DNA of 33,497 nt from Paludibacter sp. (lineage in GTDB: Bacteria > Bacteroidota > Bacteroidia > Bacteroidales > Paludibacteraceae), in assembly GCA_020049335.1 (NCBI GenBank), contig JAIFKX010000271.1, positions 6,618 through 40,114 on the forward strand, in the 5' to 3' direction. Shown one piece after another: positions 1-33,497 of the stretch (its first letter is position 1; each line of letters starts with the position of its first letter). The notes below the pieces were generated by a model that saw only the letters and a list, made by a program, of their open reading frames with translations, had not been told where the DNA came from and searched no databases. Position numbers and translations under genes: made by a program.

Positions 1-1035
1 AAGTTTAAGCAAAGCGAATATTACGCTTCGGCTGCGGTTTTGTACAAGGCATTTCAGAATTTTTCTTTCTCATTGTCGTCCGATGGGTCGGTAAATTCTA
101 TGTTTGCTACTTATGAAAACAAAGCGCTGACCGAAAGTTTTGCAAATCCCAAGCGATACAGTTTACTTACAGCATTGGCGGCGAAATATGTATCAAATAG
201 CGTATTTGCCACAGCCAGCTTACTATCAACCTTGGTGACAGAATCGACCAAAACCGAAGAATATACCAATTCCCGCAATCGCCTTTCGCCTTATTTCAGC
301 CTTATGTATAAGCCATTCGATAAGTCGGATTTTCGTTTCAGGGCATTTTATAAAAACACCTTTCGACTCCCAACTTTCAACGATTTGTATTATGCCCGCA
401 TCGGAAATGGCACTTTACGACCCGAAACAACGAACCAGTTGAATTTAGGCTTGACTTATTCGGTTTCGCCTGCCAAATGGTTGCCATTCCTTTCGGTAAC
501 AGCCGATGTGTATCAAAATAATGTAAGGGATAAAATTGTGGCCATGCCTACCAAAAATCTCTTTAAATGGAGCATGGTAAATGTGGGTATAGTTCAAATA
601 TCAGGCATCGACCTTAACGCCGAGACGACTATTCGCGCCAACGAAAAAATTGGTTTTTTGCTGGGAGGAACATATACCTATCAGCGGGCTTTGGATGTTT
701 CTACTCCGGGAAGTAATACCTACGAACATCAAATTCCGTACACGCCTCGTGTGTCGGGCTCGGGAAAGTTTGCAGTGGAAACTCCTTGGGTGGATGTGGC
801 TTATTCCATGCTTTGGTCGGGAAAAAGATATGCACTTTTTCAGAATTATGCCGAAAATCGATTGCCTGGATACGCCGAACATAGCATTTCTACTTCGCAC
901 AGTTTTAAATGGAAAGAGAAAATACTTTCTTTAAATATGGAGGTTTTAAATTTGTTGAATGAGAATTATGCTATCGTTAAATGGTTTCCAATGCCGGGCA
1001 GGTCGGTAAGAGGAACGGTGAGTTTGAGGTTTTAG
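1..1035 (+). CDS. TonB-dependent outer-membrane receptor, C-terminal part (BtuB-like)
   Basis: The frame is open from the first base, so the gene is truncated by the window edge and the N-terminal plug is missing. The visible 344 residues are alternating beta-strands rich in aromatic residues, with a late NLLNENY segment and a final SLRF: a C-terminal Phe, as expected for the last strand of an outer-membrane barrel. Such receptors import scarce ligands using TonB energy. The next gene resembles BtuG, and btuFCD lie 5 kb further on, so corrinoids are the likely ligand. The B12 assignment rests on context; the barrel alone would also fit a siderophore or haem receptor. Any cobalamin riboswitch would be upstream of the window. 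Confidence 0.85.
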   Translation, partial: KFKQSEYYASAAVLYKAFQNFSFSLSSDGSVNSMFATYENKALTESFANPKRYSLLTALAAKYVSNSVFATASLLSTLVTESTKTEEYTNSRNRLSPYFSLMYKPFDKSDFRFRAFYKNTFRLPTFNDLYYARIGNGTLRPETTNQLNLGLTYSVSPAKWLPFLSVTADVYQNNVRDKIVAMPTKNLFKWSMVNVGIVQISGIDLNAETTIRANEKIGFLLGGTYTYQRALDVSTPGSNTYEHQIPYTPRVSGSGKFAVETPWVDVAYSMLWSGKRYALFQNYAENRLPGYAEHSISTSHSFKWKEKILSLNMEVLNLLNENYAIVKWFPMPGRSVRGTVSLRF

Positions 1036-1053
1036 ACCTAACCCCAACCCTTC

Positions 1054-1111
1054 AAAACCTAACCCCGACCCTTCCCAGAGGGAAGGGAGTGAGCGTAGAA
1101 TGGAAGGTTTT
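1054..1111. repeat. Nested palindromic repeat in the receptor-btuG gap
   Basis: An 8-bp stem CCCTTCCC/GGGAAGGG (1069-1076 with 1080-1087) closes an AGA triloop. It is enclosed by a second, outer pair AAAACCT (1054-1060) and AGGTTTT (1105-1111). The C-rich flank (CCTAACCCC) resembles the repeats at 1234, 7560, 9722 and 19590. There is no T-run directly after the inner stem, so it is not a classical terminator, although it lies just after the receptor stop codon. Confidence 0.6.
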
Positions 1112-1167
1112 GAAATTAAGAGAATTGTAATAAGAGTTTTGTCTGAATTGAAATTAAGATTTAAATA

Positions 1168-2328
1168 ATGAGTTTTTTTAAAAAAATATTAAAGCCTTTT
1201 TTGCTCGTTAAAAAGCTGATTAGATGCACTTTTCCCTCTCCTATGGAGAGGGTTAGGGTGAGGTGGTTTGTTTTAGGGTTGGGTATTTTTCTTATTTCGT
1301 GCGACGATATGGATGACAAGTTAAAACCTGCAAATACTGACCTTATAAATGAGCCAACGCAACTTTATATTCTTTCCGAAGGGCTTTTTAATATGAATAA
1401 CAGCACCTTGGCTGCTTTCGATTTGAGGTCGACGGCTTACGACCCGGATTTTTTTCTGGCAGCCAATAAGCGTGGCTTAGGCGATACGGCAAATGACATG
1501 GGTCTGTATGGGTCGAAAATTTATGTAGTGGTCAATGTTTCGAGTCAGGTGGAAGTATTGGATGCCGCAAACGGAAAGTCGCTGAAACGAATTGCTCTGT
1601 TCGATTCTAAAGGTGTAGCTCGTGAGCCGCGTTTTGTTGATTTTCACAATGGCAAAGCTTATGTTTGTTCGTTCGATGGTTCGGTGGTAAAAATAGATAC
1701 GGCAAGTTTGCAAATTGAAGCATCGGTGCAATGTGGTAAGAGTCCGGATGGAATTTGTGTAGCTAATAACAAATTGTATGTCTCAAATTCGGGTGGATTG
1801 AGTTTTCCAAATTACGATAATTCAGTTTCGGTTATCGATTTAGCAACTTTTACAGAAATTACAAAAATAACTGTTGGTGTAAATCCAGGCAAGATATTGG
1901 CTGATAATGAGGGTGATGTATATGTGGTTTCGCGTGGCGACTACGGTGCAAATCCAACAAAATTGCAACGAATAAACTCATTCACCGATGAATTAGTTGA
2001 AAGTTTTAATGATATTCAGGCTTTAAATTTTAGCATTCGCAACGATACAGCTTACATTTACAGTTTTGATTATATTACTCAAACTTCGCAAATAAAGGTT
2101 TTTGATTGTAAATCGGAAAAACTGATTTCGGAAAATTTTATTACCGACGACACAAAACTGACTACTCCATTCGGCATCGACATAAACCCTGCCAATGGTG
2201 ATGTGTACATAACCGATTCAAAATCGTACACCGTTTGGGGTGATGTGCTTTGCTTTGACAGAGCTGGTAAACTAAAATTCAAATTACGCGATATTGGGCT
2301 AAATCCAAAGAAAATACTTTTTAAATAA
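1168..2328 (+). CDS. BtuG-like surface lipoprotein, beta-propeller (DUF5074/YncE type)
   Basis: A 386-residue lipoprotein with a hydrophobic segment ending in LISC, making Cys45 the lipidated residue. The rest consists of repeated blades of the YncE type (for example VEVLDAANGKSLKRI and VSVIDLATFTEITKI), consistent with a seven-bladed propeller. The start of the mature part, LYILSEGLFNMNNSTL, matches the BtuG group, which in Bacteroides caps BtuB and binds B12 with extreme affinity at the cell surface. It follows a TonB receptor, as btuG follows btuB. The N-terminus is odd: a GC-rich palindrome encodes residues 21-32 (TFPSPMERVRVR). An in-frame ATG at 1243, inside the hairpin loop, would give a compact 20-residue lipoprotein signal, so the true start is uncertain. 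The function is inferred from family and context. Confidence 0.75.
   Translation: MSFFKKILKPFLLVKKLIRCTFPSPMERVRVRWFVLGLGIFLISCDDMDDKLKPANTDLINEPTQLYILSEGLFNMNNSTLAAFDLRSTAYDPDFFLAANKRGLGDTANDMGLYGSKIYVVVNVSSQVEVLDAANGKSLKRIALFDSKGVAREPRFVDFHNGKAYVCSFDGSVVKIDTASLQIEASVQCGKSPDGICVANNKLYVSNSGGLSFPNYDNSVSVIDLATFTEITKITVGVNPGKILADNEGDVYVVSRGDYGANPTKLQRINSFTDELVESFNDIQALNFSIRNDTAYIYSFDYITQTSQIKVFDCKSEKLISENFITDDTKLTTPFGIDINPANGDVYITDSKSYTVWGDVLCFDRAGKLKFKLRDIGLNPKKILFK
1234..1252. repeat. Palindrome inside the btuG-like signal peptide
   Basis: CCCTCTCC and GGAGAGGG form a perfect 8-bp stem around a TAT triloop, followed by TTAGGGTGAGGTGG. It lies in frame between the start codon and the lipobox and encodes Pro/Arg-rich residues. 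An ATG at 1243 falls across the loop and the first stem base. Confidence 0.75.
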
Positions 2329-2380
2329 AAACAGGTTGAATAGTAACCTAAATACTATTGATAATTGATTTTCGAAAAAA

Positions 2381-2420
2381 AGAAACAGCGACTCTGTGAA
2401 GAATCGCTGTTTTGCTTTTA
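2381..2420 (+). terminator. Rho-independent terminator after the btuG-like gene
   Basis: AAACAGCGA (2383-2391) pairs with TCGCTGTTT (2404-2412) around a 12-nt loop, and is followed by TTGCTTTT. It lies 55 bases after the stop codon and before umuD. Confidence 0.7.
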
Positions 2421-2535
2421 GTGCAATTTTAATCTTCTAACTTTTAATGTTTTTTTTAACGATAGACTGGCTTCAAAAACCAACCAAATAGCTTATTTTT
2501 ACAAAACAAAAATAGATTGATTTTAATTTTTTAAA

Positions 2536-2982
2536 ATGGCTGCATTACAAGTATATAGCTCTCGCACAATGGATATTTTTTCGGCAGAAACCGAAACTGA
2601 ACTTTCTCTTCCCCTAATGGAGGCTGTGAGTGCAGGCTTTCCTTCGCCTGCCACCGATTTTGTCGACCTGACGATTGACTTGAATCGACATTTGGTAAAA
2701 CACCCCTCTGCAACCTATTATGCTCGAGTAAAAGGCGAATCGATGCGTGATGCAGGCATCAATGACGGTGATTTGCTTATTGTGGATAAAAGTATTGACC
2801 CATCGGATGGTAAAATTGCCATTTGTTATGTAGATGGTGAATTTACGCTTAAACGAATAAAAATTGACAGTTCGGGTATTTGGCTTATGCCAGCCAACGA
2901 AAAGTTTAAACCCATACACGTTGAGGAAGGTAATACGCTTGTTATATGGGGAATAGTTACATTCGTAATTAAGAACGTTTGA
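2536..2982 (+). CDS. umuD: UmuD, self-cleaving S24 peptidase subunit of DNA polymerase V
   Basis: A 148-residue LexA/UmuD-family protein. The autocleavage site Ala33-Gly34 is in VSAGFPSP, the nucleophile is Ser69 in KGESM, and the general base is Lys106 in FTLKR. There is no N-terminal helix-turn-helix, which separates it from LexA. After RecA-stimulated self-cleavage, UmuD' joins UmuC to form translesion polymerase V. The umuC gene is next but starts 171 bases later, whereas umuD and umuC usually abut or overlap. I could not identify an SOS operator in the upstream AT-rich region, and the promoter is unclear (a loose TATTTTTA lies at 2494). Confidence 0.93.
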   Translation: MAALQVYSSRTMDIFSAETETELSLPLMEAVSAGFPSPATDFVDLTIDLNRHLVKHPSATYYARVKGESMRDAGINDGDLLIVDKSIDPSDGKIAICYVDGEFTLKRIKIDSSGIWLMPANEKFKPIHVEEGNTLVIWGIVTFVIKNV

Positions 2983-2989
2983 TATTTAG

Positions 2990-3153
2990 ACAACAGACAG
3001 CGGACGACAGACCACAGACCACAGACAGCGGACAACAGAAAATACAATCAACCGATGACCCAATTAACCGATAACCTAATCAACCGATGACCTGATTAAC
3101 AAGATGAACTGATGAACTAATTAACCGATGAACCAATTAACCAATCAACCAAT
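2990..3153. repeat. Degenerate repeat tract between umuD and umuC
   Basis: The gap is low-complexity DNA in two parts. The first holds ACAGACCACAGACC-like heptads at about 2990-3040. The second holds variants of AACCGATGA, AACCTAATC and AACCAATT up to the umuC ATG, the last three units being AACCAATT, AACCAATC and AACCAATA. The same octamer forms a near-perfect array at 23500-23626. Confidence 0.8.
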
Positions 3154-4419
3154 ATGTATGCTTTAATCGATTGCAATAATTTTTACGCTTCGTGCGAACG
3201 GGTTTTTAATCCTGCTTTGCGCGAAAAACCTGTTGTTATTTTATCAAACAACGATGGTTGCGTAATTGCGCGTAGTAATGAAGCAAAAGCACTGGGTATA
3301 CCAATGGGTGCGCCAGCTTTTAAAATTAATCAATTAGTTGAGGCGAATGGGGTGCATGTTTTTTCGTCGAACTTTGCTTTATATGGCGATTTAAGCCACC
3401 GAGTTATGACTGTTTTATCTGAATTTTGTCCCGCAATGGAGATTTACAGCATCGATGAGGCGTTTCTTGATTTCAATGGCTTCGAGCTTCACGATTTGAA
3501 TAGTATTGGCGTGGAAATGAAAAATAAAGTACTCAAATGGACTGGAATTCCAGTAAGTGTGGGGTTTGCACCTACCAAGGCATTGGCAAAATTGGCAAAT
3601 CGTATTGCCAAAAAATTTCCCGAACGCACCAGCGGCGTTTACACTATCGAAACTGAAGAGCAACGAATAAAAGCACTTAAATGGCTCAAGATAGAGGATG
3701 TGTGGGGTGTTGGTCGTAGACATGCACGCCGATTGCAAGAAATGAACATTACTACTGCTTATCAATTTACGCAACTTTCCGACCGATGGGTGCGCGATAT
3801 GATGACGGTGGTGGGTTTGCGCTTAAAACATGACTTACAGGGCATTCCAACTTTGCAATTGGAGGATGTAAAAGATAAAAAGAACATTGCCACAACACGC
3901 ACTTTCGAAACAAATTATACCGAGTTAGCGCAAATAAAAGAGCGAGTAGCCAGTTTTGCAGTGAGTTGTAGTGCTAAATTGCGAGCGCAACATTCGTGTT
4001 GTAATAGCATTATGGTTTTTATTCATACCAATGGTTTTCGGCAAGACCAAGAGCAGTATAGTAAAAATATTGTACTCAAGCTACCTTTTGCCACCAATTC
4101 GGGCATTGAAATTACCAAGTTTGCTCTTCAGGGGCTCGAGCGGATTTTCAAAAAGGGCTATGGTTATAAAAAAGCGGGCGTAATTGTCATGGATTTTACA
4201 CCCGAAGAAAATCAGCAACTGAACTTTTTCGAAAATCGAAATGTAAAGCACATTCAACTGATGAAAGCCGTTGACCATATAAATCAACTCTACGGACAAC
4301 AAAAAATACGTTTGGCGGCGCAGGACGTAGGGCGCGTTTGGAAAATGAAACAAGAACGACTTTCGCCTCGCTACACCACGAACCTAAAAGATATATTAGT
4401 AGTGAACGCTGAAAAATAA
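3154..4419 (+). CDS. umuC: UmuC, catalytic subunit of DNA polymerase V (Y-family)
   Basis: A 421-residue Y-family polymerase. The palm carboxylates are visible: Asp6 in [13 protein letters not shown] and Asp101-Glu102 in [10 protein letters not shown]. The fingers segment [15 protein letters not shown] and the helix-hairpin-helix region [12 protein letters not shown] (about 190-200) follow, then the little-finger domain and a C-terminal DUF4113-like region ending [15 protein letters not shown], typical of UmuC and not DinB. It bypasses lesions together with UmuD'. The start ATG is directly preceded by octamer repeats and no clear ribosome binding site is seen. It converges with pnp over a shared terminator. 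Confidence 0.95.
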
Positions 4420-4459
4420 AAAAAAGCTGCAAACCATTTACGGATTGCAGCTTTTTTTT
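4419..4459. terminator. Bidirectional terminator between umuC and pnp
   Basis: GCTGCAA (4426-4432) pairs with TTGCAGC (4445-4451). An A-tract before and a T-tract after the stem extend it and give a U-run on both strands. It overlaps the umuC stop codon. Confidence 0.85.
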
Positions 4460-4467
4460 CTTATCTT

Positions 4468-4515
4468 ATCCCCCTTTAGGCTTCAGCGTGAGCTCAGTCG
4501 AACGGGTTAGGGTCA
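4468..4515. repeat. Dispersed repeat downstream of pnp
   Basis: The stretch ATCCCCCTTTAGG, then CTTCAGCGTGAGCTCAGTCG, then AACGGGTTAGGG reads like the C-rich/G-rich dispersed repeats found elsewhere in the window, here between the umuC/pnp terminator and the pnp stop codon. The central part is of a type common between genes in Bacteroidota; I recognise the style but cannot assign a named family. Confidence 0.45.
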
Positions 4516-4518
4516 ATT

Positions 4519-6642
4519 CTATTCTTTTGGAGGACGTGGCATTAATGCTTTGCGCGACAATTTGTATTTGCCCGTTTTTTGGTCGATGTCCAATAATTTA
4601 ACATCAATCATATCGCCTTCTTTGATACCAGCCTGATCCATTGTTTCAATGCGTTTCCAGTCGATTTCCGAAATGTGAAGTAAACCTTCTTTGCCCGGCA
4701 TAAATTCAACAAATGCACCGTAAGGCATTACCGATTTTACTTTCGAAGGATAAGTTTCGCCTATTTCAGGAATAGAAACAATACCTTTGATACGAGCAAT
4801 GGCAGCGTCGATAGCCGTTTTATTATTAGCTGCAATTTCTACACGTCCTTGGTCGCCAATTTCTTCAATGGTAATGGTAGCGCCCGTTTCGGCTTGCATA
4901 GCTTGAATAATTTTTCCACCAGGTCCGATTACTGCGCCAATCATTTCTTTCGGAATCATCATGGCCACAATACGTGGAGCATTTGGCTTGAGGTCAGCAC
5001 GTGGTTCGGATAAAGTCTCTTTAATTTTACCCAAAATATGCATACGACCTTCTTTTGCTTGACTCAGCGCTTTTTCAAGAATTTCGTACGAAAGTCCATC
5101 TACTTTAATGTCCATTTGCGTAGCGGTAATACCGTCGGCAGTACCTGTTACTTTAAAGTCCATATCGCCCAAATGATCTTCGTCGCCCAAAATATCCGAA
5201 AGTACGGCAAAGTTTTTACCTTTATTTTCCGAAATTAATCCCATGGCGATACCCGAAACTGGTTTTTTCATTTCAACACCTGCATCCATCAATGCCAATG
5301 TACCAGCACAAACGGTAGCCATCGACGATGAACCATTCGATTCCAAAATATCCGAAACCACACGTACTACATAAGGATAATTGTCAGGAATCATGTTTTT
5401 CAACGCACGAAGTGCCAAGTTTCCATGTCCTACTTCACGACGACCTACACCACGAGATGCACGCGCTTCGCCAGTAGAAAATGGAGGGAAATTATAATGC
5501 AACATAAAACGTTCTTTTCCTTTGAAAAGCGCATCGTCGATTAATTTTTCGTCCATTTTGGTACCCAAAGTAACCGTAGTCAACGATTGTGTTTCGCCAC
5601 GTGTAAATACTGCCGAGCCATGTGCTCCTGGTAAATAATCTACTTCCGACCAGATAGGACGAATTTCGGTAGTTTTACGACCATCCAAGCGTTTGCCTTC
5701 GTCCAAAATAGAACGACGCATAGCTTCTTTTTCCACATCGTGGTAGTATTTTCCAATCAATGCTTTTTTAGCAACTGCTTCTTCTTCGTCTAAACCAGCA
5801 ATATATTCCGCTTTGATAGCTTCAAAGTTTTCGATGCGTTCGTGTTTGTTTGGATTGCAAGCTTTTGCAACTTCAAACACTTTATCATACGTTTTTGCCC
5901 AAATATCTTTTTTCAGATCTTCGTCGTTTACTTCGTGGCAATATTCGCGTTTTTTAGTTTTACCTACCGCTTCCATCAATTCCAATTGTGCTTGACAATG
6001 AATTTTGATAGCTTCGTGTGCTACTTTCATAGCTGCAAGTAAATCTTCTTCGCTTACTTCTTTCATTTCGCCTTCAACCATCATAATATTATCGATAGTT
6101 GCAGCCACAATGATTTCCATATCGGCTGTAGTCAATTGTTCGAAAGTAGGGTTTATTACAAATTCGCCATTAATACGCGCTACACGCACTTCAGAAATTG
6201 GTCCGTTAAACGGAACATCCGAAACTGCCAACGCAGCCGATGCAGCTAAACCTGCCAATGCATCCGGCATATCTTTTCCATCTGACGAAACCAAGGTAAT
6301 GGTTACGAATGTTTCTGCATGAAAATCATCTGGAAACAAAGGACGCAAAGCACGGTCGACAATGCGACAAACTAAAATTTCATAATCAGATGCACGACCT
6401 TCGCGTTTGAGGAATCCCCCAGGATAACGGCCAAAAGCGGCATATTTTTCTTTATACTCTACCGAAAGCGGCATAAAATCGGTTCCAGGTACAGCATCTT
6501 TAGCCGAACAAACTGTTGCCAATAACATGGTATCACCCATGCGTACCATAACCGAACCATCAGCCTGTTTGGCCAATTTACCGGTTTCAATGGTAATCTC
6601 ACGTCCATCACCCAATGCGATGGTTTTTGTAACTACGTTCAT
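4519..6642 (-). CDS. pnp: Polynucleotide phosphorylase (PNPase)
   Basis: 707 residues, the usual length. The order is: a first RNase PH-like domain (about 1-230, with the [13 protein letters not shown] loop), an all-alpha linker, a second catalytic RNase PH domain (about 320-550, with FTRGETQSL and the FPPFSTGEA segment), a KH domain with the GPGGKII loop, and a C-terminal S1 domain ending in KYKLSRKAL. It degrades RNA 3' to 5' with phosphate, giving nucleoside diphosphates, and works in mRNA turnover. It is transcribed away from rplS, from its own promoter near 6684. Unlike in many bacteria, rpsO is not adjacent. Confidence 0.97.
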
Positions 6643-6683
6643 AAAATTACAGGATTGTTTTTAATATATTTTTATTTCGGGCA

Positions 6684-6716
6684 CAAAGATACGATATTAT
6701 TTGCATTTATATGAAA
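6684..6716 (-). promoter_or_regulatory. pnp promoter, Bacteroidota type
   Basis: On the minus strand TATCTTTG (6691-6684) fits the -7 consensus TAnnTTTG, with TTTC (6716-6713) 21 bases upstream as a -33 element. It predicts a leader of about 35-40 nt before the pnp ATG. Confidence 0.65.
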
Positions 6717-6775
6717 TTTATTCCGTAATTTTGACGCGGATTTCTTCACACGTAATCAGCTTTTTATATTTTTTT

Positions 6776-6808
6776 AAAGAACTTGTCTGTGTTTCAGTCA
6801 AGTTCTTT
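6776..6808. other. Unexplained 10-bp perfect hairpin in the pnp-rplS intergenic region
   Basis: AAAGAACTTG (6776-6785) and CAAGTTCTTT (6799-6808) are exact reverse complements around a 13-nt loop in which CTG and CAG can also pair. The long T-runs lie on the 5' side on the plus strand and there is no U-run after the stem on either strand, so it does not look like a terminator. The remaining 6643-7066 region holds no gene that I can see, only the two divergent promoters and the rplS leader. Confidence 0.55.
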
Positions 6809-6955
6809 GTATCTCAATGCGTTATGTATTTAGGTTTCCTTCCTCTACCTCCCTTTTTTGATTGAATTCGCCCTACTGTTATTGTTATAAAAAACAAAGC
6901 TGGTTATGTTAGTTCGTTATTGAATCGTTACACACAATAATTTATTATCGGTTGT

Positions 6956-6986
6956 TTTGAAGTTTAAAATAAAAAGAGTACTTTTG
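6956..6986 (+). promoter_or_regulatory. rplS promoter, textbook Bacteroidota -33/-7 pair
   Basis: TTTG at 6956-6959, a 19-base spacer, then TACTTTTG at 6979-6986 (TAnnTTTG). Transcription would start near 6991, giving a leader of about 75 nt. Confidence 0.8.
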
Positions 6987-6998
6987 CAGTCCAATTTA

Positions 6999-7042
6999 GC
7001 GTAATCTCTGACAGAATAGATAGAAGTCTGTGAATATTGCGC
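6999..7042 (+). promoter_or_regulatory. Candidate ribosomal-protein leader hairpin of rplS
   Basis: In the predicted 5' UTR, GCGTAAT (6999-7005) pairs over seven positions with ATTGCGC (7036-7042; one G-U pair). An inner stem ACAGA (7011-7015) pairs with TCTGT (7027-7031) around an 11-nt loop, with an asymmetric bulge between the two stems. The structure ends 24 bases before the ATG. Ribosomal-protein mRNAs often carry such leaders for autoregulation by the encoded protein, and L19 leaders have been described in other phyla and in Flavobacteria. Identity with a known class is not established here. Confidence 0.5.
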
Positions 7043-7066
7043 ACTAATTACTTAAAAAAGAGCAAA

Positions 7067-7414
7067 ATGGATTTAATTAAAATTGCAGAACAAGCATTTC
7101 TTGTTGAAAAAACACACCCCGAATTTAAAGCCGGCGACACTGTAACAGTGGCTTACCGTATTATTGAGGGTAGCAAAGAACGTATTCAGGAGTATCGTGG
7201 TGATGTTATCAAAATTGTTGGTCACGAAAACAAAAAACGTTTTACTGTACGTAAAATGTCGGGTAACGTAGGTGTAGAGCGTATTTTTCCGCTCGATTCG
7301 CCTTTTATCGAAAGTATTACAGTAAATAAACATGGTAAAGTTCGTCGTGCTAAATTGTATTATTTGCGTGCACTTACAGGTAAAAAAGCCCGTATCAAAG
7401 AAAGACGCGTGTAA
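7067..7414 (+). CDS. rplS: 50S ribosomal protein L19
   Basis: 115 residues with the L19 signature: [16 protein letters not shown], then IQEYRGDVI, then [19 protein letters not shown] and the basic C-terminus [21 protein letters not shown]19 sits at the 30S-50S interface. I chose ATG 7067 (MDLIKIAEQ). The open frame continues ten codons upstream to 7037, but those codons fall inside the predicted leader hairpin and have no counterpart in the family. It is monocistronic, with its own promoter and terminator. Confidence 0.97.
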
Positions 7415-7436
7415 GCTTTTTAAATCATTACAAATT

Positions 7437-7474
7437 AAAAAAGAGAAAATGGCTTCGGCAATTTTCTCTTTTTT
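7437..7474 (+). terminator. rplS terminator with UUCG loop
   Basis: AAAAAAGAGAAAAT pairs with ATTTTCTCTTTTTT around a GGC-TTCG-GC core with one A-G mismatch, giving a long stem capped by a stable UUCG tetraloop and followed by a U-run. Confidence 0.85.
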
Positions 7475-7485
7475 GCTTTTTAAAC

Positions 7486-7493
7486 TATCTTTG
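7486..7493 (+). promoter_or_regulatory. Probable -7 box of the btuFCD operon
   Basis: TATCTTTG fits TAnnTTTG and ends 19 bases before the btuF ATG. The -33 position has only TTTT/TTTC inside the rplS terminator, so the promoter may be weak or need help. The 98 bases between rplS and btuF are too short for a cobalamin riboswitch. Confidence 0.5.
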
Positions 7494-7512
7494 TGCTCCA
7501 ATCAATTATAAA

Positions 7513-8712
7513 ATGAGTTTACTTAAAATAAATATATTTAGACGAAACTATTGTGAACCCCCGCCATTTATCCCGATTCATTTATCGGGAGGGGCTTGGG
7601 GCTGTTTACTTATTGTTACTCTTTTCCTTTCTTGCACTCCAAAATCGACTGCCGATAAATCTTCCGATGTCGCAATCGATTCACTCCAATTACAATATGC
7701 CGAAGGCTTCGATGTTTTATATCACAGCCAATACAAAGAAGTTATTGTTTATAGTCCGTGGAAAAAAGGCGAAGTATATGCGCGTTATTTTTTAGTGAAA
7801 AACAAAGAGACTCAAACTCCCGATAACGGACAAAAGGTTGTTGTTCCAATAAAATCACTTGCTGCTACTTCAGTTACGCATTTCGAGTTTCTGAGCTTGT
7901 TGGACAAAATAAATTCACTTACAGCTGTTTGCTCACCACATTTAATTTACAATAAAGCAGTTTTGAAAAAATTCAACGAAGGCAAATTAACCGATTTAGG
8001 AGATGCTTTTAATGTAAATGTGGAAAAAACGCTGCAACTAAAACCCGAAGCAGTAATGATGAGCGGCTACAATCAAAACGACCCTTATTCGCAGCGGGTT
8101 TCGCAGGCTGGTATTCCGGTTATTCTCAATGTAGAATGGATGGAAAAATCGCTCCTTGCCCGTGCCGAATGGATTAAGTTTGTGGCTGCATTTTACAATA
8201 AAGAGAGGATTGCCGACAGTGTTTTTAATGCAGTTAGTGCTAATTACGAATCGATAAAAGCAAAAGCTGCAAACGTGAAAGTAAAACCACGCATTGTTGC
8301 CGGTAATAGTTTCCGCGGTACGTGGTATATGCCTTCGGGGCGTAATTACATGGCAAAATTGTACACCGATGCGGGGGCCAACTATTTTTATAGAAACGAT
8401 ACTACAGCCGGAAGTTTACCGCTGAATGTTGAAACTGTACTTAAAAACTTCTCGGATTGCGATGTTTGGTTAAATTGCAACTTCAACTCCTTGAGTGAGT
8501 TACAAAATGCCGACACAAAACATACGCTTTTCAAAGCATTTAAGCAAAAACAGGTATATAATTTTAATAATCGCCTTTTGCCTTCGTCGGCAAACGATTT
8601 TTGGGAAAGCGCCGTTGCCCGCCCCGATTTATTGTTGAGCGATGTGATAGCAATTTTGCACCCAGAACTTTTGCCGGGTTACAAATTTACATACACTAAA
8701 AAATTAGAGTAA
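7513..8712 (+). CDS. btuF: Corrinoid ABC transporter substrate-binding lipoprotein (BtuF-like)
   Basis: 399 residues of the helical-backbone metal-receptor/TroA type. The lipobox FLSC makes Cys41 the lipidated residue. The N-lobe has IKSLAATSVTHFEFLSLL and the ligand-binding turn VEKTLQLKPEAVMMSGYNQND; the C-lobe has VAGNSFRGTWYMPSGRNYMAKLYTDAGA. It delivers ligand from the periplasm to BtuCD. btuC follows after 7 bases. B12 is inferred from the BtuB/BtuG-like genes 5 kb upstream; a siderophore is the alternative. The signal peptide is unusually long because a palindromic repeat encodes about residues 14-30 (Pro- and Gly-rich) between the basic start and the hydrophobic core CLLIVTLFLSC. Confidence 0.85.
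   Translation: MSLLKINIFRRNYCEPPPFIPIHLSGGAWGCLLIVTLFLSCTPKSTADKSSDVAIDSLQLQYAEGFDVLYHSQYKEVIVYSPWKKGEVYARYFLVKNKETQTPDNGQKVVVPIKSLAATSVTHFEFLSLLDKINSLTAVCSPHLIYNKAVLKKFNEGKLTDLGDAFNVNVEKTLQLKPEAVMMSGYNQNDPYSQRVSQAGIPVILNVEWMEKSLLARAEWIKFVAAFYNKERIADSVFNAVSANYESIKAKAANVKVKPRIVAGNSFRGTWYMPSGRNYMAKLYTDAGANYFYRNDTTAGSLPLNVETVLKNFSDCDVWLNCNFNSLSELQNADTKHTLFKAFKQKQVYNFNNRLLPSSANDFWESAVARPDLLLSDVIAILHPELLPGYKFTYTKKLE
7558..7604. repeat. Palindromic repeat inside the btuF signal peptide
   Basis: TCCCGAT (7571-7577) pairs with ATCGGGA (7584-7590) around TCATTT, flanked by a CCCCCGCC stretch on the left and GGGGCTTGGGGCT on the right. The right flank matches the arm AGGGGTTTGGGGC of the btuC-btuD repeat at 9782-9795, so the two belong to one family. 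Here it is in frame within the coding sequence. Confidence 0.75.
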
Positions 8713-8719
8713 ACTCCGA

Positions 8720-9712
8720 ATGAGAAGCCGAAATTTCATATATTTTGCAATTTTGTTGGTGCTGACAATGTTACTTTTCCTGTCCGATTTGGCTTGGGGT
8801 AGCATTACCATTCCTTTTCGCGAAATATTGGATGTGTTTTTCGGAAAAGGCGAAAGTATAAATACGGAAATTTTGCTAAATTTTAGATTGCCAAAAGCTA
8901 TTACGGCCATACTTACAGGCGCTGCTTTGTCGGTTGCCGGACTGATGATGCAAACGCTTTTTCGCAATCCGCTGGCTGAACCTTATATTTTGGGAGTGAG
9001 TTCAGGTGCGAGTTTGGGCGTGGCGTTGGTTACTATGGCATCAGGTTTTTTACCTGCCATTTTAATGAATAGCGGTTGGGCAATGATTTTGGCAGCGGTA
9101 ATTGGTGGAGCATTAGTTCTTTTGATGGTGTTGGGCGTTTCTTTTCGCATTCAAAATGCAGTTTCGCTGCTTATTGTGGGCATTATGTTTGGCACCATTG
9201 CTGGTTCGGTAGTGAGTGTTATGCAAAATTTCAGTAATCCCGATGCGATTAAGTTGTTTATAATGTGGACATTTGGCAGTTTGAGTGCCGTAACATGGAC
9301 GTATATGCAAGCTTTATTGCCTATCATTCTACTTGGTTTGATAATGACGATGATGCTACACAAACGCTTGGACGTATTGCTATTGGGCGAAAATTATGCG
9401 CGTGGTTTGGGAGTTTCTGTTATTCAAACCCGCTTTTTTATAATTTTAGCAACAGGTTTGCTGGCGGGTGGTATTACTGCGTTTACGGGTCCCATTGCGT
9501 TTGTTGGTGTGGCCATTCCGCATATTGCGCGCGGCATTTTTAAAACATCAACGCACAAAATTCTGATTCCGGCAACCATGCTTTGCGGGGCTTCACTTTT
9601 GTTAGTTTGCGATTTAATTTCGCAAATGCCATCATACACATTGCCCATAAATACAATTAGTTCGCTGTTTGGTGCACCAATAATATTGTGGATTATATTA
9701 AAGAAAAAATAA
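8720..9712 (+). CDS. btuC: Corrinoid ABC transporter permease (BtuC/FecCD family)
   Basis: 330 residues with the FecCD pattern of about ten membrane helices: LNFRLPKAITAILTGAALSVAGLMMQTLFRNPLAEPYILGVSSGA near the N-terminus, and GITAFTGPIAFVGVAIPHIAR followed by the LLVCDL segment near the end. It forms the dimeric channel for the ligand delivered by the upstream lipoprotein. It starts 7 bases after btuF, so it is probably translationally coupled. Substrate identity comes from context only. Confidence 0.92.
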   Translation: MRSRNFIYFAILLVLTMLLFLSDLAWGSITIPFREILDVFFGKGESINTEILLNFRLPKAITAILTGAALSVAGLMMQTLFRNPLAEPYILGVSSGASLGVALVTMASGFLPAILMNSGWAMILAAVIGGALVLLMVLGVSFRIQNAVSLLIVGIMFGTIAGSVVSVMQNFSNPDAIKLFIMWTFGSLSAVTWTYMQALLPIILLGLIMTMMLHKRLDVLLLGENYARGLGVSVIQTRFFIILATGLLAGGITAFTGPIAFVGVAIPHIARGIFKTSTHKILIPATMLCGASLLLVCDLISQMPSYTLPINTISSLFGAPIILWIILKKK

Positions 9713-9721
9713 GTAAATACA

Positions 9722-9795
9722 GCCCCAAGCCCCTAAAGGGGATGTAAATTAGTTCCGAATGGTCTAATCTTAAAGCCCCTTTAGGGGTTTGGGGC
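9722..9795. repeat. Long imperfect palindrome between btuC and btuD
   Basis: Two 20-base arms, 9722-9741 and 9776-9795, are inverted copies with one mismatch; each also contains its own small hairpin (CCCCTAAAGGGG or CCCCTTTAGGGG). In the 34-base centre ATTAG (9748-9752) can pair with CTAAT (9764-9768). The element fills nearly all of the 99-base gap and would fold as one extended hairpin in the operon mRNA. No U-run follows it. Confidence 0.85.
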
Positions 9796-9811
9796 AATTT
9801 AATAAGATAAT

Positions 9812-10789
9812 ATGTCTTCCATTCTAAATACACATAATCTCTCCATCGGTTATTCTAAAAAAAAGAAAAAAATCGTTGTGCAGTCCGACCTCAATTTAGA
9901 GTTGAAGGCAGGCGAATTGGTGTGTCTTATTGGTCAAAACGGTTGTGGAAAATCTACTTTGCTGCGAACCTTGGCGGGATTGCAAAAACCGCTTTACGGA
10001 AAAGTATTGGTAGATAATCAGGAATTAGATAAAATACGAATTCACGAAAAAGCTCGAAAGTTAGCTCTTGTTTTAACCGAAAAAGTGGATATCGAAAATG
10101 CAACAGTAGCGGATATTGTCCGCATGGGTCGTCAACCGTATTGCAATTGGTGGGGGAGTTTGTCGGAGGCGGATTACGGTATTGTGAACGAAGCTATTGA
10201 AATGGTGCATTTGGAGGCTAAAGCCGATTGTCATCTGAATGAACTTTCGGATGGTGAACGGCAGCGTGTAATGATAGCCAAAGCACTGGCACAGGATACG
10301 CCACTTATTTTGTTAGACGAACCTACGGCACATCTCGATTTGCCCAACCGAGTGGAAATTATGTTATTGCTGCATAAATTAGCGCACCGAACCGGCAAGT
10401 CGGTGGTTATTTCGACGCACGAATTGGATATGGCATTGCAGGCTGCCGATCGAATATGGTTGATGACAAAAACCGACGGAATTGAGTGTGGCGTACCCGA
10501 AGATTTAGTGTTGCAGGGACATTTCCACGAAGCGTTTCAAAGCAAATCGTACTATTTCAATTCAGCCAACGGTAACTTTTCGATGAACTATCCCATGACT
10601 AAAAAAGTATGGGTTGAAGGAGACAAAACCCGCATGTATTGGACTTTGCGGGCATTGGCTCGTGCTGGTTATATGGTGGTAGAAGAAGCCGAAGTAGTTA
10701 TAAAAATCACTCCCGAATGTTGGATAATTAATGCTGTAGAACTCAAATCCGTTGAAGAATTGTTGACAAAACTTGAGGGGGTTGTTTGA
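9812..10789 (+). CDS. btuD: Corrinoid ABC transporter ATPase (BtuD-like) with C-terminal extension
   Basis: 325 residues. The ABC core is complete: Walker A GQNGCGKST (41-49), signature LSDGE (145-149), Walker B LILLDE (165-170), and the H-loop His203. It powers the BtuC channel from the cytoplasm. After about residue 250 there are some 75 extra residues (MTKKVWVEGDKTRMYWTLRAL and a small alpha/beta pattern ending VEELLTKLEGVV) that E. coli BtuD lacks; similar tails occur in Bacteroidota homologues, and its role is unknown to me. The gene is separated from btuC by the palindrome, which might tune downstream expression. Confidence 0.9.
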   Translation: MSSILNTHNLSIGYSKKKKKIVVQSDLNLELKAGELVCLIGQNGCGKSTLLRTLAGLQKPLYGKVLVDNQELDKIRIHEKARKLALVLTEKVDIENATVADIVRMGRQPYCNWWGSLSEADYGIVNEAIEMVHLEAKADCHLNELSDGERQRVMIAKALAQDTPLILLDEPTAHLDLPNRVEIMLLLHKLAHRTGKSVVISTHELDMALQAADRIWLMTKTDGIECGVPEDLVLQGHFHEAFQSKSYYFNSANGNFSMNYPMTKKVWVEGDKTRMYWTLRALARAGYMVVEEAEVVIKITPECWIINAVELKSVEELLTKLEGVV

Positions 10790-10881
10790 TTAATACATAG
10801 CGATGGAGTACCTCATAATCCTTTTGTAAAGACAAAATTTATTATTTTCTTCTTTTGTTATTCCTTTTGTGGTTGAATTTT

Positions 10882-11916
10882 TTATTTTTGTAAATTCAGC
10901 TTAAAATAAACCTTTTTGATTAATTCTGTTGCTTGCATGTTGATATGTCTATTCAGAATTTTTTGTTCGCTTTTTTCCAACATGGCATATTTGCCCGAAT
11001 GTTCTTTCAAAAAATCGTCTAAAATATCTTTGCTAAACATGCCTATCAGCTTACCGGTGTCTTTGGGGACAGATATTTGTCCAATTTTGCTTATTACATT
11101 ATTCAATCTATTTTCGGTTACATACTCTTCGCTAATATCCAGTAAATCAGCAAGTATTTTGCTGTACGATACTTCAACTAACAAGCGGGGTTGACGTTTT
11201 TTGACAGATTTTTTTTCGGCAAAGCGGGCATTTTTGTTTTTTAGAAGTAACCGCGAACCATTGTGCAAATAAACCACATCCGTTGGTCGAATCACTACAC
11301 CTTCGCATACATTATCGTCGATAGGTGGCAGACCCAGCCACTCGGAAATTAGACTCGGAAACTGATTCGGATAATTCAGGCATTCTTCCAGATTGCCTTT
11401 AAACAATGTTTTGGCATAAAAAAAATCGTATTTTTCAAAAAATAAATTCGAATCATCAACCGAAAGGAACCGACCTGTTTCGCCATTCGAAAGATACAAA
11501 TCGAATACATAAAACTCATGATTGGGACAATAATTAACTCCTTTTTGAATGCATATAACACGTGCATCGTTTTTTACTTCTGGATGTGGATAATTACCTC
11601 CAAATATTTCTCCAAACACGGATACAGAATCTGTGTCAGGGTATTTTTCTTTTACCGCAGCATACAATGCCAATGCTTTGAGTTTGTATCGTTCTAACAA
11701 CTCTTCGTAATCATAAAATTTTTCGTTGCTTACAATCAATCCAGTACGTTTACCGGCAAATACGGTTTGTCCATCTGTAACCAAACAAAAATTAGCGCCA
11801 TGCACTTTTTCTTGCACCACATATTCTAAATTTTCGGCAGTTTGTATTCTTATTTTTTCGAGAAACTCGGCATCGAAGGTGTTTTCTATTGAGCTATACT
11901 TTTTAAATGTAATCAT
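10882..11916 (-). CDS. RNA ligase, Rnl2 (T4 RNA ligase 2) family
   Basis: 344 residues, close to the 334 of T4 Rnl2. All nucleotidyltransferase motifs are visible: motif I EKVHGAN with the adenylated Lys37, an Arg57 in AGKRTG, motif III FGEIFGG (Glu103), motif IIIa FYVFDLYL, motif IV EGVVIRP (Glu205), and motif V LLKNK (Lys226/Lys228). Residues about 240-344 would be the helical C-terminal domain specific to Rnl2. Rnl2 enzymes seal 3'-OH/5'-phosphate nicks in duplex RNA using ATP. Neighbours (btuD, a peptide transporter) are unrelated and no kinase/phosphatase partner is seen. A perfect ATAACGTTAT palindrome (11915-11924) covers the start codon. The target RNA is unknown. Confidence 0.88.
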   Translation of the reverse strand: MITFKKYSSIENTFDAEFLEKIRIQTAENLEYVVQEKVHGANFCLVTDGQTVFAGKRTGLIVSNEKFYDYEELLERYKLKALALYAAVKEKYPDTDSVSVFGEIFGGNYPHPEVKNDARVICIQKGVNYCPNHEFYVFDLYLSNGETGRFLSVDDSNLFFEKYDFFYAKTLFKGNLEECLNYPNQFPSLISEWLGLPPIDDNVCEGVVIRPTDVVYLHNGSRLLLKNKNARFAEKKSVKKRQPRLLVEVSYSKILADLLDISEEYVTENRLNNVISKIGQISVPKDTGKLIGMFSKDILDDFLKEHSGKYAMLEKSEQKILNRHINMQATELIKKVYFKLNLQK

Positions 11917-11957
11917 AACGTTATAATTTTATTATTTCTTAATTGTGTAAACGATGG

Positions 11958-11965
11958 CAAAGTTA
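11958..11965 (-). promoter_or_regulatory. Probable -7 box of the RNA ligase gene
   Basis: On the minus strand TAACTTTG fits TAnnTTTG and lies 41 bases upstream of the ATG. No convincing -33 element is seen at the usual distance. Confidence 0.4.
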
Positions 11966-12030
11966 AACTTTTTTTCAAAAAAAATAGTATTAAAATCTTG
12001 TATAAATATTTAAGTTTCTTACAATTTTAC

Positions 12031-12038
12031 TATATTTG
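12031..12038 (+). promoter_or_regulatory. Probable -7 box of the peptide transporter gene
   Basis: TATATTTG fits TAnnTTTG, 52 bases before the ATG. The -33 position is AT-rich without a clear TTTG. Confidence 0.5.
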
Positions 12039-12090
12039 TCGCGTTTAAAACATTTCTTACAATTTAATAAAACAATCTAACACACATTTT

Positions 12091-13590
12091 ATGTTTAAAA
12101 ATCATCCGAAGGGCTTAGTATCAGCAGCATTAGCTAATATGGGCGAACGTTTTGGGTTTTACACCATGATGGCAATTCTGACCTTATTTTTAATGTCGAA
12201 GTTTAATATTTCGGGTACAGAGGCTGGCGGTTTGTACTCCATTTTTTATGGAGCCATCTATATTTTAGCTTTAGTTGGTGGCACTATTGCCGATAAATTG
12301 CAAAATTACAAAGGAACTATTATTGCTGGCCTCGTTATTATGACAGCTGGCTATTTGTTTTTGGCAATGCCAGCGCTTATCACCACTAAGTATGTGGCAC
12401 TTGCTGCTTTGTTGGTTATTGCTTTTGGAAACGGACTTTTTAAAGGCAATTTGCAAGCACTTGTTGGGCAAATGTACGATAACGATGAGTACCGAAGCAA
12501 ACGTGATGCGGGATTCCAGATTTTTTATATGTTTATTAATATTGGGGCAATGTTTGCGCCATTTTTGGCAACATGGGTTCGAAATACCTTTGTCGGAATG
12601 CAGGGTTTTGCATATAACTCCGATTTACCTGGGCTTTGTCACCAGTACTTGGATGGGAAAATGACGGAAGAAGTTGCTAGTGGTCGTTTCTCTGAATTGG
12701 CTTTGAAAGTCTCGAATGATGTTGCTCCAACCGATTTATCTGCTTTTGCTGTTGGATATCTCGACGCCTTCAATACCGGTTTTCATTATGCATTTCTCAC
12801 AGCCGTTGTGGCAATGCTCATTTCACTGCTCATTTTCATTGTTACCAAACGTATTTTACCCAATCCAAAATCGAAAACAACGACAGTTTCTAATTTTTCA
12901 AAAGAAGAGATTAAACAAGATGCACAGGAAATTAAACAACGTATTTATGCCCTTTTAGCAGTGTTTGGTGTTGTTATTTTCTTTTGGTTTTCGTTCCATC
13001 AAAATGGGTTAACACTCACTATGTTTGCCAAAGATTATACACATTTAGGTGGTATTTTCAACTCGGTGGAAATTTTTCAATCTATCAATCCATTTTTAGT
13101 GGTATTTCTTACACCACTTGTTATTGCTATTTTTGGAGCTATGGCAAAAAGAGGAAAAGAACCTTCGACGCCTAAAAAAATTGCTATTGGAATGGGAATT
13201 GCGGCTGCGGCTTTTGCGCTTATGGCTGTTGGCTCTGTCGGACTACCAATGCTCAAAGATACAGTCGCACAAGGGGGCTTGCCCGAAGCTGAAAGGGTTA
13301 CTCCATGGTTGCTTTTTGCTGTTTATTTCATCCTTACCATAGCCGAATTGTTTATTTCGCCTTTGGGACTTTCGTTTGTTTCGAAAGTTGCACCCGCAAA
13401 TATGCAGGGTCTAATGCAAGGTGGTTGGCTCACAGCTACAGCAGTAGGTAATTTTTCGTTGGTGCTCGGAGCCATGATGTACGAAAACATCTCTATTTCC
13501 ATTACTTGGTCTGTTTTTGTAGCCGTTTGCGTGATGTCTATGCTTGTAATGCTCGCTATGGTAAAATGGTTAGAGCGGGTTGCAAAATAA
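12091..13590 (+). CDS. Proton-dependent oligopeptide transporter (POT/PTR2, MFS)
   Basis: 499 residues, strongly hydrophobic with about 12-14 membrane helices. POT signatures are present: GERFGFYTMMAILTLFL in helix 1 (the ERFxYY-like motif, here ERFGFY), KGNLQALVGQMY, the FYMFINIGAMFAPF motif, FWFSFHQNGLTLTMFA, and AELFISPLGLSFVSKVAP near the end. It imports di- and tripeptides with protons across the inner membrane. It is monocistronic, with its own promoter box and a shared downstream terminator. The substrate range cannot be read from the sequence. Confidence 0.92.
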   Translation: MFKNHPKGLVSAALANMGERFGFYTMMAILTLFLMSKFNISGTEAGGLYSIFYGAIYILALVGGTIADKLQNYKGTIIAGLVIMTAGYLFLAMPALITTKYVALAALLVIAFGNGLFKGNLQALVGQMYDNDEYRSKRDAGFQIFYMFINIGAMFAPFLATWVRNTFVGMQGFAYNSDLPGLCHQYLDGKMTEEVASGRFSELALKVSNDVAPTDLSAFAVGYLDAFNTGFHYAFLTAVVAMLISLLIFIVTKRILPNPKSKTTTVSNFSKEEIKQDAQEIKQRIYALLAVFGVVIFFWFSFHQNGLTLTMFAKDYTHLGGIFNSVEIFQSINPFLVVFLTPLVIAIFGAMAKRGKEPSTPKKIAIGMGIAAAAFALMAVGSVGLPMLKDTVAQGGLPEAERVTPWLLFAVYFILTIAELFISPLGLSFVSKVAPANMQGLMQGGWLTATAVGNFSLVLGAMMYENISISITWSVFVAVCVMSMLVMLAMVKWLERVAK

Positions 13591-13608
13591 ATAAGTTGCT
13601 AATTTTTT

Positions 13609-13649
13609 AAACAAAAAGCCGGAGAATGAATTCTACCGGCTTTTTGTTT
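13609..13649. terminator. Bidirectional terminator between the POT transporter and purU
   Basis: AAACAAAAAGCCGG (13609-13622) and CCGGCTTTTTGTTT (13636-13649) form a perfect 14-bp stem with U-runs on either strand. The last bases of purU, including its stop codon, lie at its edge. Confidence 0.9.
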
Positions 13650-14514
13650 ATTGAAAAACGATTGTTCTATTTTGAAAAGCTAAAATTTTTCGATTGATGT
13701 GTTTATCTACCGCATGCGATAATACAATTTTCTCCAAATCGCGCCCTTTTCGTATCAACTCTTCTACGGTATCTTTGTGCGAAATATGCGTTACACCTTG
13801 TTCGATAATTGGCCCAGCATCCAAATCGCTCGTTACATAGTGGCTAGTGGCACCAATAATTTTCACGCCACGTTCGTGGGCAGCATGATAGGGTTTTGCA
13901 CCTGCAAAAGCAGGCAAAAACGAGTGATGGATATTAATGATTTTGTCGGGGTAATGGTTGATAAAGTCCGCCGAAAGTACCTGCATATAGCGAGCAAGTA
14001 CACAAAAAGTTATTTTGTTTTTGCGCATCAATTCCAACTGCTTTGCTTCTTGTTCGGCTTTGTTCTCTTTGTTAATTGGCAAATAATGGTATTCAATTCC
14101 AAAGCGCTTAGCAACCGACTCCATATCGGGGTGGTTGCTTATTATAAGTGGAATTTCCACATTCCATTCGCCCATAGCATAGCGCGAAAGTAAATCGTAT
14201 AGGCAGTGCGACATTTTTGAAACAAAAATTGCCATACGAGGTTTTGTTTCTGCAAAATAAAGTCGGAAATTCATATCATACCGCACCGCCAACAAGGTTT
14301 GAAAATACTCTTCAATTTTATCCTTTGGAATTTGAAAATCAGTAAGCTCCCATTCCACGCGCATAAAGAAAATTTTGTCCTCGCGGTTTACATATTGATC
14401 TAAATAGAGTATATTTCCTTTGTGTTGATTAATAAATTCGGTTACGGCAGCCAAAATACCAGGTTTGTCGGGGCAATGGATTAATAAAATAGCAGTATTG
14501 TCGTTGAGATTCAT
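13648..14514 (-). CDS. purU: Formyltetrahydrofolate deformylase
   Basis: 288 residues. An N-terminal ACT domain (about 5-85, starting ILLIHCPDKPGILAAVTEF) is followed by a formyltransferase-fold domain. The catalytic residues Asn194 and His196 lie in IINIHHSFLP, and Asp232 in TSDLDAGPI; the ATSHYVT segment is also present. PurU hydrolyses 10-formyl-THF to formate and THF, balancing one-carbon units and feeding formate to purine synthesis. It is a single gene; the stop codon overlaps the edge of the terminator shared with the POT gene. Confidence 0.95.
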   Translation of the reverse strand: MNLNDNTAILLIHCPDKPGILAAVTEFINQHKGNILYLDQYVNREDKIFFMRVEWELTDFQIPKDKIEEYFQTLLAVRYDMNFRLYFAETKPRMAIFVSKMSHCLYDLLSRYAMGEWNVEIPLIISNHPDMESVAKRFGIEYHYLPINKENKAEQEAKQLELMRKNKITFCVLARYMQVLSADFINHYPDKIINIHHSFLPAFAGAKPYHAAHERGVKIIGATSHYVTSDLDAGPIIEQGVTHISHKDTVEELIRKGRDLEKIVLSHAVDKHINRKILAFQNRTIVFQ

Positions 14515-14543
14515 TTCGTTTCAATTTTTAAATAATAGGGCTG

Positions 14544-14551
14544 CAAAGATA
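14544..14551 (-). promoter_or_regulatory. Probable -7 box of purU
   Basis: On the minus strand TATCTTTG fits TAnnTTTG and ends 29 bases before the ATG. A -33 match is poor. Confidence 0.45.
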
Positions 14552-14686
14552 ACATTTTAATTCGAAACAGATGGTTGTCTTTTCATATTGATTTAAACAA
14601 TGAAAGCACAAGTATTCCGATAAATGCTACCAATAAAATTTAGAAGTATTTTTTTTAAAGAAAATCAAAATATTTTGTTTAGAGCT

Positions 14687-14717
14687 ATTGTAGAATGAAA
14701 AAAATGACTTATCTTTG
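14687..14717 (+). promoter_or_regulatory. tRNA-Asp promoter
   Basis: ATTG (14687-14690), a 19-base spacer, then TATCTTTG (14710-14717). The same ATTG-N19-TATCTTTG arrangement occurs before tRNA-Leu. Confidence 0.7.
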
Positions 14718-14746
14718 CACCGCCTTAGAAATAAAGCACTCTACCT

Positions 14747-14820
14747 GGTTCGGTAGTTCAGTTGGTTAGAATGCCGCCCTGTCACGGCGGAGGTCGCGGG
14801 TTCGAGTCCCGTCCGTACCG
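14747..14820 (+). tRNA. tRNA-Asp (GTC)
   Basis: A 74-base cloverleaf with D-stem GTTC/GAAT, anticodon stem CCGCC/GGCGG around CTGTCAC (anticodon GTC), T-arm GCGGG-TTCGAGT-CCCGT and discriminator G; CCA is not encoded. The acceptor stem GGTTCGG/CCGTACC has a T-T mismatch at the fourth pair (4-69). From A14760 onward the sequence is repeated at 15125-15191, downstream of a GIY-YIG nuclease gene, which suggests that the 3' part of this tRNA gene was rebuilt by an inserted element. Confidence 0.95.
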
Positions 14821-14821
14821 C

Positions 14822-14853
14822 AAAAGCAATTCAGAAATGAGTTGCTTTTTTTA
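14822..14853 (+). terminator. Terminator directly after tRNA-Asp
   Basis: AAAAGCAATTC pairs with GAGTTGCTTTT (one G-T pair) around AGAAAT, followed by a U-run. It lies between the tRNA and the nuclease gene, so the nuclease probably needs read-through or its own weak promoter. The displaced tRNA copy at 15191 has a different terminator. Confidence 0.75.
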
Positions 14854-14873
14854 TAAAAAAGAAATTGCTATTT

Positions 14874-15134
14874 ATGCCGTATTTAGTTTATATACTTCAA
14901 TCGTTAAAAGACAATACCTATTACAAAGGTTATACTGAGGATGTTGAAAAACGACTTTTACAACACAATAACGGTGAAAGTCACTATACAAGAACAAAAA
15001 TGCCATGGAAATTAGTTTATCTTGCCGAATATAATACAAAGCGTGAAGCTTTAATCACGGAAAAACAAATCAAACGTTATAATTCGGAATTTTTGCAGAA
15101 AATTATTTTAGAATATAAAAATAAAGTTGGTTAG
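14874..15134 (+). CDS. Small GIY-YIG endonuclease (UPF0213/YhbQ-like)
   Basis: 86 residues, a single GIY-YIG domain. The motif is present as VYIL (5-8) and YKG (17-19), followed by Arg27 in KRLLQHN and the catalytic Glu63 in REALITEKQIK. There is no separate DNA-binding domain. I chose ATG 14874 (MPYLVYIL); a TTG three codons upstream is open but unsupported. The stop codon TAG and the codons for the final Val-Gly come from the displaced tRNA D-loop (GTTGGTTAG). Stand-alone GIY-YIG proteins may act in repair or as homing-type nucleases; the position between two tRNA copies points to the latter, as inference. Confidence 0.88.
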   Translation: MPYLVYILQSLKDNTYYKGYTEDVEKRLLQHNNGESHYTRTKMPWKLVYLAEYNTKREALITEKQIKRYNSEFLQKIILEYKNKVG

Positions 15135-15191
15135 AATGCCACCCTGTCATCTCGCCTTTGGCGAGACGGGTTCGAGTCCCGTCCGTACCGC
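15125..15191 (+). pseudogene. Displaced, broken 3' copy of tRNA-Asp
   Basis: It matches tRNA-Asp from the D-loop onward, but the 3' side of the anticodon stem and the variable loop are replaced by a palindrome TCTCGCC-TTT-GGCGAGA (15149-15165). It has no 5' acceptor strand or D-stem 5' side, so it cannot fold as a tRNA. The T-arm and 3' acceptor strand are intact, including the same T at position 69. Its T-stem ACGGG/CCCGT is fully paired, whereas the functional gene has a G-T pair there. Confidence 0.88.
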
Positions 15192-15196
15192 AATGT

Positions 15197-15235
15197 AAAA
15201 CGCTAATTCCTCATAATAAAGGAGTTAGCGTTTTT
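15197..15235 (+). terminator. Terminator after the displaced tRNA copy
   Basis: AAAACGCTAATTCC (15197-15210) pairs with GGAGTTAGCGTTTT (15221-15234; one G-T pair), followed by T-rich sequence. It may be the original terminator of the tRNA-Asp gene before the insertion. Confidence 0.8.
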
Positions 15236-15289
15236 CTTTTAGTTGATTTTTTCTCTATTGCCCTACTTGTTCAATTTTAATACTATATT

Positions 15290-15790
15290 AGCGCAAAAAA
15301 ATGGATAAAGTCAAAAGGTTTGGTGTGAAAATTAAGCATATATTTTTGTTATTCTAAAGAGGAAGAGAGGGGTATCTTTTGCACCTCTAAATTGAGATTT
15401 TTAAGCCAATATCGTCTAGTAAAGGATGTTTCGACCCCAATAGGGGTCGGATGTTTATAGAATAGCATTTATTCTATAAATATTTGACTCTTTCGGAGTC
15501 ATATCTATTTGCTTAATAAACGACATTGATTTATAAGTTTTGATTTTAGCATTGAAAAATTCAGCCGATGTATTAGTATTTCTATTTTTGAAGAAATTCA
15601 GAATATATTGATAGTTGTTTTGTGTACTTCGAGAAACAGTGCCAAATGATTTAAAGTATGACTTTTCTACTTTATCGTACTATTTATTTGGTAACTCTTG
15701 AAAATCCACCGCTTTTGTCTTTTACTGTACGGTATAATTTCCCTAATAAACATTCTTTCGGCTAGTAACTGATTAGGCAGTTTAGCAAAA
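15290..15790 (-). pseudogene. Decayed insertion-sequence transposase fragment (ISL3/ISAon1-like C-terminus)
   Basis: On the minus strand, ending at the stop 15457-15455, the frame reads KVEKSYFKSFGTVSRSTQNN, then YQYILNFFKNRNTNTSAEFF, then NAKIKTYKS. This resembles the conserved end of Bacteroidota ISL3-type (ISAon1) transposases (NRSTNASAESFNAKIKAF). A TAG interrupts the frame upstream (LPNK-stop-YDKVEK), a frameshift separates further matching sequence up to about 15790, and the usual C-terminal helix is lost. The flank at 15430-15449 has a GACCCC-AATA-GGGGTC hairpin and 15487-15501 has GACTC-TTTCG-GAGTC. No intact ends or target duplication were found. The family call is from memory of the motif. 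This remnant occupies most of the 640-base stretch between the tRNA copy and rpsT. Confidence 0.6.
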
Positions 15791-15827
15791 TCAAATTATA
15801 AGTGTATTTTTATATAATTTCAACGAC

Positions 15828-15861
15828 AAAAAAGCCCTTTTCCGTGAGGAAAAGGGCTTCT
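15828..15861 (-). terminator. rpsT terminator
   Basis: AAGCCCTTTTCC and GGAAAAGGGCTT form a 12-bp stem around GTGA. On the minus strand it is followed by a U-run (TTTTTTGTCG), and it lies just past the rpsT stop codon. Confidence 0.85.
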
Positions 15862-15881
15862 GGATATTTTCAAAGAAGCTA

Positions 15882-16136
15882 TTATGCTAATTTATTTACG
15901 AAAACGGTAAGTTTCGATTTTAAATTCGAAGCTTTGTTTTTGTGTATAATGTTGCGTTTAGCTAATTTATCAAGCATAGAGCTAATTTTTGGTAACATTT
16001 CGGCTGCAACTGCTTTTTCAGTTGTCGCACGTAAATTACGAACTGCATTACGAGCTGTTTTAGCGTAATAACGATTGTGCAATTTGCGCTTTTCTGTTTG
16101 ACGAATTCTTTTTATCGAAGATTTGTGATTTGCCAT
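15882..16136 (-). CDS. rpsT: 30S ribosomal protein S20
   Basis: 84 residues, basic and helical, with the S20 start [22 protein letters not shown] and the closing segment [22 protein letters not shown]20 binds 16S rRNA early in 30S assembly. It lies 36 bases after tRNA-Glu on the same strand, with no terminator between them, so both are probably made from the promoter at 16292-16322. Confidence 0.97.
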
Positions 16137-16172
16137 CTCAAATTTATTTTTTTTAATTTCTTAATTTATAGT

Positions 16173-16243
16173 AGTCCCTAGGGGAGTCGAACCCCTCTTT
16201 CCAGGATGAAAACCTGGCGTCCTAACCGATAGACGAAGGGACC
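16173..16243 (-). tRNA. tRNA-Glu (TTC)
   Basis: On the minus strand, acceptor GGTCCCT/AGGGACT, anticodon stem CCAGG/CCTGG around TTTTCAT (anticodon TTC), T-arm GGGG-TTCGACT-CCCC and discriminator A. CCA is not encoded. It directly precedes rpsT in the same transcription unit. Confidence 0.95.
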
Positions 16244-16291
16244 ATTTATGGTCGTTGCAGTTGTAACAATAGTTGCTCTCAATTGCGGGTG

Positions 16292-16322
16292 CAAATATAC
16301 GGTAGTTTTTTCAATCTACAAA
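16292..16322 (-). promoter_or_regulatory. Promoter of the tRNA-Glu-rpsT unit
   Basis: On the minus strand TTTG (16322-16319), a 19-base spacer, then TATATTTG (16299-16292): a perfect match to the Bacteroidota pattern. It lies about 48 bases before the tRNA 5' end. Confidence 0.8.
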
Positions 16323-16474
16323 CACTTTATATAAAATATTTTTATATTTTTCCTATCTTTTTGAATGTCAAATAATTAAATTCGTGATTGTTTCAGATGT
16401 AATGCCTTTAAATAATTAATACTTCGGTTTTTTATGGTAAAAATGCTTTTTTGCTCGCTTATTTGTATGCCTAT

Positions 16475-16507
16475 TTTCATTCTTTTCGCAAATAAACAGT
16501 ATATTTG
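16475..16507 (+). promoter_or_regulatory. recO promoter
   Basis: TTTC (16475-16478), a 21-base spacer, then TATATTTG (16500-16507), 19 bases before the recO ATG. Apart from this and the tRNA-Glu promoter, the 283 bases between tRNA-Glu and recO hold nothing I can identify. Confidence 0.6.
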
Positions 16508-16526
16508 CAAAGATTAAACGCTATTT

Positions 16527-17249
16527 ATGCTAACAAAAACGAAAGGTGTTGTACTGCATAGCACCAAATATTCCGACACTTCGTGGATTGTTACTATATA
16601 TACAGAAATGTATGGTCGCACTTCCTTTTTGGTGCGTGGCATTTCTAATAAGCGCTCTGCAACTAAAGCTGCTATTTTTCAGCCCTTAAATGTCGTCGGT
16701 ATGGATTTGTTTTATAATCCAGCAAAAGAAATTCATTCAATCAAAGATATTCGGATCGACTTGCCTTTGATTGGTATTCCTTACGACCCTATAAAAAATG
16801 CGCTTGCTCTTTTTATTTCCGAGTTGCTTTTCAGAAGTATTAAACATAGCACGCCCGACGAACATCTTTTTCTTTTTCTTTGTCAGTCAATCGAAGTGTT
16901 GGATTGTACGCATGATATTCCCGCCAATTTTCATCTTATTTTCATGCTCAAATTAACCCGTTTTTTGGGTTTCGAACCGCATTTGGATGCTGAGTTAGGC
17001 AAGTACTTTGATTTGATTAATGGTGAGTTCCGATGGGATAAACCGCTTCATGCCCATTATATTGGTGATGTGCAAGCACAGAGTCTTTGTGCCTTGGGCA
17101 GTATTAATTATTTTACAATGAATAATTTAATATTGGCACGAGTGCAACGTGCCGAACTGCTCAAAACGCTTATTGAATACTATCGCTTACATATTTCGGG
17201 CTTCAATGGGCTCAATTCGGTTGCTGTATTACAAAGTCTTTTCGACTGA
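16527..17249 (+). CDS. recO: DNA repair protein RecO
   Basis: 240 residues. The N-terminal OB-fold starts LTKTKGVVLHSTKYSDTSWIVTIYTE and continues with GRTSFLVRGISNKRSATKAA; a helical domain follows. RecO works with RecR to load RecA on SSB-coated DNA in the RecF pathway. The four-cysteine zinc motif found in some RecO proteins is absent, as in E. coli. Its last 21 bases overlap the end of the convergent EamA permease gene. Confidence 0.9.
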   Translation: MLTKTKGVVLHSTKYSDTSWIVTIYTEMYGRTSFLVRGISNKRSATKAAIFQPLNVVGMDLFYNPAKEIHSIKDIRIDLPLIGIPYDPIKNALALFISELLFRSIKHSTPDEHLFLFLCQSIEVLDCTHDIPANFHLIFMLKLTRFLGFEPHLDAELGKYFDLINGEFRWDKPLHAHYIGDVQAQSLCALGSINYFTMNNLILARVQRAELLKTLIEYYRLHISGFNGLNSVAVLQSLFD

Positions 17250-18164
17250 TTTTTGTGCTCGCTCACTATCAATTTGTTCACGAGTTTTACTTTGTGTTAC
17301 AATATAAACGCCTACAAATACTAAAATAATTGATATCAATTGGTCGTATCCAAACGCATCGAGCCCCATGGCAATGGTCGCGAGCGATGCAATAATTGGC
17401 TGTGTGTAATTGTACATGCTAAGCGTGGTGGGCAATAAGTTTTTTTGCGCAGCGCCAAGTAGTATGTACGAAATGAAAGTGGCGAAAATAATAATGTATG
17501 CTACACGTAACATTACCGAACCGTTAAAAATTAATGGATTAACTGCTTCTATGTAACTGTGACAAAATGGATAAGTTTGTATGGCTGCAAAAAGAAACAT
17601 CCAACGCATGATGGTAAAAGGTGAATATCTTGATATTAATTTTTTAAATAAATTGAGGTAGAGCGCAAACGAAATGACGGCACAGAATACAATTAGGTTT
17701 CCAACTAAATTGCCGCTGCCAACTTTCGAAATATCTTCGGATAGTATCAAAAATAATGCTCCCGAAGCCCCTACAATAACACCTAATGCTTTTTTAAAAG
17801 TAATGGGTTCCTTGATAATTAAGGCAGCAAGCAACATGCTTACAATTGGTAAAGTAGAAACCACAATGGATGCATCGATAGGCGATGTTTTCGAAAGTCC
17901 GTAATAAAATGGTATTTGATTGACAGAAAGTGAAAAAAAAGCCGCAAAAAATAACAATATAATATCCTTAAATGGTACCTTTTCATATTTTACAAAAACA
18001 ATAGAAGCCCAAAAAAGAATTGCTCCACCTACCAAACGGAAATAGGTAAGTGCAAAAGGATCAATTATTTCTGGCATCAACGACCGAGAAATGGGGTTGT
18101 TTAATCCAAAAAAAAGATTGGCTACGATAATTGCAATATGTGCGTTGAGTTTTTTGCTGTCCAT
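17229..18164 (-). CDS. EamA/DMT-family permease
   Basis: 311 residues from ATG 18164 (MDSKKLNAHIAIIVANLFFG), with about ten hydrophobic helices in two EamA repeats; each half shows the usual pattern, for example the first-half segment FALTYFRLVGGAILFW. Substrates of this family vary (metabolite export or uptake) and cannot be predicted. I reject the longer open frame beginning at 18185, because a -7 box (18180-18173) lies inside it. The box ends only 8 bases before the chosen ATG, so the mRNA would have almost no leader. It overlaps recO tail to tail by 21 bases. Confidence 0.85.
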   Translation of the reverse strand: MDSKKLNAHIAIIVANLFFGLNNPISRSLMPEIIDPFALTYFRLVGGAILFWASIVFVKYEKVPFKDIILLFFAAFFSLSVNQIPFYYGLSKTSPIDASIVVSTLPIVSMLLAALIIKEPITFKKALGVIVGASGALFLILSEDISKVGSGNLVGNLIVFCAVISFALYLNLFKKLISRYSPFTIMRWMFLFAAIQTYPFCHSYIEAVNPLIFNGSVMLRVAYIIIFATFISYILLGAAQKNLLPTTLSMYNYTQPIIASLATIAMGLDAFGYDQLISIILVFVGVYIVTQSKTREQIDSERAQKSVEKTL

Positions 18165-18172
18165 AAGGGCTG

Positions 18173-18180
18173 CAAAGATA
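18173..18180 (-). promoter_or_regulatory. -7 box abutting the EamA permease start
   Basis: On the minus strand TATCTTTG fits TAnnTTTG, 8 bases upstream of the ATG at 18164; it rules out the upstream start at 18185. Confidence 0.55.
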
Positions 18181-18228
18181 GGCATTTAAAGTTAGAAGTT
18201 TAAAATTAGAAGGTAGATTATAGTAGGA

Positions 18229-18256
18229 AATCATATTTTGAAGCCAAAATATGATT
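18229..18256. other. Unexplained 12-bp perfect hairpin upstream of alanine dehydrogenase
   Basis: AATCATATTTTG (18229-18240) and CAAAATATGATT (18245-18256) are exact reverse complements around AAGC. It lies in the divergent gap between the EamA permease and the dehydrogenase gene, about 60 bases upstream of the latter's -33 box, with no U-run after it. It could be an operator or a remnant of a repeat. Confidence 0.55.
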
Positions 18257-18315
18257 CATATAGATGTGTTGTAAATGGAAAAATTGAAAATTTAAAACCG
18301 ATTTTGTTCTGTTTG

Positions 18316-18347
18316 TTTGTTTATTTAAATAATTGTTTTTAGTTTTG
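18316..18347 (+). promoter_or_regulatory. Promoter of the alanine dehydrogenase gene
   Basis: TTTG (18316-18319), a 20-base spacer, then TAGTTTTG (18340-18347), 36 bases before the ATG. Confidence 0.7.
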
Positions 18348-18383
18348 TAGCCGCTACCGATTATTCACTTTTCAACTATAACA

Positions 18384-19586
18384 ATGAAACTCGACCCCAA
18401 AACGCAACGTTCACTTTTTCCCGAAGAATGTTTGCTACGCGAAATTGCCCGCCAACCCCGATTGTCGATTGGTATCCCAAAGGAAGATAAAACTCTCGAA
18501 ACACGTCTGCCACTCACTCCCGAAGGTGTTTCTATTGTTACCGAAGAGGGTCATAGTGTGTATATTGAGCGAGGAGCGGGCGAGGCAATGGCTTATTCCG
18601 ATTTGCAATTCAGTGAGGCGGGCGCTTTTATGGTCGATTCGCCTTCGGATGTTTTTTCGGCTGATATTGTGCTGAAAATTACTCCTCCTATGTTGTCTGA
18701 AATAGAGATGATGCATGATCGTTCTACCGTTTTTTCGATGTTGCAACTCAATAATTTGACAGCTGAAAGCATTTCGCTTTTGATGAAAAAGAAAATGAAT
18801 GCTTTTGCTTATGAATTGATTCGCGACGAACAAAAAATATTTCCCGTTGTGAGCTCCATTTCCGAAATTGAAGGAAGCACTGCCATTGCGGTGGCTGCCG
18901 AATTAATGAGTAATGAGCATGGCGGAAAAGGCATTTTGTTGGGTGGTGTTGCTGGCATTTCGCCGACAGAAGTACTCATTTTGGGTGCAGGTATTACGGG
19001 TACAGTGGCTGCTCGAACGGCTTTGGCACTGGGTGCACAAGTCAAGATTTTCGACCATGATATAAGCAAATTGCGCAAAATTCAGCATTATTTGGGACAA
19101 CAAGTATTCACTTCGGTTATTCATCCGGCAGTTTTATTCAAAGCCTTGGCTTCGGCCGATGCTGTAATCGGAAATTTGCGCTATATTTATGGTTCAGAGC
19201 GATTTATGGTTTCCGAAGAACTGGTGAAAACTATGAAACCAGGTGCTGTTATTATCGATTTAAGTGTGGACCAAGGCGGCTGTTTCGAAACCTCTAGATG
19301 CCGCACATTAGAAAGTCCGTATTTCGAAAAACATGGTGTAATTCATTATTGCTTACCCAATATATCTTCGCGTGTGGCTCGAACAGCATCTATGGCACTT
19401 AGTAATATTTTTGCTCCTATGGTACTCAAAGTTGGGCATTCGGGAGGAGTAAAGCAGGCAGTTGACGAAAGCGCTGGCTTCCGCAATGGCGCTTACGTAT
19501 ATGGTGGTATTTTAGTAAACCGCTTAATTGGTGAGTATTACGGAATTGCGGCCAACGATATTGGGCTGCTGCTTGCTGGTTATTAA
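18384..19586 (+). CDS. ald: Alanine dehydrogenase (AlaDH/PNT family)
   Basis: 400 residues. The N-terminal AlaDH/PNT domain has IGIPKEDKTLETRLPLTPEGV with the substrate-contact Arg, and IERGAGEAMAYSD; the NAD-binding Rossmann loop is VLILGAGITGTVAARTALALGA (about 197-218) with the acidic end FDHD. It would interconvert L-alanine and pyruvate plus ammonia with NAD. It has about 30 extra N-terminal residues compared with the well-known 370-residue enzymes. The transhydrogenase alpha subunit is related, but there is no pntB neighbour. Its 3' end almost touches the convergent PBP4 gene. Confidence 0.85.
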   Translation: MKLDPKTQRSLFPEECLLREIARQPRLSIGIPKEDKTLETRLPLTPEGVSIVTEEGHSVYIERGAGEAMAYSDLQFSEAGAFMVDSPSDVFSADIVLKITPPMLSEIEMMHDRSTVFSMLQLNNLTAESISLLMKKKMNAFAYELIRDEQKIFPVVSSISEIEGSTAIAVAAELMSNEHGGKGILLGGVAGISPTEVLILGAGITGTVAARTALALGAQVKIFDHDISKLRKIQHYLGQQVFTSVIHPAVLFKALASADAVIGNLRYIYGSERFMVSEELVKTMKPGAVIIDLSVDQGGCFETSRCRTLESPYFEKHGVIHYCLPNISSRVARTASMALSNIFAPMVLKVGHSGGVKQAVDESAGFRNGAYVYGGILVNRLIGEYYGIAANDIGLLLAGY

Positions 19587-19612
19587 AGGCACTTTAGGGA
19601 TTTGGGGTAGTG
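19587..19612. repeat. C-rich dispersed repeat forming the PBP4 gene end
   Basis: On the minus strand this reads ACTACCCCAAATCCCTAAAG, similar to the C-rich arm of the repeat at 9722. It supplies the last codons (TTTPNP) and the stop of the PBP4 gene and fills the 7-base gap to the dehydrogenase gene. Confidence 0.5.
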
Positions 19613-21024
19613 GTTTTAAATTGACTTACTTCCAATAAAAACTGTTCAATTTTTGCCGTAACTTCTTTCGAACTTCCATTGGCATTGTTTACCAAAATGG
19701 CAAATGCTAAGGTGCGATTAGTTAATTCTATATAGCCTGTGTAGCTTTTTACGCGGGATATTGTGCCACTTTTGGCGTGAACTTTTCCTTGAAGCGCTGT
19801 ATTATCCAAAAAGTTTTTAAGCGTGCCGTTGGTTCCCGAAATAGGTAAACTATTGTAGAAAGCCTCACTATTTTTACTCTTCATTTTCATAAATTCCAAT
19901 ATGCCGACAAAGAAATTTGCCGACACACCATTTGTTGGCGATAGTCCCGAACCATCGTATTGAAATAATTCGGAAACCGATAAATTATTCACACGCCAAA
20001 GGTTTTCAATTTTAGCTTTAGAGCCATCGTTGGTGCCCTGCTGAGTATCCGAAACACTCAATTGTTTAAATACATATTCAGCAAAATGATTGTTGCTGTT
20101 TTCGTTTACGTCTTTAATTATCTCGGATAGAGTGGGGGATAAGTGGCTGTAAATAATGTGTTTATTGCATATATCGTTGTCGTCTACTCTCATTGTACCA
20201 GTTACTATTATAGCTGCATTCTCCAATGCTTTTCGGAAATCAGCAAGCAAAATAAGTGCTGGATGTGGTAAATCACTTTTTACTACAAATTCGGTTCTAT
20301 TGGCTGGTATTTCTCCAAAAATGGATCGTTCCTTGCTATAAGGGGCGCCATAAAAGTAGGCATTGTCGGATTTTGTATCGGTGCTTTTTACATAATTCGA
20401 AAATTTCAATTCATCAATATAAGGTATTGTGCGCAAAATTTCTGGAACGGTACCTATTTTTCCCGATTTGAAATATACTTGTAATGTATTGTCTAAATAC
20501 GAAATGCTGTGGATGCCTGAAGCATAGTAATTTCCCATATCTTCCCAAGTCCAACGGGGATTGATGACTTGTTTTTCGAGCATGCTTTCGCAAGCAACGA
20601 GTGATCCATTTATCTTTTTTATACCTGCTAATTTCACAGCTTCCACCCATTTTTGCAAAAAAACAGTTTCGCCTATTTTATAAGAACCCAAAGTCGGGTC
20701 GCCACCGCCTTTTATGTAAATATTGCCATTAAGCGTGCTGTCTTTTGTAATCTCTCCATCCACTTCAATTGTTGTTTTGAAACGAAAATCGGCTCCTAAT
20801 AACTCGAGCGCACTGGCAGTTGTAACCACTTTCATAGTGGATGCTGGCACTACGGATTGGTGCGCATTCTGTTCTGCAATTATTCTCCCTGATTTTAAAT
20901 CCTTTACAATCAGGCTTATATTCGCATTTTGCAAAAGCGTATTTCTGCGAAAATTATCTACTGGTGTCTGTGCAGTGATAGAAAATGTAATTAATATTAG
21001 GGTGAAAAAAGTCAGTATTTTCAT
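19594..21024 (-). CDS. dacB: D-alanyl-D-alanine carboxypeptidase/endopeptidase (PBP4, S13 family)
   Basis: 476 residues with a signal peptide (MKILTFFTLILITFSITAQ). The three penicillin-binding motifs are complete: SxxK as STMK (62-65), SNN (310-312) and KSG (418-420). A large inserted domain lies between SxxK and SNN, as in S13 PBP4. It trims or cleaves peptidoglycan cross-bridges in the periplasm. The final TTTPNP is encoded by a dispersed C-rich repeat, so the original C-terminus may have been slightly different. Its promoter box lies inside the end of the upstream trmN6 region. Confidence 0.93.
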   Translation of the reverse strand: MKILTFFTLILITFSITAQTPVDNFRRNTLLQNANISLIVKDLKSGRIIAEQNAHQSVVPASTMKVVTTASALELLGADFRFKTTIEVDGEITKDSTLNGNIYIKGGGDPTLGSYKIGETVFLQKWVEAVKLAGIKKINGSLVACESMLEKQVINPRWTWEDMGNYYASGIHSISYLDNTLQVYFKSGKIGTVPEILRTIPYIDELKFSNYVKSTDTKSDNAYFYGAPYSKERSIFGEIPANRTEFVVKSDLPHPALILLADFRKALENAAIIVTGTMRVDDNDICNKHIIYSHLSPTLSEIIKDVNENSNNHFAEYVFKQLSVSDTQQGTNDGSKAKIENLWRVNNLSVSELFQYDGSGLSPTNGVSANFFVGILEFMKMKSKNSEAFYNSLPISGTNGTLKNFLDNTALQGKVHAKSGTISRVKSYTGYIELTNRTLAFAILVNNANGSSKEVTAKIEQFLLEVSQFKTTTPNP

Positions 21025-21050
21025 TTCGTTTGAATTTATTTTTAGAGTTG

Positions 21051-21081
21051 CAAATATAGATAGATTTTTTATAGTTTTAAA
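21051..21081 (-). promoter_or_regulatory. Promoter of the PBP4 gene
   Basis: On the minus strand TTTA (21081-21078), a 19-base spacer, then TATATTTG (21058-21051), 26 bases before the ATG. It overlaps the last codons of trmN6. Confidence 0.6.
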
Positions 21082-21782
21082 TAAAAATCTTTTACCAATA
21101 TTTTAAAATCTTCTGTGTAGGAATGACGGATTTCCGATTCAATTGTTAATTGAGATTCAATGCAAGGGGAGTTTTGCCGCGATAATTCAATTAATATGCG
21201 CTTTGCCGCACTGTTTGATTTTGGAAAAACAGTTGTTTTTTTATTACAAAATAATTCATTTTTTTTAGCAAACGCTATACATTCATTTCCTTCGTTAATT
21301 GGTAAAATTAAACATAGTTTTCCATTCCCTGTAAGCATTTTTAAACTCGAAATGATTATTTCGTTGTGAAAATCGGTTGTTGCATGACGGGCAGTTGTTC
21401 GAGCTATTTCGGGCGTTTGAAGCGAGTTTTTGAAATAAGGTGGATTGGATACAATAAGGTCAAATTGTTCGTTCGAAATATTGTTAAATGCCATCAAATC
21501 AGATTGGATAATTTCTATTCGATTGTTCCAAATTGTATTATCAGCGTTTATTTTTGCCTGATTACAAGCATCTTTATCTATGTCAATTGCCGTAATACTG
21601 GCTGTGCTTCGTTGAGCAAGCATAAGCGAAATTAAACCTGAACCGGTGCCAATATCCAAAATTTTCGAAGCGCTTTTTACATCAGCCCATGCTCCCAAAA
21701 GCACCCCATCGGTGCCCACTTTCATGGCACATTTATCATGAAAAATAGTAAATTGCTTGAAACTAAACGACGGTGCTCCCAT
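21069..21782 (-). CDS. trmN6: tRNA1(Val) (adenine-37-N6)-methyltransferase (TrmN6/YfiC)
   Basis: 237 residues. The SAM-binding motif is ILDIGTGSGLISLMLAQR, the acidic end AIDIDKDA, and the catalytic N6-adenine motif NPPY in DLIVSNPPYFKNSL. The N-terminal FKQFTIFHDKCAMKVGTDGVLLGAW is characteristic of YfiC. It methylates A37 of tRNA-Val. The frame stays open upstream as far as 22115, but that extension is out-of-frame low-complexity sequence of the neighbouring gene. ATG 21782 begins four bases after the neighbour's stop codon, which fits translational coupling. Confidence 0.92.
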   Translation of the reverse strand: MGAPSFSFKQFTIFHDKCAMKVGTDGVLLGAWADVKSASKILDIGTGSGLISLMLAQRSTASITAIDIDKDACNQAKINADNTIWNNRIEIIQSDLMAFNNISNEQFDLIVSNPPYFKNSLQTPEIARTTARHATTDFHNEIIISSLKMLTGNGKLCLILPINEGNECIAFAKKNELFCNKKTTVFPKSNSAAKRILIELSRQNSPCIESQLTIESEIRHSYTEDFKILVKDFYLKL

Positions 21783-21786
21783 TTTT

Positions 21787-22455
21787 TTAGCGGCGTCCGG
21801 ATGGGGACGGTTGACGGGAGGTTGACGAGGGTTGAGACTTGCTTTGTTCAGCGGTTTTTGGTGCTGAATTTGAAGCAGGACTTGACGAACGGGCTGAAGA
21901 ACTTCGACTGTCTGTTGGGTTACGAAAGGTGGAACGACTATCTCCAGTTGAATATGGTCGAGTTGTAATAGGTTGATTCGTAGTTGGTTGTCGTGTGCTT
22001 GTAGGCGTCGAATTATTTTGGCGTACCGTAGATGAATTGCGCTCTGCTTCAATAGCTTTTGCCGGTTGTCGGTTCGATTCGGACTGCAGCACTGCACGTT
22101 GCTGATTATTTCCAACTTGTGGTTGAAACGAAGATTTTTCGTATCGTTTGTTCTGAAGTACTGATTGCTGATGTTCGCTTAAAACGCGCGAAAGTTCCAC
22201 TTCTTTGTCTTTAATGCGCTGAATAGCATCCATGCGCGTATTCGAAACTTGGCGAGCACGTGCATATTTAAGATTTATTTCGTGAACTTGGCGCGCCTGC
22301 TCGGTCGAAAGGTTTAATTCTTGTTGCAGTTTCTCAGTTTGTTTGGCAGCTTCTTGTTCGGGAGTTCGTTCGGGCATAGAGGCGTTTTCCTGTCCAAAAA
22401 TTAAAATTGGACACAAAAACAAAATAAATAAGAACTTGATTTTCAGTAATTTCAT
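21787..22455 (-). CDS. Secreted Spy/CpxP-like protein with low-complexity tail
   Basis: 222 residues. A signal peptide (MKLLKIKFLFILFLCPILIFG) is followed by a short helical region with the LTxxQ-like motif LNLSTEQARQVHEINLKY and a second helix RIKDKEVELSRVLSEHQQSVL. That half resembles periplasmic Spy/CpxP-type proteins. From about residue 105 the chain is low-complexity Ser/Thr/Pro/Gln/Arg with almost no hydrophobic residues, so probably disordered. It is directly upstream of, and likely cotranscribed with, trmN6. I do not know its function; chaperoning or wall binding are guesses. Confidence 0.75.
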   Translation of the reverse strand: MKLLKIKFLFILFLCPILIFGQENASMPERTPEQEAAKQTEKLQQELNLSTEQARQVHEINLKYARARQVSNTRMDAIQRIKDKEVELSRVLSEHQQSVLQNKRYEKSSFQPQVGNNQQRAVLQSESNRQPAKAIEAERNSSTVRQNNSTPTSTRQPTTNQPITTRPYSTGDSRSTFRNPTDSRSSSARSSSPASNSAPKTAEQSKSQPSSTSRQPSPSGRR

Positions 22456-22550
22456 GAAGTATATTCGCGTAATAATTCACGAAACTTTTAACAATCACCG
22501 TGCCATAAAGTGTTAAACTTAGCGTATTATGGCGATATAGAGCTATATTT

Positions 22551-23462
22551 TTAGTATTCAGTGCCTTTAATTTGTTTCAGTTTGAATCTGAATTTTCCCA
22601 TTTGGCTCACAAATAATCCAAAAACGGTAATGGCAATTCCAATTATTTTCAAACCGTTAAGCCGTTCGTCTAATAGCCACCAAGCTAATATTGCCGTAAA
22701 AACAGGAATCAAATTGACAAAAACATTTGTACGTGCAACTCCAATTTTACGAACCACACCAGCAAAAAGTACAAAAGCAATAACCGATGCAAATACAGCT
22801 AACATAAATAAAGCAAAAAGACCTTCGGAAGTAACTTTGCTCGTTGAAAAACTGCTAAAATCGGTAATGAAGAATGTGGGTATGAAATACAATAAACCAA
22901 CAAAACTTTGGTAAAAAATGACATTTATAGTAGTATAATGTGTCGAAATTTTCCGTAAAGTAGTGGTATAGGATATGGCCGAAAAAACAGCTAAGAACAT
23001 AAGAATAACTCCCCAAGGATTAGCCGCGAATCCACCTTTTGGCTCGTAAATAACCAGAAAAACTCCCGAAAGAGACACTATTATACCAGCAATATTGGCA
23101 TACGATATTTTTTCTTTTAATAGAAAATAAGCCAGCACTGGTGCAAAAAGAGGAATTGTAGAAATTATTACCGACGCCAAAGTAGAATCAACCATCGTAA
23201 GTCCATAAGTTTCGCCAATATAATACATGAAGGGTTCGAAAAAAGCAAGCAGAAAAAACCATTTTATATCTTCGCGGCGCATCATTTGAAATCTTCCAGC
23301 TATTTTAGAAACTAAAAACAGCAATACAGACGCAATAATCAGGCGAAATGTAACTAAAGTTACAGGTTCAAACGATAAAATGGCTTGTCGTGTCCAAATA
23401 AACGAAAATGACCAAAATAGCATCGATAAGCTAATGGCACCGTATAGTTTTACTTTTTGCAT
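22551..23462 (-). CDS. EamA/DMT-family permease
   Basis: 303 residues, ten predicted helices, two EamA repeats (first ISLSMLFWSFSFIWTRQAIL, second VILMFLAVFSAISYTTTLRK). It is a different member from the one at 17229, with low similarity by eye. The substrate is unknown. The upstream region has no clear promoter box; instead an array of about 16 octamer repeats begins 38 bases before the start codon and reaches back to the nspC stop codon, so it may be read from the nspC side. Confidence 0.85.
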   Translation of the reverse strand: MQKVKLYGAISLSMLFWSFSFIWTRQAILSFEPVTLVTFRLIIASVLLFLVSKIAGRFQMMRREDIKWFFLLAFFEPFMYYIGETYGLTMVDSTLASVIISTIPLFAPVLAYFLLKEKISYANIAGIIVSLSGVFLVIYEPKGGFAANPWGVILMFLAVFSAISYTTTLRKISTHYTTINVIFYQSFVGLLYFIPTFFITDFSSFSTSKVTSEGLFALFMLAVFASVIAFVLFAGVVRKIGVARTNVFVNLIPVFTAILAWWLLDERLNGLKIIGIAITVFGLFVSQMGKFRFKLKQIKGTEY

Positions 23463-23499
23463 ATTTTTTTATGACCTGAAAATCCTGATTTAACATAAA

Positions 23500-23626
23500 A
23501 ACCAATCAACCAATCAACCAATCAACCAATCAACCAATCAACCAATCAACCAATCAACCAATCAACCAATCAACCAATCAACCAATCACCAATCAACCAA
23601 TCAACCAATCAACCAATCAACCAATT
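23500..23626. repeat. Octanucleotide tandem array (AACCAATC, about 16 copies)
   Basis: Eleven exact AACCAATC units (23500-23587), one 7-base unit missing an A (23588-23594), three more exact units (23595-23618), and a final AACCAATT (23619-23626) that runs into the nspC stop codon. A few diverged units of the same octamer precede umuC at about 3130-3153. The array occupies the nspC-EamA gap. Confidence 0.95.
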
Positions 23627-24755
23627 ACGACATGCGATTTTTATAATCTTCGTAACCAAACTCACGCACCAATCGGAATTCATTTTCCATTGACCATATT
23701 CCGATGGAAGGGTGCGAAACTCCGTTGAACATATTGGTTTTCACCATAGTATAATGAATCATATCATCGAAAACGATACGGTCGCCAATTTTCAGTTCTG
23801 CATCGAACGACCACGAACCGTAAAAATCGCCCGAAAGACAGCTATTTCCACCCATTCGGTAAGTTGGTTTACCGGTAATAACGTCGGTAGCGCCAATAAT
23901 GGTTGGTTTGTAAGGCATTTCGAGGCAGTCGGGCATGTGGTTCGAAAAAGATACATCGAGCATAGCGGTTTTTATACCATTGTTTTCAACAATATCAACT
24001 ACCGACGATAGCAAAACACCTGTTTGCCAAGCAAAAGCACTTCCTGGTTCAAGTATGATTTTTAAATTCGGATAACGTATCTTGAAATTTTGCAAGAGCG
24101 AAATTAAATGTTCTATATCGTAACCTGCTTTCGTCATTAAATGTCCACCGCCCATATTTAACCATTTTATTTGATGGAAAAATTTACCAAATTTTTCTTC
24201 TACTACGGCAAGTGTTTTTTCTAAATCGTACGAAGAAGATTCGCAAAGCGTATGAAAATGAAGCCCTTCCACACCTTCGGGCAATGTATCGCCCAACAAA
24301 TTGGCTACTATTCCCAAGCGCGAACCAGGCGCACAAGGATTATATAAATCGGTTTCGACATCCGAAAACTCTGGATTAATACGCAGTCCGCACGAAACAT
24401 TGTAAAACTGCGTTTGAGGATAAAGACGTTCGAATTGCGTGAGCGAATTGAACGTGATATGACTGCTCAGTTTTACAATCTCAGGAAATTCGCGATCGGT
24501 GTATGCTGGCCCGTAAGTATGTGCAGGGCTGCCCATTTCCTCGAAAGCCAATCGAGCTTCGGCAAGCGAACTTGCAGTGGAGTAGGTAATGTACTCGCGC
24601 ACAATAGGGAAGGCACTCCACATAGCAAATGCTTTGAAAGCCAAAATGATTTCGACACCTGCTCGCTCTTTTACCGACCGGATAAGCTCCAAATTTCTTC
24701 GAAATGCCATTTCGTTTAATACAAAACAAGGGGAAGGTATTTTTGAATAGTCCAT
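23625..24755 (-). CDS. nspC: Carboxynorspermidine decarboxylase
   Basis: 376 residues of the alanine-racemase-fold decarboxylases. The PLP lysine is Lys41 in ILAFKAFAMW. Later motifs include GLHFHTLCES, WLNMGGGHLMTKAGYD, the phosphate-binding EPGSAFAW, and GNSCLSGDFYG with the catalytic Cys. NspC makes norspermidine or spermidine from the carboxy-polyamine, the last step of the alternative polyamine pathway common in Bacteroidota. The partner dehydrogenase is not in the window. The stop codon lies inside the last unit of the octamer array. Confidence 0.93.
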   Translation of the reverse strand: MDYSKIPSPCFVLNEMAFRRNLELIRSVKERAGVEIILAFKAFAMWSAFPIVREYITYSTASSLAEARLAFEEMGSPAHTYGPAYTDREFPEIVKLSSHITFNSLTQFERLYPQTQFYNVSCGLRINPEFSDVETDLYNPCAPGSRLGIVANLLGDTLPEGVEGLHFHTLCESSSYDLEKTLAVVEEKFGKFFHQIKWLNMGGGHLMTKAGYDIEHLISLLQNFKIRYPNLKIILEPGSAFAWQTGVLLSSVVDIVENNGIKTAMLDVSFSNHMPDCLEMPYKPTIIGATDVITGKPTYRMGGNSCLSGDFYGSWSFDAELKIGDRIVFDDMIHYTMVKTNMFNGVSHPSIGIWSMENEFRLVREFGYEDYKNRMS

Positions 24756-24793
24756 GTGTGTAAATTAAAAATTGAAAATTAAGAATTAAAAAT

Positions 24794-25645
24794 TTATTTT
24801 ATTTCTCTTGCACCGCGTAACTCCGCAGATACTTCGTTTACCCAGCCAGCCTGTTGTAATACAGCTGTTTGCACCTTCAGAAATCGTATATTTGGCAATG
24901 AAACAGTATTCCCACTTTCGTCCATAGCATTCGATATGTCTAATTTGTTCGATCCAGTTGTAGCATCATAATCGTCTCCCGAATTGTTTTCGGCATAGCC
25001 CCATTTGTATTTTCCAGCAGGTACAATCCAAAATTGAACACCATTCGATCCTGTGTTTTCATACGCATCGGGCAGGCGCGTTCCGTAAAAGGTGATGCTG
25101 TCGGCAGTTGTTGATTGCCACCACCAACCCGAAGAATTTGTCGCTCCGTATCCCGCTTTTAATTCCCCAGTCGCTCCATCACTATCCTTCCATGTAATAT
25201 TTGTTGTATCTGAAGTTGCTTTAAAATAGCGAACCCAGTAGTTTCTTCTCGAATTTTCGAACTGACTACCTTTTAATTCGTACCAAGTTTCGTTGGGTTT
25301 GCCATCGCCATTTTTATCTTGCATTACATATACTATGGCAGGTTCGGGCGTCGAACTTTTCATTAAAATAACTTCAAAATCGACACTAGCATGATTTGGG
25401 ATGTTGTGGTCGAAGCCTGCAATGATATAGCCACCAAAGCCACCTAAATAGACAAATTTTGTGTGATTATCAGGATTTCCAATAAAAAATGCCGTATCGG
25501 TTGGTGTTGCTAATGCACTATGTTGCCCTGGAGCATACACATAATCAAATACTTCGCTTATATATTCCGACGAAACTTTGGGCTCGTCAGTTTGTTTGCA
25601 CGATATAAAAAATAGCAGAACTACGAAAACTAAAAGAATTCTCAC
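24794..25645 (-). CDS. Surface-type lipoprotein of unknown function with a Ca-binding-like loop
   Basis: 283 residues, lipobox FISC with Cys16. The mature part has YLGGFGGYIIAGFDH (66-80), an EF-hand/dockerin-like loop DKNGDGKPNETW (110-121), a Trp-rich SSGWWWQS, and VQFWIVPAGKYKW. I recognise the style as a Bacteroidota family usually labelled cell surface protein, sometimes near TonB or cobalamin loci, but cannot give a function. It precedes nspC by 38 bases of AT-rich repeat (AATTAAAAATTGAAAATTAA) and may share its transcript. Confidence 0.7.
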   Translation of the reverse strand: MRILLVFVVLLFFISCKQTDEPKVSSEYISEVFDYVYAPGQHSALATPTDTAFFIGNPDNHTKFVYLGGFGGYIIAGFDHNIPNHASVDFEVILMKSSTPEPAIVYVMQDKNGDGKPNETWYELKGSQFENSRRNYWVRYFKATSDTTNITWKDSDGATGELKAGYGATNSSGWWWQSTTADSITFYGTRLPDAYENTGSNGVQFWIVPAGKYKWGYAENNSGDDYDATTGSNKLDISNAMDESGNTVSLPNIRFLKVQTAVLQQAGWVNEVSAELRGAREIK

Positions 25646-25672
25646 CGTTGTTTTGTTTGAAAAATGAAACGC

Positions 25673-25703
25673 AAAAGTACAAAAAAAATGGGCAAAAGCA
25701 ATT
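25673..25703 (-). promoter_or_regulatory. Promoter of the surface lipoprotein gene
   Basis: On the minus strand ATTG (25703-25700), a 19-base spacer, then TACTTTTG (25680-25673), 27 bases before the ATG. Confidence 0.55.
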
Positions 25704-25762
25704 TAAATTTTCTAAGTAAAATTGGTTTGACAAGTTGTTAATAACTTTTTAAATAAAGCCTC

Positions 25763-25791
25763 TTTATTCCAATTTGAATACGCTACTTTTG
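25763..25791 (+). promoter_or_regulatory. Promoter abutting the HU/SPOR gene start (leaderless candidate)
   Basis: TACTTTTG (25784-25791) fits TAnnTTTG, with TTTA (25763-25766) 17 bases upstream. Only four bases separate the box from the GTG start codon at 25796, where transcription would itself be expected to begin. Confidence 0.55.
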
Positions 25792-25795
25792 CACG

Positions 25796-26713
25796 GTGGA
25801 AAAAATATACCAACATATCGAAAAACTTTTGGGTAGAAACGAGTACGTTGTCGTACCCGAACTAGGTGGATTTGTTCTTCAGCAGCTGTCGGCAAGCATT
25901 GTTGATACTAAAATTACAGCTCCACGTAAAGTCATTTCCTTCAACGCATTAATGCATCATGCTGATGGTTTATTGGTGATTGAAATCGCCCGTACCGAAC
26001 GTATATCATACCGCTTGGCTCAAGAGCTTTTAGTGAACGAAATTTTATCACTTAAAAAGCACCTTCAAGCAAATGGAAATTTTGTTTTTGGCGATTTTGG
26101 TACTTTTTACCTCACCAACGAAGGAAATTTTGAGTTTATTCCGAATTTTGAAGCTGCTTTTATACCTTCAAATTTTGGTTTGAATGATTTGAATTTGCCT
26201 AATTATATACAAAAACATCAACAATTTGTTCCATCAAATCAAAAGCAGCCTTCGATAAAGCGTGTTTTGCGTTATGCAGCTGCGATTGCTTTATTAGTAA
26301 GTATTTCATTTTTTCAACAAGAGCATATTGTTTTCTCCGATGCTCAATCGGCAGCTATTGTTAATTTGAATAGACTTACTTCGGAAGCAAAAATGCAGAT
26401 CAATGCAGATTCTCTATTGACTAATGATTCAGTGCAAATGATTGCTAAACAAATAGATGATGCTGTTCTGAAAACTGAATCGGCAAACTATCATGTAATT
26501 GTAGCCAGCATGCCCACGCAGCAAACAGCTGAAAATTATTGCAAAATATTGACTGAATTAAATTATTCAGCGGCAAAGGTTTTAGAGCCACATAAAACAT
26601 ATCGCGTTGCTATTAAATCATTTACTGACAAAGAAGAGGCAATTCAATTTATGGAAGAATTGAGAACCACTGACGAACGTTTTGCAACCGCTTGGGTGCT
26701 TTGCAAAAATTAA
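25796..26713 (+). CDS. HU-CCDC81/SPOR-domain membrane protein
   Basis: 305 residues. Two HU-like (CCDC81 type) segments come first: YQHIEKLLGRNEYVVVPELGGFV (about 5-27) and the second around 70-120 with FVFGDFGTFYLTNEGNFEF. A single membrane helix follows (about 157-173, VLRYAAAIALLVSISFF), then a linker, then a C-terminal SPOR domain (about 231-303, NYHVIVASMPTQQTAENYCK to ATAWVLCKN). SPOR binds denuded septal peptidoglycan, so the protein would sit in the inner membrane with the HU-like part inside the cell and SPOR in the periplasm, probably at division sites. The start is GTG; homologous domains begin at this point and no ATG lies nearby. The mRNA may be leaderless. Confidence 0.85.
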   Translation: MEKIYQHIEKLLGRNEYVVVPELGGFVLQQLSASIVDTKITAPRKVISFNALMHHADGLLVIEIARTERISYRLAQELLVNEILSLKKHLQANGNFVFGDFGTFYLTNEGNFEFIPNFEAAFIPSNFGLNDLNLPNYIQKHQQFVPSNQKQPSIKRVLRYAAAIALLVSISFFQQEHIVFSDAQSAAIVNLNRLTSEAKMQINADSLLTNDSVQMIAKQIDDAVLKTESANYHVIVASMPTQQTAENYCKILTELNYSAAKVLEPHKTYRVAIKSFTDKEEAIQFMEELRTTDERFATAWVLCKN

Positions 26714-26737
26714 AATCAAACAAAAATGCCATTTCAT

Positions 26738-26768
26738 ATTGCGGGCAAAAGAAAAATAGTTATCTTTG
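26738..26768 (+). promoter_or_regulatory. tRNA-Leu promoter
   Basis: ATTG (26738-26741), a 19-base spacer, then TATCTTTG (26761-26768), the same form as the tRNA-Asp promoter. Confidence 0.7.
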
Positions 26769-26790
26769 CACCCGTTAAAGAAAAAAACAT

Positions 26791-26872
26791 GCGGTTGTGG
26801 CGTAATTGGTAGCCGCGCCAGACTTAGGATCTGGTGCTGAGAGGCGTGGGGGTTCGAGTCCCTTCAGCCGCA
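26791..26872 (+). tRNA. tRNA-Leu (TAG)
   Basis: An 82-base class II tRNA. Acceptor GCGGTTG/CAGCCGC, anticodon stem CCAGA/TCTGG around CTTAGGA (anticodon TAG), a long variable arm, T-arm with GTTCGAG and discriminator A. CCA is not encoded. Confidence 0.94.
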
Positions 26873-26881
26873 CGAAAATAA

Positions 26882-26925
26882 GCAAAAAGAGTGATAATCA
26901 ATAGATTATCGCTCTTTTGCGTTTT
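26882..26925 (+). terminator. tRNA-Leu terminator
   Basis: GATAATC (26893-26899) pairs with GATTATC (26904-26910), extended by AAAAGAG/CTCTTTT and flanking bases into a stem of about 17 bp around AATA, followed by GTTTTTG. The following 140 bases up to the toxin gene hold nothing I recognise. Confidence 0.85.
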
Positions 26926-27067
26926 TGTAATAAAAAACTTTTTATTGTGGTGTTGAAGGATGATATTTTAATTTTTCCAGATAATTCTATTTCAATACAT
27001 CTTTAAGGTCTAATTTATGGGTATTACCCGATTCTACCGGTGCACGTGTGTGTTGCTATTTTATTTT

Positions 27068-27376
27068 TTACAATCCCTTTATTGTGGCTGATGGTATAAC
27101 ACCTTTTATATATACACACTGATTTACGACTACATATACAATTGTCATTTTTTTATAAATAATTGCCCGTACATTAAAACCATATTGCCTATAGAAAGCA
27201 CGAGTTTGTGAAGGATATGATTCGGCACCGCGTGAAAGTTTACTCATTTCGGCATATAATTCTTTCAGATATTTTTTTGCCGTAACAGGAGCTTTATATT
27301 CGTAACTTATTGTTTCGGATAAATTGCGTAAATCAGTTTGAGCATTTTCAGAAATAATAACCGTATATTTATTCAT
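27068..27376 (-). CDS. RelE/ParE-family toxin
   Basis: 102 residues with the family fold pattern: YTVIISENAQTDLRNLSETI at the start, then helices, then the strands FNVRAIIYKKMTIVYVVVNQCVYIKGVI. ParE members poison gyrase and RelE members cleave mRNA; the sequence does not decide which. It overlaps the antitoxin gene by four bases (ATGA), so translation is coupled. It lies downstream of tRNA-Leu on the opposite strand. Confidence 0.85.
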   Translation of the reverse strand: MNKYTVIISENAQTDLRNLSETISYEYKAPVTAKKYLKELYAEMSKLSRGAESYPSQTRAFYRQYGFNVRAIIYKKMTIVYVVVNQCVYIKGVIPSATIKGL

Positions 27377-27579
27377 AATTTACTTACATCTACTCCGTAA
27401 TTTTTACTTAGAATAGCCTCACACTCTTTATACGATTCGTCTAGTGTGTATGTACGTTCGTTTTCAATTCCAGTAATATCTGGATAATCAATTTGTACTA
27501 ATTTGCGATGTTTTTCCAGTTCGCGTACAATTTTCCGTCCGGCTTGTGTTTCTACATTTATGTGTGCTGTAATTGTCAT
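27373..27579 (-). CDS. Cognate antitoxin of the RelE/ParE pair
   Basis: 68 residues from ATG 27579 (MTITAHINVETQAGRKIVRELEKHR). The short N-terminal strand-like part and helical middle fit a small DNA-binding antitoxin, but I cannot place it in a named family. The C-terminal part (TLDESYKECEAILSKNYGVDVSKL) would wrap the toxin. The longer open frame from 27612 is rejected because the promoter box lies at its start. It likely represses its own promoter. Confidence 0.75.
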   Translation of the reverse strand: MTITAHINVETQAGRKIVRELEKHRKLVQIDYPDITGIENERTYTLDESYKECEAILSKNYGVDVSKL

Positions 27580-27609
27580 AATGGTATTTTTTATATGTAA
27601 ATAACGATA

Positions 27610-27639
27610 CAAAGATAATTATTGTTTTGTAAATTGAAA
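27610..27639 (-). promoter_or_regulatory. Toxin-antitoxin promoter
   Basis: On the minus strand TTTC (27639-27636), an 18-base spacer, then TATCTTTG (27617-27610), 30 bases before the antitoxin ATG. The rest of the gap up to 27810 shows only AT-rich sequence. Confidence 0.6.
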
Positions 27640-27810
27640 CTCCTTATAACATTAAAAATAAAAGTAACCAAGTAGGCTGCATTTATTTTCGGGTTATATG
27701 TTATTTAACCACTTTCGTATTTTAATGAGTTCCAATAATTCATTTTGCATTGTATCATAACATTGAGGTTCAAATATTTTGAGTATAAAACTATTTTGTA
27801 TAATTAGTTG

Positions 27811-27818
27811 TATATTTG
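27811..27818 (+). promoter_or_regulatory. Probable -7 box of the UPF0104 gene
   Basis: TATATTTG fits TAnnTTTG, 38 bases before ATG 27857. No good -33 at the usual spacing. Confidence 0.4.
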
Positions 27819-27856
27819 TATTGTAATATGCGATATTGAGATTAAGTTTTAAAATT

Positions 27857-28810
27857 ATGCATGACAAAAATCGAAAACGAATAATACTAAATTCATTAAT
27901 ATTTATTTTAAAATGGATAGTGCTACTCGTAACTTACCTTTTTTTGGCTTACAAACTATCTACTTTTAAACAGTACGATGTTCTCTTTCAGCATTTTGAA
28001 CAAATTACTACTACTCATTATTTTGGCTTGTTGATTGTTTTCGTATTGCTTCCATTAAATATGGTGCTCGAAGCCCTGAAATGGCAAAAAATAGTTGAAA
28101 AATCCGAACGTATTCCTTTTAATCAGGCTTTAAATGCTGTTTTTGCCGGTTTTGCAACTGGCTTTGTTACTCCCAATCGTATTGGCGAAATGGCTGGTAG
28201 AATGCTCTTTATCAGTCCGGCGCACCGAAAAATAACTGCCATCTATGCATTGCTAAATAGTTTAACTCAGAATTATGTTATTGCTCTTATAGGCTTACCC
28301 ACAGCAGTATATTTTTTTTTAATTCTAAAAAATAATACTGTTAATTTTCACAATCCTTTCCTGATTGCAGTGGCTGCATTTGTTCTATTATTTACTATTT
28401 TATACTTTTTTTTGCCTCGTCTTGTATTATTATTCAATAAATATGACAAAATTAAATCTCTCAGCAGTATTTCTGAATATAAAATTATTGATTTGCTGAT
28501 AATTACGGGGTATTCATTGTTGCGATTTTTTATTTTTAGTATACAGTTTTTTGCCATTTTACACTTTTTGGGTGTCGAATTAAGTGTTTTCGAAGCATTC
28601 ATTTCAATACCAACAAGTTATCTATTTGTAACGTTTACGCCCGCATTGGCATTTTCGGAAGCTGCTATTAGAAGCTCTTATGCTGTGATTTTTATCGGTG
28701 CTTTTTCCGAAGATATGGTGGGAATTGCTATTGCCGGATTTGCTTTGTGGTTTATTAATTTCGTTTTACCCATGCTTATAGGTAGTAAGTTAGTGGCAAA
28801 CACAAAATAA
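27857..28810 (+). CDS. LPG-synthase-TM/UPF0104-type integral membrane protein
   Basis: 317 residues from ATG 27857 (MHDKNRKRIILNSL), mostly hydrophobic with about 8 helices. The segment ALNAVFAGFATGFVTPNRIGEMAGRM fits the core motif of the lysylphosphatidylglycerol-synthetase transmembrane family, whose bacterial members without the catalytic domain may act as flippases. There is no aminoacyl-transfer domain. A TTG start at 27836 is open but less likely. A TATATTTG box (27811-27818) lies upstream. The exact role is unknown. Confidence 0.8.
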   Translation: MHDKNRKRIILNSLIFILKWIVLLVTYLFLAYKLSTFKQYDVLFQHFEQITTTHYFGLLIVFVLLPLNMVLEALKWQKIVEKSERIPFNQALNAVFAGFATGFVTPNRIGEMAGRMLFISPAHRKITAIYALLNSLTQNYVIALIGLPTAVYFFLILKNNTVNFHNPFLIAVAAFVLLFTILYFFLPRLVLLFNKYDKIKSLSSISEYKIIDLLIITGYSLLRFFIFSIQFFAILHFLGVELSVFEAFISIPTSYLFVTFTPALAFSEAAIRSSYAVIFIGAFSEDMVGIAIAGFALWFINFVLPMLIGSKLVANTK

Positions 28811-28815
28811 ATGCT

Positions 28816-28823
28816 TATTTTTG
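28816..28823 (+). promoter_or_regulatory. Probable -7 box of gldE
   Basis: TATTTTTG fits TAnnTTTG, 63 bases before gldE. The leader that follows has a direct repeat, AACCGAGTAGGT and AACCGAATAGGT, of unknown meaning. Confidence 0.4.
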
Positions 28824-28886
28824 CAGATATTTTTCAAACTAAAAATTTAAACCGAGTAGGTCGACAACCGAATAGGTGATATACTG

Positions 28887-30191
28887 ATGAACGATATTCA
28901 TTTTTTACCATTTACGCTCGAAATTACGATTGAATTTATAGTTTCGTTGTTGCTTTTGTTTGTTTCAGCCATTATCTCGGCTTCCGAAGTGGCTTATTTT
29001 TCGTTAGGACAGCAAACAATATCCGAATTGGCCGACAACAAAAATGTAAACGCTCAAAAAGCGTATAAATTAATAGAAAATCCACAACGACTATTAGCTA
29101 CTATTCTTATTACTAATAATTTAGTAAATGTTACCATTGTTTTGTTGTTGGCTTATGCTACTTCGGCTGTTCTCGATTTTTCGAGTGCTCCGTTTGCTGG
29201 GTTTATTTTTCAAACTATTGTTGTTACATTTTTATTGCTTCTTTTTGGCGAAATTCTTCCCAAATTATTTGCTTCTCAAAAAGCATTATCTGTAAGCATT
29301 TTTACAGCTCCTTTTTTGTTGGTACTTAGTCGTTTTTTCTCTCCAGTAATTAATTTATTGATCAATACGACTAACATTGTAAACCATAAATTAACACGTC
29401 ATCACCATCGTAATATTTCGAAAGATGAATTGTCGCAAGCACTTGAGCTTACTTCCGATAGCAGTGACGAAGACAAAGAAATACTCGAGGGAATTATTCG
29501 TTTTGGCGACAAAAGGGTGGTGGATATTATGACTTCGCGCATAGATATGGTCGATTTTGACTTGAAAATGAACTACAAGCAGTTACTCGAAAAGGTTATT
29601 GAGGCAGGTTATTCGCGTATACCTGTATATGCCGAATCGCGTGATAATATAAAGGGTGTGTTGTATGCCAAAGATTTACTGACGCATTTGGATAAGCCTG
29701 CCAATTTTCGCTGGCAAAGTCTTATTCGCTCTGCCTTTTATGTTCCCGAAACAAAAATGATAGATGATTTGTTAGGTGATTTTCAACGCAATAAGGTACA
29801 TTTGGCAATTGTGGTCGACGAATATGGCGGCACTTCGGGCTTGGTTACACTCGAAGATATTTTGGAAGAAATAGTGGGTGATATTAGCGACGAATACGAC
29901 GAAGAGGAAAAATTATTTAGCAAAATTGATAATCATACCTTTGTTTTTGAAGCAAAAATTCAGCTCAACGATTTTTTTAAATTAGATGAAATTGATGCCG
30001 GGTTGTTCGAAAAAATTTCGGGTGAAGTGGAAACTTTGGCTGGTTTGATTTTGGAAATTAAGGGCGAAATGCCTACCAAAGGCGAACGGTTTGATTACGA
30101 GCATTATGTGTTCGAAATTATGGCTGCTGACAATCGCCGAATAAAAAAAGTGAAGCTATATATTAAAAATGACCCAAGAGAGGAAGAGTGA
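28887..30191 (+). CDS. gldE: GldE, CNNM/CBS-domain gliding-motility-associated membrane protein
   Basis: 434 residues: a CNNM (DUF21) membrane domain (about 10-185, with SAIISASEVAYFSL and FGEILPKLFA), two CBS domains (about 205-330, including RVVDIMTSRIDM and VDEYGGTSGLVTLEDILEEIVGDI), and a C-terminal CorC/HlyC domain. CNNM/CorC proteins are linked to Mg2+ or Co2+ homeostasis; GldE is the Bacteroidota branch paired with GldD, needed for GldA-N function in gliding Flavobacterium. It is followed by gldD, which supports the name. Gliding itself is not implied. Confidence 0.9.
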   Translation: MNDIHFLPFTLEITIEFIVSLLLLFVSAIISASEVAYFSLGQQTISELADNKNVNAQKAYKLIENPQRLLATILITNNLVNVTIVLLLAYATSAVLDFSSAPFAGFIFQTIVVTFLLLLFGEILPKLFASQKALSVSIFTAPFLLVLSRFFSPVINLLINTTNIVNHKLTRHHHRNISKDELSQALELTSDSSDEDKEILEGIIRFGDKRVVDIMTSRIDMVDFDLKMNYKQLLEKVIEAGYSRIPVYAESRDNIKGVLYAKDLLTHLDKPANFRWQSLIRSAFYVPETKMIDDLLGDFQRNKVHLAIVVDEYGGTSGLVTLEDILEEIVGDISDEYDEEEKLFSKIDNHTFVFEAKIQLNDFFKLDEIDAGLFEKISGEVETLAGLILEIKGEMPTKGERFDYEHYVFEIMAADNRRIKKVKLYIKNDPREEE

Positions 30192-30193
30192 AG

Positions 30194-30355
30194 AAGTTTG
30201 TAGTTTATAGTTTGTAGTTTATAGTTTATAGTTCTGCTTCATGGGATGTTGAAATTATCCAATTATATTCTCGTTTTATAGTATGTCAAAATAATCAATT
30301 TACAGTTGCTATATTCTCGATTTATGGTATGTTAAAATAATCAATTTGCAGTTGC
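30194..30355. repeat. Two tandem repeats in the gldE-gldD gap
   Basis: The first (about 30194-30232) is made of AGTTTGTAGTTTAT units. The second is a 46-base tandem duplication, 30264-30309 and 30310-30355, with four differences (42 of 46 identical), each unit starting TATATTCTCG and ending CAGTTGC. They fill the 217-base gap; no terminator or clear promoter is seen. Confidence 0.85.
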
Positions 30356-30408
30356 GATTTTATCTGAAATTGTAATCTGTAAATTGAAAAATGGTAAATT
30401 TTATACTA

Positions 30409-30975
30409 ATGCACAAAATATTATTGATTACACTCACACTTTTTTTTATGGCTTGTGGTCAGAGTTATACACCCAAGCCTTATGGCTATTTTAGGGTTTT
30501 TCTGCCGCCACATGAATATAAGATTTTGGAAAACGAAAAATTGCCTTTTAGCTTTGAGTATTCGAAAATAGCTACCATCGTAGAGCGAACACAGGTTCAC
30601 GAAAAGTATTGGTTCGACCTTATTTATCCGCAATTTAATGTGGCATTGCATGTAAGTTATAAGCCTATAAAAGGTAATTTTAGGGAATTGACAGAGGATG
30701 CGCGTACATTTGTGTACAAACATAGCATTAAGGCAGATAATATCAGCGAATTGGCTTTTAATAATGCCGAGAAAAATATTCACGGTATTTTATATGATTT
30801 GAAGGGGAATACGGCTTCGAACCTCCAATTTACATTGACCGATAGCACTCGTCATTTTTTGCGTGGGGCACTCTATTTCGATAATGTACCGAATAAAGAT
30901 TCTATTGCTCCAATGGTGAATTATATTAGAAAAGATATGGTACGCTTGATGGAAAGTTTTAGTTGGAAAAAATGA
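30409..30975 (+). CDS. gldD: GldD, gliding-motility-associated lipoprotein
   Basis: 188 residues from ATG 30409 (MHKILLITLTLFFMACGQ), lipobox FMAC with Cys16. The conserved SYTPKPYGYFRVFLP follows at once, then ISELAFNNAEKNIHGILYDLKGN and FLRGALYFDNVPNKDSIAPM, all typical of GldD. It is a lipoprotein of unknown biochemistry, essential for gliding machinery in Flavobacterium and kept in many non-gliding Bacteroidota. The six upstream codons from 30391 are open but would place extra residues before the signal. Its stop overlaps the next start by ATGA. Confidence 0.9.
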   Translation: MHKILLITLTLFFMACGQSYTPKPYGYFRVFLPPHEYKILENEKLPFSFEYSKIATIVERTQVHEKYWFDLIYPQFNVALHVSYKPIKGNFRELTEDARTFVYKHSIKADNISELAFNNAEKNIHGILYDLKGNTASNLQFTLTDSTRHFLRGALYFDNVPNKDSIAPMVNYIRKDMVRLMESFSWKK

Positions 30976-31595
30976 TAAATAGTAGATTTCAGGCGCAAGG
31001 AGCTTCGATTTTGATTTGGGAAATTACCGAAACGGAAGATGAGTTGAAAGATTTGCTCTCAAACTATAATGCATATAGGTCTGATTTTAAATTGCTTAAA
31101 ACAAACAAACGTAAACTAGAGTTCCTTTCTGCTCGCATTGCTTTAAATGAGTTGGCTGCTTGCGAAGTTGTAATTACTTATACTCCTGAAGGTAAACCAT
31201 ATTGTGTAGATAACAACTTGAAAATAAGTATTTCGCATAGTGGGAGTTGGGTTGTTGTAATTGCACATCCAACGAGCGAAGTAGGTATTGATATTGAAAT
31301 ACCAACCGACCGTTTTTTGAAATTATATCACCGTTTTTTGAATAAAGCGGAACAAGCGACACTTTTTGATGCTAACGATTTGCGAAAAGTGCAGTTGGCT
31401 TGGTCGGCAAAAGAAGCATTATACAAACTAATTGGTAGTGAGGCTGTAAATTTTGATAAGCAGCTCGAAGTGCTGGATTTTTTGGTTGATACCACTGGGA
31501 CCTTTACGGGCGTTCACACCGTAAAGGGAAAGAAATATATGCTGTTTTATTTGATAAGCAAATCGTTTAATTTGGTGTATTGTATTGATAATTAA
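30972..31595 (+). CDS. 4'-phosphopantetheinyl transferase, Sfp type
   Basis: 207 residues from ATG 30972, which overlaps the gldD stop (ATGA). The family motifs are complete: ISISHSGSWVVVIA, the Mg-binding EVGIDIE (Asp and Glu) and WSAKEALYKL. It transfers phosphopantetheine from CoA to a carrier protein. In Bacteroidota a gene of this type often follows gldE/gldD and may serve as the ACP activator; whether an acpS exists elsewhere cannot be seen. A TTG three codons upstream is open but less likely. Confidence 0.9.
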   Translation: MINSRFQAQGASILIWEITETEDELKDLLSNYNAYRSDFKLLKTNKRKLEFLSARIALNELAACEVVITYTPEGKPYCVDNNLKISISHSGSWVVVIAHPTSEVGIDIEIPTDRFLKLYHRFLNKAEQATLFDANDLRKVQLAWSAKEALYKLIGSEAVNFDKQLEVLDFLVDTTGTFTGVHTVKGKKYMLFYLISKSFNLVYCIDN

Positions 31596-31599
31596 CAAT

Positions 31600-32343
31600 A
31601 TGAATTCAAAAGTTTATTCTACTCTATATCGAAATAGCCAAGTAGGCAAAAAAATGTTAGCAGTGCTTATCGACCCTGATAAATGCAGCGAAACACATTT
31701 GAATAAATTTTTACCTTTGCTAAAAGTGCATACGCCTGATTTTATTTTTATAGGTGGAAGTCAGCTCAAAATATCTTTCTCGCCACTCATCGACCTTTTT
31801 AAAACAGAACTGCACATTCCAGTGGTCCTTTTTCCTGGTGATGTTTCGCAGTTTTCGCCCAACGCAGATGCGCTGCTTTTTCTTTCGCTAATTTCGGGTA
31901 GAAATGCCGAATACCTTATCAGTCAGCATGTAAACGCAGCTATTCCAATTCGTAAATCGGGGCTCGAAGTTATTTCTACTGGTTATATGTTGGTGGATGG
32001 TGGCTCGAAAAGCGCGGTGGAATATATTTCGAACACGCAACCCATTCCGCACGACAAAAATGATATAGCACTTGCCACAGCGCTTGCAGGAGAATTGTTA
32101 GGACTGAAAGCCATCTATCTCGAAGCTGGAAGTGGTGCACAACAGCCCGTTTCCGCTCAAATGATTCAGCATGTGAAAGCACATTTATCCATTCCACTAA
32201 TTGTGGGTGGTGGAATTAAAACAAATGACCAACTTCAGGCGGCTTACCAAGCGGGAGCTGATTTGGTGGTGGTAGGTAATGTGCTCGAAACAGAGCCTGA
32301 AAGAATTGAGTCGTTTGTAAGTTTGTTAATTCAACACAAATAA
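31600..32343 (+). CDS. Geranylgeranylglyceryl phosphate synthase-like protein (PcrB/GGGPS family)
   Basis: 247 residues from ATG 31600 (MNSKVYSTLYRNSQVGKK), a TIM barrel with MLAVLIDPDKC, FIFIGGSQ, YLEAGSGA, IVGGGIKTNDQL and GADLVVVGNVLE as phosphate- and Mg-binding loops. Archaeal members make the ether bond of archaeal lipids; bacterial Bacteroidota members of this group transfer a long prenyl group to glycerol-1-phosphate. The lipid product in these bacteria is not settled. It starts 4 bases after the transferase stop codon, so it is probably in the same operon. Confidence 0.87.
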   Translation: MNSKVYSTLYRNSQVGKKMLAVLIDPDKCSETHLNKFLPLLKVHTPDFIFIGGSQLKISFSPLIDLFKTELHIPVVLFPGDVSQFSPNADALLFLSLISGRNAEYLISQHVNAAIPIRKSGLEVISTGYMLVDGGSKSAVEYISNTQPIPHDKNDIALATALAGELLGLKAIYLEAGSGAQQPVSAQMIQHVKAHLSIPLIVGGGIKTNDQLQAAYQAGADLVVVGNVLETEPERIESFVSLLIQHK

Positions 32344-32408
32344 TCGATATAAAAAGGCTCATAATAGAAATTTGAACCTTTATAAAAACCGTATTAATTA
32401 ATTCATTT

Positions 32409-33497
32409 ATGACAAAAATACTCAGCACAAAAGAAAAATCGGTTCAGATAAACTTACATTCGAACTATTACGGGTCGGTGGCCGAAATTGGTGGCGGACA
32501 AGAAACTGCTCGACACTTATTTCAGGCAGGTGGAGCATCCAATACCATTGCCAAATCCATTTCGGCTTACGACAAATCCTTTAGCGATTATTTTTACAAC
32601 GATGGTACGCCTGCCCGCTATGTAGCCGAAGACCGTTTGCGTAAAATGATTGATTATGAGTATAATGAGCTTATTACAATTTTAGATAAAAAGAACGACC
32701 AAAAGTTTTTTGCGTTTGCCAATACGGTTGAAATTCTGAATTTTGCCAAAACAAATATGGGAAATGGCTGGCTTGGGATTGCCGTGGAAGGCACCGATCG
32801 TTACCACCCCAATAGCATTTTTATACATGTAAAATTACACGAAAACGACACCTTACTCCAACAATATACGCTTGGTGCGTTGGGAATTAATTTAATTCAC
32901 GGAGGACTGTTTCATTGGGAAGACCCCCGAAAAGTACTGCTTTCGCTACTCGATAATTTGGATACCGAACGCGTGGAAGTGGATTATTTTTGGGTGGAAG
33001 GGCCAGATTTTAATTGGTGCGATAATCGATTGCTAAACCTGATGTTGGTGCGAAATAATATGACTCCGGCCATTATGTTCGACCAAAATGGACACATACA
33101 GCAGCCAAGCGATATGCTTTACAAAAAGAATGTGCTGTTGATGCGTGGTTTTTTCCGACCGATTAATAACCTCGGATTGGAATTTATCGACGATAGCCTG
33201 TCCATTTTTAAACGCGACGAAGATTACAAGCCAGACAACACAATCGCATTTTGCGAAATTTCGCTCAAAAACCTGATGCTCAACGAAAAACTCGACGAAA
33301 AAGATTTTCTTAGTCGTGTAGAGTTACTCAATATGATGGGGCAAAACGTAATGGTATCTAACTTTTACCGCTATTTTAAACTGGTGGATTATTTTGCACA
33401 ATTTAAAATGATTAAACTGCGTATTGTAGTAGGGTTGCCAACTTTCGACAAAATTTTAGACGGCAGTCAGTACACCGACTTGCGCGGCGGCCTGCTC
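32409..33497 (+). CDS. Large conserved protein of unknown function, N-terminal part
   Basis: The frame is open from ATG 32409 to the end of the window (363 residues), so the C-terminus is missing. The start MTKILSTKEKSVQINLHSNY and the segments VAEIGGGQETARHLFQAGGA, TIAKSISAYDKSFSDYF and LGALGINLIHGGLFHWEDP are those of a conserved Bacteroidota family whose members, as I recall, carry misleading names (TonB-dependent receptor, nicotinate-nucleotide adenylyltransferase). I see no signal peptide, membrane helix or nucleotide-binding loop in this part, so it is probably cytosolic. It begins 65 bases after the GGGPS-like gene. Confidence 0.8.
   Translation, partial: MTKILSTKEKSVQINLHSNYYGSVAEIGGGQETARHLFQAGGASNTIAKSISAYDKSFSDYFYNDGTPARYVAEDRLRKMIDYEYNELITILDKKNDQKFFAFANTVEILNFAKTNMGNGWLGIAVEGTDRYHPNSIFIHVKLHENDTLLQQYTLGALGINLIHGGLFHWEDPRKVLLSLLDNLDTERVEVDYFWVEGPDFNWCDNRLLNLMLVRNNMTPAIMFDQNGHIQQPSDMLYKKNVLLMRGFFRPINNLGLEFIDDSLSIFKRDEDYKPDNTIAFCEISLKNLMLNEKLDEKDFLSRVELLNMMGQNVMVSNFYRYFKLVDYFAQFKMIKLRIVVGLPTFDKILDGSQYTDLRGGLL

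Follow-up and report, generated by a model that had tools for sequence, protein, structure and literature searches.

The arrangement most comparable to the locus analyzed here is known from phage T6, whose SegB is a homing endonuclease of the GIY-YIG type encoded by a free-standing gene; it cleaves within tRNA genes and causes tRNA plus segB to be amplified in tandem, likely by way of microhomology shared by the 3' end of segB and the 5' region of the tRNA (PMC13096335). In the passages of that report covered, it is stated that no tRNA isotype is favored, and no hairpin-bearing pseudo-tRNA is described (PMC13096335), whereas a hairpin-bearing pseudo-tRNA is present here. The two share a free-standing GIY-YIG gene among tRNA genes and tandem units of tRNA plus nuclease, and the unit described below fits the logic of SegB, as far as covered, in having tRNA-derived sequence at both gene ends and tandem units while keeping one intact tRNA (PMC13096335). 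SegB is a phage protein of 221 residues, whereas the protein here is chromosomally encoded, consists of a single domain of 86 residues, and falls into isotype-linked clades. Two further systems invite comparison. Integrative elements use a tRNA gene as their site and leave a displaced fragment behind, as is the case here, but this unit has a nuclease and no integrase, carries a hairpin in its pseudo-tRNA, and occurs in both upstream and downstream layouts. In REP/RAYT systems small palindromes lie beside a small DNA enzyme; here the enzyme belongs to a different family, enzyme-free arrays of pseudo-tRNAs also occur (L094, below), and genome-wide palindromes of one type do not follow the nuclease after stratification by family.

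The window is a stretch of 33,497 nucleotides from a Paludibacter genome (G000, contig C79, positions 6618 to 40114), and all coordinates below refer to it unless another locus is named. The layout given for 14747 to 15235 in a preliminary description, namely, a tRNA-Asp, a terminator, an 86-residue GIY-YIG gene, a second tRNA copy, and a different terminator, was confirmed. The stop codon of the nuclease lies inside the displaced tRNA copy, as had been claimed (TAG at 15132 to 15134), and the nuclease is the only open reading frame of at least 60 residues between the tRNA and the copy. The features of the unit are as follows.

14710 to 14717, plus strand: -7-type motif TATCTTTG upstream of tRNA-Asp, read from the sequence and fitting TAnnTTTG, which we take to be the Bacteroidota -7 promoter motif
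14747 to 14821, plus strand: intact tRNA-Asp (GTC), called by ARAGORN; 65.8 bits with the Rfam tRNA model
14822 to 14852, plus strand: first terminator, type A (AAAAGCAATTC...GAGTTGCTTTTTTT), read from the sequence, with similar ones seen by eye in relatives
14874 to 15134, plus strand: gene for a single-domain GIY-YIG nuclease of 86 residues (PF01541, E 2e-15; translation; predicted model with pLDDT 96.1)
15125 to 15191, plus strand: pseudo-tRNA-Asp from the D-arm to the 3' end, located by repeat search
15150 to 15166, plus strand: hairpin TCTCGCC-TTT-GGCGAGA, replacing the 3' anticodon stem and variable loop (12 nt)
15197 to 15234, plus strand: second terminator, type B (AAACGCTAATTCC...GGAGTTAGCGTTTTT), read from the sequence and aligning with the terminator of the same-genus genome G011

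The second tRNA copy was not called as a tRNA by ARAGORN and gave no match to the Rfam tRNA model at E values up to 1. It matches the intact tRNA-Asp in two blocks, of 27/27 nt at a spacing of 370 and of 24/25 nt at a spacing of 365, which is far beyond chance. The 5-nt difference in spacing arises because, between TGTCA and CGGGTTCGA, 12 nt (CGGCGGAGGTCG) have been swapped for a 17-nt perfect hairpin (TCTCGCCTTTGGCGAGA), a mark absent from the preliminary description. The D-loop had been named there as the insertion point, and this was not supported as stated: the non-tRNA stretch lies at the anticodon/variable-loop junction of the copy, and since the same tRNA sequence stands on both sides, the point of insertion is not fixed to the D-loop. 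A group I intron in the tRNA was also considered and rejected, as an intact tRNA is present and no intron family was found among the Rfam matches at E values up to 1. The unit is flanked by purU upstream and rpsT downstream, and the only other PF01541 match in the assembly, which is 83% complete, is uvrC. Elsewhere in the window, a gene for an Rnl2-family RNA ligase lies about 3 kb from the unit (10882 to 11916, minus strand; TIGR02307, 212.9 bits against a cutoff of 197.15). A dispersed repeat at 15389 to 15530, with the palindrome CGACCCC-AATA-GGGGTCG inside it, also matches five further contigs of this genome (C232, C1, C270, C288, and C216).

It had been predicted that short GIY-YIG genes would be found in excess beside partial tRNA copies, and the excess is very strong. 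Within the order, 84 of 295 genomes had a match to the window protein at an E value of 1e-10 or better. An intact tRNA was present in 76 and a partial copy of the same tRNA in 66 of 110 order-level loci taken from the nuclease matches; these loci are part of all matches, and two of them, L053 and L073, are one place counted twice. For a set of 139 loci (order loci, genus loci, and three named loci, with three duplicates dropped beforehand), an intact tRNA lay within 700 bp of 118 of the 171 nuclease genes, on the same strand in 117, upstream of the nuclease in 98 and downstream in 20; 22 of the remaining genes stand at locus edges. The chance expectation, estimated from about 50 tRNAs in 4 Mb, is that roughly 1 to 2% of random genes would be so near. 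This was contrasted with a control of 39 tRNA-bearing loci chosen regardless of the nuclease, which are mostly tRNA-Asp regions of relatives of the window, partly overlapping, with L003, L023, and L238 (the window and G001 again) left out: 38 had neither nuclease nor copy, and one (G001) had both.

The same association recurs in other families across the phylum, where 183 of 296 genomes had a relative at an E value of 1e-12 or better, although these relatives need not all be tRNA linked. The best 29 phylum loci outside the genome of the window had a tRNA in 27 cases and a partial copy in 25. For 19 further loci, chosen for tandem matches or long contigs and including one repeat of the 29 (L295, the same place as L283), the counts were 18 and 17, respectively; L295 was left out of the hairpin-position, pN/pS, promoter, and stop-codon counts. 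At least two nuclease domains are present in 31 of 186 loci. One genome of the phylum scan had at least 18 matches, and a single-contig genome has five nuclease copies at an exact 315-bp spacing. Segetibacter sp. 3557_3 and a Paludibacter MAG are named examples. Within the genus, 22 of 48 genomes had any match at an E value of 1e-8, and identity to the window protein exceeded 60% only in G000 and G001. The nucleotide identity of the window gene was 0.686 to a gene from another family and 0.671 to one from the same genus, which by itself is no proof of transfer. Beyond Bacteroidota, no tRNA was found within the available stretch, up to 3 kb on each side, for three relatives (L213 to L215). Loci L210 to L217 were kept out of the 139-locus count; L211 and L216 have a tRNA, L213 to L215 do not, and L210, L212, and L217 lie at edges. 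L211, on a contig labeled as a Desulfobacteraceae MAG, has two partial and one intact tRNA-Asp followed by the nuclease, a layout reflecting either mis-binning or transfer. One scan of viral contigs yielded no relative of the nuclease, and 22 phage records had a relative, all under 60% identity.

Palindromes were counted when their arms were of at least 6 nt, when they were absent from the intact tRNA, and when they were not a terminator. By this measure a palindrome was found in or within 35 nt of 109 of 153 merged partial copies, compared with 166 of 765 control stretches from the same loci; the other 44 copies had none. Of the 22 Asp loci that contain copies, 7 had the hairpin at the exact nucleotide position between TGTCA and CGGGTTCGA, in a search that demanded both flanking words and showed only the copies keeping both, and L209 has a variant of this arrangement. 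The nine distinct hairpins of these 7 loci have the two outer pairs in common and show compensatory changes at pairs 3, 5, 6, and 7, with one unpaired position in L045. For tRNA-Arg, the copy breaks at positions 20 to 24 in 15 of 17 loci, many of them from one clade, and the position of the hairpin or break varies between isotypes. In most of the Asp copies displayed, the 3' ends match the local tRNA, which indicates that the copies either arose from the local gene or have been kept similar to it. Pseudo-tRNAs may also form arrays with no nuclease in between. In L094 (501 to 1172, oriented), eight tandem 84-bp pseudo-tRNA-Met units lie upstream of an intact tRNA, each with a TCCCGAT...GGGA hairpin replacing the anticodon arm. 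L138 contains three repeated units, in which 72-nt copies called as tRNA-Leu adjoin tRNA-Val genes; perhaps, and this is a guess, these are altered tRNA-Val copies mistyped by ARAGORN.

Dispersal of palindromes by the nuclease in the manner of REP/RAYT was examined by comparing the count of TCCCGATN{2,6}ATCGGGA per genome with nuclease presence over 295 genomes, and was rejected: the raw odds ratio of 7.4 fell to 2.0 (p 0.11) when stratified by family, with 16 families up versus 18 down. Palindromes of this form were found in 136 of the 295 genomes at 1093 sites, also outside tRNA loci, with 25 sites in G000. By eye, the sequence around such sites in L225 and L235 resembles coding DNA. The palindrome type of the window itself has one site in G000 and occurs in 7 of 40 relatives (8 sites in G307 and 5 in G317), compared with 1 of 40 for a reversed-pattern control. 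Ten loci of this type were read, of which three were tRNA copies (G000 once and G001 twice) and seven lay in other sequence.

The window protein scored 57.2 bits with PF01541, above the curated cutoff of 22.6. Residues Y6, Y17, G19, R27, H31, E63, and K67 were invariant in 30 diverse members, and the columns of Y6, Y17, R27, H31, and E63 were also invariant among up to 95 tRNA-linked rows with letters, G19 being kept in 94 of 95. The conserved Tyr, Tyr, Arg, His, and Glu are presumably the GIY-YIG catalytic residues. Differences between tandem copies were mostly silent, with a pN/pS of 0.16 pooled over 33 pairs, which are nonindependent and include three loci without a tRNA (L085, L104, and L127), while 23 nuclease pairs within loci were identical; the tandem copies are thus under purifying selection. 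In the predicted model, at the pLDDT given above over all 86 residues, the protein would be the catalytic domain and would leave no space for an additional DNA-binding domain. By profile, the closest solved structures were 1zg2 (E 4.9e-18) and SLX1 (from E 3.7e-9), and fold comparison likewise placed UPF0213 and SLX1 nearest, with I-TevI weaker. By best profile and fold match, the nuclease is classed as a probable UPF0213/SLX1-type GIY-YIG protein. The window protein matched no family in NCBIfam, PHROGs, or PADLOC and no homing or intron endonuclease model. Matches among the 30 members were weak: 10 matched the group I intron endonuclease model TIGR01453 (best 1.9e-5), 6 matched the homing endonuclease PHROG 314 (best 3.1e-6), and 7 matched the PADLOC candidate PDC-S14 (best 8.7e-5). 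Membership in the SegB family was rejected, as the tRNA neighborhood is shared (118 of 171 genes) but a sequence relationship over the length of SegB was not found: BLASTP of T4 SegB against the window protein aligned two residues only, no meaningful match, and profile comparison covered 26 N-terminal columns at a probability of 34.

In a tree of 139 nuclease domains, 32 changes of isotype were required over the 95 tRNA-linked rows, which span 16 isotypes, compared with 63 to 75 in 200 label shuffles that ignore shared descent. The tree was built on 70 columns and has many open forks, and its input was reduced from 171 to 161 to 139 domains by dropping those below 55 residues or containing X and near-identical copies of one locus. 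The visible clades are made up mainly of Asp, Arg, Met, Val, Pro, and Ser elements. Another clade, of 16 related genes (support 97), has no member with a tRNA, 12 standing without one and 4 lying at contig edges, and serves as an internal negative control. Flank proteins were common to 5 of 78 Asp, 0 of 78 Arg, and 18 of 91 Met same-isotype pairs and to 13 cross-isotype pairs, and the Met value indicates that simple vertical descent accounts for part of the clustering by isotype. From the tree, different branches of the nuclease tend to keep to different tRNAs.

TAnnTTTG was found upstream of 65 of 133 intact tRNAs (4 after shuffling) and in 9 of 114 gaps between tRNA and nuclease (6 after shuffling). 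Since these gaps mostly lack the motif, the nuclease is probably expressed by read-through of the terminator from the tRNA. For 72 of 148 nuclease genes, the tRNA copy or tRNA that comes next contains the stop codon, a placement that resembles the microhomology between the segB 3' end and the tRNA 5' end, as far as that report was covered (PMC13096335).

The preliminary description held that the insert had brought its own tRNA 3' part and terminator, and it predicted an empty tRNA-Asp directly before the second terminator type. Such sites are present in genomes of the same genus, a largely favorable outcome, although others have the first type. G011, with the same purU neighbor, has a tRNA-Asp without the nuclease and with a terminator directly after it; this terminator aligns with the second of the window (81% over 119 nt of copy plus terminator), and the first terminator of the window gave no alignment at that locus. 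One site is thus found in occupied (G000 and G001) and empty (G011 and others, behind purU) forms, in different species of one genus rather than as alleles. Eighteen genus loci, drawn from 46 of 48 genus genomes with a match, were inspected by eye: type B stood in 6, type A in 7, and others in 4, and G001 had the nuclease, which was absent from the remaining 17, some of whose contigs show only 251 to 605 nt after the tRNA. A similar sharing was seen in another family. L044 has a second, intact tRNA-Asp, which together with its terminator aligns with the pseudo-tRNA and the terminator behind it (85% over 116 nt). The two stretches of promoter plus tRNA at this locus show 97% identity over 144 nt, and no match was found between the first terminator and the second. 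The G011 site and the L044 terminators support the claim about the cargo; against it, type A also stands behind empty tRNA-Asp genes, including those of the nearest relatives, G004 and G315, so the first terminator is not proven cargo. As judged from these alignments, the window looks like a fusion of both terminator types, and which of them came with the unit is not proven. In G004 (L024), a gene named by reading alone as tyrosine recombinase-like lies directly after the same tRNA-Asp, and other elements seem to use this site as well.

The stretch belongs to a large family of small elements in Bacteroidota chromosomes. A unit is a single-domain GIY-YIG gene, mostly without a recognizable promoter of its own, that lies by an intact tRNA and a pseudo-tRNA copy of it, often with a perfect hairpin. 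The reading that we favor, with somewhat better than even confidence, is a homing-like element that resides at tRNA genes of the chromosome and whose spread and amplification proceed through breaks mended via tRNA homology, SegB-like in its working though not of the SegB family. The nuclease, made by read-through from the tRNA, would break DNA in or near tRNA genes, and the break would be repaired with tRNA sequence as the homology. Such repair would place a copy of the unit next to a tRNA of matching isotype (homing), and unequal repair would give tandem arrays of nuclease plus pseudo-tRNA (segmental amplification). Surplus tRNA copies would turn into hairpin-bearing pseudo-tRNAs, one copy staying intact because the cell needs it. 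An intact resident tRNA should itself be expected as a target unless it is protected, and this counts against the homing reading. A more specific version, which we hold only tentatively, is structure-directed: the SLX1-like nuclease would recognize the hairpin of the pseudo-tRNA as a cruciform, and repair would move or multiply the unit at a tRNA of the same isotype. As the hairpin lies inside the pseudo-tRNA, each break would have tRNA homology on both sides. The hairpin would then be the working end of the element, fixed in place, free in sequence, and kept in structure.

The first alternative is that ordinary recombination or slippage duplicates tRNA loci and that a GIY-YIG gene, once landed, is carried along while surplus copies decay. 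The terminators behind the intact tRNA and the copy were the same in 45 of 82 comparisons and different in 26, with some loci counted more than once. Many loci with the same terminator behind both copies fit local tandem amplification better than a single insertion, as originally proposed. These shared terminators would be equally explained by local duplication with the nuclease as a passenger, and the identical nuclease pairs within loci point the same way. The alternative is nevertheless judged unlikely. None of the 39 control loci had a copy without a nuclease, the 16 isotypes have isotype-linked clades, selection is purifying between tandem copies, and the pseudo-tRNAs read in detail carry precisely placed hairpins, not scattered mutations.

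Purifying selection fits host use as well. The host may keep the nuclease for tRNA dosage or renewal, for example, against tRNA-cutting phage defenses or toxins, for which SegB would be the precedent in phage T6, so far as that report was covered (PMC13096335), and an array with several intact tRNA-Asp and tRNA-Gly genes was found in L274. However, the arrays read are made up largely of pseudo-tRNAs, with one or two intact genes alongside (the partial-copy count excludes intact genes by construction), and presence within the genus is patchy, at the 22 of 48 genomes noted above. We consider such domestication slightly less probable still than a passenger gene.

It is also improbable, a little more so, that the pseudo-tRNA works as a structured RNA, either decoy or regulator, and that the nuclease gene is linked to it. 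The nucleotide-exact hairpin of the 7 Asp loci, with its compensatory changes, would be expected of such an RNA, but it occurs in 7 of 22 copy-bearing Asp loci, the hairpin or break is placed differently in different isotypes, and 44 of 153 copies have no such palindrome. Template-switch correction, moreover, can perfect palindromes without selection. A remnant of the attachment site of an integrase-type element at tRNA-Asp is very improbable despite the tyrosine recombinase-like gene in G004, as the unit has no integrase and recurs with the nuclease alone, the copy runs from D-arm to 3' end with a hairpin inside it, and neither arrays nor isotype-linked nuclease clades would be expected.

Among the matches listed in the open-license full-text literature, no description of such units was found, most subscription papers being outside the scope of the search. 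We rate the tRNA-associated free-standing GIY-YIG nuclease as an already known kind and the hairpin-marked pseudo-tRNA as the new part. If the homing-like reading is right, essential tRNA loci harbor selfish nuclease units in many Bacteroidota genomes, perhaps in the majority, and the lineages of these units are largely devoted to single tRNA isotypes. It would account for the partial tRNAs at these loci, explain why many small GIY-YIG proteins have tails derived from tRNA, and provide a cellular counterpart to SegB-type amplification. It also makes testable how a homing nuclease lives beside its own intact target and whether a homing event can be addressed by a hairpin instead of by sequence.
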